Shown: positions 1-55,687 of the stretch, piece after piece | Layout: the number at the start of each line of letters is the position of its first letter | Position numbering within the stretch: the first letter of the stretch is position 1 | Origin: a virus | DNA: 55,687 nt | IMG/VR virus record: IMGVR_UViG_3300025410_000022 | Span: 1-55,687 of that record | Reading direction: 5' to 3' (one strand) | The notes under the pieces: model-generated | The model's input: the letters and a program-made list of their open reading frames with translations, nothing else | What the model was told of the DNA's origin: nothing | Databases searched by the model: none | Made by a program: the position numbers and the translations under genes

Positions 1-29
1 CTCCACCGGGGGGGGGCGATTTTGCCCGC
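1..29. repeat. Left copy of terminal 29-bp direct repeat (circle junction)
   Basis: Bases 1-29, including a run of nine G, are identical to 55659-55687. The most economical reading is that the assembler wrote the overlap of a circular or circularly permuted genome twice. The overlap is too short for the direct terminal repeats of T7-like phages. The duplicated sequence is the untranslated leader of the first gene and can fold as GGGC-gatttt-GCCC. Confidence 0.85.
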
Positions 30-51
30 TCCATATATAAGGACCACCAAT

Positions 52-1164
52 ATGAACGCTATCACCTCCACCTTGATGACCGCTTCCAACCAGTGGGCTA
101 GCCGCCCGGCGGACCAGCGGTTCACTTCCCTCACTGATATCCTGGCGTATAAGCGCACCCTCCGGGCCCGCAGTCGCAGCACGGTCATCTCGACCAAGCA
201 ACTGGAAGTACAGCCGGTGGGCACCGATCACAAGGGTATTCAAGTGGTCAACCGCGTCACCGGCAACGCCGCCGCTCCATCCCACTACTCGTTTGGTCAA
301 CTCGCCACCCTGGCGAAGGCCCCCGCTGGCTATCTCCGCACTCTCCCGAGCGAGATGGCGGCGGACTGCATTAATTACGGCCTGCTCGCCCGTGACGTCG
401 AGGAGGTGGGCCTGTATCTCCAGAAGCCTGACCAGGACGTGACCTTGGCCGCGGCCACCGGCCCGAATTATGGACGCATCTTTGATGCCGACATCGTCGC
501 CGCCCTGGTGGACCGCTTTGGCGATGGCGTGACCGGCGCTTTCCGTGTGCCTGGCATTTTCGGCGCTCCTCTGGATCGGGTCACCAGCCAGGACACTACC
601 TTGTATGCGTCGGACCGCGATTGCTTCATTTTCCTGGCGGACGAGGCCAATCGTATCGAGGTTCCTGGCCGCCGGGACGGCCAGCCGGGCAGCCTGGCGC
701 GGGGCTTTTTCGTTTGGAACTCCGAGGTTGGCAACGCCACGTTCGGCATCCAGACGTTCTTATTCGACTATGTCTGCAAAAACCGCATTGTGTGGGGTGC
801 CCAGGACGTCAAGAAGATGACCATTCGGCACACCAGCGGCGCGCCTGATCGTTATATCCATGAGGTGGCACCGGCGCTGATCCAATACGCTAACTCCTCG
901 ACCCGCTCGATCACCGAGGCCCTGGCTGCGGCGCGCACCAAGAAAATTGACGATGACGTCAATGACTTCCTGGCCGCTCGCCGCTTCACCCGCTCCCAGG
1001 TGGCCGCCATCCAAGCTACGCACGAACTGGAAGAGGGCCGCCCGATTGAGACCCTCTGGGACGCCGCCACGGGGATCACCGCCTACGCTCGCCAGTTCGT
1101 CAACACTGACACGCGGATCGACCTGGAGCGCCAGGCGGGCGACATCTTTGCCATGGCGTCATAA
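52..1164 (+). CDS. DUF932 family phage/plasmid protein
   Basis: A 370-aa protein of the DUF932 (phage/plasmid-like TIGR03299) family, recognised from the central block RGFFVWNSEVGNATFGIQTF followed by YVCKNRIVWGA. The molecular function of this family is not established; members are common on phages and plasmids. The ATG at 52 is chosen because AAGGA lies 8 nt upstream; a TTG at 22 is in frame but lacks a ribosome site. Across the circle junction the gene is preceded by the promoter-like motif at 55632-55650, so it probably opens an early transcript that ends at the terminator at 3123-3153. Confidence 0.85.
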   Translation: MNAITSTLMTASNQWASRPADQRFTSLTDILAYKRTLRARSRSTVISTKQLEVQPVGTDHKGIQVVNRVTGNAAAPSHYSFGQLATLAKAPAGYLRTLPSEMAADCINYGLLARDVEEVGLYLQKPDQDVTLAAATGPNYGRIFDADIVAALVDRFGDGVTGAFRVPGIFGAPLDRVTSQDTTLYASDRDCFIFLADEANRIEVPGRRDGQPGSLARGFFVWNSEVGNATFGIQTFLFDYVCKNRIVWGAQDVKKMTIRHTSGAPDRYIHEVAPALIQYANSSTRSITEALAAARTKKIDDDVNDFLAARRFTRSQVAAIQATHELEEGRPIETLWDAATGITAYARQFVNTDTRIDLERQAGDIFAMAS

Positions 1165-1234
1165 CCCCACCCCATACCCCCCGCTCGCGGGAGCCAGGCC
1201 CAGACCACAGAACGTGGCTGGGCCATAGGCGTCA

Positions 1235-1251
1235 GCGGCGGTCTCCGCCGC
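1235..1251. other. GC hairpin between genes
   Basis: GCGGCGG-tct-CCGCCGC is a perfect 7-bp stem with a 3-base loop in the 129-bp gap between the DUF932 gene and the next gene. No U-run follows, so it is more likely a transcript-processing or stability element than an intrinsic terminator. Confidence 0.4.
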
Positions 1252-1293
1252 GCAATCGGGCCCCAGGCCCCTCACTCAACAAGGCAGGTTCCC

Positions 1294-1986
1294 ATGACCG
1301 ATACTTCCGCTTCCCAGGCCGCCCAGGCCCCCACCCAACCCCCCGCACCCCCCGCACCCCCCGCACCCCCCCGGTCATACCGGGCGGAATTTTCCACCGA
1401 CAAGGGCCGGACTTTCGCCAGCAATGCGCTCCGCTTCGCCACCCAGGCGGAAGCCATCAGCTACACTCGGGATTTATACGCCCGGTGGATGGCCGTCACC
1501 GACTGCCAGGTGGTGGGCACCATGGACGCCGTCACCTACCGCTACGTCCCCGGCCTGGGCGCGGTGGCAATAACCGAGGCCCCCGTCACTCCGGCGGCCC
1601 CCCAGGTCCTCGAGGTTCACTCTTCTGTGGACTACAGCGAGGGCGTGACGGCGGTGCAGTACCTGGCCGGTGCGCTGATCTATATCGGCAGCATGGTCCG
1701 GGAGGGCGGCGACCACGCCGAGGAAATCGCTCGGGTGAGCAACGCGCCCAACCTGTTCTGGCACAATGCCCGCCCGGCGGACATGGTGGCGTTTCGCGTC
1801 CAGGGCCGGGGCCGGTTCCCCGTCGATATGCTCCGACACGATTGCGCCGTGCCCGCCGGGCCGGACGATGCATATTGCGTGGTCGAGGCCACTGACCGGC
1901 GGACGGTCACCCTGCTCGCCTGGCGCGCCAATGACGTCACTCCGGCCCGGTGGGCGTCCTTTGGCTGGCAGGTGCTGCTCGACTAG
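1294..1986 (+). CDS. Hypothetical protein with proline-rich N-terminus
   Basis: A 230-aa protein of no family that I recognise. Residues 10-25 form a proline/alanine linker (PPAPPAPPAPP) encoded by three perfect 9-nt repeats, a typical slippage tract. The folded part has two segments: one at about 30-85 (RAEFSTDKGRTFASNALRFA) and one at about 108-230 ending in WQVLLD. There is no signal peptide or membrane helix. It lies between the DUF932 gene and a coiled-coil protein, apparently on one transcript. An AAGG sequence lies upstream of the ATG. Confidence 0.75.
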   Translation: MTDTSASQAAQAPTQPPAPPAPPAPPRSYRAEFSTDKGRTFASNALRFATQAEAISYTRDLYARWMAVTDCQVVGTMDAVTYRYVPGLGAVAITEAPVTPAAPQVLEVHSSVDYSEGVTAVQYLAGALIYIGSMVREGGDHAEEIARVSNAPNLFWHNARPADMVAFRVQGRGRFPVDMLRHDCAVPAGPDDAYCVVEATDRRTVTLLAWRANDVTPARWASFGWQVLLD

Positions 1987-2020
1987 CCCACCGGCCCCAT
2001 AACCCGCCGAAAGGCCCCCG

Positions 2021-2050
2021 GCCCCAGAGCGCGACAGCGCCTGGGGCTTT
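2021..2050 (+). terminator. Possible weak intrinsic terminator
   Basis: GCCCCAG-a-GCGC-gaca-GCGC-CTGGGGC forms an 11-bp stem with one bulge and is followed by TTT. The U-run is short, so partial termination or an mRNA-stabilising hairpin is equally possible. Confidence 0.45.
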
Positions 2051-2091
2051 GGGCTGCCAGGATTGGCCTGGCACGCAAGAAGGAACTAACC

Positions 2092-2883
2092 ATGGTAAAA
2101 ATTAACTATGCCCACCGCTGGTGGGCCATCCCTCGCGGGGCGCTGCCTTCCCAGGCCGCCACCGCGCTCAACCTCATATCATCCGGCGAGAGCCGTCCCG
2201 CCTGGGGCAATATTGTCAGCCAGGATACTCTGTTGTTTTGCACTACGCTCCCAATCCGGGATGGGCGCGAGCACCTGGTAGAGAATGATTCCTTCACCAT
2301 GGCGGTCAAAGAATACCACCGCCTGTTCGATGGCACCCAGATGAGCCGCGTGATGTATGGCACCACCCTTTTCTTTGTCTGGGCCAAGGCCCCCCAGGTG
2401 AAAATTCGGGCCTGGCGGCCCCCGGCCAGCAACGTGCCGCGATATCATCAGAGCGTCTACATTGACGGTGTCTGGCGCGCCACGTTCAACCCCTCAGCAT
2501 GGAGCCGGGAATATTCCCTGGTCGATGCCCTGGACTGGGGCCCCGTTAAAATTGACCCTACACGCAATCGCCGCGTCGAGCTCAGCCAGAAGGCTGAGAT
2601 GGCCCCCATGATCCAGTACCTCTTGTGGTTCGACCGCATCCCCACCCTGGAGAGCATCGAGGCCGCCAAGAAGGCCGCCCTGGCAGAGCGCCAGGAGCGG
2701 GAGGCTGCCCGCGAGGCTGAAGAGCGCGAGAACAAGCGCCTCTGGCGCATCCAGGAACAGGCCGAGGCCCTGTTGGAAGCCACTGAACAATTGCTCGCCA
2801 TCACGCCCGTTAAGGGCAACGAAACCCTGATCGCCCTTGCGCTCCACACGGTGCGCCTGGCGAAGGGGGAGATACTGCTATGA
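2092..2883 (+). CDS. Hypothetical protein with C-terminal coiled coil
   Basis: A 263-aa protein, unrecognised. Residues 1-175 look like a soluble mixed fold rich in Trp and Tyr. Residues about 180-245 are an Arg/Glu-rich heptad region (KKAALAERQEREAAREAEER) ending in a leucine-rich helix. The start has a good AAGGA site at 2079-2085. It overlaps the next ORF by 4 nt (ATGA), so the two are translationally coupled. There is no clue to function beyond membership of the early DUF932 transcript. Confidence 0.8.
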   Translation: MVKINYAHRWWAIPRGALPSQAATALNLISSGESRPAWGNIVSQDTLLFCTTLPIRDGREHLVENDSFTMAVKEYHRLFDGTQMSRVMYGTTLFFVWAKAPQVKIRAWRPPASNVPRYHQSVYIDGVWRATFNPSAWSREYSLVDALDWGPVKIDPTRNRRVELSQKAEMAPMIQYLLWFDRIPTLESIEAAKKAALAERQEREAAREAEERENKRLWRIQEQAEALLEATEQLLAITPVKGNETLIALALHTVRLAKGEILL

Positions 2884-3098
2884 CAACTAGCCCTTGGAAC
2901 CGGCTCCGCCGCCGCCGCAAGCGTGAGGACGCACTAGCCTTCGCCGTCCGCAAGATCGAGGCCATGGCCGCCTGGCATGAGACGAACCGGGAAGGCATGA
3001 TTGACGCCGCTACCTATGCCCGCAAGATGATCCTGGCGGGCTGGCCTGAGAGCCTGGGGCACCAGTACGTTGGCGTCAAAAAGCGAGAGCGGTACTAA
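2880..3098 (+). CDS. Small basic hypothetical protein
   Basis: A 72-aa, strongly basic protein with RLRRRRKRED near the N-terminus and KKRERY at the end. It is coupled to the gene before it by an ATGA overlap and is the last gene before the terminator at 3123-3153. The charge suggests nucleic-acid binding, but no domain is recognisable. Confidence 0.7.
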   Translation: MTTSPWNRLRRRRKREDALAFAVRKIEAMAAWHETNREGMIDAATYARKMILAGWPESLGHQYVGVKKRERY

Positions 3099-3122
3099 GG
3101 GGGTCCATTGATATTACCAACT

Positions 3123-3153
3123 AGCCCGGCACCTGGTGCCGGGCTTTCTTTTT
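3123..3153 (+). terminator. Strong rho-independent terminator
   Basis: AGCCCGGCAC-ctg-GTGCCGGGCT is a perfect 10-bp stem with a 3-base loop, followed by TTCTTTTT. It closes the first early transcript (52-3098) and separates it from the replication operon. Confidence 0.9.
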
Positions 3154-3170
3154 GCCCGCACCTCGCACCT

Positions 3171-3189
3171 TAACTTTACAAAAAGTTAT
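3171..3189 (+). promoter_or_regulatory. Promoter/operator motif, copy A
   Basis: TAACTTTAC-aaaaag-TTAT. The same pattern, TAACTTT(A/C)C-N6-TTAT, recurs at 53292 and 55632, each time in a gap before a plus-strand gene block. In this copy the bases also form a perfect inverted repeat, TAACTTT-acaa-AAAGTTA (3171-3188), as expected for an operator. It lies between the terminator and the HTH gene at 3276, so it may drive or control the replication operon. Confidence 0.6.
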
Positions 3190-3275
3190 AACACTTTCAT
3201 TTTGCGTGACCGCTTCCGGCACCATATCTTAATGGGGCAGGCGCGCCGCCGCCTGCTCTTGCCAGGAGATGACCA

Positions 3276-3500
3276 GTGCCTAGACGTGTTCAAGATGCCA
3301 TCCTTCACCCCGTCGATATACCGGCGTTTTATGAACGCACCGGGCTCGCCCAGGTGACCCTGGCGAAAGCCTTGGGGGTGAGCGTCCAAACCGTCTGGCG
3401 CTGGTCGAAAGACGGCAAGGTCCCCCTGCTGGTGGCGTATGCCCTGCATGGGTTGGAAACCGCAGTAGCAGCCAGGCGCGCCCAGCAGGACGTGCAGTAA
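3276..3500 (+). CDS. Small helix-turn-helix DNA-binding protein
   Basis: A 74-aa protein with a Cro/XRE-type helix-turn-helix: LAQVTLAKALGVSVQTVWRW at residues 24-43. The start is GTG at 3276, set by AGGAG at 3264-3268. It is the first gene of the replication operon and sits just downstream of the palindromic motif at 3171-3188, which suggests a Cro-like regulator controlling its own operon (inference). The size fits small phage Cro-type repressors; no protease-sensitive domain of a lysogeny repressor is present. Confidence 0.8.
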   Translation: MPRRVQDAILHPVDIPAFYERTGLAQVTLAKALGVSVQTVWRWSKDGKVPLLVAYALHGLETAVAARRAQQDVQ

Positions 3501-3524
3501 TCAAGTGAACCGAGACCGTCGCAC

Positions 3525-5312
3525 ATGCCGTTGATCACTCTCGACTTCGAAACCTACTGGTCAGCCGATTATACGTTGTCGAAGATGACGACCGAGGCCT
3601 ATGTCAGGTCCCCGCAGTTCCACGCCCAGATGGTGGGCATCAAGATCGATGATGGTCCGGCCCAGGCTTTTCGACCCACCCAGGCGCTCAATGATCCCCG
3701 GCTCCGCCGCCTGATCGAGACCTCTGGCGTGCTGTTCCACCACAGTCACTTTGACGCTTTCATCCTGGCGCACCATTTCGGGCTAAAGCCCGCCTTTATA
3801 TTCGACACGCTCTCCATGGCGCGCCTGGTGCTACCGGAACTCAAGAGCCATTCACTGGCGGCCCTGGCCCGCGTGTTCAACCTGGCCGACAAGCGGTCCG
3901 ACATTCTGATGCAGTTCAAGGGCAAGCGTAACCTGACGGACGATGACTTCGCCATTTTGGGGCCCTATTGCACCCATGACGTTGACCTGACCTATACGAT
4001 CTTCAAGCGGATGCTGCCCGCCGTCCCCAAGGATGAGTTGAAGATCATTGACCTGACGACCCGGATGTTTAGTGAACCGAGGCTGCGGCTCGACGTCCCC
4101 AGGACTGAGACCTTTCTGAACGATTTGAAAACCGCGAATGTTACGCGGCTGGCCGCCCTGGGGGTCACCAAGGAAGACCTGTCTTCCTCCGCCCGGTTCA
4201 GTGAATTGCTCGAGCAGGCCGGGGCCGAGGTGCCCATGAAGCCCAGCCCGGCGAACCCTGACACTGAGATACCGGCGCTCGCCAAGACTGACGAGGGCAT
4301 GAAGGCCCTGCTCGAGCATGAGAGCGAGACCGTCCAACTGTTGGCCGCCGCTCGCCTGGGCGTCAAGTCCACCATCAATGAGACCAGGGCAGAACGTCTG
4401 CTCGACGCCAATTACCGTGGGGCCCTGCCCATCTATCTGAAGTACTGGGGCGCGCATACAGGCCGCATGTCCGGCGCGGACGGGATGAACTGGCAGAACC
4501 TGACGCCAGCCCTCAAGAAAACCGTGGTCGCGCCGCCTGGCTATCGCATCTGTACCGTCGATTCCTCCCAGGTGGAATGCCGCGGGGTCAATTGGCTGGC
4601 CGGACAGAACAGCGTTCTTGATCAATTTCGCCAGGGTGTGGACATCTATTCGGTCAACGCCAGCCTGTTCTACGGGTACGCGGTGAGCAAGGCGGACCCG
4701 GCGACCAAGAAAGAACGCCATTTCGGCAAGACCCTGGAATTGGCCTGCGGCTTCGGCATGGGCGACAAGACCTTCCGGGTCCGCGCCAAGATGGCGGGCA
4801 TTGACCTGACTGAGGATGAAGCGCGCCGCGCTATTGATCTGTACCGGGGCCTCCACCCCCAGGTGGTGGCTTACTGGAAGCAGGCGGGCCAGGTGATCGA
4901 GCATTTGCATTCGGGCGTTGATTTCGCCTGGGGCCCGCTCCGCATTCACCGGCACTGCATCTATCTGCCCAACGGCGCGCCGCTGGTCTACCGGGGCCTG
5001 GAGAAGGGCGGCCGGGAATGGAAGCTGGTCTGGGGCAAGGGCGTGAAGCGCATCTACGGGCCGCTGCTGGTCGAGAACGTCACCCAGGCGTTGTTTTCTG
5101 GTCTGCTGATCCGCGAGGCGCTGACGCGCATCGCTGCCCGGTACCCAGTGGTGCTGACCGTCCACGATGACATTTCCTACCTGGCCCCCGAGGATGAAGC
5201 CGAGGAAGCCCTGGCCTTCGGCCTGGAGCAGATGCGGATGATTCCCTGGTGGGCTGATGACCGGCTACCCCTCGACGCTGAAGGAGGTCATAGTGAACGG
5301 TATGACAAGTAG
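3525..5312 (+). CDS. polA-like: Family A DNA polymerase with 3'-5' exonuclease
   Basis: A 595-aa replicative polymerase. The proofreading domain (about 1-165) shows Exo I D7/E9 (LDFET), Exo II D77 (HSHFDAF) and Exo III Y148-x3-D152. The palm shows motif A D346 in TVDSSQVECR, motif B R398/K402 in RHFGKTLELACGFG and motif C HDD at 547-549. Motif A normally reads DYSQIELR and motif C HDE, so two normally conserved positions differ; the metal-binding aspartates D346 and D548 are kept. The 5'-nuclease domain of bacterial Pol I is absent, as in T7-like enzymes, and I see no inserted DnaJ-like segment of the kind reported for HMO-2011. Confidence 0.95.
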   Translation: MPLITLDFETYWSADYTLSKMTTEAYVRSPQFHAQMVGIKIDDGPAQAFRPTQALNDPRLRRLIETSGVLFHHSHFDAFILAHHFGLKPAFIFDTLSMARLVLPELKSHSLAALARVFNLADKRSDILMQFKGKRNLTDDDFAILGPYCTHDVDLTYTIFKRMLPAVPKDELKIIDLTTRMFSEPRLRLDVPRTETFLNDLKTANVTRLAALGVTKEDLSSSARFSELLEQAGAEVPMKPSPANPDTEIPALAKTDEGMKALLEHESETVQLLAAARLGVKSTINETRAERLLDANYRGALPIYLKYWGAHTGRMSGADGMNWQNLTPALKKTVVAPPGYRICTVDSSQVECRGVNWLAGQNSVLDQFRQGVDIYSVNASLFYGYAVSKADPATKKERHFGKTLELACGFGMGDKTFRVRAKMAGIDLTEDEARRAIDLYRGLHPQVVAYWKQAGQVIEHLHSGVDFAWGPLRIHRHCIYLPNGAPLVYRGLEKGGREWKLVWGKGVKRIYGPLLVENVTQALFSGLLIREALTRIAARYPVVLTVHDDISYLAPEDEAEEALAFGLEQMRMIPWWADDRLPLDAEGGHSERYDK

Positions 5313-5472
5313 TTTCGACGTTGAAAAACTGATCCGGGAACTGGAGCGCCAGGCGGATAACGCCTGGCAGGCCTCACGGTTTTTCAACGGGCCTGAGAGC
5401 GTAATTCTCCAGGTAAAGCAGCAAACCCTGCTCGGCATCGTTTCCGCCATCCGAAAGGCCCAAAATGAGTAA
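5293..5472 (+). CDS. Small helical hypothetical protein
   Basis: A 59-aa protein starting at GTG 5293, placed by the perfect AAGGAGG at 5281-5287; the next in-frame ATG (5302) is too far from that site. It overlaps the end of the polymerase gene and the start of the nuclease gene. The sequence is predicted helical (FDVEKLIRELERQADNAWQ). Unrecognised; position suggests an accessory role in replication. Confidence 0.7.
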   Translation: MNGMTSSFDVEKLIRELERQADNAWQASRFFNGPESVILQVKQQTLLGIVSAIRKAQNE

Positions 5473-6157
5473 GCGCCTGTTCCACCCGTGGTCTTATTCG
5501 TTCTTGTCGAGCGTTGAGACATGTCCACGGCAAGCCTATGGCCGTTATGTGGAAAAGATCAGGGAGTCGGATACCGCGGCCACTTTGTGGGGCACCGCCG
5601 TCCATGAGGCGCTGGAAAATTATGTCCGCGATGGGGTGCCGCTCGGAGAGCAGTTCACCCAGTACCAGGCCCTGGCTGGGAGCATCCGCTCCCGCACCGG
5701 GCTGACCCCGTCCATGCGTACCTTTTGCGAACATGAGATGGGTGTAGACGAGAACTGGCAGCCCTGTGATTTTCACGGGCCCGAGGTCTATGGGCGCGGC
5801 ATCGCTGACGTCCTGATGGTCATGGGGGGGTTCGCCTGGATTGGGGACTGGAAGACGGGGAAGGTCAAAGAAAACAGTTTCCAAGTGTCGGTGTTCGCCG
5901 CCCTGGTGTTTACCCACTTCCCCGAGGTCCAGCGGATCACGGCCAACAACATCTGGCTGAAGACCGGCCAGGTGGGTAAGAGCCACGTCTTTGAGCGCCA
6001 CGACCTGGCCGACATCAAAAAAGAGATTGAGATGCGCGTTGACGAGGTGCGGATGCATGAGGCTTTGGGCGGACCCTGGCCCGCCCGGCCATCCGGCTTG
6101 TGCCGGGGATGGTGTTCCGTAACCAATTGCGCCCACTGGCAGCCCAAGAGGGAATGA
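5465..6157 (+). CDS. Cas4/RecB-like PD-(D/E)XK exonuclease with Fe-S cysteines
   Basis: A 230-aa nuclease of the Cas4/AddB-C (PD-(D/E)XK) type. It has the N-terminal SFLSSVETCPRQAY motif with C20, the GTAVHEALENY motif with H47, D115 in RGIADV, the catalytic D128-W-K130 in IGDWKTGK, and Q140. C20 with C213, C217 and C222 (CRGWCSVTNC) matches the four-cysteine iron-sulfur pattern of Cas4 and AddB. The likely role is resection or processing of phage or host DNA during replication or recombination. It overlaps neighbours on both sides within the replication operon. Confidence 0.9.
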   Translation: MSKRLFHPWSYSFLSSVETCPRQAYGRYVEKIRESDTAATLWGTAVHEALENYVRDGVPLGEQFTQYQALAGSIRSRTGLTPSMRTFCEHEMGVDENWQPCDFHGPEVYGRGIADVLMVMGGFAWIGDWKTGKVKENSFQVSVFAALVFTHFPEVQRITANNIWLKTGQVGKSHVFERHDLADIKKEIEMRVDEVRMHEALGGPWPARPSGLCRGWCSVTNCAHWQPKRE

Positions 6158-6413
6158 TGAACCTTCGCGAACAGATTTTGGACGAATTCCCCGACGATGA
6201 ATTTATTTTCTTCGAAGGGTTAGACGAGGCTATCGCGGGCGTAGTGACGATCCATACCATGGGCCCTCGCGTAGTTTACGACCGGAAAAGGTCATCGAAA
6301 TTCTGGCGAGAGACATGGGGGCCGAGGACGCGGACGAGTTCTGCTCCTTCAACATCGACTGCCTATGGGCGGGCGAGGGTACGCCCGGCTTTCTTTGGAC
6401 CCCGGAGGATTAA
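6157..6413 (+). pseudogene. Conserved small phage protein, split by a -1 frameshift
   Basis: The first half (LREQILDEFPDDEFIFFEG, then RVVYDRK) reads in one frame to the A-run at 6286-6289. The second half (KVIEILARDMGAEDADEFCS, then WAGEGTPGFLWTPED, stop TAA 6411-6413) reads in the -1 frame. Joined at AAAA they give an 85-aa protein of a very common phage family (RVVYD...VIEIL...EF..FN....GE.TP). Left unshifted, the first frame runs on into the next gene and gives a false fusion ending at 6606. The cause may be a missing A in the assembly, a true mutation or programmed slippage. The ATG at 6157 follows GAGGGA. Confidence 0.8.
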
Positions 6414-6414
6414 A

Positions 6415-6606
6415 ATGGCGGTTATCGAACTTCCCATGACCCCGGCGGATTTTTCCGCTCGCATGAACCGGATTGTTGAGACCTACGGGCGGGACCCGGA
6501 AGGATGCCACGTCGAAGCGGACGCTCTGCTTTGCCAGTGTCTGCGGGAAAACGGTTTCGGTGCTGGGGTGGACGTCTTTTTGAACATGCGGAGGAATTAC
6601 AAATGA
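6415..6606 (+). CDS. Conserved small phage protein
   Basis: A 63-aa protein with its own GGAGG site at 6403-6407. The pattern MTPADFSARMNRIVE, then DPEGCHVEADALLCQ, then GAGVDVFLNM is that of a widespread small phage protein of unknown function. It is in the same frame as the unshifted part of the preceding broken gene, so automatic calling would fuse them wrongly. It overlaps the next gene by 4 nt. Confidence 0.8.
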   Translation: MAVIELPMTPADFSARMNRIVETYGRDPEGCHVEADALLCQCLRENGFGAGVDVFLNMRRNYK

Positions 6607-6806
6607 AACTTCCGCCCATCATCCTCAAGGAATTGGAAAAAATAGGCCTTCCCTGGGCAGTGGAGACCGGCAGACGCCATTTTCACCTCAAGATCAACGG
6701 CCGAACGGCTGCGGTGTTCCCCAAGGGCCACCGGCCTGACTTCGGGCATGGGGTTATGAATTTCCGCGGCGAAATACGTCGCTTTGTTCGCGCCATGGGG
6801 CATTAG
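6603..6806 (+). CDS. HicA-like (dsRBD-fold) small phage protein
   Basis: A 67-aa protein starting at ATG 6603 after AGGAATT. LKELEKIGLPWAVETGRRHFHLKINGR has the layout of HicA-fold proteins: a helix, then strands carrying a histidine in the position of the HicA catalytic His (RHFHLKI), then a C-terminal helix (RGEIRRFVRAM). No HicB antitoxin is next to it. Phage relatives of this kind usually lie alone in replication operons, so a toxin role is doubtful. Confidence 0.6.
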   Translation: MKLPPIILKELEKIGLPWAVETGRRHFHLKINGRTAAVFPKGHRPDFGHGVMNFRGEIRRFVRAMGH

Positions 6807-6840
6807 CATGGATTCGCTTTAAGCTATTGGAGGTCTACGA

Positions 6841-7146
6841 ATGGACGCCGTAAAAACCGAGGCTCAGATCAAGGAAGAGGTCAAAGCCGTCCTCAAGGAT
6901 CGCGGAGCCTGGCACTTCATGCCCCACATGAATGGCTATGGCCGCAGTGGGATTCCCGATTTTATCGTTTGCTACCGGGGCAGGTTCATTGCGTTTGAAA
7001 CGAAACGGCAAGGCAACAAGCCGACGGCTTGGCAAAATCGGGAACTCGACGCCATTGGTAAAGCCCAGGGCCGGGCGTATGTGGTGTACGACGCCGCGTT
7101 TGTTGTCCAGGTCCTGGACGCCATCGATGGGGAAACGGTGTTTTGA
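6841..7146 (+). CDS. VRR-NUC domain nuclease
   Basis: A 101-aa protein with the catalytic core of the VRR-NUC branch of PD-(D/E)XK nucleases: GIPDFIV with D40, FETKRQG with E53 and K55, and Q65 in TAWQ. Stand-alone VRR-NUC proteins in phages are thought to cut branched or Holliday-junction DNA. The start follows a clear GGAGG at 6828-6832. Together with the Cas4-like nuclease it makes up the phage's DNA-processing set. Confidence 0.92.
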   Translation: MDAVKTEAQIKEEVKAVLKDRGAWHFMPHMNGYGRSGIPDFIVCYRGRFIAFETKRQGNKPTAWQNRELDAIGKAQGRAYVVYDAAFVVQVLDAIDGETVF

Positions 7147-7382
7147 TGTTTAACCTCGTCATATTCATATGCCAGGCGGCCGCCATAGGCGTTCCGCTTT
7201 GCGTGGCTGTAGCCTTTGACCCGCCGGTGCCGACACTCCAGGCTTGTAATTGGGTGGCCGGGCAATTGATGGAACAGGCGAAACAGGATAACTTAACCGT
7301 TTCTCGGATTTCGTGCAGGGAGGTGCGGAATGCAAGACGTGAGACATTGGGGTATCAAACCCGTCGCGACCAAACGGACTGA
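7146..7382 (+). CDS. Small protein with N-terminal hydrophobic segment
   Basis: A 78-aa protein; its ATG overlaps the VRR-NUC stop (TGATG). Residues 1-25 (MFNLVIFICQAAAIGVPLCV...) are hydrophobic, a signal peptide or membrane anchor. The rest is polar with two cysteines (C34 and C58). Unrecognised. It would act at or outside the inner membrane, unusual for the middle of a replication operon. Confidence 0.6.
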   Translation: MFNLVIFICQAAAIGVPLCVAVAFDPPVPTLQACNWVAGQLMEQAKQDNLTVSRISCREVRNARRETLGYQTRRDQTD

Positions 7383-7500
7383 TGTTGATCGAGTATGGGA
7401 ACTCCGGGAGAAGGAGACCCCGTACCGAAACGCATTACGTCTTTCTGAATTTAAACAGAAACGGCACCCCTGGAGCCGTTCCGGCCTGGTGGAGGTTTAA
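7330..7500 (+). CDS. Short basic protein (56 aa)
   Basis: ATG 7330 is preceded by AGGGAGGTG (7317-7325), and the frame runs 56 codons to TAA 7498-7500. The product begins MQDVRHWGIKPVATK and ends HPWSRSGLVEV, basic and rich in Arg. It overlaps the end of the gene before it by 53 nt, and its stop abuts the ATG at 7501. No family recognised. Confidence 0.65.
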   Translation: MQDVRHWGIKPVATKRTDVDRVWELREKETPYRNALRLSEFKQKRHPWSRSGLVEV

Positions 7501-7680
7501 ATGACCGAGAAACAGCTTCTTGGCATTCTCGCCGGGCTTTTCGCCGGGCTTTTGTTTACCTACGCCGTTCTCAGCGGAGAATGCGTGGACCTGGGCCTGG
7601 CAGGCCTCAATCTAGCCATAGGATGTAACGACCATGCAGAAGAGAGCGTCCAACGAAATCGAATGGGTCACCGGGAATAA
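7501..7680 (+). CDS. Small single-span membrane protein (59 aa)
   Basis: MTEKQLLGILAGLFAGLLFT is the first part of a hydrophobic helix at residues 5-24, followed by a cysteine-containing C-terminal part (C28 and C42). TGGAGG at 7489-7494 sets the start. The gene overlaps the next one by 47 nt in another frame. It could be inhibitory to the host membrane or a lysis accessory; the sequence does not decide. Confidence 0.6.
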   Translation: MTEKQLLGILAGLFAGLLFTYAVLSGECVDLGLAGLNLAIGCNDHAEESVQRNRMGHRE

Positions 7681-7840
7681 GTACGCCGCTTGGCGTTCGA
7701 CCTCTTATGCCGCGGTCCCGCCAATGCCGCTTTTGTGCGATACTTGCGTCAACCCCAAAGGGCGCGCCATTGTCTGCCGCTCTTGTGAGCCCGAAGCCAC
7801 CGCAAAATACTTTGAATTGCGGGTAAACGTGGTAGACTAA
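7634..7840 (+). CDS. Small zinc-ribbon-like protein
   Basis: A 68-aa protein with CDTC and CRSC pairs 13 residues apart (residues 35-38 and 48-51), a short treble-clef or zinc-ribbon pattern. AGGA lies upstream in the sequence of the overlapping gene. Function unknown; DNA or protein binding is likely. Confidence 0.65.
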   Translation: MQKRASNEIEWVTGNKYAAWRSTSYAAVPPMPLLCDTCVNPKGRAIVCRSCEPEATAKYFELRVNVVD

Positions 7841-7868
7841 ATGCCCTTCCCAGCAGGAGGATTGCAAG

Positions 7869-9473
7869 ATGCTATATTCAAGGCAACATAATGTTGTCGT
7901 TTACGACGTTCCGCCACCCCAGATACAAAACCTTGTATCTGGGTGTCAGGCTTTGTCTTCAACGAAGGCGGTGGTGCCCTGCACCCTGTCGAATATGATG
8001 CGGATGCGCCGCGCCGGGTACCCAGCCTATAGCCCCATCCTTGAGGATTATGACTGGCCGTCGAACCCCAGGGTGGTGCCGCAGCCGTTCCCTCAACAAC
8101 GCCACATGGCCGCCTTCCTGACGCTCCACCCGCGGGCGTTCAACCTCTCGGACATGCGGACGGGCAAGACCCTGGCCCTGCTTTGGGCGGCCGACTATAT
8201 GATGAACCTCGGCTATATAAAAAAGATGCTGATCGTGGCCCCGCTCTCGATCCTCCACCGCACCTGGGAAGATTGCATCAAGACCCATCTGCTCGGCCGC
8301 CGGACATGCGCGGTCCTCCATGGGCGGGATCGGCTTAATCTGCTCAAGCAGGATGTTGATTTCTATATCATCAACTACGACGGCTTGGGCTCCGGGATGC
8401 GACGTGGCACCGTGGGCCTGCCAATCGGGTCTTTGGCAGCGACCATTGCCGCTCGCCAGGACATTGACGCCATCGCGGTTGATGAGGGTTCTGCTTACAA
8501 AGACCCGACGACGTCCAGGTTCCGGGTCATGCGCCAATTAATCAAGGATAAGCCCTTCTATTGGCACCTGACCGGCACCCCGACGCCAAATTCACCACTG
8601 GACGCTTGGGCGCAACGCAAGCTGGTCGATCCAAATTTTGGGACGTCCTATAACGATTTCAAAGATCGGACGATGACCAAGGTCACCAACTTCAAGTGGG
8701 CACCTAAGCCTAACGCCAAGGAAACGGTGGCGGCCACTTTGCAGCCCGCCATTCGGTACGACCGACATGCTTGCCTGGGGACCATGAAAACCGAAATTGA
8801 GATTTGTGACGTCCCCTTGTCAGTCGCGCAAAAGAAAGCCTATGATGACCTCAAGCGCGAATTGGCGCTCTCGTCTGTCAGCGGTAAAGTGATCACGGCC
8901 ATCAACGAAGCGGCGCTTCGGCTCAAACTGATCCAGGTGGCGTGTGGTGCCGTCTATGACGACAAACATGAAATCCATTTGGTGGATTGCCAGCCGCGGC
9001 TTGAGGCGCTTCGCGAACTTATCGATGAAGCACCCAACAAAGTACTAATCTTTGCGCCCTTGACGAGCGTTGTGAAACTGCTCTACAGTGAACTTTCGAA
9101 GGACCACTCGGTGGCGATGATCACGGGGGCCACCTCTCCCAAGGACCGGAATGACATATTCCGTAATTTCCAGACGGCGAAGGACCCCAGGATCATTGTC
9201 GGAGACCCAGGCCCGCTATCGCGGGGTTTGGATTTGACCGAGGCTGATACCATCATCTGGTACGCGCCTACTGACCTCCCCGAGGTCTACACCCAGGCCA
9301 ATTGCCGGATTGAGGGTATCAATCAGAAGGGGACCCCTGCCATCTACGGGCTCGCGGCGACCTATTTAGAACGGGAGGCATTCCGCCGGTTAGACCGGAA
9401 AGAAAGCCTCCAGGGGTTAATCCTGGGGTTGGTGGAAGATGCAAACAACATTGCTGACCGTGGAGCAGCTTAA
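7869..9473 (+). CDS. SNF2-like superfamily 2 DNA helicase/translocase
   Basis: A 534-aa protein with a full two-lobe helicase core. Q-like element PFPQQRHM (73-80), Walker A DMRTGKT (95-101), motif Ia IVAPLSIL (122-129), motif II DEGS (205-208, in place of DEAH), motif III LTGTPTPNSP (234-243). The second lobe follows with GDPGPLSRGLDLTEAD (motif V) and YTQANCRIEG (motif VI, near TQAxGRxxR). Phage SNF2-type proteins of this size occur beside PolA and D5-like primase genes and probably remodel or unwind replicating DNA. A perfect AGGAGG at 7856-7861 precedes the ATG. Confidence 0.92.
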   Translation: MLYSRQHNVVVYDVPPPQIQNLVSGCQALSSTKAVVPCTLSNMMRMRRAGYPAYSPILEDYDWPSNPRVVPQPFPQQRHMAAFLTLHPRAFNLSDMRTGKTLALLWAADYMMNLGYIKKMLIVAPLSILHRTWEDCIKTHLLGRRTCAVLHGRDRLNLLKQDVDFYIINYDGLGSGMRRGTVGLPIGSLAATIAARQDIDAIAVDEGSAYKDPTTSRFRVMRQLIKDKPFYWHLTGTPTPNSPLDAWAQRKLVDPNFGTSYNDFKDRTMTKVTNFKWAPKPNAKETVAATLQPAIRYDRHACLGTMKTEIEICDVPLSVAQKKAYDDLKRELALSSVSGKVITAINEAALRLKLIQVACGAVYDDKHEIHLVDCQPRLEALRELIDEAPNKVLIFAPLTSVVKLLYSELSKDHSVAMITGATSPKDRNDIFRNFQTAKDPRIIVGDPGPLSRGLDLTEADTIIWYAPTDLPEVYTQANCRIEGINQKGTPAIYGLAATYLEREAFRRLDRKESLQGLILGLVEDANNIADRGAA

Positions 9474-9669
9474 CGCAATCAGGCTCCGAAATCTGGACAA
9501 CGACGACGTCCATACGCTTTTGGCGGAAGTCTTTGCCCTTCGGGCTTTGCCCGAGAAGATCGAGACCCTTATTGAGAATCTGCACAACGGCATGTTGCTC
9601 GCCTATTCCAACGGCCACCAGGTGGGGTACCAAAACGGTTTCGTAGAAGGCCGAATTGGTGAAGATTGA
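9439..9669 (+). CDS. Small acidic helical hypothetical protein
   Basis: A 76-aa protein overlapping the helicase by 35 nt. It is helical and acidic (NLDNDDVHTLLAEVFALRALP) with a Gly/Asn-rich tail (SNGHQVGYQNGFVEGR). The tail pattern GHxxGYxxGFxxGR resembles repeats seen in small phage coiled proteins. Unrecognised. Confidence 0.65.
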   Translation: MQTTLLTVEQLNAIRLRNLDNDDVHTLLAEVFALRALPEKIETLIENLHNGMLLAYSNGHQVGYQNGFVEGRIGED

Positions 9670-9680
9670 AAGGACCAACC

Positions 9681-10157
9681 ATGTCTTTTACCGTTGACGC
9701 CGTTATCGAACGGTACATGCAGCTTCGGGCTGAGAAAGAGGCGCTTGCCGCCAAACAGTCCGAGGAAATGAAGCCCATCTACGATGCGATGGAGAAGATC
9801 GAAACCTGGCTGATGGCGCAAGCCAACGCCCAGGGCGTCGAGTCTTTCAAGACCGCTCACGGGACGGCTTTCAAGACCACGTCCACCTCGGTCACCATGG
9901 CTGACAAGGACGTTTTTATCAGCTATCTGCTTCGGCCTCTGGCCGATCAGGTTCTGTCCCTTCTGTCACGCATACCGGATTACAAGCCCCAATCGGAAGC
10001 CGAGGTGGTCAATACCATCAAGGACGCCATCCGCTGGGACCTGACCGATTTGCGCGCCGGTAAGAAGGGCATTCAAGAAACGCTGGAGTTGGGGCAAGAA
10101 CCCCCGCCCGGCGTCAACATCACGCGGACGCAAACCATTCAAGTCCGCAAGTCATAA
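9681..10157 (+). CDS. Conserved phage replication-region protein
   Basis: A 158-aa protein; ATG 9681 follows AAAGGA. It has an N-terminal coiled helix (ERYMQLRAEKEALAAKQSEE), a central GTAFKTTSTSVTMADKDVF block, and a C-terminal WDLTDLRAGKKGIQETL followed by PPPGVNITRTQTIQVRK. I recognise this layout from small proteins next to SSB-like proteins in PolA-type phages, where no role is established. A Gam-like nuclease inhibitor or replication accessory role is only a guess. Confidence 0.7.
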   Translation: MSFTVDAVIERYMQLRAEKEALAAKQSEEMKPIYDAMEKIETWLMAQANAQGVESFKTAHGTAFKTTSTSVTMADKDVFISYLLRPLADQVLSLLSRIPDYKPQSEAEVVNTIKDAIRWDLTDLRAGKKGIQETLELGQEPPPGVNITRTQTIQVRKS

Positions 10158-10169
10158 GGATTAAGGACC

Positions 10170-11168
10170 ATGAACAATACTCTCCCCGTCGTGCCGCAGG
10201 GGGCACCCGCCTATCTGCAACAGTTTTCCGCCATTGCCGACCTCCTGGCGGATATCAATCAGGCTGCGGTTAGCGGTCTCGACTTCACCGGCGGCCACCC
10301 CCGCATCTCCGTCAAGGGATCGCGGTTCCGCCTCCAACAGCCCAGCCAGGACGAGATGGTCCTTAACACGCTGGAACTCTATGGCGTGATTGTGGGCGTC
10401 AACCCGCACATGTCGAAGACCTATTACGCCGGTGCTTACGACCCCGGCTCGGATTCCACCGGCCCGACGTGCTATTCGGATAACGGTGTGGGCCCTTCGG
10501 TTGGAGCCCAGAGCCCCCAATGCTCCACTTGCGCGGCTTGCCCGCACAATGTTTTGGGGTCGAAGGTTTCCGACGCTGGTAACAAGCTGAAGGCTTGCGC
10601 CGATAGCAAGAAGATCGCCTTGCTGGTGGCTGATGTCCCCGGCCAGGTCGAAGGCTCCACCGTGGTGTACGAACTCCGTATGCCCTATATGTCCGCGAAG
10701 AACTTTATCCAGTTCTCCAAGGATTTGGTGGGTCGTGTTTATCTGCCCCAGGTGCTGGTCAAGATTTCGTTCTCGTCCAATACCCAATATCCCAACCTCC
10801 AGTTTGCGGCGGCCAAGATTTTGGACGAGGCGACCACCACTCGCGTGGTGAGCGTGATGACCCAGCAGCGTCAGGCGATTGAAGAGGCTATCGGCAAGAA
10901 CGATATGCCCAAGGCCGCCTCTGCTGCCCTTCCTGCCCCGGCTGCGCCGGTCTTTGCCCCTCCCCCGGCCCCTCCGGTTGCCGAAGCCCCCAAGAAGACC
11001 CGCGGTAAGTCCGAAACGGCTTCAGCGCCGGTTGATCCGCTCGCGGGTCTGGGTCTCGGTGGTTCTGCGCCAACGGCCCCCCAGCCCGCGGCTACCGCTA
11101 CTGTCACCGCGCCGCCGATGACTGACGCGGTTCTGGATAACATCCTCGCGGGGATCATGCCCAAATGA
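10170..11168 (+). CDS. Candidate single-stranded DNA-binding protein
   Basis: A 332-aa protein. Residues 1-235 form a conserved phage domain with a cysteine cluster, CSTCAACPHN plus C149 and an earlier Cys in TCYSDN, probably a bound metal. Residues 245-320 are a Pro/Ala-rich, disordered linker. The chain ends in TDAVLDNILAGIMPK, without the acidic tip usual in SSBs. The place between replication genes and the domain-plus-flexible-tail layout suggest an SSB (inference, no OB-fold motif is provable by eye). AAGGA precedes the ATG; it overlaps the next gene by 4 nt. Confidence 0.6.
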   Translation: MNNTLPVVPQGAPAYLQQFSAIADLLADINQAAVSGLDFTGGHPRISVKGSRFRLQQPSQDEMVLNTLELYGVIVGVNPHMSKTYYAGAYDPGSDSTGPTCYSDNGVGPSVGAQSPQCSTCAACPHNVLGSKVSDAGNKLKACADSKKIALLVADVPGQVEGSTVVYELRMPYMSAKNFIQFSKDLVGRVYLPQVLVKISFSSNTQYPNLQFAAAKILDEATTTRVVSVMTQQRQAIEEAIGKNDMPKAASAALPAPAAPVFAPPPAPPVAEAPKKTRGKSETASAPVDPLAGLGLGGSAPTAPQPAATATVTAPPMTDAVLDNILAGIMPK

Positions 11169-11473
11169 GCCTGACCGAGGACCTAGTTGCCGCGCAAACG
11201 GCTTCGGGCTTCTCGATCACGGATATGGGTACCTGGTTTGGTGTTAACCGCGAGACCATGAGAACGTGGCTCCTCGGCCGTAGGCCGGGGGGCCACCGCC
11301 TCCCTCAAATCCAGATCGAACTGAAGCTGCTTCAACTGGCGCTACGCGGCGGCGTGGACGGGTACGACCTTCCGGTCCCCCTATCCGTCACGCAATACGA
11401 ACGCCGGGCATATATTGAGGGGGTGCGGAATGCCATCGCAAATCGAATTCTTACAGCACATACTGCCGCCTGA
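11165..11473 (+). CDS. Helix-turn-helix protein
   Basis: A 102-aa protein with an HTH at about residues 13-40 (GFSITDMGTWFGVNRETMRT, then WLLGRRPGGHR), followed by a helical region. It is coupled to the gene before it (ATGA) and overlaps the primase-helicase start by 44 nt. It may be a replication-initiation accessory or a regulator; the HTH is clear, the target unknown. Confidence 0.7.
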   Translation: MSLTEDLVAAQTASGFSITDMGTWFGVNRETMRTWLLGRRPGGHRLPQIQIELKLLQLALRGGVDGYDLPVPLSVTQYERRAYIEGVRNAIANRILTAHTAA

Positions 11474-14270
11474 TCCCTATTGGTTTGGGTTCGCCGCGCA
11501 GAACAAGAAGGTCAAGGCCCAGGGGTTCTCCAACCTCGCCTCGCTGGTATCCTGGCTCAACGACCAGTGCGCCAACGGCGCGGATGCCTATATGGCTTGC
11601 GGTGGGTTCAAGACCATCGACAAGCGCACCAAAACCAACAGCGCCGGGGCGAAGGCCCTCTGGACTGAAATCGACGTCGGTGAGGGGCATTCCAACCCCA
11701 GCAAGTACGCGACCATCGAAGAGGCTGTGGTTGCCGTCGTGAATTTTTGCAATGCCGTTGGCATTGCGCTCCCCACCATCGTCGCGTCTGGCGGCGGGAT
11801 ACATTGCTACTGGGTGCTGGATCGGGTGGTGCCACCGGAGGAGTGGACTGAGGTCGCGCTCGCGCTCAAGGCGAAGCTGCTGGAGCATGGGGTTGATATC
11901 GACCCGGCTCGCACCGCTGATATTGCAAGCGTTTTGCGCCTACCCGGCACCAACAATTACAAGCTGGGATACGCCAGGGGCGTAGCCTGCGGGGCACTTC
12001 AACCGGCTATCGCCTTCCCAGAGGTTAAAGCAAAACTTCTTGGCGTCACGGTACTGAATGAAAGTCAGAAAGAGGTTTTGGGTTCGATTGAGATTGGCGA
12101 CATGCCGGGGGATGACCGGCCTAAGTCCATCATCAAGGCAGCGCAAGAGTGCAATGCCCTCAAGGTGGTGAGAGATCGCCGGGGCGATGTCAAAGAACCT
12201 CTTTGGTACGGCATGTTATGTGTGGCGGCCCACTGCCAGGACGGCGAAAGCATCATCCATGAATGGTCGAACGGTTACCCCGGTTACAGCGAGGGCGAGA
12301 CCGAGAAGAAGTTTGAACACGCCAAGACCAACGACACCGGCCCCACCACATGCGCGAAATTTAAAGACATTGACCCGACGCTCTGCATGGGGTGCCCGCA
12401 TGTACTCAAAAGCCCGATTATGTTGGGGGTCGAAGACGCTTCTTTCCCTAAGCAAGTTAAGATCGAGGAGCCTGTTGAAGACGAGTGGCCCAGCCTACCG
12501 CCTCGGTTCTCTTGGGGTCCCGCCCATCAATTGATTTACACGCCGCCGCCCAAGGCGGACGGGACGCCCGGCATCCCGACAACCGTCAGCCAGTACCCAA
12601 TCTATTTGGATAAGATACAGCGTCAGGAGCAGAACGACGAGGTCGCCATAGCGTTTCGGCAATTTCTGCCCCACATGGGATGGCGGCGGTTTAGCATTAC
12701 GGCCCGCGAGTTCTACGGCAGTAACGGCGCGGCGGCCCTGGCCGCCAACGGAGCCAACGTCTACGCTGAAAACAAAAAACTCTTTATGACCTACGTCCAG
12801 AAGGCCCAGGATGTTTTGCGTTCTGTGGAAGCGGACCAAATCCGCTACGGGCAGTTTGGGTGGAAAAATGACCACACGGCTTTCCTGGTTGGGCGGACAC
12901 TCTATAAGGCCGATGGTACTACTGAGGTTGTTGACGTCAGCCCAGATGCCGAGCCCCGGTCCAATTGGCTGGTGCCGAACCCCAAGGGGAACCTGGAGGA
13001 GTGGAAGCGCCTTGTGTCGCCGTTGATGCAGCCAGGTTGGGAGGCCCAGGCTATTGGGTTCCTGTCCACTTTCGGGGCCCCCATGATGGAGTTCGCCATC
13101 TCGGACGGTAACGGCGGCGGCGTTGTGGCTCTCACTTCCACTGAAGGCGGAACCGGCAAGTCCACCGCGACGTTCTGCAACGCTTCGGTCTGGGGTTCAT
13201 GGGGTTGGAACGATCTGATTTCGCGGGATACGGTCGTTGGGCAGTTTGGATCTTTTGCCCAGATCAGGAACCTCCCCATCGTGGTTGAGGAATCTATGAA
13301 GTCCGATGCCGAGGAGATGAAGTCTTTTATTGCCGGGTTCACCGTTGCCCGCGACAAGATCAGAGGGACCAAGGAAGGCGGGTTGAGCATCCCCAAGGGC
13401 GGGTGGAAGACCATCCTCACTACGACGTCGAACCGCTCCATCGTGGACTTGCTGATGACCGACGGTGAGAGTGCCCAGGCAACTCGCGTGTTTGAAATTA
13501 CATGCCGCAAACCGCCCGGCCTGGTTGGCAACGGGGACACAACCTATTGCAGCAAGATCAATGACCATGCTGGTCACGCCGGGGTCGTGTTTGCCAAGTT
13601 TATTGTCCAGCCCCAGGTGGTGGCCTCGATTAAAAAGGCGATGCCGGAACGGATCACTTACTACCAGACGCGATTGAACGGCTCGACCAAAGCCCGGTTC
13701 CTGGTTTCTACCCTGGCGGCGATTGACGTTGGGGCCCGGCTTGCGATGGCTTGCGGGCTTATCTCGGGGGATATCACCCGGATTATGGATTGGGCAGTGG
13801 CCTACGCGCTTGCGGCGGACAATGCTGAAGAGACCAAGTTTGATTCCCTGGCTACCCTGACCCAAATGATGAATGATCTGAACGAGAATACGTTGATTGT
13901 CAGTGACATCTGGAAACGGGGAGAGGCCGCCTTTATCCATCGTCACCACCGGGGTCCGCTCAAGGCCCGTGTGGAACTGACCCCCGGCTTTGCCTATATT
14001 TCCATCCAGGCGGTGCGCGAGTGGTGTGCCAAAAACCGGAAGCCTTATTCCCTGCTGCACAAGGAAGCCAAGGAAGCCGGGGCGTTACTGGAAGACCGGG
14101 TTTACCAGACGCTTGGCGCTGGCACTGAACACGGCGGGTCCGGTCGGACCTGGAGTTGGAAGCTTGATTGTAACCATGAAGGCCTGGGAGGGTTCATGCG
14201 CTTGATCCCAACGACCGGCATAGCGCCGGAAATTCTGGGCGATAACGTAGTTCCAATGGTGAAGCCATGA
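11430..14270 (+). CDS. Primase-helicase: AEP-like primase fused to D5/SF3 helicase
   Basis: A 946-aa fusion. The N-terminal part has archaeo-eukaryotic primase marks: acidic pair E80-x-D82 (WTEIDVGEG), SGGGIHCYW (120-128) and RLPGTNNYK (170-178). A cysteine-bearing linker (TCAKF...LCMGCPH) near 310-330 resembles PriCT/D5_N regions. The helicase has Walker A EGGTGKST near residue 573 and Walker B LPIVVEES near 618, with an SF3-like core. It would prime and unwind phage DNA for the polymerase. ATG 11430 follows GAGGGGG; an in-frame TTG at 11415 lacks support. The size is typical of phage primase-helicases. Confidence 0.9.
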   Translation: MPSQIEFLQHILPPDPYWFGFAAQNKKVKAQGFSNLASLVSWLNDQCANGADAYMACGGFKTIDKRTKTNSAGAKALWTEIDVGEGHSNPSKYATIEEAVVAVVNFCNAVGIALPTIVASGGGIHCYWVLDRVVPPEEWTEVALALKAKLLEHGVDIDPARTADIASVLRLPGTNNYKLGYARGVACGALQPAIAFPEVKAKLLGVTVLNESQKEVLGSIEIGDMPGDDRPKSIIKAAQECNALKVVRDRRGDVKEPLWYGMLCVAAHCQDGESIIHEWSNGYPGYSEGETEKKFEHAKTNDTGPTTCAKFKDIDPTLCMGCPHVLKSPIMLGVEDASFPKQVKIEEPVEDEWPSLPPRFSWGPAHQLIYTPPPKADGTPGIPTTVSQYPIYLDKIQRQEQNDEVAIAFRQFLPHMGWRRFSITAREFYGSNGAAALAANGANVYAENKKLFMTYVQKAQDVLRSVEADQIRYGQFGWKNDHTAFLVGRTLYKADGTTEVVDVSPDAEPRSNWLVPNPKGNLEEWKRLVSPLMQPGWEAQAIGFLSTFGAPMMEFAISDGNGGGVVALTSTEGGTGKSTATFCNASVWGSWGWNDLISRDTVVGQFGSFAQIRNLPIVVEESMKSDAEEMKSFIAGFTVARDKIRGTKEGGLSIPKGGWKTILTTTSNRSIVDLLMTDGESAQATRVFEITCRKPPGLVGNGDTTYCSKINDHAGHAGVVFAKFIVQPQVVASIKKAMPERITYYQTRLNGSTKARFLVSTLAAIDVGARLAMACGLISGDITRIMDWAVAYALAADNAEETKFDSLATLTQMMNDLNENTLIVSDIWKRGEAAFIHRHHRGPLKARVELTPGFAYISIQAVREWCAKNRKPYSLLHKEAKEAGALLEDRVYQTLGAGTEHGGSGRTWSWKLDCNHEGLGGFMRLIPTTGIAPEILGDNVVPMVKP

Positions 14271-14503
14271 CCGACATCATTGACCACCTAAACAATCGCA
14301 TCGAGGACAGCGCTTGGTCGCCAGACCCGTTGCTAGTGGAAGCCCTGCGCCGTCAGCAGTTGTATAAAGATGCTGCTGCTGCTGACGACTGTCACCAATT
14401 GGTTTCGTGCGACCCGCGTGATATTTTGTCTCTAAGCTTTGACCTGAATGCCGCCCGAGCCGCCGTGCGGATGCTAGTTCAAGCCTTGGCGCAAATCCGT
14501 TGA
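14267..14503 (+). CDS. Small hypothetical protein, recombined 3' end
   Basis: A 78-aa protein coupled to the primase-helicase (ATGA). Its C-terminal segment ARAAVRMLVQAL matches NAAVRMLAEAL of the next gene product, with 17 identical bases underneath. The gene ends inside the 52-bp repeat 14485-14536 in a different frame from the copy at 15897, so its original tail was probably replaced by recombination. Function unknown. Confidence 0.7.
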   Translation: MTDIIDHLNNRIEDSAWSPDPLLVEALRRQQLYKDAAAADDCHQLVSCDPRDILSLSFDLNAARAAVRMLVQALAQIR

Positions 14504-14536
14504 AGACAGGTTGGACGCACTGGAGACTAAAAATGA
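14485..14536 (+). repeat. 52-bp direct repeat, copy 1
   Basis: Identical over 52 bases to 15897-15948. It includes CTGGAGACT with a GGAG ribosome site and the start codon of the following gene at 14533. Here it cuts off the upstream gene with a TGA; in copy 2 the same bases are read in another frame as coding sequence (WRKSVEDRLDALETKNE). Confidence 0.95.
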
Positions 14537-14880
14537 CTAACGTGATTAATATTTTATACGAGGCGTGGCGCAAGAACGTTATCGTCTGGGATGAGTGCGG
14601 GGCTGCTGTCAATGAAGTCCTTGATCTGCGCTGTGAGAGGGCTGCGGTTCTTGGGCTGGTAAGGCAGTACGCCGAAACAACGCGGCTTATTACTGACGAG
14701 CGGGACCGTGCGAACGCCGCCGTGCGGATGCTGGCTGAGGCGTTGAATGCCGTCCTGGGCTACATGGATTCGGTAGAGGGTCAAGGCGAAGGCGGGCAAT
14801 CGCACTTTGATGTCCCCGCTCTTGCCGGTCGAGCAGCCCTGTCCGATCCGATTGTCAAGCAAATCCTTGGAGGTGAATGA
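14533..14880 (+). CDS. Hypothetical helical protein
   Basis: A 115-aa protein whose start codon and GGAG site lie inside the 52-bp repeat. Helical, with RDRANAAVRMLAEALNAVLG shared with the gene upstream. It ends in GGE and overlaps the next start through the seam GGAGGTGAATGATG. Unrecognised family. Confidence 0.7.
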   Translation: MTNVINILYEAWRKNVIVWDECGAAVNEVLDLRCERAAVLGLVRQYAETTRLITDERDRANAAVRMLAEALNAVLGYMDSVEGQGEGGQSHFDVPALAGRAALSDPIVKQILGGE

Positions 14881-15119
14881 TGGACTGGCAACCGATGGAA
14901 TGGCAACCGATTGAATCAGCGCCAAGAGATGGGACTCCCATACTGGCTTGCGTGTCTATCTACAGTTCCCGCACCAAGAAGTTTATCTGCTGGCAGATTG
15001 ACGTTGTGTTTTGTGTCGTCGAAACGGGCGAAATACACATCGACTGCGACCGCGGGTTTGACTTGGACGACTACGAATACTGGATGTTCGCCCCCACGCC
15101 GCCGAAGGGAGGTGAATGA
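14880..15119 (+). CDS. DUF551-like small phage protein
   Basis: A 79-aa protein with WQPIESAPRDGTPILAC and YWMFAPTPPKGGE, the typical beginning and end of DUF551-type phage proteins of unknown function. A 15-bp tandem duplication at the start doubles the motif (WQPMEWQPIE). The second ATG (14880) is preferred over 14877 because of its 6-nt distance from GGAGG. Confidence 0.75.
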   Translation: MDWQPMEWQPIESAPRDGTPILACVSIYSSRTKKFICWQIDVVFCVVETGEIHIDCDRGFDLDDYEYWMFAPTPPKGGE

Positions 15120-15298
15120 TGGCCCGTAATCAATTCGGAGGCACTTGTTATCGCTGTAGGAAGCAAGTCGAGCCGAACACCGGACACTTTGAGAGATATG
15201 GCAAGGCTTGGCGTGTCCAGCATGGCCTGAAACCTGGAGATGGCCGCGTCACCTGCGAGATGGCGGCGAAGGCTGAACAACCGAAGGAAGGTGAATGA
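15119..15298 (+). CDS. Small zinc-finger-like protein
   Basis: A 59-aa protein with GGTCYRCRKQVEPNTGHFER then VQHGLKPGDGRVTCEMA: a C-x2-C, His and C pattern of a small zinc finger common in phage and host mobile regions. It starts on the same GGAGGTGAATGATG seam as its neighbour and ends in GE. No function assigned. Confidence 0.7.
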   Translation: MARNQFGGTCYRCRKQVEPNTGHFERYGKAWRVQHGLKPGDGRVTCEMAAKAEQPKEGE

Positions 15299-15555
15299 TG
15301 TTCACACCAGAACAAGCGATTAGCGCCGCTGATGGCTATCTGCGTAGCGCGGGAACGTCAATACAAGAGGTTCAAGCCGTCGCCGAAGCGCGGGGCCGTC
15401 TGGCTGGGCTGCGGAGGGCTTTGGAAGCGGCGGAGGGTCAACGATTTGTCGAAGGACGGCGAGGGCTTTCCATTGAGCAAAGCCAGCAAAATATCGGCAT
15501 AGGTGATTGCGTTGCGGCAATCCAAGCACTGATCGACAAGGAAGAACAGAAATGA
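15298..15555 (+). CDS. Small hypothetical protein
   Basis: An 85-aa, mainly helical protein (SAADGYLRSAGTSIQEVQAV) with no recognised family. It begins on the seam GGAAGGTGAATGATG and overlaps the next gene by 4 nt. It belongs to the small-gene cassette 14267-16262. Confidence 0.65.
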   Translation: MFTPEQAISAADGYLRSAGTSIQEVQAVAEARGRLAGLRRALEAAEGQRFVEGRRGLSIEQSQQNIGIGDCVAAIQALIDKEEQK

Positions 15556-15779
15556 CCACACCCACAACCATTGCAGAATTGTTTGACCCAGAAGAAGTTA
15601 ACAAATTGCTCGGACTGCAGTTTGCTTTGAGTGACGCCGTTACTGACGCAGCACTTAATGGGCTTTCGCTTGGGTGCATTGACTTGGTTATGAAGTCGAT
15701 CATTCAGGATACTGCGGCGCTCAGTTGCTTGACGCCAAAGGCGACACCTCAAGAGGAGACTCAAGAGGTGCCAGCATGA
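15552..15779 (+). CDS. Small acidic hypothetical protein
   Basis: A 75-aa protein starting at ATG 15552 through an ATGA overlap; the longer frame upstream has no ribosome site. Helical, acidic tail rich in Glu and Thr (TPQEETQEVPA). Unrecognised. Confidence 0.6.
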   Translation: MTTPTTIAELFDPEEVNKLLGLQFALSDAVTDAALNGLSLGCIDLVMKSIIQDTAALSCLTPKATPQEETQEVPA

Positions 15780-15961
15780 TCTACCCAAACCCCAACGGCG
15801 GCATCCTGACGTTCACAACGCCCGAAGGGGTTCCGCACTTCGAAGTGTATACGCAGGCCATGGAGCGACGCGAGCGCGACCGCCTCGCATTCAATGCTTG
15901 GCGCAAATCCGTTGAAGACAGGTTGGACGCACTGGAGACTAAAAATGAAATACGAAATTAA
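15776..15961 (+). CDS. Small hypothetical protein containing repeat copy 2
   Basis: A 61-aa protein; ATG 15776 after AAGAGG. MIYPNPNGGILTFTTPEGVP is followed by a charged helix whose last 17 residues are encoded by the 52-bp repeat. This copy looks like the parental one because the repeat reads as natural helical coding sequence. Confidence 0.6.
   Translation: MIYPNPNGGILTFTTPEGVPHFEVYTQAMERRERDRLAFNAWRKSVEDRLDALETKNEIRN
15897..15948 (+). repeat. 52-bp direct repeat, copy 2
   Basis: Exact match to 14485-14536. It spans the C-terminal coding part of one gene plus the ribosome site and start codon (15945) of the next. Confidence 0.95.
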
Positions 15962-16262
15962 ACTGACCGAAGAAGATTACGCAGACCTCAAACAAGCGGT
16001 GGTGGATGCTGCCGTGGTTGTTGATGTGATCGCGGGTGATGATTCGAAGACTCAGGACGATGTGTTTGCGGCGGTTGACAAGATGTGTACCGCCGTCGAA
16101 GCCCTTCTCACCGCACAGAAGCCCAAGACGCGGGTGGAGTGGCTGTGGGTTTATGTTCCACTCTCCGAAGAAGTTGGCTTCGTGATGGAGTACTACGCAG
16201 AAGGCACAGAACCCGAAGGCGAGGGTTGGGTAAAGACCAGACGGAAGCGAGAGGTAGAATAA
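15945..16262 (+). CDS. Hypothetical acidic protein
   Basis: A 105-aa protein starting inside the 52-bp repeat. MKYEIKLTEEDYADLKQAVV is followed by two helices and a WLWVYVPLSEEVGFVMEYYA segment. Last gene of the replication operon, directly before the hairpin at 16265. Function unknown. Confidence 0.65.
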   Translation: MKYEIKLTEEDYADLKQAVVDAAVVVDVIAGDDSKTQDDVFAAVDKMCTAVEALLTAQKPKTRVEWLWVYVPLSEEVGFVMEYYAEGTEPEGEGWVKTRRKREVE

Positions 16263-16264
16263 TA

Positions 16265-16296
16265 AGAGGGGTGGTGCCGCCGCGCACCACCCCTCT
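16265..16296. terminator. Hairpin between convergent operons
   Basis: AGAGGGGTGGTG...CACCACCCCTCT is a perfect 12-bp stem with an 8-base loop, placed between the plus-strand early operon and the minus-strand late operon. There is no U-run on either side, so it may block rather than cleanly terminate transcription from both directions. Confidence 0.6.
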
Positions 16297-16342
16297 CGCC
16301 TGCCGCGATCAACCCCCAGCAGGAAGGGGGACCGCTTGCAGA

Positions 16343-16753
16343 TCAGAAGATCGCTTTGATCTTTGCAATCTCGTCCGACCACCACGCATGGGCGGCAGCC
16401 AGTTCGGTCGCAAGGGCGGTGATGGTCTCAGTCCGGGTGTCCCGAACGACCCGCCAGGTCGTTTCAAACTCTTCAAGAGCCTTCGCCTTGGCAGCCTCAT
16501 ATTCCCCGGCCACCCAGCTACCGACGTCCGCCATGGCGACGGCGAGGTCATGCTCGATATCCGAAAGGCTGCGGGGCCTCTCAGCCACGACGGCGGGCTC
16601 GGCCACCGGGGCCAGGGCTTCCACCGCTTCAGTGGTCAGGGTTTCGGTGGTGAGGGACGCAACCTGGTCGGTTGTCAGGGCCGGTACCTGGTCAGTAGCG
16701 GCGTCCGCCGTGTGGTTCGGATCGGACGTAATGATTCCATCGGTGTCAGACAT
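16343..16753 (-). CDS. Hypothetical protein with TTDQV-type short repeats
   Basis: A 136-aa protein; ATG 16753 follows AAGGAAC, while longer frames lack a ribosome site. Residues 20-45 carry short repeats (PALTTDQVASLTTETLTTEA) like the octad repeats of the 33724 gene product. Residues 55-136 are a charged helical region with several Trp. Last gene of the leftward late transcript; probably a late or virion-associated protein, role unknown. Confidence 0.65.
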   Translation of the reverse strand: MSDTDGIITSDPNHTADAATDQVPALTTDQVASLTTETLTTEAVEALAPVAEPAVVAERPRSLSDIEHDLAVAMADVGSWVAGEYEAAKAKALEEFETTWRVVRDTRTETITALATELAAAHAWWSDEIAKIKAIF

Positions 16754-16788
16754 CGGTTTGTTCCTTCTGTAGAAGAGTGAAAAGATAC

Positions 16789-17292
16789 TCATTGGGGGTG
16801 ACCTACGTTCACTGCCCAATCGTGGCACTGCTCGGCGTAAGCTGCGGTTGCAAGGCATCCTGATATGATTTGAGCCAGGTCACGAAGCGATCCTGGAGCG
16901 ACTGGCTGGTTTCCGGTGGCGGGACCAGGAGTGATGGTGGTGGAGCGGGGGGCGGCGGGCACGGGGCTTGAACAGCTAGTCCTACGTCCGGTGTCCCGCA
17001 GGCGGTCAATAGTGCCAGCAAGCTGATCGATAGTAGCGTTGGCCTCAGAGAGTTTCTGCTGGTGTTGGGCATTTTCGTTCTCGATCCTGGTATTGAGGTT
17101 GGCGTTGTCCAGTGCGGCGGCGTCCGCCTTCTGGGTGGCGGTGGTAAGAATGTTGGCGGCCTCGACCTTCTGTTTGCCGATGGCGGCTTCCCACGACAGG
17201 TTTTCAACATGGACCCCATAAAAATAGCCCGCAATGGCAGCGCCAATGAAGGCCAGGACGGCACCCAGAATTATCCATGGGTTAGGGAGCAT
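16789..17292 (-). CDS. Rz-like: Rz-like inner-membrane spanin subunit
   Basis: A 167-aa protein; ATG 17292 follows AAGGAC. An N-terminal membrane helix (WIILGAVLAFIGAAIAGYFY, residues 5-24) is followed by a long coiled coil (about 25-100) and a Pro/Ser-rich periplasmic tail. This is the i-spanin layout. A lipoprotein gene is nested inside it in another frame, as in Rz/Rz1 pairs. Together they would fuse inner and outer membranes at the last step of lysis, which implies a Gram-negative host. Confidence 0.8.
   Translation of the reverse strand: MLPNPWIILGAVLAFIGAAIAGYFYGVHVENLSWEAAIGKQKVEAANILTTATQKADAAALDNANLNTRIENENAQHQQKLSEANATIDQLAGTIDRLRDTGRRTSCSSPVPAAPRSTTITPGPATGNQPVAPGSLRDLAQIISGCLATAAYAEQCHDWAVNVGHPQ
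16809..17072 (-). CDS. Rz1-like: Rz1-like outer-membrane lipoprotein spanin, nested in Rz
   Basis: An 87-aa protein lying entirely inside the Rz-like gene in a different frame. ATG 17072 opens a signal peptide ending in the lipobox LTAC (LLSISLLALLTAC, Cys at residue 25). The mature part is proline-rich (PCPPPPAPPPSLLVPPPE), the hallmark of Rz1 o-spanins. Signal peptidase II would cleave before Cys25 and the lipid anchor would hold it in the outer membrane. The ribosome site is weak, as usual for nested Rz1 genes. Confidence 0.8.
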   Translation of the reverse strand: MPNTSRNSLRPTLLSISLLALLTACGTPDVGLAVQAPCPPPPAPPPSLLVPPPETSQSLQDRFVTWLKSYQDALQPQLTPSSATIGQ

Positions 17293-17512
17293 TGTTTTGT
17301 CCTTCCTTATACCGCTGGTACCCGTGCCCACCGGCCGCGGCCCCGACGCCTCCTAAAAGCCATCCGAACCCCTGACCGTAGGCTGCGATATCAAAGTGCG
17401 CGGCGTGAACGATGATATCGAACCCTGCATAAACAACGGCGGATACTGCCCCAATGAGCGCGATGCCCAAGTGCAGTTCTTTCTTTTTGTCTGATGAATC
17501 CATCCAACTCAT
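17282..17512 (-). CDS. Small two-helix membrane protein, holin candidate
   Basis: A 76-aa protein: a charged N-terminus (MSWMDSSDKKKEL), then hydrophobic stretches at about 14-38 (LGIALIGAVSAVVYAGFDII) and 45-63 (QGFGWLLGGVGAAAGG), then a charged C-terminus. It overlaps the Rz start by 11 nt. Size, topology and its place before the spanins fit a class II holin, though a second holin candidate lies beside the endolysin. Confidence 0.55.
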   Translation of the reverse strand: MSWMDSSDKKKELHLGIALIGAVSAVVYAGFDIIVHAAHFDIAAYGQGFGWLLGGVGAAAGGHGYQRYKEGQNNAP

Positions 17513-17531
17513 GCCGCGAACCCTACCATAA

Positions 17532-18191
17532 TCACAAATTCATACCAATACCCATGGATAAAGTTGCCACCAGCCTGGGCTTGCCGGGGGTGGACTCATA
17601 CACATGCTTGCCCGTAAGGGAAAGGGACCCTTTTGAAACTTTGATGGTCGATGGCGCGGTGTAAGTGACGCGTTTGGGCGTCAGGGTTAGGGCCAACTTT
17701 ACGACCTTCACCGCCGGGGACGCTTTCACCGTGCGGCCAGCAAGGGACAACGCGCCTTTCAGGACCTTGTAGATTGTGGAATAAGTGGTCGCCTTGGGCG
17801 TAAGCGTCAGGCTCTTCTTGGCGACTTTGGCCGCGACCGCAGCGGTGGGTTTCTTGCCAGTGAGGGACAACGCGCCTTTGGAAACAGAAATTACAGACCC
17901 AGTATACGCGACGACCACAAGGTCTGGCGTCAGGGTTAGAGACCCGTGGGCTACCGTCACGGCGTTCCCGGTCTTAATGGCGCGAGGGGTCAACGTCAGC
18001 CCACCCTTGGAAGCTTTCAAGCTTGCCGAGGCGAACGCCTTATTATTGGTGATAGTGAAGGCAACCTTGGTTACCTTGAGACCCGCGGAAGCAAGGGCGC
18101 TTTTCGGGGCTAACCCGAACGAAGCATGAGCGACCGTCAACGCGGTGGGGGTGCCGCCGATCCAAATATTATTCGAATAAATGAGGAGCAT
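17532..18191 (-). CDS. Tandem-repeat beta-rich virion-type protein
   Basis: A 219-aa protein made of about nine repeats of roughly 22 residues with the core V-x-K-G-x-L-x-L-T-x-K (for example VSKGALSLTGK, VLKGALSLAGR, VSKGSLSLTGK, alternating with LTLTPK). The lack of Cys and the even spacing suggest a beta-solenoid or stacked beta-repeat fibre. It has no recognised family. It is the first gene after a leftward terminator at 18210-18233, so it may be expressed separately from the structural genes upstream. Confidence 0.7.
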   Translation of the reverse strand: MLLIYSNNIWIGGTPTALTVAHASFGLAPKSALASAGLKVTKVAFTITNNKAFASASLKASKGGLTLTPRAIKTGNAVTVAHGSLTLTPDLVVVAYTGSVISVSKGALSLTGKKPTAAVAAKVAKKSLTLTPKATTYSTIYKVLKGALSLAGRTVKASPAVKVVKLALTLTPKRVTYTAPSTIKVSKGSLSLTGKHVYESTPGKPRLVATLSMGIGMNL

Positions 18192-18209
18192 GGCGGCTTA
18201 CCCCACAGG

Positions 18210-18233
18210 AAAAGGGGCGGCTCTCGCCGCCCC
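18210..18233 (-). terminator. Leftward intrinsic terminator
   Basis: On the minus strand GGGGCGGC-gaga-GCCGCCCC is followed by TTTTCC. The 8-bp GC stem, tetraloop and short U-run fit a terminator for the structural transcript ending with the gene at 18244. Confidence 0.75.
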
Positions 18234-18243
18234 AGCCCTACGA

Positions 18244-18915
18244 TTAGACCGGAACTTCAGTCCAGGTGACGCCAGCAACATAGGTCGGGGAGGTACCAGT
18301 ACCTTGCAGCAGGGGAGCCCAGAAGTATCCCGGCGGGATGATGATATCGCCAGCGGTTTCCTCGTCGTTACCGGGAACGCCCAGAGCCGAAGCCATTGCG
18401 GTGGCAAGGAAGCCAGGGCCGGTCAAGGGGCGAAGGGTGTTGACCGCCGATGACCCAGCGATGGCCGCGGCAGTGGTGACGGCCTGACCGCGAGCGGTCG
18501 AGGTGGCACCAGCCAGGAACCCATTGGTCAACGCGCCGTTGGTAAGGACCGAAGCGGTAGCCGTGATGCCTGTACCCCAGCCATGATACAGCGTACCGGC
18601 AGCGGGAGTACCACCCTGGAACTTGATGTATACGCGCTGGATGACAAGGTTCTTGGTGTTACCAGTGGGGTTCCACAAGCAGATGTTGAAAGTCGTACCG
18701 GAAGCCGCGCCGACCAGATTGCCTGTACCGACCGTGGCAACGGCGGAAAGGGTCAGGTGGAACGTGTTTTGGCGATAGGTCTGCTCATAAAAACGACCTT
18801 GAAGCTCGCTGACCACCACATCTCCTAGTTGTCCAGAACGAACCGGAGGAGTAGCAGCGGCTGAAAGAGAAGTACTGGTGGCTACGGGGCCAGATTGGGT
18901 TTGTAAAACAGGCAT
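18244..18915 (-). CDS. Putative virion structural protein
   Basis: A 223-aa Ala/Gly/Thr-rich protein (TTAAAIAGSSAVNTLRPLTG; IIIPPGYFWAPLLQGTG) with strand-rich composition and no membrane helix. Composition and place next to other virion-type genes suggest a capsid decoration or tail component. The phrase IIPPGYFWAPLL resembles receptor-side beta-proteins of phages, but no family is certain. Confidence 0.6.
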   Translation of the reverse strand: MPVLQTQSGPVATSTSLSAAATPPVRSGQLGDVVVSELQGRFYEQTYRQNTFHLTLSAVATVGTGNLVGAASGTTFNICLWNPTGNTKNLVIQRVYIKFQGGTPAAGTLYHGWGTGITATASVLTNGALTNGFLAGATSTARGQAVTTAAAIAGSSAVNTLRPLTGPGFLATAMASALGVPGNDEETAGDIIIPPGYFWAPLLQGTGTSPTYVAGVTWTEVPV

Positions 18916-18928
18916 TTTCTAAATCCTT

Positions 18929-19966
18929 CTACAGAGAGTCAACGTAGGTGGGGTCGGCCCTCAATGTTGAGGGGTCATCCGGTTGTTGCTGCGAGAAGGT
19001 AGCCGTTACCTGTCCGTAAGAAACAACGCCGGAATTGAGGTTAATCTGGAGATTGTATATCTGGGTGTTGAGTATTTTCAACTCACGCAACACGTCCGTA
19101 AGGATGTTGATGGCAGTGCTGCCATCCTGTTGGTCAGACCACAGGACGGGCATTGCCCCAAGGTTTTGCGAACTTAACGATGAACCCGCTGCCGTGAAAC
19201 CTGAAAAAACTGTCTGCGGCCCCGTGACTTGGTTCACCGTCTGATTGACGTTGATGTTGGCGGGGTTGCCCGAGATGAGGTTGGTGACAGCGGAATTGCG
19301 AAGGTAAGCCATGCCGAAAGCGCGGCCAGAGGTGTAGGCAGTCGGGCGAATGATGAGCCACCGCGCCAAGGCGGGGAACACAAACACGCCGTTCGCCGTG
19401 GTAGTGGTCACAGTGCCCGCCGAACCGATCTGATAGGCAGATATGGCCGTCGCATTTTGCCCGTCGTTCGATGCATAGAAAGTGATCGTCCCCACCCAAG
19501 TCCCAGAGATTTGGACGGACACAGACTGATACCCCGTCGTATCAATGCGGAGCATGTCCCTATTGACTTCACCGGCGGCACCGAAAGTGCCCACCGTCGG
19601 GGATGGAGCGTCACTTAAAAACTGGGCACCCGAGGGGTCTTTCTTTAAATCAACATTCTGCGCCGACAGGTTGAGGCCCGTGCCTTGATAATCAAACAAG
19701 GCCGAGAAGAAGTCCGTCCCGGCAAAATCGCTGTTTGGATCAGGGGCTATAAACTGTGCCACCGGCCCGTCTGTGGACTGAGCATTAAGGAGCGTCGTGT
19801 CCTGCGTGGGCAGCGGGTTGGAGGGGGTTACCGGAGAAGGGGAGCCAGAAACGCCTTGAATGCCAGCATCCAATAGAACGACTTGGGTCTTGGACCCATC
19901 CGCCCGTTGGTAATCGGTGATGACATCACCACCCGTGCCGACGTTTAAGGTTGTGTTGTTGGACAT
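18929..19966 (-). CDS. Putative tail/virion structural protein
   Basis: A 345-aa protein. The N-terminus (LNVGTGGDVITDYQRADGSK, then TQVVLLD) matches the opening common in phage structural proteins that lie next to spike-base genes. The middle (YQSVSVQISGTWVGTITFYASNDG) is a galactose-binding-like beta-sandwich segment seen in phage receptor proteins. The C-terminal helix LTDVLRELKILNTQIYNLQ may trimerise. Likely part of the tail spike or fibre complex. Confidence 0.65.
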   Translation of the reverse strand: MSNNTTLNVGTGGDVITDYQRADGSKTQVVLLDAGIQGVSGSPSPVTPSNPLPTQDTTLLNAQSTDGPVAQFIAPDPNSDFAGTDFFSALFDYQGTGLNLSAQNVDLKKDPSGAQFLSDAPSPTVGTFGAAGEVNRDMLRIDTTGYQSVSVQISGTWVGTITFYASNDGQNATAISAYQIGSAGTVTTTTANGVFVFPALARWLIIRPTAYTSGRAFGMAYLRNSAVTNLISGNPANINVNQTVNQVTGPQTVFSGFTAAGSSLSSQNLGAMPVLWSDQQDGSTAINILTDVLRELKILNTQIYNLQINLNSGVVSYGQVTATFSQQQPDDPSTLRADPTYVDSL

Positions 19967-19975
19967 GCGCGCCCC

Positions 19976-20440
19976 TTACGTCAACGTGAAGATCGCGTTG
20001 CCAGTGTCGGTGTTGATTGTCAGCGTTCCCGCGACGTTACCGAACGTGGCAACCATATCGACGCAACAGATCAGAGGGCTGGTAGAATCAGACCCGCTTG
20101 AGGTATCCGCAAGGACGATGTACTCGGCGTTACTGAACCCGGAAGCCGACTGGGTGTAAGTGATCGAGGTACCAGACACGGTCACCACGCCAGACGAAGG
20201 GCTGGATACAGTCATGGAACCAAAGGATTGCCGCGAGTAGCCAGTGCCTGACACTTCATTGGAAGCAGGGACCAGATCGGAAACCCACTGAATGCCCGAG
20301 TCGCCTGTGTTGCTGGTTGGTACCACCGAAGGTGAAGTCTTGATCAGGATCACCTGGACGGCGGTGGCCGACGAAAAGTTCGTCGCGTTGCCGTTCAGAA
20401 TCCTGGGCTTGAACTTATTAAAGAAGGTCCACGTCGCCAT
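19976..20440 (-). CDS. Putative virion protein
   Basis: A 154-aa protein beginning MATWTFFNKFKPRILNGNATNF, a phrase typical of phage proteins encoded beside spike-base proteins. The rest is Ser/Thr-rich and strand-rich. The start sits on a GAGGTGAATGATG seam, the same seam as in the early small-gene cassette. Function not known. Confidence 0.6.
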   Translation of the reverse strand: MATWTFFNKFKPRILNGNATNFSSATAVQVILIKTSPSVVPTSNTGDSGIQWVSDLVPASNEVSGTGYSRQSFGSMTVSSPSSGVVTVSGTSITYTQSASGFSNAEYIVLADTSSGSDSTSPLICCVDMVATFGNVAGTLTINTDTGNAIFTLT

Positions 20441-20766
20441 CATTCACCTCGGACTGTTTTGAGATAATTTGCCATATGCAATTCGTCGTTAGCGGCGTTC
20501 GGGTGGATGCGTTCATGGGCGGTTCTTTGCGCTTGCTTATCTTCAAGCTGGGTTTCCAGTTCAAGCCGTTCTTCGCTTGTCAAAGTGAGAACTGCCAACC
20601 GCGTTTGAATGTCTTCGATGGCCCCGGAAAGGAATTGGACCCACAAGCGGTGATGCTCTTCACCCTGGTCAACGATGGGGCCGACGTCATGCGCGACAAC
20701 CGGATCGGGGATCGGCGTAGAGGAGATGGTGACTTTGCCACCCAGCAGGCGTTGAAAGAGGCCCAT
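20440..20766 (-). CDS. Small helical hypothetical protein
   Basis: A 108-aa protein with a strongly helical acidic region (LTSEERLELETQLEDKQAQR). It is coupled to its neighbours by 1-nt stop/start overlaps. The short N-terminus MGLFQRLLGGK is amphipathic. Unrecognised; possibly a chaperone or virion helper. Confidence 0.6.
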   Translation of the reverse strand: MGLFQRLLGGKVTISSTPIPDPVVAHDVGPIVDQGEEHHRLWVQFLSGAIEDIQTRLAVLTLTSEERLELETQLEDKQAQRTAHERIHPNAANDELHMANYLKTVRGE

Positions 20767-21017
20767 TAGTATAACCCCACAATATTTGAGCAGGACGTCC
20801 CTGTGTTGTACACCTGTGTGACCCGGATTGGAAGAAGCTGGCCCGTGGGCACACTGTAAAACGTCGCAGTGGTCCCATCGACAAACCCGACGGTGAGGTT
20901 ACCACTGCCACCCACATAAATACCGCGCACGACTTTCGACAGGGGAGTCGAGTCACTTGGCGTGATCGACAATGCCCCACCAGCGGGATCGGCTAACCCT
21001 GGATTTGCGCCCGACAT
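20766..21017 (-). CDS. Spike-base protein of RCAP_rcc01079 type
   Basis: An 83-aa protein: SDSTPLSKVVRGIYVGGSGN, then FYSVPTGQLLPIRVTQVYNTGTSCSNIVGLY. This matches the conserved pattern of the phage spike-base family named after Rhodobacter capsulatus RCAP_rcc01079, common in alphaproteobacterial phages and gene transfer agents. The domain would anchor receptor-binding proteins. Stop and start overlap with the next gene. Confidence 0.75.
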   Translation of the reverse strand: MSGANPGLADPAGGALSITPSDSTPLSKVVRGIYVGGSGNLTVGFVDGTTATFYSVPTGQLLPIRVTQVYNTGTSCSNIVGLY

Positions 21018-21677
21018 TTACGCCGCCTTAACACTGAAGGCCTGGGCAGTGGATGCCCCATAGACCGACAGTTGGAGGTTGGTAATGTACGAGGATTCCA
21101 TAACGAAGATACCGTTGGACGTCAGCGGGATCCCGCTGGTGGCCGAGGGCTTCGCTGACCCGATGGGGTCGCGAGGATCGTTGGTCATGTAGACATAGGG
21201 AGCGGTGACATACCCAGCCCCACCGTCGGTGATGGTCACCGAGGTCACGGCATTCGCCGCCAGAACAGCCAGCCCCTTGGCTACGCGGCCGGGGAGAATG
21301 TAGGCCGGATTGTCCGCGAAAATCTGCGGGGCGTTGAACTGGTTAATCGATTGACCGGGGGCCGGATAGCCTGGCGCACCGACACCGACGGGGTTGTTGG
21401 AGCCGCCGAGGCCACCGCCGCCAATGAACTGGACGATGGGCGGATAGGTATAGCCAAACCCAGCGTTGTTGATGGTTACCGAGGACACCGCACCGGACGA
21501 CAGGATCGCAGTGCCACGGGGGGCACCCAGTTCAAAGTACAGCGGGTTGGCCGAGAGGTTGGCAATCATCAGGTAGGACGTAATGACGCCCGCCGGAATG
21601 ACAAGCTGGGCAGTACCGCCCGTGGTGACTGCGCCGGTAAAGTCAAACAGCGGAGCCGGGAGATTAGGGACTGACAT
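21018..21677 (-). CDS. Virion protein with two GGxGYT modules
   Basis: A 219-aa protein. It contains two copies of the module GAVSSVTINNAGFGYTYPPI (about 62-90) and NAVTSVTITDGGAGYVTAPY (about 141-165), the same module found in the tail-tube and capsid-region proteins at 36462, 38619 and 39563. N- and C-terminal parts are beta-rich (SYITNLQLSVYGASTAQAFS). Position next to the spike base suggests a surface-exposed tail protein. Confidence 0.65.
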   Translation of the reverse strand: MSVPNLPAPLFDFTGAVTTGGTAQLVIPAGVITSYLMIANLSANPLYFELGAPRGTAILSSGAVSSVTINNAGFGYTYPPIVQFIGGGGLGGSNNPVGVGAPGYPAPGQSINQFNAPQIFADNPAYILPGRVAKGLAVLAANAVTSVTITDGGAGYVTAPYVYMTNDPRDPIGSAKPSATSGIPLTSNGIFVMESSYITNLQLSVYGASTAQAFSVKAA

Positions 21678-21683
21678 GGCCGA

Positions 21684-21926
21684 TTACCCCTTCACCAAGA
21701 CGCCGACACCGAGGGTGCCTTTAATTGTGGGGTTCACGGCTTTGTCGCCCTGAGAGCAGCAGTGCCGGATCTCCTCGTTTTTGCGGATGACATTACCAAA
21801 AAGGTAGTCGTTACCCGCAGTCAAGTTGTCGGCAGCCGGGGGGTACTCCACTTGGGCGATGGGGATAATCACCCCGCCTTTGATCTTGGTCGCACTGCCC
21901 GAGCCGTGCATTCTGCCTTTAGCCAT
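21684..21926 (-). CDS. Small hypothetical late protein
   Basis: An 80-aa protein (MAKGRMHGSGSATKIKGGVI...) with a CC pair at residues 56-57 (RHCCSQGD). No membrane helix or family. It lies between the GGxGYT protein and a membrane protein with 1-nt or short gaps, so it is part of the late operon. Confidence 0.6.
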   Translation of the reverse strand: MAKGRMHGSGSATKIKGGVIIPIAQVEYPPAADNLTAGNDYLFGNVIRKNEEIRHCCSQGDKAVNPTIKGTLGVGVLVKG

Positions 21927-22342
21927 TACGCTTTCCTCCGGTGGACGAGGGTCGGCAGGACTATCAGAACTCCGTAAAGTCCGAGGCCGACGAGTTGATA
22001 TTCATTAGGCGATTGCATCGTGTCCCGCCACAGGACGATGCCGCCCAGGATGGCAAGTAAAGGAAGCAACCCAACGCCCAGAGCGATAGCCACACGTTCA
22101 GTGAGTACTTGAGTGGCTCGGGCCAATAGGGCGAGGATGGTTTCCAGGTTGGAGTTTGCGGTATCGGCATTTTTAGCGGTTTCCTGCTGCTGAGCGTTGG
22201 CGTGAACGATCAGGGAGCGGACGGCGGTCTGCAACTCTGTCACGTTCTTTTCCATCTGGGCGATGCGGCTATCGTCCACGGGGTAATCATCCGGCACCAA
22301 TTGCTCGGACAAAATCTTAACTCGACTGTTTACGGTACCCAT
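21926..22342 (-). CDS. Membrane protein with coiled-coil N-terminus
   Basis: A 138-aa protein; ATG 22342 has AAGGGA 9 nt upstream. Residues 1-75 form a soluble coiled coil (MEKNVTELQTAVRSLIVHAN). Two membrane helices follow at about 82-103 (VAIALGVGLLPLLAILGGIV) and 115-132 (LVGLGLYGVLIVLPTLV), ending in HRRKA. It could be a holin-like or tail-associated membrane protein; not recognised. Confidence 0.6.
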   Translation of the reverse strand: MGTVNSRVKILSEQLVPDDYPVDDSRIAQMEKNVTELQTAVRSLIVHANAQQQETAKNADTANSNLETILALLARATQVLTERVAIALGVGLLPLLAILGGIVLWRDTMQSPNEYQLVGLGLYGVLIVLPTLVHRRKA

Positions 22343-22559
22343 CGAAGGCACTCCCTTGTACGGCGGCGGTTGGTTTCTGCTTGGACTTCTTTTCTTGCAT
22401 GGTGATCAACTTCTGGAAGATGTCCACCTTGATCTCGGTCGGCGTATCAGGGTCGAGGGCTTCAACCACCAGAATCTTGGCGACATCCTCAATAGCTTTT
22501 TCCAGGTCGAATGCATGGACCTGGGCGGGCGAAATCGGAAGGGCGGCGACCTTACTCAT
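22317..22559 (-). CDS. Small acidic helical protein
   Basis: An 80-aa protein (FDLEKAIEDVAKILVVEALD...IKVDIFQKLITMQEKKSKQK). Helical with an acidic middle and basic tail. It overlaps the membrane protein gene by 26 nt and the 47-aa gene by 4 nt (ATGA). Function unknown. Confidence 0.6.
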   Translation of the reverse strand: MSKVAALPISPAQVHAFDLEKAIEDVAKILVVEALDPDTPTEIKVDIFQKLITMQEKKSKQKPTAAVQGSAFDGYRKQSS

Positions 22560-22699
22560 GCGGACCTACGCTGCTGCGGTTCATCAAGATGAAGTGCTGG
22601 CGACCACGGCCACCAACGACCCCTATGCTTTACATACCACACTCCGTCGGAACCTTTAACTGCGTTCTTGACAGGCGGCTTATCTTCGATGGCGAACAT
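22556..22699 (-). CDS. Short Trp-rich protein (47 aa)
   Basis: ATG 22699 overlaps the stop of the 1066-aa gene (TAATG), and the frame runs 47 codons to TGA overlapping the next ATG. MFAIEDKPPVKNAVKG is followed by WYVKHRGRWWPWSP with five tryptophans. Perfect fitting between two genes argues that it is real. No family known. Confidence 0.65.
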   Translation of the reverse strand: MFAIEDKPPVKNAVKGSDGVWYVKHRGRWWPWSPALHLDEPQQRRSA

Positions 22700-25600
22700 T
22701 AGTTCCCCTCCCTGGCGCGTTCACGGGCGTCGTGCTTTTCCTTGAGCATGTCGCGGCGGGCGGCGGCCCTCTCTTCCGACTGCATGTCTCGTTCCGACAT
22801 GGACATGGACCGGGGTTTCGGCCGGATACCAAGCAACCGCTCTGCGGCCGTCAGTTTGGATTCCGGGTCGCGCTGCGAAATAGATTTAATAGTCATGGGC
22901 TCAAAGGCCCCTAAAATATGCTCGGCGTAAGCCTCAAACCAAGAAGGAGCGCCGCGTTCGCTGGCCCAGTTGCTGGTCTCATGGATGGAGTCTCCTTTCC
23001 AATCCCGGTTGGTTATGGTCTCAAATACCACACGGGGGAATGTAGAGAACTTACCTTCGACCGTTTCAATTGGGTTGCTCAGATAGGCGTAAACGTCCTT
23101 CATATAACCCGGCAACACGGCCTCTTCTTCATCACCGTTTGGTTTGACCCCGCCAGTGCGATAGGTCGCAACGCCGGTGGGGAGTTGCCCGGTCTTCAAA
23201 GCGGCGGCAACCGAAGTCAGCATCAACGTGGTGGCGGGGAGTGCAAGAGTGTACAGCGCCCGAGGTGATAGATTGGCGGCTTCCTGTTTAACCTTGCCGA
23301 TGGTAGGGCCGCCTTGCACCACCCGGCCCGCGGCTTCGCCAATATCTTTTGCGCCGCCGCCAATTTCGCGGAGCGTACCCAAGTCCCACCCAACGGCGCG
23401 CACCATAACCTGGAGGGTCTGCTTCAGCATTTTGTGCCAGAACACGTTGTCCATGTTCAATTCACCGAAACGGTTGTCGATGCTATCCACAATTTGCCGG
23501 GCAGCCGCCAGTTGCTCCTCATGGGGCGCGGCGGGATTGTTCTCCAGCCACTGCTGCATATGCTCAAACGCAGCACCGGCTTTAAGCTGCGGCACCAGGC
23601 TATCGAAAATCGGATGGGCGACGGTCTCCATCGTCCGGCCCCAGACGTTGGCAAATTGGCGGACCACGCCGGTAGGGGACCATCCAGAGAAAGGCTTCAT
23701 GCCGGTAAGCTGGCTCCCTTGCCCCGGTTTGGCGTCGTTCCACATCTCTTTCAATTCGCGCCCTAGCGACCCGCGCTTCCATGACTGCCAGAAAGACCCG
23801 GCGGCGGTGTTCTCAGTAGCGAAGGTTCGCATGTAGGCTTGACGGCCGCCAGCCAGGCGCATGTTGGCCCCGGTGAGGAGGTCGATGATCTGGTCGAATT
23901 GAGCGCCGCGCCCAGAAGGTCCGGTCTTTTTATAAGCCTCGATGACCTGGCCGCCGAGGGAGGTGTTCTTTCCGGCTAGCCCGCGCACTGTGTTACCCGC
24001 CACCTGGAGCGGGGCTTTGACGGCCGTGGTGACTGCGGCGCGGGTATCCCCCTTGAGGGCCAACCCAAGGGCTTGTGACATTTTGGAAACCAGGGCTTCG
24101 TTCACCATGGTGGCGACGTGAAATGCCGAGAAGCCCAATTCGGACATGGTCATAAAATTAGAGGCCTTGAGGAGATTGTCGTAAAGCTTGCCGCCGACTT
24201 CCCACTTATGCCACCCGGAACTAATAAAATTATTGTAGACGCGAGCGAACCCTTCCGGCGCATAGGCCTGGAGGTTGTGAAGTCCGCCGCTCTGCGCCAT
24301 GACGCCATCTAGGGGGGCCCAGCCTTGGTGCTGCGCGCCGGGCATGAACCGTTTGATAAGCCCTTCGTTCTCCCCCCGCTCGAACATCTCGATGGTATGG
24401 AGGTAACGATCCATGTTGGTGACGTAGAGCATGGTCTGTTCAAGCGGGTTGGCGGTGATCGGAGTAAAGCCCTGCTTGAGCCCTTCCAGAACGGTGGGGA
24501 TCGACCGCTTCTTGGTGGATCGGCTGCTACCTTCTTTGACATTGGCGAGCGCCCCTTTCTGCTGGGGGGCATAATCCTGCCAAAGGTGCTGGTAATACCC
24601 GTCGATGAAATTCGCCAGCGCCAACTTGTTCGTGGCTTCCGCACGGGTCCGGCGCTCTTGGTAGATCCGCTGCATCGCCTCGGCCACCGGGGCTAACTCC
24701 TGGTCGGCAAACGGCCCCTGGGTATTGCTCTCAATATGTTCAATCAGTTTGCCGAGGCGGGAAGAAAACGACGAACTTATGCCGTGCTGGATGTCCGCAA
24801 TATCCTTCTGGAACTCGGGTATCAGGGGTTCGATGATGCTCTGGAAGCGATCAATGATGGGCCCCCCGGCGCTGAACCGATTCGCCGGGACGCTGATTGG
24901 CTTATTCTTAGAGCCGACTTGTTCTAGGGTATGCGCGGCCTGCGCCGACGACCGTTCCGATTGCCCCAATAGTTCCCGCTTGATGGCCTCGGCCCGTTCC
25001 GCGGCAGGGTCCACCGTGGTGGGGGAAAAAACCTTCTCAAGCATGTCAGCGGCGGGCTGGAAGATCGCCTTGGTCTTCTCTCCAATGCCGGTGGCACCGG
25101 CGGCCCGCAACCCGGCAACGCCCGCTTTCTCGGCCGCAAACGGCACAGCAGTCCCGAGGACACCGGCGACATACGCTCCACCAACGTGGGCCGCATACTC
25201 TTTCAGACTACTAGGCTTGTTGGTGTTCCCTTCTTCGGCCATCGCGCCTGCAACAGAGATGGCGGGCTGAACGCCGAAAGCCTGGAACAGCATATCTTTA
25301 ACCGCATGGCCGAACGGAGTCGCTTTGAATGCCCCCATTGATACGCCAGCCACCATACCCTCGATGGCCGAACCGCGAGTGGCGCGTTGAAACGCCCCAT
25401 CAGGATCGCCGGGGGTCTGCTGGAGTTCTTTGGCGAAATTGGGCCCCAGGGATTGGACGGCCGTCATCACCGCAGCACCGGCACCGGCACCCACAGCCCC
25501 GGCAATCGGGCCACCGACCGAGGTCCCCATGGCCCCACCGATAGCCGCGCCGCCAATGGACGGCGCATTCTTCACAACATTATAGGTGGCCTTCTCCGCG

Positions 25601-25899
25601 GCGCGGATGGGGTGAACCAGGTCACTCAGTTCAAAGGGGGAAGAGGCGACGGTCTTCGGCTCCGGGGTCTCGTCGGGCTGGCCGACAACAGACTGCGCCG
25701 ACTGCTTCCATTCATGGGCCATATCGCGAAGCCCTTCGCCCACTGCGCCGGTAAAGCCGGAATCCCGCAGGGTGGACGGGTCTGAAGCCGGTTGCTGGGC
25801 GTTGATACCGTTGTCGCCCTGGGCTTGCTTCATACGCATCCGCGCCCTGGCGAGAGCCAGGGCTTGTTGTTGCTCAATGGTGAAACCCGCGTCGGCCAT
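22699..25899 (-). CDS. Large internal virion/ejection protein
   Basis: A 1066-aa protein. Residues about 100-160 and 180-290 hold Gly/Ala-rich, weakly hydrophobic stretches (GAAIGGAMGTSVGGPIAGAV) of the kind found in ejected proteins that form a conduit through the host envelope. Residues about 390-1000 are mostly helical with many Trp and His. The C-terminus is strongly basic (RDMLKEKHDARERARE). Position with two further giant genes, matching the gp14-gp15-gp16 set of T7-like phages in order and size class, supports an internal core protein. I see no lytic transglycosylase motif. Confidence 0.7.
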   Translation of the reverse strand: MADAGFTIEQQQALALARARMRMKQAQGDNGINAQQPASDPSTLRDSGFTGAVGEGLRDMAHEWKQSAQSVVGQPDETPEPKTVASSPFELSDLVHPIRAAEKATYNVVKNAPSIGGAAIGGAMGTSVGGPIAGAVGAGAGAAVMTAVQSLGPNFAKELQQTPGDPDGAFQRATRGSAIEGMVAGVSMGAFKATPFGHAVKDMLFQAFGVQPAISVAGAMAEEGNTNKPSSLKEYAAHVGGAYVAGVLGTAVPFAAEKAGVAGLRAAGATGIGEKTKAIFQPAADMLEKVFSPTTVDPAAERAEAIKRELLGQSERSSAQAAHTLEQVGSKNKPISVPANRFSAGGPIIDRFQSIIEPLIPEFQKDIADIQHGISSSFSSRLGKLIEHIESNTQGPFADQELAPVAEAMQRIYQERRTRAEATNKLALANFIDGYYQHLWQDYAPQQKGALANVKEGSSRSTKKRSIPTVLEGLKQGFTPITANPLEQTMLYVTNMDRYLHTIEMFERGENEGLIKRFMPGAQHQGWAPLDGVMAQSGGLHNLQAYAPEGFARVYNNFISSGWHKWEVGGKLYDNLLKASNFMTMSELGFSAFHVATMVNEALVSKMSQALGLALKGDTRAAVTTAVKAPLQVAGNTVRGLAGKNTSLGGQVIEAYKKTGPSGRGAQFDQIIDLLTGANMRLAGGRQAYMRTFATENTAAGSFWQSWKRGSLGRELKEMWNDAKPGQGSQLTGMKPFSGWSPTGVVRQFANVWGRTMETVAHPIFDSLVPQLKAGAAFEHMQQWLENNPAAPHEEQLAAARQIVDSIDNRFGELNMDNVFWHKMLKQTLQVMVRAVGWDLGTLREIGGGAKDIGEAAGRVVQGGPTIGKVKQEAANLSPRALYTLALPATTLMLTSVAAALKTGQLPTGVATYRTGGVKPNGDEEEAVLPGYMKDVYAYLSNPIETVEGKFSTFPRVVFETITNRDWKGDSIHETSNWASERGAPSWFEAYAEHILGAFEPMTIKSISQRDPESKLTAAERLLGIRPKPRSMSMSERDMQSEERAAARRDMLKEKHDARERAREGN

Positions 25900-25905
25900 G
25901 GGAGT

Positions 25906-28377
25906 TTACTTCTTTGCAAACAGTTTCTTTTCATCTGGGGTCATATGGTCCCAGGTGTCTTGATCGATGTTATCCGGGCGCGGGACGTCCCCTACCCCGG
26001 CGGGCGCGCCCTTGCCGGTCTCAGGGTCGGTGCCATAAATCTGGGTGGTAGCGTTGCGGCTATCCTCCATAAGCTTGGCCGCGGCATCGCGCCGATCCTT
26101 CAACTTAACATAGGACCCGTAGTCCCGGTCGTGCGGGGATGGCGGTGAGCCTAGGTGCGTTTTCTCAATCTGGTGCATCTGCTCATTCGCCAGCGAGTGC
26201 TGGGTGGCGGCCTCACGGTAGTGCGCTTGAATGCCTTTGATCTTCTCGGCTTTCTGAGTGGCCTCGCGCCGGGCGTCCACCTCATACCGCTTATCTTCGC
26301 TGCGTTGCTGGAGGGCTGTATACTTATACTGCATCTCCGCCTCGTCCTTCTGGCGACGGTAGTCCAGCACGTTCTGCGCGGCCTTGTGGCGTTCGTCTAG
26401 GGTCAGGGTGAAATCGGCCTGCCGGTTCTCGTCCACCCGAATACGTTCATTCAAGGTGGCGTACTGGTATTGCAGCTTGGATTCCGCGATCCCCTTGCGG
26501 GCCTCGGCGGCTTCCTGCATTGCCATCTTGCGGGTGTCGATACCGTAGCGGGTATCCTCCGACCGGGCCTTGGCCTCGCGAGCGCGCTCCTCCAACTGGG
26601 CGGTCTTGACCTGCATCTCGTTCCGCGCCTTCTCTTCCACCAGGTCAAGACGGCGGGTGGTGGCGGCGTCACGGCTGGTGCGATCCAAAGTGCGGTCGTT
26701 TTCTCTGGCGGCAAACTCCAGGATTTGTTCGTCCAGCTTTTTGTTCTTGAACTCGGTCTCCAGTTTGAGGCGTTGGTCGCGGGTATCCGCGGCGCGCTGT
26801 AAGTAGGCCACCTTATCTTTTTCGTTTACGTCAGCCTGCTGGGCGCGGTGCTGGTCAGCCCACTCCCGTTCCTGGAGCGCCTTGGCCCGAAGATCAAACT
26901 CCCGCTGGTCGCGCTCCTGGTGGTACTTGATGGAATCGTCATGGGCCTGCGCCCGTTCGGCCGTACTAAGGCGTGAGTCCTGGGATCGCTGGTCGGCCTC
27001 TCTGGCCTTTTCCTGCAAGGTTAAAATCCCAAGGTGTTCTTTCAAGGCCAGGTTCTTAAAGAACTCGTTATTACGGTCGCGCTCAATATCGCGCTTCAGA
27101 TCAAGTTCATGCCCCCTATACGCCAGGGTGCCCTCATGGAACTCTTTCGAGTCCTTGATCTTTTCGAACTCGGCGTCGATCCGCTTACCGGCTTCTTCGT
27201 GCCGGTTCTCTTCATGGCGTTCGCCTAGGGAAATGCGCGCCCGGTTGAACTCCTCGTAGGCCTGCTCCTTGGCTTCCTGGATGGTAAGCTTGCGGTCGTT
27301 CTGGTCTAGCCCACGCTCACGCAGATCCAGCACCCGGTCCTGGTATTCCTTGGTCTGTTCAAGCTTGGCCCGGAACTCGGAATCTTTCAACTCGGCCAAT
27401 TTCCAAGAGGCGTCGATCCCCATCTGTTTGAGGAAGACGGAATTGGAAAGCTTCATACTAAGACGTTCGGTTTGTTCTTCCTGAACAAAATACTGCTTAT
27501 CTTTATAGGCGTCCCGGATATCCTGATGGAATGTAGGGTCTCTGAATGCCTTTTCTTTTAAACCAGGCGGGGGAGCGGGGTTCTTCATGGGGTCCCAATC
27601 AATTTTATTCCGCTCGGCATACGCCACAAGCGCCGCGTAATTAGGGTCTTTTTGAAGTTCCGCGATGTCTTTCTTTTTGTTCCAAACGAACTGATCCATC
27701 CGTAAAGAATAGTCGCGGGCGTTCTCATAGGCCCGTTGCCGGGCGTCCATCACTTTCTGAACTTGTTCAAGTTCCCACCGGCCGGTCATGATTCTGTTTT
27801 GGTATTGGGCTCCGAGGGCCGTTAGCTTGCCGTACATTTCGTCGTAATGCATCTTGTCGTCATTGACGATAGCCTGGTACCGGGTCCACTCTTCCTGGTG
27901 CATACGGAAGGCTTCTTCGGAAGAATCTTTCCAGGCTCTATAATGGGCCTCAAACTCGTCCATCTTGCCCTTCTTGAAGGCCTTCATGGCTTCAGCCCCG
28001 GCATTAAGCGCGGTGGTCATGTGAGCGCGGGCACCAAAAGAAGCGAGAGCGGCAAAGATCAAACCAGTGCTGCCCAACATTTCAGACGGGTCGGGCTCTT
28101 GGTACTCAGGAGCCTTCTCCCGCTTGAACGGTTGGGGGATGCTGTCTTTATTATTGTGGAGTTGCAACCCCATGATCTGTTTGTTGACGGTATCTAACCC
28201 TTGCTCGCCTGTCGCCATATCCGCTTTGGCCTTCTCGGCCAGAGGCTGAAGGTCTTTGCTTGAAGTGGGTTTCTGGGGGTTAAGAGCAAGATTAATCCCG
28301 GCAAAACCGGGGGAGCCAGAATAAGAATCCACCAACGCCTGGGCGGAAGGCTGATCCTGTTGCTGTTGGTCGGCCAT
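25906..28377 (-). CDS. Large charged coiled-coil virion protein
   Basis: An 823-aa protein that is almost entirely charged helix from residue 150 to 790, with a loose repeat of about 40 residues built on E-x-R-x-x-D-x-R (for example ARSEDTRYGIDTRK, RSEDKRYEVDARRE). The N-terminus (1-60) is Gln-rich, and one hydrophobic patch lies near 100-120 (STGLIFAALASFGARAHMTT). The length suggests a long rod or an internal core protein ejected with the DNA. It sits between the two other giant virion genes. Confidence 0.7.
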   Translation of the reverse strand: MADQQQQDQPSAQALVDSYSGSPGFAGINLALNPQKPTSSKDLQPLAEKAKADMATGEQGLDTVNKQIMGLQLHNNKDSIPQPFKREKAPEYQEPDPSEMLGSTGLIFAALASFGARAHMTTALNAGAEAMKAFKKGKMDEFEAHYRAWKDSSEEAFRMHQEEWTRYQAIVNDDKMHYDEMYGKLTALGAQYQNRIMTGRWELEQVQKVMDARQRAYENARDYSLRMDQFVWNKKKDIAELQKDPNYAALVAYAERNKIDWDPMKNPAPPPGLKEKAFRDPTFHQDIRDAYKDKQYFVQEEQTERLSMKLSNSVFLKQMGIDASWKLAELKDSEFRAKLEQTKEYQDRVLDLRERGLDQNDRKLTIQEAKEQAYEEFNRARISLGERHEENRHEEAGKRIDAEFEKIKDSKEFHEGTLAYRGHELDLKRDIERDRNNEFFKNLALKEHLGILTLQEKAREADQRSQDSRLSTAERAQAHDDSIKYHQERDQREFDLRAKALQEREWADQHRAQQADVNEKDKVAYLQRAADTRDQRLKLETEFKNKKLDEQILEFAARENDRTLDRTSRDAATTRRLDLVEEKARNEMQVKTAQLEERAREAKARSEDTRYGIDTRKMAMQEAAEARKGIAESKLQYQYATLNERIRVDENRQADFTLTLDERHKAAQNVLDYRRQKDEAEMQYKYTALQQRSEDKRYEVDARREATQKAEKIKGIQAHYREAATQHSLANEQMHQIEKTHLGSPPSPHDRDYGSYVKLKDRRDAAAKLMEDSRNATTQIYGTDPETGKGAPAGVGDVPRPDNIDQDTWDHMTPDEKKLFAKK

Positions 28378-28383
28378 AGCTTA

Positions 28384-30462
28384 TCACCCTGCGGGGTTAT
28401 TGGAGCGGAAGAGGCTGCCCGACCCGCCACCCGCCAGGGCGCTGGCAAAATTAGCGATGGATTGGGACAGTTGGTTATCCTGTGCGACGTTCTGTTGAAC
28501 GACCTGACCGAGCAGCGCATCGCCTTGTGTGACTTGTTGGGCTCCAGCTTGGTACAGGGCCGTAAGGATTTGCTGCTGTTTCTGTTGGGCCTGCAACTGA
28601 ACTTGCTGAATTGCCTGCTGCTCCATGGTTGACCCTGACAAGCCCATTTGCGCGTAGGACGCCCGGACTTGGGCAATACCCTGTTGAAGCTGTTGATCAA
28701 GCAATTGCTGTTCGCCCGCCGGGAGAGTGCCGGTGGTGAGGTAATTTTCGTTGGTTTGACCTTGAGCAAGAATGTTTTGGGCATTAGCGTTCAATTGAGC
28801 CTGCCCTTTAACGGGTTGATTGCCTATGAGTGCGCTAGCCCCAAGAAGGCCCCCGCCAAACAGGGTGCTGGCTGGGATGTTTGTTGCCGCGCTGAACAGA
28901 TCGCCCCCGGCGGCACCAAGGTTGCCCTGGCCGAGGTCGTTGACGAATTGTTGCATGTTGTTCACTTTATTGCCTCCTGCGCCACCGCCGCCGCCGCCGC
29001 CGCCGGTTCCCTCGCCGCTCGGGCTACTGCCTGGTGCATTGCCGTTAATCTGATTAAGCGTTGTGTCTCCGGGGGATGCCCCCGTACTGAAAACCGACGC
29101 CGCTGGCGGGGCCGTATCCGACCCAAACAGGGACTGGACTAAACCTTGGGTTGGCGTTGTCGCCGTACCGCCGGGGGCTGCGAAACTACCAGACCTCGGA
29201 TCCGCCAGCACTTGGTTTTGTAGTGGCGAATTACCCGGAAGGTTCGCAGTGGACCCCGTCCTGATGCTGTTGACATCCGTCGGGGCCGATGCCGGGGTAT
29301 ATCCAGCACTGAGGTCCGGTGACGGGTATTGCGCCGTGTTTATATTCTGCCCCGTGTTCAGCGTACTCTGTGTCTGTAGCGGCGACGAAGTAACCGGGGC
29401 GTGGGTCGGGTCCACCGGGGTGAGAGCGTTGGGGTCGCCCCCAGCGCCGAGCGGTTGATCAAGGGGGTTGCCCCCGCTGGATAGCGGGTCCGGTGTCGGG
29501 GTGAGCGTATCACTGCTGGCCGTGGGGGTCGCGCCGTTATACGTCGCGTTTGTCTGGGCGGTGGGGCTGGCCCCGAAATCGATCCCCGACCCTTGAACCC
29601 CGCCGACTTGTTGCGCGGATAGGGTATCTGGCGCGTTGAACGACGCCGGGGGTGTGTCTGACGTGATCGAGGCTAAGGACCGCGCATCACCACCGAAGTT
29701 CGGAGTCCCGTTGGCCTGACCGGGATTTGCCAAGGCACTTACTGCTTGCCCGTTGGTAGGACCCCCGTAATTTGCATTGCCTGCATCTGCGCCCGTGCCG
29801 GGGATCGTAGAAGCCACGGCAGAAGTTTCTGAGGGGTTGATGTTTGAGGGGATTACGCCGGTGTCGCCCGCGTTGATTGCCGCAGGATTACCCCCACCGG
29901 CGGCTCCCGCGCCGCCGGGGGCTGCGCTTGTCGCGCCCGTATTTGCCACAACCCCGCCCGAAGGCGTGGTTGCATTGCCCGTTGCAGCAACATTGTTGGC
30001 ATTGATGTCCGTGGGACTGGACCCGAAAACATCCCCGAGGTTTACGTTAGCGGCGATACCACCCCCGACGCCCCCGGTCAAAGCCCCCAGCCCAAGATTG
30101 CCGCCGCTGATCCCCGCTTGGAAGAGGCCGCCTGCGGCCCCGCCGACAATACCGGGGATGGTAGCTGCGCCAGTTTGCCCTGCGGCCCCGGCAATACCCG
30201 CCCCTGCGGGGCCAAGACCCGCACCAAGGCCGCCGCCGACGAGACCGCCTGCAAACCCAAACCCAGCACCTTCAAAAATATTACCGCCGGTCGCCGCCGC
30301 TTGGATGCCGCCAAGACCCGCGCCAACATAGGCTGCGGTGGCAGCGGCTTCGCCAATAGCGGCAGCGTCCGCTGCGGCAATGACGGAAGACGTAACGCCA
30401 ATTTCCGTCGCAACGGCGGACACAGCTTCAACAACGGTAGTGACTGCGGCTGCAACGCCCAT
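28384..30462 (-). CDS. Ala/Gly-rich internal virion protein
   Basis: A 692-aa protein. Residues 1-150 are hydrophobic Ala/Gly-rich sequence (VGAGLGGIQAAATGG; GGLVGGGLGAGLGP) that could insert in a membrane. Residues 150-540 are low-complexity and disordered, with a polyglycine run encoded by (CCG)7 at 28985-29006. Residues 560-690 are a Gln-rich helical domain (QQLLDQQLQQGIAQVRASYA) like T7 gp14-type internal proteins. Probably the first ejected protein of the trio. Confidence 0.7.
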   Translation of the reverse strand: MGVAAAVTTVVEAVSAVATEIGVTSSVIAAADAAAIGEAAATAAYVGAGLGGIQAAATGGNIFEGAGFGFAGGLVGGGLGAGLGPAGAGIAGAAGQTGAATIPGIVGGAAGGLFQAGISGGNLGLGALTGGVGGGIAANVNLGDVFGSSPTDINANNVAATGNATTPSGGVVANTGATSAAPGGAGAAGGGNPAAINAGDTGVIPSNINPSETSAVASTIPGTGADAGNANYGGPTNGQAVSALANPGQANGTPNFGGDARSLASITSDTPPASFNAPDTLSAQQVGGVQGSGIDFGASPTAQTNATYNGATPTASSDTLTPTPDPLSSGGNPLDQPLGAGGDPNALTPVDPTHAPVTSSPLQTQSTLNTGQNINTAQYPSPDLSAGYTPASAPTDVNSIRTGSTANLPGNSPLQNQVLADPRSGSFAAPGGTATTPTQGLVQSLFGSDTAPPAASVFSTGASPGDTTLNQINGNAPGSSPSGEGTGGGGGGGGAGGNKVNNMQQFVNDLGQGNLGAAGGDLFSAATNIPASTLFGGGLLGASALIGNQPVKGQAQLNANAQNILAQGQTNENYLTTGTLPAGEQQLLDQQLQQGIAQVRASYAQMGLSGSTMEQQAIQQVQLQAQQKQQQILTALYQAGAQQVTQGDALLGQVVQQNVAQDNQLSQSIANFASALAGGGSGSLFRSNNPAG

Positions 30463-30465
30463 GAC

Positions 30466-31533
30466 CTACTCCGAAAGATCAATACGCTGAAGATGCCCAC
30501 CAGGCTCGGCACCCAGACGTTTATAGAGTATATCCAATTTAGGCCCAGAAGCCAGCACCCCAGATCGCACCCAAACTTCCCCGACATTTTTGGTTTTCAG
30601 TCTGGCAATTGCGTGGCGTTGAAGTTTAAGACCTAGCCCTGGTATCAACGGCGAAGCGTAGAATGCCATATTATACGCGGTCAATCCATCCCGCTTGGTG
30701 AGGTCAGCCCCGATGGCCGTCAACAGGTACCCATAAATTTTGCCGTTGCTTCTGGCCGTCACCACTTGAAGGTTACCCTTGGCATACATGCGTTCAAAGG
30801 CGGGCTCATTCTTATTTTCCCAATTCATAGGGGATTCCCCGATGGCGACCAAATGCTCTTTCATCAGCGGTATGGTTTCGGTCCACCATTTGCGAACGTC
30901 TTCTTCCTCAATCACGACACCCTCTATGTTTTTGGGGGCTTTAAGATGCATGTCGGTGATCGTCTGCTGGGTGATCATCTGCGACATCTTGATCATCTGA
31001 GGAAAATAAGCGCGGGTTTGGCGGATGTAAGGCTCCATCTTCGGGCTTAGAATTTTGTCATGCCAATAAGCCCACCAGCCTTCCGGGCACGGGCGTCCAA
31101 GCAAATGTTGGAAAACCGATTCACAAGTTTCTTGGGAAGTCAAACCATCGAAGGTACATTCTTGTACGTTCGGCAAACGCTTGGCGATCTGGTCAAGCTT
31201 GCGGTATTGCCGCCATATGGCGCGGGTCATGTAGGTAATGTCGAACTCCACCCCCTGCCGCTGCAAAGAGTCGATGATCTCATCAGCGGGGCGGCGCAAG
31301 GTTGCTACACGGGCGTTGGGGGCATACCGTTCCAAAGACCTCCACCATGAAGCCGCCGCGGTCTCTACCGTCCCAATGTCCGGTTGGCTGAACCAGGATT
31401 TGATGTCGTCAAAGCTACGGGAATGGCAAAGCTGATCGTGCCCGCAAAGAGTGGCCCCTTCCGTCAAGAAGGCACTAAGCCAGGTACTGCGAGACCGCGA
31501 AGTGGAAAAAACGATAAACGGCGGGGCCGTCAC
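30466..31533 (-). CDS. Sulfotransferase-like domain fused to GNAT acetyltransferase-like domain
   Basis: A 355-aa protein. Residues 1-190 look like a PAPS-dependent sulfotransferase: the 5'-phosphosulfate loop is FSTSRSRSTWLSAF (9-22) and the 3'-phosphate motif is LRRPADEIIDSL (79-90). Residues about 205-355 look like a GNAT fold, with AYNMAFYASPLIPGLGLKLQ and the terminal DILYKRLGAEP element. GNAT-like proteins are common beside internal virion genes of podoviruses, but fusion to a sulfotransferase is unfamiliar to me. Substrate unknown; catalytic activity unproven. It overlaps the next upstream gene by 4 nt. Confidence 0.7.
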   Translation of the reverse strand: MTAPPFIVFSTSRSRSTWLSAFLTEGATLCGHDQLCHSRSFDDIKSWFSQPDIGTVETAAASWWRSLERYAPNARVATLRRPADEIIDSLQRQGVEFDITYMTRAIWRQYRKLDQIAKRLPNVQECTFDGLTSQETCESVFQHLLGRPCPEGWWAYWHDKILSPKMEPYIRQTRAYFPQMIKMSQMITQQTITDMHLKAPKNIEGVVIEEEDVRKWWTETIPLMKEHLVAIGESPMNWENKNEPAFERMYAKGNLQVVTARSNGKIYGYLLTAIGADLTKRDGLTAYNMAFYASPLIPGLGLKLQRHAIARLKTKNVGEVWVRSGVLASGPKLDILYKRLGAEPGGHLQRIDLSE

Positions 31534-32027
31534 CGCAAGACCACCGTGGTGATAAAGCTGGGCTCACCCTCGTCGCCCTCACCGTCATGGATGAATTTCA
31601 CCGCATTGGTAGAGGTTGCCCAATCCCGCATAGCCTTGAGCAGAACGGCGCGGTCCTTGGGGCCACCGACGGTGAAAATTTCGTGGACGACCATGTCCGG
31701 TTCCCACATCGTGATCTTGGTTTGGGCCAGCCCGAAGCCGGTCTTGGTACGGAAGAGCGCGAAGTCCCGCTGCCGCTGCATGGCACAGAGCCAAGAGGGG
31801 ATGCGGTCGATGTCCATTTTGGGATAAAGGGCCGCAATCATCGGAGCCAGCCACTCGGCGGAACCTGTGATGTCGGCCTCGGTGGCCCGCCAAATTTCCG
31901 GCGGCGCGACGGGTTTAAATGCCCGGATGAGGGCGTCTTCCAAGAGGATTGGTTTCTTTGGCGGCGGGGCCTTGACGGCGGGTTTGAGATAGTTAGTGGC
32001 GGGCAGATCAATCGGCATCTCTGTCAT
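31530..32027 (-). CDS. GNAT-like virion-region protein
   Basis: A 165-aa protein with a proline-rich N-terminus (VKAPPPKKPILLEDAL), then a domain (WLAPMIAALYPKMDIDRIPS ... EPDMVVHEIFTVGGPKDRAV) resembling divergent GNAT-fold proteins next to the internal virion genes of podoviruses. The acetyl-CoA loop is not obvious. It could be a structural relative without enzyme activity. Coupled to both neighbours by ATGA overlaps. Confidence 0.5.
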   Translation of the reverse strand: MTEMPIDLPATNYLKPAVKAPPPKKPILLEDALIRAFKPVAPPEIWRATEADITGSAEWLAPMIAALYPKMDIDRIPSWLCAMQRQRDFALFRTKTGFGLAQTKITMWEPDMVVHEIFTVGGPKDRAVLLKAMRDWATSTNAVKFIHDGEGDEGEPSFITTVVLR

Positions 32028-32362
32028 CCTGTCAGGTTAAGGATTGAACGGGCTTGCATATGTTCCTGGTAGTGCAGGAGAAGCCATGTTGCGACTTGGT
32101 CCGGTTTGGTAAAATCGACGGACGTCAAATCATTGCTTGGAATGTTAAGCACTTGATCCATGTCATTATGCATAGCCTGATGTTTCCACAGCCACGACGA
32201 TATGTCTTTCTGGGGCATAGGATCAATGACGTAAACATTAAGGGCGATGTTTTTCCGGGTGTAGATCGCGGTAACTATATTGCGATGCTCTGCCATATTG
32301 TTGAACGACCAGAAACCTAGGTCCCGGTCATCCATGGGGTTATTCAACAGGCCGGGAAGCAT
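32024..32362 (-). CDS. Hypothetical protein near lysis genes
   Basis: A 112-aa protein; ATG 32362 is preceded by GGAAAG and by the stop of the 25-aa membrane peptide. The sequence (MDDRDLGFWSFNNMAEHRNI...WLLLHYQEHMQARSILNLTG) resembles small phage proteins that precede GNAT-like genes in podoviruses. Function unknown. A TTG at 32392 is possible but has no ribosome site. Confidence 0.6.
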   Translation of the reverse strand: MLPGLLNNPMDDRDLGFWSFNNMAEHRNIVTAIYTRKNIALNVYVIDPMPQKDISSWLWKHQAMHNDMDQVLNIPSNDLTSVDFTKPDQVATWLLLHYQEHMQARSILNLTG

Positions 32363-32363
32363 C

Positions 32364-32441
32364 TTAGCGGTCTTTCCAAAGCACCACGGCAACGGCGCAT
32401 ATTGCGCCTATGCCAACTATATATCCTAGGATCGAAACCAT
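32364..32441 (-). CDS. 25-aa single-span membrane peptide
   Basis: ATG 32441 follows AAGGAAGG, and 25 codons give MVSILGYIVGIGAICAVAVV then LWKDR, stop TAA 32364-32366, 1 base before the next ATG. It is a short N-terminus, one membrane helix and a positively charged tail. The strong ribosome site and exact coupling suggest a real gene. Its place right after the endolysin suggests an antiholin-like or lysis-modulating peptide (inference). Confidence 0.55.
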   Translation of the reverse strand: MVSILGYIVGIGAICAVAVVLWKDR

Positions 32442-32499
32442 TTCGGCACCTTCCTTGGCGGTGGGTCTCTGCGTTTGTCATCGTGAGGTTGCGGGCGCA

Positions 32500-33030
32500 T
32501 CAGGCCACCCCGAGGGCGTCCTTGGCTTCCGCCCAACATTGCAACCGATCCTGATACCCGTTGAGTCCGCCGTTGATTCGTTTAGTGATGGTTTCAAAAT
32601 CACCGTTATCGGCAAAAGCGTTTAGCCCTCGCCTCTCCCAGAATAAAGCAGCAGACCATGCCGCGTAAAGGGGGGCCGTCAGCATGTCGGGTTCGGCAAT
32701 GAGATCGACGTTCATAAGATCGCCGTAGGTTTTATAGTTCGCCCGCCCCGTGATCTGGATCAAACCGCGGCCTTTGAACCGGGGGCCATCTCCTGGCTCG
32801 GTATTACCGAGGTCGGCGCGACCCTCATACGCATTGCCAGAGGCGATCTCTTCAACGTAATGGAGGCTACCGCTCTCATGGGCGATCTGCGCCAGGAAGG
32901 CTGCGATACGCTCGGGGGTGTTGACGCCGCATTCATCGCAGGCGTCGGATATGGGCTGGGCAAACCGTGCCACATTGTCGGCGCTGGCGTGGGGCATTGC
33001 GGCCTTGAGTTGGTCTGCTGTAACGCCCAT
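32500..33030 (-). CDS. GH19 endolysin (chitinase-like glycosidase)
   Basis: A 176-aa endolysin of glycoside hydrolase family 19. LAQIAHESGSLHYVEEIASG carries the catalytic Glu E52 and the second acidic residue at 60-61. Then YEGRADLGNTEPGDGPRFKG and RGLIQITGRANY match the family signature. It would cut peptidoglycan at late times. It has no signal peptide, so a holin is needed for release. ATG 33030 is preferred (GGAAA upstream) over the in-frame TTG at 33045. Confidence 0.92.
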   Translation of the reverse strand: MGVTADQLKAAMPHASADNVARFAQPISDACDECGVNTPERIAAFLAQIAHESGSLHYVEEIASGNAYEGRADLGNTEPGDGPRFKGRGLIQITGRANYKTYGDLMNVDLIAEPDMLTAPLYAAWSAALFWERRGLNAFADNGDFETITKRINGGLNGYQDRLQCWAEAKDALGVA

Positions 33031-33032
33031 GG

Positions 33033-33266
33033 TTAGTTTTTCCAAAAATGGTCGATGGCAAGTCCGACGGCGGTGCCAACAGCGGCGAAGATACCACCCG
33101 CTAGGGACGCTTGCCCTTTGGTCTTGGCGATTTCGGTGGCGTGGCTTTTGCTTTCTTCGAACAGTATGTTGATCTGCCCAGAATGCGTTTCGGTGCGTTG
33201 GAGTGCCTTGGACAAGTCACCCTTTATTTCCCAAAGGAGTTTTCTGATTTCTTCTTGGTCGGTCAT
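33033..33266 (-). CDS. Holin candidate with C-terminal membrane helix
   Basis: A 77-aa protein: amphipathic coiled N-terminus (TDQEEIRKLLWEIKGDLSKA) and one C-terminal membrane helix (LAGGIFAAVGTAVGLAIDHFW). The layout is like XhlA-type holin components. It starts by ATGA overlap with the gene before it and lies immediately upstream of the endolysin, the usual holin place. Confidence 0.65.
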   Translation of the reverse strand: MTDQEEIRKLLWEIKGDLSKALQRTETHSGQINILFEESKSHATEIAKTKGQASLAGGIFAAVGTAVGLAIDHFWKN

Positions 33267-33727
33267 AGCACCACACATCCAACAAAAGTGAACCCTGCGG
33301 CCGCGCCTGCGGCCAATTCATAATAGGCTTCCCACCCATCAATAAAGTTGTTTGGACCCCAGGTGGGGACTTGCTTGTTGAAAAGAAGCGCCGCTACCAA
33401 AACCGGGAACGCCCCTGCGGGGGCAACCCACCAGCAACTCGTCAAAGCCGCGACCGCAACGGGGAAAGGCAAGAACCGAGCCGCCAACAAAGGAAGCTTC
33501 TCATAGTTCTGCCCTAGCAGCATATCCCCATATAGGAGGGCCGCGAGAACCGGGGCAATCCAAAAATCCGGGGTCATAAAATAATGGATGCCTGCGGGGA
33601 CCAACAGAAGGGAGAACAGAACAACGCACATGGAATGTGTGATACCAAAGCCGCCGCCCCATCCGCCCATCAAGTGACGGACCATCGCTCCATAAACCGT
33701 GGCAAGGATGATGATTAGAGCGGTCAT
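33263..33727 (-). CDS. Multi-span membrane protein of the lysis region
   Basis: A 154-aa protein with four to five hydrophobic segments (LIIILATVYGAMV; MCVVLFSLLLVPAGIHYF; APVLAALLYGDMLL; PVAVAALTSCWWVAPAGAFP; AAGAAAGFTFVGCVVL). Between them are short Gly/Pro-rich loops. Position before the holin candidate suggests a lysis or membrane-remodelling role; no family is known to me. Confidence 0.65.
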   Translation of the reverse strand: MTALIIILATVYGAMVRHLMGGWGGGFGITHSMCVVLFSLLLVPAGIHYFMTPDFWIAPVLAALLYGDMLLGQNYEKLPLLAARFLPFPVAVAALTSCWWVAPAGAFPVLVAALLFNKQVPTWGPNNFIDGWEAYYELAAGAAAGFTFVGCVVL

Positions 33728-34182
33728 AACGCACCTATCTGTGTCGTTGTAAGCCCCGCTTCTTGGGTGCTTGTTAGAACCGCCACTTGAGTAGTGGTAA
33801 ACGCCGTCATCTGAGTTGAAGTGAGAGCGTCGATTGATGTTGAGGTCAGTCCACTCAATTGAGTTGCATTCAATGCCTGTATTTGCGTCACGTTGTCAGT
33901 GAGCAAATCAAGGTTGGCCCGAAGCGCGGCGATTTGGGCGTTAACATTTGCTAGCCACCCGCCATCAGTCCCAAGCATCGCCTCCCGCATACGGCGTTGG
34001 GAAACAGTGGCTTCCAGCGCGGCAATTTGTGCCAGGATAGGGGTGTTACGAGTGGCAGCGGTGGCAGTCCATGCCGCGCCATCCCAAGTGTAGGTCGCGT
34101 CAGGACGTTGCGGGACGGGTACACTGCCGGGGATTGCGTCACCTTCATGGTAGCCGAGTTCTGGATTGATGTAGTAGCCCAT
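33724..34182 (-). CDS. Tail-fibre-associated protein with TSTQ octad repeats
   Basis: A 152-aa protein; ATG 34182 follows GGAGGG. The N-terminus (MGYYINPELGYHEGDAIPGS...YTWDGAAWTA) resembles small tail-fibre assembly proteins. The C-terminus is seven tandem octads, from NVTQIQAL and NATQLSGL through TTTQVAVL to the last unit TTTQIGAL, which ends the protein. Such repeats may form a short solenoid. It directly follows the receptor-binding protein (TAATG overlap), so a fibre chaperone or tip is likely. Confidence 0.65.
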   Translation of the reverse strand: MGYYINPELGYHEGDAIPGSVPVPQRPDATYTWDGAAWTATAATRNTPILAQIAALEATVSQRRMREAMLGTDGGWLANVNAQIAALRANLDLLTDNVTQIQALNATQLSGLTSTSIDALTSTQMTAFTTTQVAVLTSTQEAGLTTTQIGAL

Positions 34183-35801
34183 TAGAAAGCCCTCCGAACG
34201 CGAATGCGGTACGCCCAATTGGCAGAAGTAAGGGTGACAGACGCACCGGAACCGTTCTCAGTGACAAATGCGGCAGTTCCGCCAGTTACGGCAGAAGATG
34301 AGTTTCGGTAACGGTAGGTTAGGCATGGCGCAAAGCCACCAGAACCCACGGCGGTATAAGCATCCTGTATGGTTCCGACCGTTGAATATACACCGTTGTC
34401 AGCCGTCAGACAGAGCAATTCCACCTTAACGTCCTTGAGGCTGGTGCCGAGATTGTCGGCTGCGGTCATGGTGCTGGCGGTGGATGGAAGGCCATTCTGC
34501 CACGCCTGAACATACTGCCCTTGGAAGGCGTAGCTGATCACACTGGAAATGGTGCTGACACCAGCAGTCGCTTCGCCCACACAGACAGTCTGAGTGGCTG
34601 TGAAAGTCGGGTTATTCCCAGAAACGACGGATGCAGCAGACGGGGTTTTCCACTGGTAGTTCACAGTGTCAATCCAGCTTGATGCGTAGCCCGCTGCCGC
34701 AATGTTGGGCAGCGAGACTGGGACGGAATAGGTGGTCCCGGCTGGATGCTGGCAATAGGGCAGGAACTCAAAGCCTTGGGCATTGCCTGTAAGGCGGGTA
34801 TCGGACCCTGATACGTTGACATCCCCAACGTACATCTGGGTCATACCACAAACCTTAACGGCACTTGAAACAGTCTGGTCAAGAACACCGTTGACGTAGA
34901 CAAAATACTTACCCGCCACCGCATCGAAGGTCAGTTCAATGAAGTACCAAGTTCCAGTTACAAGGGTTGCCGTGCCAGTAGTTGCGTTGGCGATATCGTA
35001 AGAAGCAGCAGCAGAAGACAAGTACAGCGTCACCTTCCCTGATGTGCTGATTGTAACCCCTACCCCATAAGGGCCAGACAACAGCATGCACATAAGTCCG
35101 TTTGCCGCCGCCAAGCTGCTCGACTTAAACCAACCGCGCATTGCCCAACCACCGTTACCAAAGCCACTGGGGCTAAATGCTGCGCCATTGTAGCTAAAAA
35201 ATTGGGTTGATCCGTTCAGGACGGCGTAATAGGTGCTAGCGATAGCCGGGGTGGTGTTGGCAAATGTAGCCGAACCTGTGTTGGTCCATGGGTTGCCGAA
35301 ATCGTCTGTGGAGACATTGTTCAGTGTCAGGCTTACGTTTCCCGCTTTATTATACGCAGTGCCGTACTGAGGCGGTGCCAGAGTGGTTGACCAAGTGCTG
35401 GTCGAGGACGAGGCGTAGGTTTGCAAAATATAGTTCAGGGTGTTTGCAGAGCAAGCTGCTGTGTTTCCACCAGATACTAGCTGGCTGATAACGTCACTTG
35501 CGCCGCTGGTACCGAAACCATTTGCGTAGCTGGTCGTCAGCGGAACCGTGGCTGTGTAAGCCGGGGTCAGGCCAGAGCCAGTGGTCAAAAACGAAGGCAC
35601 ACCTGAACTGGAATCGCCATCAAGAACGGTTTGTCTCACGCCACCGCTGGTGCCGCCACTTCCGACAATATGCCCACCCAGCGTTACGCCGTCATGGATG
35701 CGAATGTTATAGGCGGTGGTATCGACAGAGATGGCCCCCGAGGGATGCGCCACCGCGTTGTTCTGGCTGGATGTACCGTTTGGCGGAATCAAAACGCCCA
35801 T
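34182..35801 (-). CDS. Tail fibre / receptor-binding protein with LamG-like domain
   Basis: A 539-aa protein. The N-terminus (SVDTTAYNIRIHDGVTLGGH) is a phage tail-fibre attachment motif. Residues about 185-350 form a laminin-G/concanavalin-like lectin fold (WAMRGWFKSSSLAAANGLMC ... TGTWYFIELTFDAVAGKYFV then YVNGVLDQTVSS), which would bind carbohydrate. The C-terminal part is beta-rich and ends in SANWAYRIRVRRAF. It most likely decides host range. The 3' neighbour is an associated small protein. Confidence 0.75.
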   Translation of the reverse strand: MGVLIPPNGTSSQNNAVAHPSGAISVDTTAYNIRIHDGVTLGGHIVGSGGTSGGVRQTVLDGDSSSGVPSFLTTGSGLTPAYTATVPLTTSYANGFGTSGASDVISQLVSGGNTAACSANTLNYILQTYASSSTSTWSTTLAPPQYGTAYNKAGNVSLTLNNVSTDDFGNPWTNTGSATFANTTPAIASTYYAVLNGSTQFFSYNGAAFSPSGFGNGGWAMRGWFKSSSLAAANGLMCMLLSGPYGVGVTISTSGKVTLYLSSAAASYDIANATTGTATLVTGTWYFIELTFDAVAGKYFVYVNGVLDQTVSSAVKVCGMTQMYVGDVNVSGSDTRLTGNAQGFEFLPYCQHPAGTTYSVPVSLPNIAAAGYASSWIDTVNYQWKTPSAASVVSGNNPTFTATQTVCVGEATAGVSTISSVISYAFQGQYVQAWQNGLPSTASTMTAADNLGTSLKDVKVELLCLTADNGVYSTVGTIQDAYTAVGSGGFAPCLTYRYRNSSSAVTGGTAAFVTENGSGASVTLTSANWAYRIRVRRAF

Positions 35802-35812
35802 GATGAACCCTC

Positions 35813-36454
35813 TTAGCTAACCGTTCCGAAGTTGATCGCCTGCTGCGACCCGCTCGACGTCGTGACGGTGGATATTGTAATACCAGAATCTTGCAGGATT
35901 GTACCTGTTGTACCGTTAAACGTGGCGATATGCCCGGATACTGACGATGCAGGCCCGACCACGTTGCCCGCGCCCGAGGGGGTTGTCCACGTCCCATCGC
36001 CGCGAAGATAGGTCGAACTGGAAGGGGTCCCGGTAATTGCAGGGATAGCAGTGACGGACACTATGGCCCGTCCCGTCGAAGGAAGGTATGCCAAAACTTT
36101 CCACGCCCCGGAGCCTTGGTACTGGCAGATCATGCAGTCGTTTGCATTGGTGGTGATGTTTACCGCACCAGGAAGGATGAGCGTAGAAGCGTTATAGCTG
36201 ACGGTTGCCGCCCCAGAGAACACGACAAAATAAATAGGATTGCTGGACGAAGCACTTGACCCAAAAGACGATATCGTTGCCGTGCCAGTTATGTTTACGC
36301 AGATCGTCCCCGCAGTCCCGAGGTCTGTCGTGGCAGCCGAGGCTAGAGTTTGTGCTGGACCCCAGAAAGGAATCGTATTGAAGTTGGCGTCCAAATACGA
36401 CATTTGGGCTGCGGTCAAGCTTGCAAAAACATATGGGTATGTAGGTGCAGTCAT
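35813..36454 (-). CDS. Tail fibre protein
   Basis: A 213-aa protein. The N-terminus (MTAPTYPYVFASLTAAQMSY, LDANFN) and the C-terminal phrase TPSSSTYLRGDGTWTTPSGA are standard signs of short phage tail-fibre or collar proteins. The chain ends in DSGITISTVTTSSGSQQAIN, a segment often joined to another fibre module. Probably the connection between the tail tube and the receptor-binding protein next to it. Confidence 0.75.
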   Translation of the reverse strand: MTAPTYPYVFASLTAAQMSYLDANFNTIPFWGPAQTLASAATTDLGTAGTICVNITGTATISSFGSSASSSNPIYFVVFSGAATVSYNASTLILPGAVNITTNANDCMICQYQGSGAWKVLAYLPSTGRAIVSVTAIPAITGTPSSSTYLRGDGTWTTPSGAGNVVGPASSVSGHIATFNGTTGTILQDSGITISTVTTSSGSQQAINFGTVS

Positions 36455-36461
36455 AGAAGCC

Positions 36462-38615
36462 TCAAATCGTCAACTGGTATTGCTGATAGATCGTCGTCAA
36501 AGACACCACGGTGAAATCAGATGAAGAGGATTGTACCGTCAGTCCGAGCAAGACACCAGCCGTATCAAGCGGCTCATACCCTACCGGAACCCCCGCAATA
36601 AGCCAATACGCCGTACCACTGGTGGCCGTCCAAGTGGTAGCACCAACTATGCCGCTTGCCCATGCCACCGCGTTGGGTATGAAATTACTCAGCGTCTGGG
36701 ACGTCCCTCGCTCATTCTCGATCAACGTCGTAAGAATGGCGGGTTGGGTGATGGTCGTATTTTGAAGAAGGACGTAAAGCCGAACAGCATGTTTGGTCAT
36801 CATATAAGACGGCTTATCCCACAACTTGGAACGCACCGTTTTGGTAATGTTGGTGGAAGCCGCCTGGAACAGGGGGTAGACCAAGTTACCATCGGTGCCA
36901 TACGCAGTCATCACCGACGAATACTCGCGGTAAGTGACGAAAGTCAGGGCGTTGCCCGCCGCTACAGTAAGACCTGTGTTGCCCGGAACGCCGCCGCTGG
37001 TTCCTGATAAATATTGTGAAGCCGTCCACCAGCGATGGCCGTCCCACATAAGAAGCGCGTTACGAGGTAGCCCTGTGATCTGGTCGGTAATCGGGAACAG
37101 CAGCATGTAGACGTGAATGTCAAACACGGTTGCAACGGCCGCGGATGGCAAGAACGTAGCGGGCACCGTAGTGTTTTGCAAAATACCGTCAAGCGGACCA
37201 GAGACCTTTTCAACCGCGCCGCCGTAGATCGCGTGGATGCCAAGCGCATTGGCAAAAACAATGGCGCGGGAATACACCTGGGTCGAACTTGCCCACGGGG
37301 TGCCAAGCTGGGGATCGACGTTCTGGTTGGTGAAAGTCGTTGTCGCCGGGGTGCCGGAAGTCTGAACGCCCGAGATGTAATTCACCGACGAGTCCGCGAT
37401 GGTGTACAGGAAGCCCGATGATTGCTTGAGCGACACATATTGTTGCTTCAAGAAAGAATCCGACGACTGGAACGCACCACCCCCGTCAGGGGTGCCGAAG
37501 TCCGATACGGAACCCGGCGCTGACAAATATATGTTTGCGCCGTTCGCCACCCAGACGTGGGAAGAATAAATCTCTACTGAACTCCCGCTGATGCCGAACG
37601 GCATGAGACTAGTCGTGGCTGTGGCGCAAGGGCTGCCGCCGCCCGTCACTTGGAGGACCGGGGTTAACGTATACCCATTGCCGCCGTTTGTCACAGTGAC
37701 GGAAGTTACAGCCCCTCCCGCCGCAACGGGGGTCAACGTCGCTGCCGTAGAATAATTGCCACCGCCAAGAACTGTGATTGTGGGGGCTTGCGTATAACCC
37801 GTCCCGCCGTTAACGACGGTGACGCTGGTGATTTTGCCGCCACTCATAACCGGGGTAAGAATGGCCGTAGAGGCCCCGCTACCGCCGCCAGTGAAGTTGA
37901 TGGTTATCTGATCCCCGACTTTATATCCGCTCCCCGCAGACGTAATGACAACGGAGGTAACCGCCCCGTTTGACACCTGGGCCGTAAGCGCAATTCCGCT
38001 TCCGCTGCCTCCGCTTACACTGACCGTCGGGGCCGAGGTATAGCCCAGCCCGCCGTTTGTGACGACCACTTGAGGGCCTATCGTACCGGCCGTATGAAGA
38101 GTGCTTTGCTGGGCGTTCCACACCCAATACCCATTGGTCTGCGACGAACAGAAAAGAAGGTACTGGTTACTCCATTGCGCCACGCCGGGAGGGGCTGCCG
38201 GGGCTGCCGTAGTGATTGTCCCCGCAGGGGCAATAGTGGTGACCGCATTGGTGTTGAGGTTAAGCTGGTACACCCCGCCACCCGAGCCTGCGTTATAACT
38301 GGTGAAGGCCACCATATAAGCTTGGTAGTTTGAATTGCCGAGGGTGCCCTGGCCGGAATTAAAGAAGAAGAAATTGACGATCTGCTGCCCGTCCGGGGTG
38401 GCAAAGATCGGAGCCCCCGCATCCCACAGAGTGCGGAGATTGTTCTTGCCGATAGGCATAAAATTGTCGCACCAGTACATCTCCTGTTCCTGAATACCGG
38501 GGCGGGATGCGCGAGTGTTCAGGCCTTCAAACCCATCAAAGATGAAAGCATCAAAGCCCGACGGTAAACCGGGGATCGGTTGTTGGGAAGCGGGCGGGCT
38601 AAAATCACCGGCCAT
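36462..38615 (-). CDS. Tail tubular protein B-like (nozzle) with inserted GGxGYT modules
   Basis: A 717-aa protein with the N-terminal segment FEGLNTRASRPGIQEQEMYW and CDNFMPIGKNNLRTLWDAG, and the long beta-propeller-like body (YLLFCSSQTNGYWVWNAQQS; LLMWDGHRWW) typical of T7 gp12-like nozzle proteins. Four modules of about 38 residues are inserted at residues 180-335 (GAVTSVTVTNGGNGYTLTPV type). They also occur in three other virion proteins. It follows the adaptor gene, as gp12 follows gp11 in T7. Confidence 0.8.
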   Translation of the reverse strand: MAGDFSPPASQQPIPGLPSGFDAFIFDGFEGLNTRASRPGIQEQEMYWCDNFMPIGKNNLRTLWDAGAPIFATPDGQQIVNFFFFNSGQGTLGNSNYQAYMVAFTSYNAGSGGGVYQLNLNTNAVTTIAPAGTITTAAPAAPPGVAQWSNQYLLFCSSQTNGYWVWNAQQSTLHTAGTIGPQVVVTNGGLGYTSAPTVSVSGGSGSGIALTAQVSNGAVTSVVITSAGSGYKVGDQITINFTGGGSGASTAILTPVMSGGKITSVTVVNGGTGYTQAPTITVLGGGNYSTAATLTPVAAGGAVTSVTVTNGGNGYTLTPVLQVTGGGSPCATATTSLMPFGISGSSVEIYSSHVWVANGANIYLSAPGSVSDFGTPDGGGAFQSSDSFLKQQYVSLKQSSGFLYTIADSSVNYISGVQTSGTPATTTFTNQNVDPQLGTPWASSTQVYSRAIVFANALGIHAIYGGAVEKVSGPLDGILQNTTVPATFLPSAAVATVFDIHVYMLLFPITDQITGLPRNALLMWDGHRWWTASQYLSGTSGGVPGNTGLTVAAGNALTFVTYREYSSVMTAYGTDGNLVYPLFQAASTNITKTVRSKLWDKPSYMMTKHAVRLYVLLQNTTITQPAILTTLIENERGTSQTLSNFIPNAVAWASGIVGATTWTATSGTAYWLIAGVPVGYEPLDTAGVLLGLTVQSSSSDFTVVSLTTIYQQYQLTI
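37611..38078 (-). repeat. Four GGxGYT modules inside the nozzle protein gene
   Basis: Residues 180-335 of the nozzle-like protein consist of four units: S-V-x-V-T-x-G-G-x-G-Y-T-x-A-P-T-x-x-V, then a Gly-rich turn, then A-T-A-x-L-x-P-V. The DNA copies have diverged, so the duplication is old or under selection for protein rather than DNA identity. Confidence 0.85.
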
Positions 38616-38618
38616 GGG

Positions 38619-39530
38619 TTACCCCCGACCGTATGGGCTAACCGTCACCATGGGCTGCGAGAAGGCGCGAGCCCGCTTAACAAACTTATCGTACTCGCGC
38701 CACATGCGGTCGGCGTCAGCCAAACGATTGGTTCCGCTCAAAGCCAAATAGGAGGCGAAGAATGGTACAGCATCGGTCCATGGGTACGGGATAACCTCGA
38801 CCGTGGCATCGGTGACCAAAGCTATGGGCAAGCAAATGCAATCCCACTCCATGGTGTATCCCGTGTTGGCAACCGGATAGAGGTAGAACGACCCGCTGAC
38901 GCCTTGCCCGTATTGGCATCCGATGGCCGGGATATCCTGATAGGAATTTGACCAGTTACGAATTTGGGCTTGGTACATGGAAAAGGATTTACGCTGTACG
39001 GTATAGCGGAGATTACCCCAAATGATGGACACACCTTTGACCGCCAAAACTTGCGAGTACCCCGCCACATTGGCAAAAGTGATGAGAGAGAACGGGTAGA
39101 CTTCTTGCCCCTGGACCGTAACCATGCCCGCTTCATTGCCACCACCCACAGCGGCCAGGGTCGGGGCCACAGTATAGCCAGTGCCGCCCGACACAACCGT
39201 GACCGAAGTAACCGTGCCGCCGGAAACAACAGCCATGAACGTAGCTGCGGTGGAGTAACTGCTGCTGGTCACAGTGATTGTGGGAGATGCAACATACCCA
39301 GACCCACCCGACACTACGGTGACCGAAGTTACAATCCCGCCCGCGATGTTTGCGGTGAAAGAGGCGTAGCTGGTGGGTGCCGACGTCGCAAGATAGCGAA
39401 CGCATTGGGACTCGGCGGCGATTTGGTTCCGCGCCGTGTTGATGTAATTTATGATTGTTGCGTTGGTATACAGATTACCCGAGGGGTTCCCCAGCAAGTT
39501 GAGCGTCTGCGAGATGTAGGTTGCTAGCAT
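38619..39530 (-). CDS. Tail tubular protein A-like (adaptor) with inserted modules
   Basis: A 303-aa protein like the T7 gp11 adaptor that joins portal to tail: N-terminal helix pair (NATIINYINTARNQIAAESQ, CVRYLAT) and C-terminal YPWTDAVPFFASYLALSGTN with helices. Two GGxGYT modules replace or extend a loop at residues 63-132 (GIVTSVTVVSGGSGYVASPT; GTVTSVTVVSGGTGYTVAPT). I know the adaptor fold without such inserts, so they would decorate the ring outside. Confidence 0.78.
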   Translation of the reverse strand: MLATYISQTLNLLGNPSGNLYTNATIINYINTARNQIAAESQCVRYLATSAPTSYASFTANIAGGIVTSVTVVSGGSGYVASPTITVTSSSYSTAATFMAVVSGGTVTSVTVVSGGTGYTVAPTLAAVGGGNEAGMVTVQGQEVYPFSLITFANVAGYSQVLAVKGVSIIWGNLRYTVQRKSFSMYQAQIRNWSNSYQDIPAIGCQYGQGVSGSFYLYPVANTGYTMEWDCICLPIALVTDATVEVIPYPWTDAVPFFASYLALSGTNRLADADRMWREYDKFVKRARAFSQPMVTVSPYGRG

Positions 39531-39562
39531 CTAAAGACGCTCCCCTTGCTGGAGCCCTAGGA

Positions 39563-40696
39563 TTAGACCGGCTGGATGAACAGGTAATCCGTCACCGAAC
39601 CGAGAGTGGCCGAAGCCACCGCGACCGTGGTCGGGGCCGCAGTACCGATGGTGGCACCGATGGTCAACGCCGGGGCCGCCTGGAACAGGCCGCCGTCGAT
39701 CAAGCCCGTTTGCGGCGTAGAAATCGCCTGGGTCGAGACCGTGGTGGTGGACATCGTGGCTGAGATCTGCGCCTGACGGGGCAAGAAGTAGCCAGCACCA
39801 ATCGCCGGATTGGCGATGGTCGGGGTGGCCGTGGTCAGACCGCCAACAGTGTTGATCGAGGCCGCGGTGTTGGACGAATAGCCCGTACCAGCGGTCGAGA
39901 CCGTAACCGAGGTGATGGTCAAGCACATGACCGGGGTCGCCGTAGCCGAAGCACCGCCGCCGCCCGAGATGGTCAGGGTCGGAACCGCCGCAATCGGGGT
40001 GCCCGGATTGGTGCAAACCACCGCAGTAACCGTACCGGAACCGCCGAGAACCGCCGTAGCCTTAGCCGTCGTAACCGAGACCGTCGAGGTGGTCTGGTAA
40101 TTCGGGTCCATGGAGTTCGGGACAATGGTCACGGTCGGGGCCGAAGTGTAGCCCGCGCCCTGATTGTCCACGACGATGGAGGTAACCGCGCCGCCCGAGA
40201 TAACGGCGTGAGCCGTGGCCGGGATGCCACCGTTCGGCGGGGCCGACAGGAAGACGTTGGGGGCCATGGTGTAGTTGGTACCGCCAGCAGACACGGTGAC
40301 CGAGGTCACAGTACCGCCGAGAATAGCCTGCCAGGTCGAGGAGCCCGAAGACACGGTGACGGTCGGGGTCGAGGTGTAGCCGGTACCGGCGTTGGTCACC
40401 ACGGCACCGACGGGGCAGCCGGTCAGGTTGGCGATGCGATAGTTCGCGCCGTCCGACTGAACCAGAGCGGCACCGCTGGGGCCCGCGCTGAAGGCGAACC
40501 ACAGGTTAGAGACAGGGTCCAAGACCTGGAGGGTCGAGTAAGGACCAGGCTGCACCCAGTAGGTTCCCGCCGGGATGGTGTACACTTCGCCAGCCGGGAG
40601 GCTGATGCGGTTGGCACCACCGAACGGGGTATTACCCAGGGTGTTAGTAGGAAGCGGAAGAGCAACGCCCGCGCCGCCAATTGCATTAAGAGCCAT
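39563..40696 (-). CDS. Head decoration/fibre candidate with five GGxGYT modules
   Basis: A 377-aa protein. Residues 1-92 (VYTIPAGTYWVQPGPYSTLQ, VLDPVSNLWF) form a beta-rich anchor domain. Residues 95-285 contain about five degenerate GGxGYT modules (GAVVTNAGTGYTSTPTVTVS; GAVTSIVVDNQGAGYTSAPT). The end is Thr/Ala-rich. GGAGGAA gives a strong start. Encoded directly after the major capsid protein, so a capsid decoration protein is likely. Confidence 0.65.
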   Translation of the reverse strand: MALNAIGGAGVALPLPTNTLGNTPFGGANRISLPAGEVYTIPAGTYWVQPGPYSTLQVLDPVSNLWFAFSAGPSGAALVQSDGANYRIANLTGCPVGAVVTNAGTGYTSTPTVTVSSGSSTWQAILGGTVTSVTVSAGGTNYTMAPNVFLSAPPNGGIPATAHAVISGGAVTSIVVDNQGAGYTSAPTVTIVPNSMDPNYQTTSTVSVTTAKATAVLGGSGTVTAVVCTNPGTPIAAVPTLTISGGGGASATATPVMCLTITSVTVSTAGTGYSSNTAASINTVGGLTTATPTIANPAIGAGYFLPRQAQISATMSTTTVSTQAISTPQTGLIDGGLFQAAPALTIGATIGTAAPTTVAVASATLGSVTDYLFIQPV

Positions 40697-40709
40697 TTGC
40701 CATTCCTCC

Positions 40710-41732
40710 TTAGAATGCGCCGCCGGTGATGCCGGTGAGGGTCGCGCCAGAAGTGGGCTTCGTGGTGATCACGTTGTAGCCCAGGATCATAACGCCGATC
40801 TGACCGATCTGCTGCAAGGGGATCAGCGAGTAGAAACCGGAGAAAGCGAAGAACGCATCCTCGGAGACATACATGCTGGTGTACTTGGAGTTAACCGCAT
40901 ACGCAGCGCCCTTGGGGCAGAAGTGATCCATGAAAATCGGGATACCGTTGACGTTCAAGTTCGGGAAGCCCGACCGAGCGCCAGTGTCCATTGACCACCG
41001 CTGGCCCGGAACGAGGTAGTTCGTTTCCGTACCGATGAAGTTCGCTTGCAGAGAAGCGAAGTCCGACGGGGACATGACCACGAAGTCGGGGGCTTCGCCG
41101 CCCGCCTGATCGGTGATCTGGATCAACAACGAGGACATACCGGCGCGGGTCGTGGTGTTGGTACCCACCGAAGTGAAGTACTGACCTTGCCAGAACGAGT
41201 TGCCCGCGGCCGTGCGGCTGATGCCGCCGTAAGTGGTCGCATTGGTGCCATTGTCGAAGGCGTCAACGAAAGACGACGGCATCAAGCTGTTCGCGGTGTT
41301 GTTGGAGAAGATGGCCGAGCCCATCTGCTGGGCGGTAACCGCCTTGACGTCGTTCATACGAACGTCGAGGATCGGGATCACCGCCTCAGTGGACTGAAGC
41401 AGGGCTTCGCCAAGCACCAGCGGGACCGGCACGACGTAGTAGGAAAGGTTCCACTGGCCGTCTTGGATGCCGGGGATGACTGCGGGCTTGTTGAACGCGC
41501 CCGAGTAGGCGGTCCAAGCACCCTGCACCATCGACGCACCCTGGACAGGAGCGGTGATCTGCGACAGACCGCCTGCGGCCTTCTGGGCATTACCCAGCAG
41601 CAAGCACATGGCGGGGGCCGAGTAGTATAGGTTGACAGTGACCTTCGGAATGAACGCCCGCCGAGTTACGGCATTGATCTCATTGTAAATTGCGCCGGTC
41701 CCAGGGACGACGCCGGTGCCAGGAATCGGCAT
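40710..41732 (-). CDS. Major capsid protein
   Basis: A 340-aa protein right after the scaffold gene, as in other tailed phages. NEINAVTRRAFIPKVTVNLY, QMGSAIFSNN and the C-terminal FYSLIPLQQIGQIGVMILGY, NVITTKP fit an HK97-fold capsid protein of the podovirus type (P-domain and A-domain pattern). There is no long delta-domain at the N-terminus because the separate scaffold supplies that role. A strong AGGAGA precedes the ATG. Confidence 0.8.
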   Translation of the reverse strand: MPIPGTGVVPGTGAIYNEINAVTRRAFIPKVTVNLYYSAPAMCLLLGNAQKAAGGLSQITAPVQGASMVQGAWTAYSGAFNKPAVIPGIQDGQWNLSYYVVPVPLVLGEALLQSTEAVIPILDVRMNDVKAVTAQQMGSAIFSNNTANSLMPSSFVDAFDNGTNATTYGGISRTAAGNSFWQGQYFTSVGTNTTTRAGMSSLLIQITDQAGGEAPDFVVMSPSDFASLQANFIGTETNYLVPGQRWSMDTGARSGFPNLNVNGIPIFMDHFCPKGAAYAVNSKYTSMYVSEDAFFAFSGFYSLIPLQQIGQIGVMILGYNVITTKPTSGATLTGITGGAF

Positions 41733-41748
41733 GGTTTACTCTCCTAAG

Positions 41749-42336
41749 TTAACGATCGCGCCAGTTAGGCGCACGGAACTCATTCAGAACTTCGTTAACC
41801 ATCTTGCGAGAGAAGGCGTCGGGGTCTGACATGAGTAGCTTGTGGTCGGCGTCACTCTCAGCAGGCTTTGCAATATCCCAAGCCTTGCTGAAGTTAACCG
41901 GCGCGACCATTTCCTCTTTGGCGGGGTTCTTCTTGGCGTACACGGCCTCGGCGTGGTCGTAGTTCGCCAACCCTTCCGCCTCCATCAACTTCTCGACGGC
42001 CTCGATACCTTCATCGGTATAACCCAACTTGCGAAGCTTAGACCGACCGTCGCGGACGATGGACTCGAACTTCTTCTCGAGTTCCTTCTGCTGGGCGGCT
42101 TCTTCCTTTTCGGACATGCCCTTCTTGAGACCGTCAATTTCCTTGCGAAGGGACTCGGTCTCAGACAAGGCGGCCTGCTTGGCTTCGTACTCGGGAATGA
42201 CCACCGACGGGTCCACTTCCTTGATCAGGGCGTGGAGACCGGCACGGGTCTTGGGGTTATTGCCGATACGGTCGAACAGCGCCTTTGCGCTGCTCTTCAC
42301 GTTATAATCGGCCTCATCGACTTCCATCAGCGGCAT
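41749..42336 (-). CDS. Capsid scaffolding protein
   Basis: A 195-aa acidic protein with a long central coiled coil (ETESLRKEIDGLKKGMSEKE, EAAQQKELEKKFE) and a charged C-terminal segment ending in MVNEVLNEFRAPNWRDR, the layout of phage scaffolds that bind the capsid protein through a C-terminal helix. It directly precedes the major capsid gene. No protease motif is seen, so it is probably released rather than cleaved. Confidence 0.8.
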   Translation of the reverse strand: MPLMEVDEADYNVKSSAKALFDRIGNNPKTRAGLHALIKEVDPSVVIPEYEAKQAALSETESLRKEIDGLKKGMSEKEEAAQQKELEKKFESIVRDGRSKLRKLGYTDEGIEAVEKLMEAEGLANYDHAEAVYAKKNPAKEEMVAPVNFSKAWDIAKPAESDADHKLLMSDPDAFSRKMVNEVLNEFRAPNWRDR

Positions 42337-42353
42337 GATGGCGGTTCCTTATA

Positions 42354-42521
42354 TTACGAGGACTTGGTGTGGTCGATAACCAGATCGTTCCGAGTGAACG
42401 CCGGTTTCGTATGCGACTTGCGGGCACCGATGTCCGACTTATCGAAATCAATGCGGAAAACCCGTTTGTCGTTATCGGGGATAGCCCGTTCGGGCATTTC
42501 GAAGTAAGGGGCCTTAGCCAT
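42354..42521 (-). CDS. Small late protein (55 aa)
   Basis: ATG 42521 follows AAGGA; 55 codons to TAA 42354-42356. MAKAPYFEMPERAIPDNDKR is followed by a basic central part and ends VIDHTKSS. It lies between the Pro/Gln-rich protein and the scaffold, where many phages have small head-associated proteins. No known family. Confidence 0.7.
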   Translation of the reverse strand: MAKAPYFEMPERAIPDNDKRVFRIDFDKSDIGARKSHTKPAFTRNDLVIDHTKSS

Positions 42522-42532
42522 GATCGTAATCC

Positions 42533-42952
42533 TTATTCCGCTGCGGGGGGAGGCGCGGGTGGAGGCGCAGCCCCGCCACCCTGCTGTTGTTGCATTTGAC
42601 GCATCAAACCATCCATCGGGGCCTGCTGGCGTTGCTGGAGGGCGAGTTGCTGCGCCATTGAATTTTCAATACCCTGCGAGGTCGTACCTGGCGGAACCAT
42701 CTTGCCAAGGTCCTCGATGCATTTAAGAAGCTTCTTCCCCGGCTCGGTCTCAGGACCGAGGCCGGGGAGAGCCGCAATTAAGAGGTCCATAGCCGACTTG
42801 ACCTTGGAAAGGGACGCCACTTGCAGCCCGCGATTGGGCGTAGGAAGGGACATCGGGGAGGAACCGATTGGCGGTTGACCCGGTGTTCCCCCTGCTCCAG
42901 CAGGCGCTGGAGCGGGTGACGGCATTCCAGGGGTGGGGACGGCCGTGGACAT
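42533..42952 (-). CDS. Pro/Gln-rich head-region protein
   Basis: A 139-aa protein: proline-rich N-terminus (PSPAPAPAGAGGTPGQPPIG), a helical middle (SKVKSAMDLLIAALPGLGPE) and a Gln-rich, then Pro-rich tail (RQMQQQQGGGAAPPPAPPPA). Similar disordered proteins lie before scaffold genes in podoviruses. It has no ribosome site of its own; its ATG lies 4 nt after the stop of the 12-codon ORF, so translation is probably coupled. Confidence 0.65.
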   Translation of the reverse strand: MSTAVPTPGMPSPAPAPAGAGGTPGQPPIGSSPMSLPTPNRGLQVASLSKVKSAMDLLIAALPGLGPETEPGKKLLKCIEDLGKMVPPGTTSQGIENSMAQQLALQQRQQAPMDGLMRQMQQQQGGGAAPPPAPPPAAE

Positions 42953-42956
42953 CTAA

Positions 42957-42995
42957 TTACTTGCGCTTACCGCGATGCGAACGACGCTTAGCCAT
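42957..42995 (-). CDS. 12-aa basic leader peptide (MAKRRSHRGKRK)
   Basis: ATG 42995 has a perfect AGGAGG 6 nt upstream, and the frame ends TAA at 42957-42959. The peptide has eight basic residues out of twelve. The next gene starts 4 nt further on without its own ribosome site, which points to a leader peptide that feeds ribosomes to it. The AGGAGG overlaps the 3' side of the folded leader at 43004-43072, so access could be controlled. Confidence 0.5.
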   Translation of the reverse strand: MAKRRSHRGKRK

Positions 42996-43003
42996 AGTGG
43001 CCT

Positions 43004-43072
43004 CCTGCGACAGGGGTTAAGCCCTCCAGGGGTTCCTCTTTCAACCGCCGACCTGTAGCTTAACGCCGCAGG
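43004..43072 (-). ncRNA. Folded 5' leader of the capsid operon
   Basis: A 69-nt element with nested pairings, on the minus strand CCTGCG/CGCAGG, GTTAAGC/GCTTAAC, CAGG/CCTG and GGTT/AACC, with small bulges. The outer stem ends in the ribosome site of the 12-codon ORF (CGCAGGAGG), so folding would hide it. It is not a tRNA (no T-loop). It could be a thermosensor-like or protein-bound translational switch, or an RNA-stabilising element. Confidence 0.5.
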
Positions 43073-43216
43073 AAGCATGTTGTGCCCCAGGAGTAGCAGT
43101 CCAGACTTTGCGGCCAAACCACCTATGGGGTCAACGAACCGCGCCTTCCGAAATTTGTTCCCTTTGTACTTCTGCATTCTGTGTTATCTTTTGTTAGTTT
43201 TCATTACGAGGACGCC
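43073..43216. promoter_or_regulatory. Divergent gap between capsid operon and plus-strand island
   Basis: About 145 bp that should hold the start signals of both the leftward capsid transcript and the rightward island. On the plus strand CTTTGT...TATCTT near 43160-43190 and TGTGTTATCT are weak sigma70-like elements. No copy of the TAACTTT motif is present here. An ORF of 74 codons (minus, 43177) lacks a ribosome site and is not called. Confidence 0.35.
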
Positions 43217-43411
43217 ATGGCTGACCCACCGCTGATGACTGTGAAAGAGGCTGCCCAATATTGTCGGGTAACCCCCGCCTTCTTCTACAAACAAGACCCC
43301 AAAACCCCGCGACCCCCACACATTCGGATCGGGCGTAAGATGATGTTCCGCAAGGACCATCTGGACGCTTGGTTGTTGCATCAGACGAAAGGACTTCCTG
43401 ATGTCGGTTAA
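43217..43411 (+). CDS. AlpA/excisionase-type HTH protein
   Basis: A 64-aa protein: MTVKEAAQYCRVTPAFFYKQ, then PHIRIGRKMMFRKDHLDAWL. This is the MerR-like winged helix of the HTH_17 (excisionase/AlpA) family, full length. ATG 43217 follows GAGGA. It overlaps the glycosyltransferase gene and may regulate this island. No integrase is present, so an excisionase role is unlikely. Confidence 0.85.
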   Translation: MADPPLMTVKEAAQYCRVTPAFFYKQDPKTPRPPHIRIGRKMMFRKDHLDAWLLHQTKGLPDVG

Positions 43412-44762
43412 TTCTTCCGCCGAAATGTTTAACAAGGCCATAGAAGCGCAGACCAAAGGCGATATGAGCCTAGCTTACCAACTCTATGTTGCCGCAGTCA
43501 TGCTCCGTCCCCCCGCCGCCGGGGCCTGGAACAACTTGGGCGTCATGCTCAAGGAGAATAAAAAGCATTTACAGGGTAAGCTTGCACTGGAAGCGGCCGT
43601 AGCCATTGAGCCCTGTGCCCATTATTACAGCAACCTGGGCGACGTCCTGTGGGACCTAGGTGAGTATGATTATGCCGAGTCCTGCCTTCGCAAAGCCCTT
43701 GAACTTGAGGATACTTGCGCCCCAGCCTGGTACGACCTCGGCCTGTCGTTGATGGCTACGAACCGATTTGAAGAAGCAATGAAATGCTACGACCGTGCCC
43801 TTGAGTTGGCCCCAGATCGTCACGACTTCAAATTTGGCCGCGCCGTTTGCTTGCTTACCATGGGGGACTATGAACAGGGCTTCCCGGCTTACGATTGCCG
43901 GATCGAGTACAAGATCGACTCCCTGCTCAAGATGCCGTACCCCATGTGGCGCGGTGAAGACATCGCCGGGAAGATTCTCTATATCTTCGCGGAGCAGGGG
44001 CTGGGGGACTCCCTCCAGTTCATCCGGTTCATCCCCGAATTGGTTCGTCGGTACCCGCAAGCCAAGATCACCATTGATCTGCCGGGGGCTTTACGCCGTT
44101 TGTTTAATAAGTTTTTCAACAAGCACAAGCTGAAGATCAAGGTTCGGACCATGGGGGACCCGCTGCCCGCAGCCGACTATTTCATGGCGCTGACATCGAT
44201 TGTAGCAAGGCTGGGGTATGACAAGTCTGACATATCAAGCCTCCCTTATCTAGAAGCCCCGACAGAAGGACCACATGTCGATAGGGACAAGAACCTTGCG
44301 GTCGGTATTGTATGGGCTGGTGACCCCGCGCATGAGAAAGACAAGCACCGTTCAAGCACCTTGGAAGCTTACTTGAAGCACCTTTACCACCCCAAGATTG
44401 ATTTATACTCCATTTTGGTGGGGCCGAGATCGCAAGACATCCAACTGGATGCGGCGCAAGCTTTGGTCCGCGACATGAGCCCGACGATCAAAGACATGGG
44501 GGACACGGCTTACATTGCCAAACAGCTAGACGCTATTGTCACCGTTGACACGTCCGTCGCCCATTTGGGTGGTGCCCTCGGGGTGGAGACCCATGTCCTG
44601 CTTCCAATCCACGGGATCGATTGGCGTTGGTTCAACGAAGGCGGGACGTCAATCTGGTATGATAGCGTCACCCTGTGGAGGCAGTCCCGCGTTGGGTGCT
44701 GGGACCGCCCGCTTGCCGCTCTTGGAAACTATTTGAAGGAGAAAGCGTCATGCCGCCCGTGA
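43401..44762 (+). CDS. TPR-glycosyltransferase (GT9-like) protein
   Basis: A 453-aa protein. Residues about 5-145 are four TPR units (AGAWNNLGVMLKENKKHLQG; CAPAWYDLGLSLMATNRFEE). Residues 180-450 are a GT-B fold with GKILYIFAEQGLGDSLQFIR (like ADP-heptose transferases), VGIVWAGDPAHEKDKHRS and the donor-site IAKQLDAIVTVDTSVAHLGG. Such fusions are frequent in alphaproteobacteria. In a phage it may change host surface glycan (superinfection exclusion) or decorate the virion; the acceptor is unknown. A clear AAAGGA lies upstream. Confidence 0.88.
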   Translation: MSVNSSAEMFNKAIEAQTKGDMSLAYQLYVAAVMLRPPAAGAWNNLGVMLKENKKHLQGKLALEAAVAIEPCAHYYSNLGDVLWDLGEYDYAESCLRKALELEDTCAPAWYDLGLSLMATNRFEEAMKCYDRALELAPDRHDFKFGRAVCLLTMGDYEQGFPAYDCRIEYKIDSLLKMPYPMWRGEDIAGKILYIFAEQGLGDSLQFIRFIPELVRRYPQAKITIDLPGALRRLFNKFFNKHKLKIKVRTMGDPLPAADYFMALTSIVARLGYDKSDISSLPYLEAPTEGPHVDRDKNLAVGIVWAGDPAHEKDKHRSSTLEAYLKHLYHPKIDLYSILVGPRSQDIQLDAAQALVRDMSPTIKDMGDTAYIAKQLDAIVTVDTSVAHLGGALGVETHVLLPIHGIDWRWFNEGGTSIWYDSVTLWRQSRVGCWDRPLAALGNYLKEKASCRP

Positions 44763-44968
44763 TGCAATCCACCCCGCTATCTTCCCACGTCAGCCAGATT
44801 GGGTACGACGAAGCCCAACAGAAACTTTATGTGGTATACAAAACGGGGTACACATACATTTATCACGACGTTGAGCCTGACGTGGCAGACTCGGTGATAA
44901 ACGCCCCGAGCGTCGGGGCAGCCCTTCACTCGGATATCAAAGGGCTATACAACTTTACGCGAGGTTAA
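44750..44968 (+). CDS. KTSC domain protein
   Basis: A 72-aa protein: SHVSQIGYDEAQQKLYVVYK, then YIYHDVEPDVADSVINAPSV and LHSDIKGLYNF. It is a complete KTSC domain, whose usual end motif K-[TS]-S-C is not present because the chain stops after FTRG. KTSC domains occur alone in phages or joined to nucleic-acid enzymes; function unknown. AAGGAG precedes the ATG; it overlaps the glycosyltransferase by 13 nt. Confidence 0.85.
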   Translation: MPPVMQSTPLSSHVSQIGYDEAQQKLYVVYKTGYTYIYHDVEPDVADSVINAPSVGAALHSDIKGLYNFTRG

Positions 44969-44969
44969 A

Positions 44970-45137
44970 ATGGCAAACACGGCTAAAGTTAAAGCGAAGA
45001 AGGGTTACGCCGGGCTCAAGGACACCGGCGCAGATAAGCTTTCCAAGACCATGAAAGCAAAAAAGACGACCAAGGGCAAAGCCCTTCTCGGCAAGTCCAC
45101 CGTCAAGGGCGTATCCCGCCGGAAGACGATTGCCTAA
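44970..45137 (+). CDS. Lysine-rich small protein (55 aa)
   Basis: ATG 44970, 55 codons, stop TAA 45135-45137. MANTAKVKAKKGYAGLKDTG and KTMKAKKTTKGKALLGKSTV give a highly basic, histone-like composition (about 16 Lys). It could bind DNA, RNA or the acidic scaffold. GAGGTT upstream is a modest ribosome site. Its stop touches the stop of the oppositely oriented portal gene. Confidence 0.65.
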   Translation: MANTAKVKAKKGYAGLKDTGADKLSKTMKAKKTTKGKALLGKSTVKGVSRRKTIA

Positions 45138-46820
45138 TTACCCTTGGTGACCACCATGGCTCCCGCCATGGTGGCCCCCCTTATGGAGCAACTCTGGATG
45201 CTCCTTCATAAACTTCGCTTTCTGTTCCTGCATGACCTTCCACTTCTCTTTCAGAAGATCGCGGGTCGGGACGGGCAGCATATCCAGAACGCTCTCACCA
45301 TCAATGACTTGGGATTTAAGCAGGAACGCCGCAAGCTGGGCGTGATCGTCCTGATAAATCGGACTGGACGAATGGCTATCCACCGACACCCGGAAATCGT
45401 CAGGGATGCCGGTCTCTAGAGTAAAGTCCGTTTTATCGTTCTTTGGGTCCGTCCAATACGCTTGGGGGTTCTTGGCCCGCATGACCCGGAAGACCTTGTC
45501 CGCCACGTCCGCGCACTGCCGCTCGATCACCAGCGCCCTGTCACGAAGGCGCGGGCTGGCCGTTTTCAGAAGAGTCTCTGCGTGATTGCCAGCCCGCACA
45601 CCAGGCTCACCCTGCCCAGACAGAATGTTGGAGAACCCGGAGGTCTGCTCCATGAATTTCATAATGCTCTCGATCTCGGAGAACGCCGCCTCGGGAAGCT
45701 TGGGCGTCAGGTCCTCAACTTTGGCTCCGGGGTTCTCGTTGGCGATCCACCCTGCGGTACGGAACTGATCGTAGTTCTCGTCGTTCATTCCGCTGAAGCC
45801 GGTAAAAGCAAAGATGCGATCATACTGGAGGGACATCACACGCCGAATGTCTTCCAGGCGTTCGGTCATCATGTTTTGCAATTTAAGCAAAGGTTCCAAT
45901 TCTGACCGGCCCCATAAATAGCCCTGCATCCGATTGGCCTGGATGAAGCCATAGGGGTGGTAGTCTTTGACAAACATATTGCCGCGCTTGTCCATCCGGC
46001 TGATCGGGATGTCGTCGCCCACGAATTGAAACGTCGAATAATCCTGCCGTTCATCGTCAATGACCCACACTTCATGGAGCGGGATCACTTGCACCTCAAC
46101 CTCGGGCGACCCGGAAATGGACCCGGACCCTAGGACATTACCGCCGACTTGCTGGCTGTAGGGCTGACTTGTCTGGATTGCTGGGGAAGACCCAGTCAGA
46201 ACAAGGGCCTGGAAAGGCGAGATGTCGTCATCCGTCGGGCGCTTCTTCAGCCACGAATGCGCCTTCTTCATAATATCCTGGGCGTCCCTGAGATGGGACA
46301 CCCGCCGCCATAGATCGTCCAGCGTAATGTAGACGGTCTCGGTCATAGCCTCCTGATCACCCAAGTCATTCAAGTCTTCCCGCCACACGCCAAACTGCCA
46401 TGGCATGACCAGACGAAGGCTGACGCCCCCGTGCCCCCAAAGGACCTTGGGTATCGCCGCGCCGAACGACAAGGCAGTATCCACCCCGTCGGCAAAGGTC
46501 AGGTCGATGTCACGCCGTTCGAACTCGCGGGTAAGAATGCGAGAAGCGACTTCCGCCCGTTGAAGGATGTCAGGGGTGTAGCGGTTCTCAAACTCAAGGT
46601 GAAACCGCAGATCGGTAGGCGAGAACAAATACGACGCCAACCGTTCAAGGTGACTGTCGAGGTAGTTGTACAGACTATGCTCGCCTGAGTCTGACCCAGT
46701 GTAGCGCCACCCGCGCAACGTCCGCGCTTCCTGCGCCCGCTTGGAAGCAGATGTCCGACAGACTTCAATGGTCTCATGCGCCCAGTGAAGGAACTTCTTG
46801 GTCTCTGTCGGAATCCGCAT
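45138..46820 (-). CDS. Portal protein (head-tail connector)
   Basis: A 560-aa portal of podovirus type. The N-terminus AQEARTLRGWRYTGSDSGEH, the central EVEVQVIPLHEVWVIDDERQ and the clip/stem region YLWGRSELEPLLKLQNMMTE with LEDIRRVMSLQYDRIFAFTG are portal characteristics. The C-terminus is long and helical and ends in a His/Gly tail (GGHHGGSHGGHQG). It forms the dodecameric ring through which DNA is packaged by the terminase encoded upstream. Confidence 0.88.
   Translation of the reverse strand: MRIPTETKKFLHWAHETIEVCRTSASKRAQEARTLRGWRYTGSDSGEHSLYNYLDSHLERLASYLFSPTDLRFHLEFENRYTPDILQRAEVASRILTREFERRDIDLTFADGVDTALSFGAAIPKVLWGHGGVSLRLVMPWQFGVWREDLNDLGDQEAMTETVYITLDDLWRRVSHLRDAQDIMKKAHSWLKKRPTDDDISPFQALVLTGSSPAIQTSQPYSQQVGGNVLGSGSISGSPEVEVQVIPLHEVWVIDDERQDYSTFQFVGDDIPISRMDKRGNMFVKDYHPYGFIQANRMQGYLWGRSELEPLLKLQNMMTERLEDIRRVMSLQYDRIFAFTGFSGMNDENYDQFRTAGWIANENPGAKVEDLTPKLPEAAFSEIESIMKFMEQTSGFSNILSGQGEPGVRAGNHAETLLKTASPRLRDRALVIERQCADVADKVFRVMRAKNPQAYWTDPKNDKTDFTLETGIPDDFRVSVDSHSSSPIYQDDHAQLAAFLLKSQVIDGESVLDMLPVPTRDLLKEKWKVMQEQKAKFMKEHPELLHKGGHHGGSHGGHQG
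45151..45174. other. Hairpin inside the portal 3' end
   Basis: CCACCATGG-ctcccg-CCATGGTGG is a perfect 9-bp stem within the His/Gly codons, 14 bp from the back-to-back stop codons at 45135-45140. With no other terminator between the convergent genes it may act as one for the rightward transcript, though no U-run follows. Confidence 0.4.
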
Positions 46821-46823
46821 CGC

Positions 46824-47315
46824 TTACTTCCTAAATGTGTTGGTGCCGGGACCGGCCATACGTTGCTTCTGGATCGCTTCGATGGCGATGGCCCCGCCTT
46901 GCGGCGTACCCTTCACCCCTTGCGCCATGGCGCGGCCGTCGCCCGTCCCGCTCTGGAAGAACTGGTGCCCGGTCTGCTGGGCGTACTGCGTCACAGCATT
47001 GTTCGGAGCCTTCACGGCCACGTCGCCTTCACGCAAGTTATCCTGCATGTTGGTGATCTTCAAGCTGGGATCGCCCGCAGCCTCGGCCCGCATGGCACTG
47101 GATTCCTCCAGGTCCTTATAAGTTTTGTCTACCGACCGGGAAATATTGGACCCGCCGTAGTTCAGACGTTCCGCTGCGGCCCTTTCGGGTTCCTCAAGAA
47201 ACGAAACGTGGCAGGCGGGGCATTTGGTCACCGGGTCTTCATCCGCATTGGGGTGATGCAGATAGTCGAATTTGACCGAACAGTCGGGGCATTGGTAGCG
47301 GCGAAGCAATGCCAT
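46824..47315 (-). CDS. Zinc-ribbon head-region protein
   Basis: A 163-aa protein. The N-terminus has CPDC (9-12) and CPAC (32-35) pairs, a zinc ribbon (YQCPDCSVKFDYLHHPNADE). The rest is helical and disordered (KITNMQDNLREGDVAVKAPN). It lies directly upstream of the portal gene. It may be a virion protein or a packaging accessory. Confidence 0.65.
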   Translation of the reverse strand: MALLRRYQCPDCSVKFDYLHHPNADEDPVTKCPACHVSFLEEPERAAAERLNYGGSNISRSVDKTYKDLEESSAMRAEAAGDPSLKITNMQDNLREGDVAVKAPNNAVTQYAQQTGHQFFQSGTGDGRAMAQGVKGTPQGGAIAIEAIQKQRMAGPGTNTFRK

Positions 47316-47320
47316 GACCC

Positions 47321-47530
47321 TTACTCGTTTGCTGCGGCGTAGATGCCCGCAGCGGTCGCGGCGAAGCCGCCCGACGGGTCACCGTCGGACGTCGTGGTAT
47401 AGCTGACATAGCCCCGTGAGATCAGAATGTCGGTGATCGAGTCCAGTTCCGCCTGGCTGCCAGTGAAAGCCGGGGGCGGGTACACGCTGGCGATAATCGA
47501 ATTAAGGACGAGGCGTTGATTGTCCTGCAT
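47321..47530 (-). CDS. Small hypothetical packaging-region protein
   Basis: A 69-aa protein (MQDNQRLVLNSIIASVYPPP...DILISRGYVSYTTTSDGDPS). A helix and strands with no family match. It overlaps the 217-aa gene by 29 nt. Confidence 0.55.
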   Translation of the reverse strand: MQDNQRLVLNSIIASVYPPPAFTGSQAELDSITDILISRGYVSYTTTSDGDPSGGFAATAAGIYAAANE

Positions 47531-48155
47531 GGTCTTGCTCCTTGAGGGGGGCCCGTTGTTGCGCGGAAACGATATCAGGCTTTGCGGGCGTAGTCTCCGA
47601 CTTTGACATGAGGTGTTGGTTTACAGCGTCAAGCAACTTGCGCTGCTCGGGGTGATACCACTTGTCATCGTTCTTGACGTCCGGCCACTGATTGAAAGTA
47701 TACCCTCTAAAATAGGCGGGTATACCTGTCTGCTTTTCCCACTGGTCGTAGGGGCGTTTCTCGCCCTCGTTCTTCTGAGCGTAAGCGTACTGCTCCTTGA
47801 GTATATCCTTCTGATCCGGCGTCAACGACTTTGTAAACAGTTCATACGCCTGCTTAACCTGGGGGTCGCTGTTAATCAGTATGTGGGACGTAATATCCCC
47901 GGCGATATCGCTTGGCTTAGTATCCGTCCGATAGACCTCCACCCCCGGCTTATCGATAGGGAACTCTTTAGGTCGCGGCTGCTCGGGCGATCCGGCCTCT
48001 TGCGGCGGATACGTTTCCAAATATCCCTGCGCCCCTTTGCGAGCCGGGTTGTACTTGTAAGCAATGCCCGATGTGTCAATACCCGGATACTGCTGTTGCA
48101 TCTGGGACCATAGGTCCTCGCCGGGGTTTGACGTCTTGCCAGGGGTGTCACTCAT
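47502..48155 (-). CDS. Hydrophilic hypothetical protein
   Basis: A 217-aa, highly polar protein (LWSQMQQQYPGIDTSGIAYK; QKDILKEQYAYAQKNEGEKR) with the central YKYNPARKGAQGYLETYPPQ. No cysteine, membrane helix or known domain. It overlaps the polyvalent-type gene by 8 nt and may travel in the virion with it. Confidence 0.65.
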   Translation of the reverse strand: MSDTPGKTSNPGEDLWSQMQQQYPGIDTSGIAYKYNPARKGAQGYLETYPPQEAGSPEQPRPKEFPIDKPGVEVYRTDTKPSDIAGDITSHILINSDPQVKQAYELFTKSLTPDQKDILKEQYAYAQKNEGEKRPYDQWEKQTGIPAYFRGYTFNQWPDVKNDDKWYHPEQRKLLDAVNQHLMSKSETTPAKPDIVSAQQRAPLKEQDHAGQSTPRP

Positions 48156-50409
48156 GGATCGGCACTCGCTTCTGTGCGGCGGATAAGCTGGGTCCGTTTG
48201 TTATACCGAACCGAGACCTGTTTGCCCCGAGGAGCATACTTTCGACTTGCAAATCTTCCGCCTGGCTCCGTTCGTCCGAGGTGCGGCGGGATGGCCGGAC
48301 CTTGTCCGTTCCTATCTTCTCAAATACCTGGGCGATGGTCGGCTTCGGGGGGAATACCCCTACGGTCTGACCCGGTCCAGGCCCGCGCAAGTACAATTTA
48401 TACCCTTCAAAGTTATAGCGGAGTTCCAGGTTCTTGCTCATGCCTGCTGCATGAAGGTGTTCGTTCGCTTCCCTGACCAATTGATCACGCGTATTTTTCA
48501 CTTGTTGCCAGGCCTGGGCGTCTTCTTCGCGAGTGGTAAACTGCGTCTGTTGAAACGCCTGGAGCGTGTCGCGGATTTGCTGGTCTATTGATTGTAGCTT
48601 AGAGTCCTGTGCCATGTCTGACAGGGGGCGCTCAACCGGACCCCAGGCAGCCTTGCCCCATTGGACGTCGCGGCTGACGCCTTCAGTGGCAGAGGGTGGG
48701 GTCAGCTTGAGGTACTGCGGCGGCAGCAAGGACCGGAGTTCATTGTTGCGGGCCTCGACCTCCCCCGCATTGGACATATAAGCCGCGTCCGCCGGGTCGC
48801 CCTTCATTGTATACGTCCGGTCGCCAAAATACCCGGACTGCATTATATCATGGATTGCTTCATCGGTCCCGCCAGCCGCCCGATGGCTTAAATTATACAT
48901 CCGATCATACGCGGTATCGTCGTGGTATAAATCACTGAGGGCGTCTACAAGCGAGACAGGGTCCCCGCCCCACCGACCGCTGTTTCTTGCCCGTGCAAGA
49001 GCCCTTCGCACAATAGTGAATGACATTTTACCGTCGGCCGTGAGGCGTCTAAGGGGGGCCAGTTTCCCAATCATAACGACGTTGGGGTCCCATACATCTA
49101 AAAAATCCCAAGGCTCCGCAAGAATAGACTCCCGTTCCTGCTCACTATAGGCTCTAGCCCCAGGGCCATATTGAGCCGCAGCCTTGGCATCTTCTTCATC
49201 CATATGCTTCAACGCGACATCGTGGATGTGCTTGTCTATTTCTTCGGGCGTCATGTTTACGGATTGTGGAATGACGTTCTCACGCGGAAGGCGTTCCCCT
49301 TCAACCCCAAACTTACGCTCAAGGGTTTTGTAAATCCGGTCCCGTCTACCACGCGGAAACACAAAATCTTGGTCGCGGGTCTTCATGTCCTTCTCGACAC
49401 GGGCCTTAAACCTGGCGTCCGGTTTAAGCCCGATATGCCCGCCGCGAATCCACTCGTCGTTAGCCCCACCCTCAAGCCCTTCAAGCGACTGCACCGCGTG
49501 CTGGAGTTCGTGAAGGATTACTTTTTTGCCTGTCGTCAAGTTTGGGGCGAGGTCCGGGGCCAGCACCAATTCTTTTGTGACTGCGTTCCAATGCCCGCCG
49601 TATTTACCAACCCGCGCCCGATCCTGCCCGTCAACGATGACCTTGATCTGCCGAAGCTGGGGGTAGGCCTTGAACAACTCGGGGTGATCGATGAACTCGG
49701 AGATGGGGGCCTCATAGCCTTTCTCATGGATTTCACGAAGGGCCGTCAGGTAAGGTTCCCCTTCATCCGTCCCGGCCTTATACCGCGCTGCCCGAGAAGC
49801 TACTGCACCAGGGCTATAGGTTGCTTCATGGTCAAGCACCTCCGACCGCCAGTGCCCGTCGAACCCGCGCTCCAGACCAATCTTGCGCCAGGTCTCGGTG
49901 GGGCTCGCCCCGCGGGCCTCCATCTGCCGTGCCGCCCATTCCTTGTCAGCGACCACGTCTTCCTTCCCAGCGCCCGCCAGCCTGCGCCGTCCCGCGCCGC
50001 CGATCAGCGTCCCTGCCACCGCGGTCCCCTTGGGGGCGAACGGCGCGCCTGCGCCTTGCAGGGCAATCATATCCTGGAGGACTTGCTTCTGGGACTCGAC
50101 CCCGCTCCCGCCGGATTGCCTCTCCTGCCGGTACATCTCCAGGTCCTGCGGCACTTTCGCCATGGTCTCTGGCGTGTCGGCCATGCCCTTGGCGGCGTTG
50201 ATACCCAACACCCCGGTCTCATAGGTCAACAGCCGGGCGGGGAGCGACAGAAGGTCCAAATACTGGGATGTCTTCGACTTGCCGGTGGCGAGGTCGTCCG
50301 GCACGACTTTCTTCTGCAACCAATCTTTCTGCGCCTGCGCCGGATCAAACCCGGAGTCAGTCGGTACCTTGTCGCCTATGCCATACTGCTCAAGCCCAGT
50401 ATCAGCCAT
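48148..50409 (-). CDS. Polyvalent-type protein with zinc metallopeptidase motif
   Basis: A 753-aa protein. Residues about 150-195 (MEARGASPTETWRKIGLERG, FDGHWRSEVLD) match an LPD-type domain of phage and plasmid polyvalent proteins. Residues 255-320 hold a zincin with HELQH at 300-304 (GKKVILHELQHAVQSLEG). The rest is alpha-helical with Tyr-rich segments. Polyvalent proteins are thought to enter the cell with the DNA and counter host defences; here the gene sits between terminase and portal. Coupled to the terminase by ATGA. Domain names rest on recognition by eye. Confidence 0.75.
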   Translation of the reverse strand: MADTGLEQYGIGDKVPTDSGFDPAQAQKDWLQKKVVPDDLATGKSKTSQYLDLLSLPARLLTYETGVLGINAAKGMADTPETMAKVPQDLEMYRQERQSGGSGVESQKQVLQDMIALQGAGAPFAPKGTAVAGTLIGGAGRRRLAGAGKEDVVADKEWAARQMEARGASPTETWRKIGLERGFDGHWRSEVLDHEATYSPGAVASRAARYKAGTDEGEPYLTALREIHEKGYEAPISEFIDHPELFKAYPQLRQIKVIVDGQDRARVGKYGGHWNAVTKELVLAPDLAPNLTTGKKVILHELQHAVQSLEGLEGGANDEWIRGGHIGLKPDARFKARVEKDMKTRDQDFVFPRGRRDRIYKTLERKFGVEGERLPRENVIPQSVNMTPEEIDKHIHDVALKHMDEEDAKAAAQYGPGARAYSEQERESILAEPWDFLDVWDPNVVMIGKLAPLRRLTADGKMSFTIVRRALARARNSGRWGGDPVSLVDALSDLYHDDTAYDRMYNLSHRAAGGTDEAIHDIMQSGYFGDRTYTMKGDPADAAYMSNAGEVEARNNELRSLLPPQYLKLTPPSATEGVSRDVQWGKAAWGPVERPLSDMAQDSKLQSIDQQIRDTLQAFQQTQFTTREEDAQAWQQVKNTRDQLVREANEHLHAAGMSKNLELRYNFEGYKLYLRGPGPGQTVGVFPPKPTIAQVFEKIGTDKVRPSRRTSDERSQAEDLQVESMLLGANRSRFGITNGPSLSAAQKRVPIHE

Positions 50410-52340
50410 CAGAAGTCCCACCGCCTGTTGCGTCTGGCATCCGCCGCCTGGCGGCCCCGATCCGCTGCTTGTCCATCAATGAAAGTCCGCACGATGTGCT
50501 GGGTGTAGATGTTCACTTCATCCCCCCGGCTCCGGGTCTCGCGGTCCTTCTCAACCTCATAGGTGCGGTTCTGGGCCATCAGGGATTTGCGTTCCCAATC
50601 GTTCCAGCAGCGCACTGCCAGCGCACAGGCTATCACACGGTCATCCTTCGCGCTACCGTCGCCCTTGATGGTCAAGCCGTCCTGCACGATCTTCCGCATC
50701 TCCTGGAGCAACTCCATGGAATTGAGGCGAAGCTGGCCGAGGTAAAAACTGTCCCGCATACCGGACATCATCTTGGACTTTTGATCGCCACTGGACTTCC
50801 AATGCCAGGCGTAGCCGGACCCCATACTGTCGGGGCGCTTGTACATGTACTGGCGGACGTTGGTGAAGATGTTCTTCACGCCCTTCTCATGGGCGTCCGA
50901 CTTGAGGTAGCCGGTCTCGATGGTCGCCCGCATATTCCTGATTTCATTCCACACGGCTTCACCGGGGCCGGTGATTTCAAGGATGTAGCGAGCGTTGGCA
51001 AAGGTGGCGCAGAGGTGCATCAATATCCAGGCGAACTGGTAGGTCGCGATGTTGGTGTCGCAGAACTCGGCCACCTGGACTACGGCGTCAGCGTAACAGC
51101 GGAGGACGCATATTGCGTAACGATCCGCTTCGTCAGACGAACCGTATGCTGGGTCAGCGGCAATAACATAAACCCCGTTGGGGTCGGGCTCTTCCCAAAT
51201 GCGAAGCGTAGCTGCCTTGGCAGAGTTGACAGGTTCAATTTGCATGGCAAGGAAGCTTTCCCCGGTATGGTATCGATACCCCATGTAATAATTGTCCTGC
51301 GCTGCCTTGACCGCTTTATTGAGTTCCGCAGCCGCAAAATAACTTGAACCTGTGAGCAGGAACGCTTCATCTTCGTGGGAAGGAAATTCCTGCTGGAATA
51401 ATTGGGAAGCTTCCGTTTCAATCGTATTATCGGGATCGTGCAAATCTGGATAACGGCGGTGGCGATACCACGCCCATTGATTAAGGGTGATCTCATGGCC
51501 GTATCTCTCCTTGACCAGCTTGGCGACCTCTTGTTCCTCTTCAGTAAGCGAGGCTTCACTGTATTTCTCAAAGAGTGCCTTCTCCGCTTTGCGACGTGGA
51601 TCATACGAGTAGTCAAGCTTGGCCCACCAACCGATGAAGATTGCTTTCTTCGCCAACTCGTCCGCGAGGGCCTCCTCCCAGAGTTCGTGGTAGATGTTGA
51701 AGCCCCTGGCTGTGCTTTCGAAAATATACAGCCGGTTGGGGTTCTTCTGGGCTGCCGCCGCCATAAGCGATGCTACACCCTCGGGATCACCCCAACTGGA
51801 AGTCTCGGTTGCATGAATGAAAGAGAGCCCGAGCCCGCGGCCGAGACCCCCAGAGGACGAGGATTTCTTGAGACCGGCGACAAGGTACGAGAGGCGGGAC
51901 CCATTGCCGAAGGACAGGCCGGTGCGGTTGTGGGTCAGGATGGCGCACTTGTGTGTCGCCGGGAGGCTACCTATGTAGCGAGTGAAAGTCTCTCGGAACT
52001 CATCGCGAGTAGCCTCCTTGTCGAAGACCACGGCCCCCTTGGTGCCGGGGAAGTAGAACATCCAGAACAGGTCGAGGGCCACCGAGATGGTGGTGATGCC
52101 AAGCTGACGGGCCTTGAGGATGACGAAGTGGTGGATGTCGTTCGACAGGCCGTCGAACAACTCGTCAAGGAACCGGACCTGAGCCCCGTAGGGAACGAGG
52201 GGGCTTTCACCCCCCGTTTCCTTTGAGTCGATCCGAAGGTACGAGATGAAGTCCAGGAATGCCGTCTGGAAGGCCTTGACCATCTCAAGGTTCCACGGGT
52301 TGTCCTCGGTTGCGGCCTTGCGTTTCGGCGGGCGAGCCAT
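50409..52340 (-). CDS. terL: Terminase large subunit
   Basis: A 643-aa packaging motor. The ATPase part has a Walker A-like LKARQLGITT (75-84, Lys/Arg form without the full GKT) and Walker B LSFIHATE (172-179). The nuclease part has the first acidic residue in VIAADPAYGSSDEADR (about 398-413) and further acidic residues in KMMSGMRD and DGSAKDDRVIACALAV. It cuts concatemers and pumps DNA through the portal. It overlaps the polyvalent gene and follows the Cys-rich small gene. Confidence 0.92.
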   Translation of the reverse strand: MARPPKRKAATEDNPWNLEMVKAFQTAFLDFISYLRIDSKETGGESPLVPYGAQVRFLDELFDGLSNDIHHFVILKARQLGITTISVALDLFWMFYFPGTKGAVVFDKEATRDEFRETFTRYIGSLPATHKCAILTHNRTGLSFGNGSRLSYLVAGLKKSSSSGGLGRGLGLSFIHATETSSWGDPEGVASLMAAAAQKNPNRLYIFESTARGFNIYHELWEEALADELAKKAIFIGWWAKLDYSYDPRRKAEKALFEKYSEASLTEEEQEVAKLVKERYGHEITLNQWAWYRHRRYPDLHDPDNTIETEASQLFQQEFPSHEDEAFLLTGSSYFAAAELNKAVKAAQDNYYMGYRYHTGESFLAMQIEPVNSAKAATLRIWEEPDPNGVYVIAADPAYGSSDEADRYAICVLRCYADAVVQVAEFCDTNIATYQFAWILMHLCATFANARYILEITGPGEAVWNEIRNMRATIETGYLKSDAHEKGVKNIFTNVRQYMYKRPDSMGSGYAWHWKSSGDQKSKMMSGMRDSFYLGQLRLNSMELLQEMRKIVQDGLTIKGDGSAKDDRVIACALAVRCWNDWERKSLMAQNRTYEVEKDRETRSRGDEVNIYTQHIVRTFIDGQAADRGRQAADARRNRRWDF

Positions 52341-52342
52341 GA

Positions 52343-52672
52343 TCAGGCTTTCGGTTTACGGCCGCGGGGCTTGGGAGGAAGTTCGTCAAGAAGGTCAAGC
52401 TTCCTGGGTTCCGGCTCGGGAGGCGCAGAAGAAATGATCTGACCCTGAGACTGCTCGGGAGGTGCGGGCAACGGAGCATGGGGCTTCGCTTCAAGGATGT
52501 CCTGGAGGCCGTGCTTGTCCACCCACTCGCCACACCAATCGTGGGTCTCCACCTTGGGCCAGAACGCATTGATACGGTTCATTGGGTCAATATGGAACGT
52601 GGACGGCGAGGTAAACCGGCACGTTGAGTTGAGTGCTTCAAAAAAGTAGCACGCATGGCAAGACACGCTCAT
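52343..52672 (-). CDS. Small cysteine-rich protein next to the terminase
   Basis: A 109-aa protein. CHACYFFEALNSTCRF, then WPKVETHDWCGEWVDKHGL gives four cysteines (5, 8, 18 and 47), a metal-binding pattern common in small phage proteins next to terminases. Residues 65-109 are a disordered Pro-rich tail ending in basic GRKPKA. Possibly a DNA-binding partner of packaging. Confidence 0.65.
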   Translation of the reverse strand: MSVSCHACYFFEALNSTCRFTSPSTFHIDPMNRINAFWPKVETHDWCGEWVDKHGLQDILEAKPHAPLPAPPEQSQGQIISSAPPEPEPRKLDLLDELPPKPRGRKPKA

Positions 52673-52968
52673 AGGGGGCTCCTCTGCTTCAGAAGTTCAG
52701 CCCGCGCCGCGGCCAGGCGTCGGGCGTTTACAAAACAATTTAAGGCAGCTTTGGCCGGTCCTGGCAAGTGCGCCTTACCAGCAATCCACCGCTTTACCGT
52801 GGGCAGGGACACCATCAGGTCTCGCGCCATTGCTTCCACCCAGCCGTACCCGTACAGAAACTGCCCGGTCTCTTCCAACCATTGGCGCTCGGACTTGTTT
52901 GCGGGTTTGTGTTTAGGGGTGGGGCGGCGCTGGGGGGAAGCGCCGCCCCGAGGGGGGTGTTCATGCAT
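52669..52968 (-). CDS. HTH protein, small-terminase candidate
   Basis: A 99-aa protein. EAMARDLMVSLPTVKRWIAG is a helix-turn-helix at about 45-64, with a basic, disordered N-terminus. The gene is the first of the leftward packaging operon and lies two genes before terL. A small terminase subunit that recognises phage DNA is plausible; a transcription regulator is the alternative. The start is uncertain because a 10-bp hairpin lies inside codons 7-16 and no good ribosome site is visible. Confidence 0.55.
   Translation of the reverse strand: MHEHPPRGGASPQRRPTPKHKPANKSERQWLEETGQFLYGYGWVEAMARDLMVSLPTVKRWIAGKAHLPGPAKAALNCFVNARRLAAARAELLKQRSPL
52921..52949. other. Very stable hairpin near the start of the packaging operon
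   Basis: GGGGCGGCGC-tggggggaa-GCGCCGCCCC is a perfect 10-bp all-GC stem with a 9-base loop, within the first codons of the HTH gene. It would strongly hamper ribosome loading, or the true start lies further downstream. Confidence 0.7.
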
Positions 52969-53009
52969 GAGAGGACCAATCCCAGTGAACGAGGCTTAAC
53001 GTAACAAAA

Positions 53010-53038
53010 TGGTCTGCATGGGTAAAGGGCTTTGTCAA
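53010..53038 (-). promoter_or_regulatory. Possible sigma70 promoter of the packaging operon
   Basis: Minus strand TTGACA (53038-53033), 17 bp, then AGACCA preceded by TGC as an extended -10. The -35 is perfect, the -10 poor. It would lie 42 bp upstream of the HTH gene start. Confidence 0.3.
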
Positions 53039-53165
53039 GAAATTTCAACAGCCGACCACTGGGAGTATGGAAGGTTGTACAGAGTGTTGCGATTACCCGT
53101 GGGCAAAATTGCGAAAATTTTTTGGGGAGGACCGCGGGGTACACAACGGATCGAGTTCGTCGGTC

Positions 53166-53215
53166 CCTGCAGCCTGGTCGCTTTGTTGCCTGCAGCCTGG
53201 TCGCTTTGTTGCCTG
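53166..53215 (+). repeat. 23-bp tandem repeat, 2.2 copies
   Basis: Exact period-23 repeat (unit begins CCTGCAGCCTGGTCG and ends TTTGTTG). Each unit contains CCTGG and the phrase CTTTGTTGCCT, the latter also found at 55486-55496 in the other non-coding region. Confidence 0.9.
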
Positions 53216-53291
53216 GCACACTCAGCGCCAGGCGATGACCTGGTCGGATAGGGTTTATGCGTTTACACTATATATAGTCGGAAACGATTTC

Positions 53292-53310
53292 TAACTTTCC
53301 ATAGTGTTAT
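53292..53310 (+). promoter_or_regulatory. Promoter/operator motif, copy B
   Basis: TAACTTTCC-atagtg-TTAT, same spacing as copies A and C. It lies 110 bp before ATG 53421 and 14 bp after the palindrome ACTATATATAGT. Confidence 0.6.
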
Positions 53311-53420
53311 CAATGGGTTACGAAAAACGCTTGTACCTGGCAGCACCCTGGGCATTATGGAGCCTGGTTAAGTGCCTGGCCGGAACAAGGCACGCAAGAG
53401 AAGTGAAAAGGAATAGCCAA

Positions 53421-53624
53421 ATGTCACGCAAATATTACACTCTGGCAATTCTAGAAGACGGTATCTGGGCCCCTCAATTTGGGGATTACGACCGGGATTG
53501 CGTAAAGTTTGAAGCGGACGATTACAAGGATCACGGTACTAAACTCAAGGATATCCGCATCATTTGTACCAAAGACGACCAGGCTTCTATTGAGTCTGCA
53601 GTATCTGCTCTTAACTCTAAGTAA
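53421..53624 (+). CDS. Small hypothetical early protein
   Basis: A 67-aa protein; ATG 53421 follows AAAAGGA. MSRKYYTLAILEDGIWAPQF, GDYDRDCVKFEADDYKDHG and a C-terminal helix form an alpha/beta pattern frequently seen in small phage proteins of unknown role. First gene of the 53421-54364 block. Confidence 0.75.
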   Translation: MSRKYYTLAILEDGIWAPQFGDYDRDCVKFEADDYKDHGTKLKDIRIICTKDDQASIESAVSALNSK

Positions 53625-53635
53625 GGATTACAAAC

Positions 53636-54364
53636 ATGACGATATCAATTCAAGAAAAGTCCGCCAATGGTAAGACCGGAGCCGTAGTAACTACCTATCG
53701 TGCGGGTAATACTTCACAATATGGCACATGCCCGAAAACTTGTGGGCAATGCACGACGCACTGCCCGGTATATGGCGCGGATAAAATAGACTATGGTTAT
53801 GCTACTGCAGTCTATAACTGCGTCGCACCTGGAGGTGTTTCCTGGCTGTACAGTCACTTTGATTGGAAAAAATGGTATGAAGCTTTCAAGCCTATGCCAA
53901 GTAAAACTACCTTCAACTTTTCCGCCGATACAATGGAACAAGCTTTGAAGGCATGGCTTGCAGGCGTACCTACCACGGTTGTAGTACCAAAAGACTTTCC
54001 CAAGTCTACCTGGGTTGGTTTAGAGGGACCTGATGACAGTATGAAGGTTCAAGTCGTTACTTGCCCTGCCCAAACGAATAAGGAAATAACCTGCGACAAT
54101 TGTGGTGATGGCGCGCCATTATGCGCCAGGGGCAATAGAACCTATATCATCGCGTTCCGATTACATGGTACCGCCACCAAAACCGCTGATACATGTTATG
54201 CAGGATCCGGCTTTCGTACTGGGCCTTATTGGAAACGGCTTTCTACCCGTCAACAATCACTTTCGGATATTGAGATGATCCAGGCATTGCGCGCCAGGCT
54301 CGAAAAACGACCAGGCGCAAAGGTTCGCTTTCATGTCGCCGGGGATATCGGCCAAGAAGGCTAG
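53636..54364 (+). CDS. Cysteine-rich gp88/DUF7227-like phage protein
   Basis: A 242-aa protein with the typical N-terminus of the Gp88-like phage family: SANGKTGAVVTTYRAGNTSQ, then CPKTCGQCTTHCPVYG, and the late cluster VVTCPAQTNKEITCDNCGDG, then LCARG...YIIAFRLHG. Ten or more cysteines suggest bound Fe-S or zinc. Function unknown; members are common in phages. Its stop lies in the first of two tandem terminators. Confidence 0.75.
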   Translation: MTISIQEKSANGKTGAVVTTYRAGNTSQYGTCPKTCGQCTTHCPVYGADKIDYGYATAVYNCVAPGGVSWLYSHFDWKKWYEAFKPMPSKTTFNFSADTMEQALKAWLAGVPTTVVVPKDFPKSTWVGLEGPDDSMKVQVVTCPAQTNKEITCDNCGDGAPLCARGNRTYIIAFRLHGTATKTADTCYAGSGFRTGPYWKRLSTRQQSLSDIEMIQALRARLEKRPGAKVRFHVAGDIGQEG

Positions 54365-54379
54365 GCTTTCCTAGCCTTT
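54358..54379 (+). terminator. Terminator overlapping the stop codon
   Basis: GGCTAGG-cttt-CCTAGCC-TTTC. The stem includes the stop TAG of the Gp88-like gene; first of two tandem terminators. Confidence 0.65.
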
Positions 54380-54382
54380 CGA

Positions 54383-54417
54383 GCGCGCCAGGTTATCGCC
54401 TGGCGCGCTTTTCTTTT
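54383..54417 (+). terminator. Strong rho-independent terminator
   Basis: GCGCGCCAGG-ttatcg-CCTGGCGCGC is a perfect 10-bp stem followed by TTTTCTTTT. The arms are the CGCCAGG element that recurs in the non-coding regions. Confidence 0.9.
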
Positions 54418-54707
54418 GTCTATCCGCCAGGTAAGGGCGCGCCAGGTGCGCCAATGCCACCACCAGACCTATAACGCGCCAGGATGGCAAGCGCAGTGGT
54501 ACTCGCCTAGGCTCCCATATAGGCGCACCCCGTTCCGGGCGCGTAGCACCCCTTAGAATCGATTTACGAAATGGTTGCATTTGTTGTGAATTATCGCCAA
54601 CAAAGTGTAAAGCTATGGGTAAAGTACAAAAAAGTGAGCAAAATCAATGGGTTGGGCTTGACCACCACGTTCAAAAGTGCCAAAAGCCAACAGGGAAGGT
54701 GCAACGC
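54418..54707. other. Intergenic region with CGCCAGG elements
   Basis: 290 bp without a convincing gene. The left half carries CGCCAGG at 54426, GCGCCAGG at 54440 and 54478, and a palindrome-like CGCCTAGGCTCCCATATAGG. The right half is AT-richer (TTGCATTTGTTGTGAATTAT) and probably contains the promoter of the gene at 54708. A longer start at 54615 for that gene has no ribosome site. Confidence 0.5.
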
Positions 54708-55028
54708 ATGACCAATAAATCCAACACTTTCGGGCTAATAATTAAAAACCTGGCAGCCGGGGCTAAATACGCGTCCTGGATAGCAGATTGTGTTGGAATA
54801 AACCGTGCCACGTTTAATTCCTGGTCATGGAATAGGCAAAAACCTGGAAAAAGGAAAGTGGCGCTCTTGATTGACTCAGTGCCAACGCTCCGCGCCCAAT
54901 TACTTGCCCGCCACCAAGCCGAACTTGAAGCCTTCGAAAAAGGTGCGCGAGACCTTTGGCTATTTCACCAAACGGACCCTGGACGCTACACCAGGCCGGA
55001 CCCCAGCCATAAACCGATCAAGAACTAA
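54708..55028 (+). CDS. HTH-like DNA-binding protein beside the origin candidate
   Basis: A 106-aa protein; ATG 54708 follows GGAAGG. YASWIADCVGINRATFNSWS, then WNRQKPGKRKVALLID resembles a helix-turn-helix. The C-terminus is helical and basic. The gene stands alone next to the large non-coding region with iteron-like repeats, so it could be a replication initiator or a repressor of that region; neither is shown. Confidence 0.6.
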   Translation: MTNKSNTFGLIIKNLAAGAKYASWIADCVGINRATFNSWSWNRQKPGKRKVALLIDSVPTLRAQLLARHQAELEAFEKGARDLWLFHQTDPGRYTRPDPSHKPIKN

Positions 55029-55168
55029 CCGGGCGAAACCCGTTACGATACAACTAATCATCGTCTGTTCTGGCCCCATCTTTATAGATATCAATCACTT
55101 AGCGTTCAACTGTTAACCCGTAATTAGCGAACAGAAAAAAACTGCACAGTCAAGTGAACAGTTGAATT

Positions 55169-55188
55169 TGGCGGTTTTCCGCCATTTT
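55169..55188. terminator. Hairpin with T-run
   Basis: TGGCGG-tttt-CCGCCA followed by TTTT; on the other strand it is also followed by A/T-rich sequence. A short bidirectional terminator-like element in the non-coding region. Confidence 0.5.
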
Positions 55189-55323
55189 GACCACAACTAG
55201 TGCGACATTTTTGGGTACTGTGCGAAGTGTGCGGCGGAAAATATGAGATAGGTATATATCCACCAGGAGGGACCGGGGAGAGCCCACTGGAAGAAAAAGC
55301 CTCGCTAGTACCATATTATTCCC

Positions 55324-55350
55324 AGAACAGTTAGAACACTTAGAACAGTT
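55324..55350. repeat. Three tandem 9-bp iteron-like repeats
   Basis: AGAACAGTT, AGAACACTT, AGAACAGTT, without spacers. They stand immediately before a 38-bp stretch that is nearly pure A/T (55351-55388). Confidence 0.85.
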
Positions 55351-55388
55351 ATATATATATATTTAAACTATTTAAAACATATATATAA
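55351..55388. other. AT-rich tract, possible unwinding element
   Basis: A run of ATATAT, TTTAAA and ATATATAA with only two C in 38 bases, and partial two-fold symmetry around TTTAAACTATTTAAA. It is by far the most AT-rich spot of the genome. Confidence 0.7.
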
Positions 55389-55631
55389 GAACGGCAGTTT
55401 TCCTGGGGCTTTTGCAAGATGGCAACTGTGCGATTGACTGTTCACTTGTGGCCGCCGCGACCCTCAAAACTCGCACACTTATCACTTTGTTGCCTTATTA
55501 CTTCGCAAGATGGAAAGTGTGCGACCCGCCAGGTCATCGCCAGGTCAAGTGTGCAGCCGTGAACTGTTCGCCAGGTGGAGCCTGGTCGCCCGCCAGGCCG
55601 TCGCACACTTATCAAGTTGGAATAATAAGTT

Positions 55632-55650
55632 TAACTTTCCGAAAAATTAT
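55632..55650 (+). promoter_or_regulatory. Promoter/operator motif, copy C
   Basis: TAACTTTCC-gaaaaa-TTAT, the same pattern as copies A and B. After closing the circle it lies about 60 bp upstream of the DUF932 gene start at 52, so it likely controls that transcript. Confidence 0.6.
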
Positions 55651-55658
55651 GTCATTGT

Positions 55659-55687
55659 CTCCACCGGGGGGGGGCGATTTTGCCCGC
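55659..55687. repeat. Right copy of terminal 29-bp direct repeat
   Basis: Identical to 1-29; the window ends by running into its own beginning. Confidence 0.85.

Follow-up and report, generated by a model that had tools for sequence, protein, structure and literature searches.

The only long gene-free region of this viral genome carries short repeats beside an almost pure A/T tract, which raises the question of whether the phage begins replication there and, if so, which of its proteins recognizes the site. Here the window means the whole stretch of DNA that was analysed, at its full length of 55,687 nucleotides.

An iteron array beside the most A/T-rich tract of the genome

The record closes on itself through a 29-bp end overlap (bases 1-29 equal 55659-55687), reducing 55687 bp to a circle of 55658 bp, and the gene-free region at 55029-55658 runs on across the record ends to base 51, where it gives way to a gene for a DUF932 protein (52-1164, plus strand). 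At 681 bp this gap is the longest gene-free stretch of the genome, as the initial annotation had recognized from its shorter version, and it ranks first in repeat-richness among the 11 gaps of at least 180 bp (z=17.5 against shuffles). At its edge lies a G9 run (55666-55674), the only run of G or C of 8 or more in the genome.

At the centre of the gap, three 9-bp iterons abut one another (55324-55350), exactly the spacer-less AGAACA(G/C)TT 9-mers that had been described. On the plus strand they read AGAACAGTT (55324-55332), AGAACACTT (55333-55341) and AGAACAGTT (55342-55350), and in their minus-strand orientation AACTGTTCT, AAGTGTTCT and AACTGTTCT. Dinucleotide shuffling of the gap, repeated 300 times, never produced such a tandem triple, nor so many repeated 7-mers or 8-mers. 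Three was nevertheless an undercount, as a single family with the core A(C/G)TGT(T/G)C has 14 copies in both orientations across 55144-55609, with an expectation of 0.07 for the gap and 6 copies in the other 55 kb. Counting k-mers gave two apparent families, GAACA(G/C)TT and AAGTGTGC, each present five times in the genome and every time in the gap. A division into two separate repeat families (AGAACAGTT versus AAGTGTGCGAC) was considered and rejected given the common core.

The A/T tract divides the cores evenly: seven are at it or on its left side, seven on its right. Besides the central triple, the left side holds a minus-strand pair (55144-55162, cores at 55144 and 55156) and a plus-strand pair of abutting cores in 9-bp phase (55217-55232, cores at 55217 and 55226). 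To the right are a plus-strand pair (55425-55443, cores at 55425 and 55437), a minus-strand copy with the plus-strand core GCACACT (55473-55479), three plus-strand copies (55516-55569, cores at 55516, 55548 and 55563) and a second minus-strand GCACACT (55603-55609). A 25-nt inverted repeat (55140-55164 and 55423-55447, 80% complementary) brackets the tract.

The tract itself (55349-55388), a candidate DNA-unwinding element abutted by the central triple, has 2 G/C in 40 bp and forms an imperfect inverted repeat; no other 40-mer of the genome has so little G/C (5%, against 22.5% for the next lowest), and the tract holds the genome's only pure A/T run of at least 16 bp, which bears out its earlier description as almost pure A/T. 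No DnaA box (TTWTNCACA) is present in the gap; such boxes are frequent at iteron-type theta origins but not universal. GC skew, which the initial annotation had put forward as a check, was uninformative and was rejected as an origin marker: at four-fold sites it follows gene direction, so that it carries no replication signal, and its cumulative turning points fall at 4.6 kb and 42.9 kb with nothing at the gap.

A primase-helicase as the likely initiator

We propose that the gap (55029-55658 with bases 1-51) is probably a phage replication origin of the P4/SaPI type, with the primase-helicase encoded at 11415-14270 (plus strand) as its initiator. This 951-aa protein (Pfam DUF927, E 2e-16) combines archaeo-eukaryotic primase (AEP) motifs, a Cys-rich/PriCT segment, a Walker A motif and a DUF927 helicase of the self-loading type, and in its AlphaFold model (mean pLDDT 69) residues 859-918 form a strand-helix-helix-strand-strand arrangement that is winged-helix-like, at moderate pLDDT. 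Profile searches matched SCCmec Cch (5dgk, E 5e-20), the SaPIBov1 Rep structure (8tch, E 1e-18) and S-2L PrimPol (6zp9, E 0.004), and Foldseek searches with the model returned the same three structures (E 1.8e-15, 6.4e-13 and 1.6e-7, respectively). Fusions of AEP primase, DUF927 helicase and winged helix are common in phages. Upstream on the same strand, the replication module also encodes a family-A DNA polymerase (3525-5312; phrog_17, E 1.5e-68), a PD-(D/E)XK (RecB-like) exonuclease (5465-6157), a small VRR-NUC-like endonuclease (6841-7146; phrog_93, E 8e-19) and an SNF2-type helicase (7869-9473; phrog_62, E 3e-92, and Pfam SNF2-rel_dom).

This protein, and not the product of the open reading frame (ORF) at 54708, is the likely initiator. 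SaPI Rep recognizes its iterons through the C-terminal domain (PMC7581432), P4 alpha binds its origin repeats with a winged helix (PMC4234260), and for AEP-DUF927-winged helix proteins origin recognition has been predicted for the winged helix (PMC5862659). By this scheme the C-terminal winged-helix-like domain would bind the 14 iterons, and the three abutting copies would place helicase rings right beside the A/T tract of 40 bp, and this tract would melt. The DUF927 ring would then load itself and unwind the DNA, the N-terminal primase would make primers, the phage's family-A polymerase would extend them, and replication would thus start at the gap.

The gene of the proposed initiator lies about 11.7 kb from the gap, a distance that counts against the origin reading and sets the window apart from SaPI, where the origin immediately follows rep, and from P4, where crr adjoins the alpha gene. 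A stem-loop of the pRN1 type downstream of the primase-helicase gene has no room, since the next ORF (14267-14503) overlaps the gene end.

Equivalent loci in related phages

Relatives were sought by protein because DNA similarity gave none, the gap having no DNA-level relative in the phage collection. A capsid protein search yielded six genomes (G001-G006), a polymerase search yielded 24 loci together with KPP25, Rollin and Rhizobium phages, and an alignment search with the primase-helicase yielded 80 more loci among the matches listed, with several hundred homologues in IMG/VR. Nine further near-complete genomes with a primase-helicase homologue (25-30% identity) were added (G017-G025). The 80 neighbours of DUF932 served as controls and not as relatives of the replication module.

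An unbiased scan for repeat clusters picked out its two positive controls, P4 ori and P4 crr, and flagged loci with an A/T tract in the window, G006, G002, KPP25, Rollin and RHph_TM3_14A. Every pure A/T run of at least 16 bp in the window, G002, KPP25, Rollin and RHph sits in such a repeat locus, the repeats of RHph being weak (z=6.2). Rollin has three 9-bp TTGCATACT units abutting its only long A/T run, TATTTATATACAAAATAATAATAATAATAA, and KPP25 has two gene-free loci with TTCGTRACA units, one of them a perfect 3x9-bp tandem. In G006, CTATTCA units are found together with two P4-type GGTGAACAGT sites where its PrimPol-DUF5906 gene ends or immediately beyond that point, an arrangement that resembles P4, where crr is downstream of alpha. 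Neither KPP25 nor Rollin has an annotated origin.

Ranking gaps blind to motif gave top repeat gaps with the words TAGAACATT (G017), TAATGTTCCG (G018), TGGAACA (G024) and TAATGTTA (G020, G021 and G023), the last forming in G020 three 9-bp units that abut ATATATATAT; TGTTC or TGTTA occurs in the words of all six genomes, often in 9-bp phase. Under one strict criterion, clusters were found in 8 of 18 primase-helicase genomes, the core being the top word in 4 of those 8, and in the DUF932-gene control phages (51 loci, 615 kb) there were 5 noncoding clusters, none with the core. No clear repeat locus was found in G019, G022, G025 and G008-G012; of these, G008-G012, G019 and G025, which have the same primase-helicase and some of which are fragments, weigh against the origin reading.

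Position recurs as well. Genomes with the module share the order PolA, exonuclease, SNF2, PrimPol, and PolA has the repeat locus on its 5' side in the window, G006, KPP25 (at 26.4 kb), Rollin, RHph, G017, G018, G020 and G024, whereas the remaining genomes show this order if they are taken to be circular; in relatives, too, the locus is far from the primase-helicase gene. Related phages have an equivalent repeat and A/T locus in a corresponding position, usually at the start of the early region, and its repeat words are either related to those of the window or different. When a single generic core was applied to all genomes it was significant in some only, so our claim is of a drifting word and not of one motif. 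Conservation in relatives, which the initial annotation had proposed as a check, holds for the layout; the word varies, and several genomes have no such locus.

A pattern scan of IMG/VR for three GAAYASTNN units returned many coding repeats and some noncoding arrays beside A/T tracts, of which one adjoins a D5_N/DUF5906 helicase gene (L157), one a P4 alpha gene (L133) and one a DnaB-like helicase gene (L190). Arrays of 9-bp GAACA-type units near A/T tracts were seen in the IMG/VR phages L138, L160, L168, L194, L190 and L157.

Several further features of these genomes were noted. A distance of 32 kb separates the two KPP25 iteron loci (L132, 6380-6850 and 38230-38560), and each coincides with one of the phage's two long A/T runs, a pairing that recalls P4 ori and crr, and an element GTGGCACTAAGGCTCCAGC recurs in and around them. 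Rollin (L129, 585-610) and KPP25 (L132, 38310-38340) have in common a hairpin-like element, GCCTTAGTGCCACG and AGCCTAGTGCCACGTGGC, beside the A/T tract; unlike the iterons it is shared by these two Pseudomonas aeruginosa phages, and it is possibly a host-factor or priming site. An array of CGCAGTGG at Rollin 1087 was rejected, having been flagged through an N-run artefact and not an A/T tract. G002, a capsid relative that lacks the window's PolA/PrimPol module, has six perfect 14-bp TTCTACCATTATCC repeats with a 29-bp A/T run (L115, 13435-13518), which are iteron-like, and at 33137 a C14 run beside an A/T tract, the only G or C run of 8 or more in that genome. In L046 (3840-3950), another contig, some 14 GCCGCTAA units in tandem precede a palindromic A/T tract upstream of a DUF932 gene. 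The primase-helicase homologue of G024 (G024:C1:6963-9647) contains one in-frame TGA.

Alternative readings of the locus

The repeats could instead be operators, in a control region for the early operon that binds a phage or host regulator, with the A/T tract serving as promoter or UP element. Regulatory sites are to be expected in the gap because the early genes (DUF932 onwards) begin immediately downstream of it, and the adjacent small ORF has HTH-like helices. However, 14 sites of either orientation scattered through 470 bp go far beyond ordinary operators, promoter-like sites in the gap are not above chance, the neighbouring ORF is unconserved whereas the layout is conserved, and the known origins of P4 carry the same signature, all of which makes this reading unlikely.

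That neighbouring ORF (54708-55028, plus strand, 106 aa) was the lone HTH gene of the initial annotation and its suggested initiator, which would make the gap a classical origin like those of iteron plasmids. The gene adjoins the gap, and a single-sequence model of its product is helical with HTH-like helices, at low confidence (pLDDT 57). Its HTH nature is not established, however, as it matched nothing in Pfam or PHROG and no Rep family, neither the fetched loci, including those of relatives that keep the iteron locus, nor the phage collection gave a detectable homologue, and the phage encodes a primase-helicase of the self-loading type. We therefore rejected the ORF product as initiator and consider a plasmid-like origin of this kind highly improbable.

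Iteron arrays also act as parS sites, and the record ends with their 29-bp overlap lie, like the G9 run, at the gap edge, but a centromere-like partition site, packaging site or recombination hot spot is the least probable reading of all, given that no ParA- or ParB-like protein appeared among the proteins scanned, that the terminase lies 3 kb away and is oriented the other way, and that the layout tracks the replication module.

Comparison with known origins

Read as an origin served by the primase-helicase, the locus resembles P4 ori and crr (type 1 repeats TGTTCACC) in that a stretch rich in A/T is surrounded by short repeats with a TGTTC core, which occur in either orientation and in part abut one another. 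The presence of more than one class of site in P4 is counted among the likenesses, as is its initiator, alpha, a primase-helicase with a winged-helix C-terminus, for which our model suggests a winged-helix-like counterpart. Unlike the window protein, P4 alpha couples a Toprim primase to a D5_N/DUF5906 helicase, so the helicase families differ; P4 also has two loci where one was found in the window, and the iteron words differ outside the core. Because P4-like TGTTC words are short, the resemblance may be convergence.

SaPI Rep (SaPIBov1) and SCCmec Cch and Cch2 have a helicase of the same DUF927 group, although the window, unlike SaPI, has a fused AEP primase and represents a whole phage that encodes a polymerase of its own; the likeness is one of helicase group and, if the candidate initiator binds as proposed, of iteron reading by the C-terminal domain. 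AEP primase, helicase and winged helix are joined in one chain in PrimQH-type proteins, pRN1 ORF904 and the phage NrS-1 polymerase, but the origin mapped for pRN1 is a stem-loop of 100 nt that lacks iterons (PMC4234260) and NrS-1 uses primase recognition motifs (PMC8718748), whereas the window has an iteron array and an A/T tract. The Pseudomonas phages KPP25 (Kochitakasuvirus) and Rollin share a homologous polymerase module and 3x9-bp tandem repeats near or abutting their only long A/T runs; they differ from the window in their repeat words, and KPP25 also in its two loci and DUF5906-type helicase.

The origin reading of the initial annotation is well supported by comparison, with counterparts in relatives found by a scan that recovers the P4 origins, and its suggested initiator is not supported; to call it a new phage iteron system was too strong in view of its likeness to P4 and SaPI origins. 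Somewhat short of an even chance, in our judgement, is that it represents an undescribed origin class. Such a class would comprise full-size phages with a PolA-exonuclease-SNF2-(AEP-DUF927-winged helix) module and a single replication start site in the early region, far from the initiator gene, in which 9-10-bp-phased TGTT(C/A)-type iterons abut an A/T tract, their word drifting with the winged helix and converging on, or shared with, that of satellite P4. In the literature we consulted, no phage origin was named for a protein of the AEP-DUF927-winged helix type. The window locus and its counterparts, including those of two Pseudomonas aeruginosa phages, offer a specific initiator-iteron pair for testing, and the coincidence of the most repeat-rich gap with the only long A/T run provides a simple signature by which to look for origins in uncultured phages of the group.

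Other repeats in the window

The second most repeat-rich gap of the window (54365-54614, z=9.7) has several copies of GCGCGCCAGG, one of which forms a 13-bp hairpin terminator (54381-54410). A perfect 23-bp tandem duplication, CCTGCAGCCTGGTCGCTTTGTTG (53166-53215, 2.2 copies), sits just 3' of the divergence point between two gene blocks.
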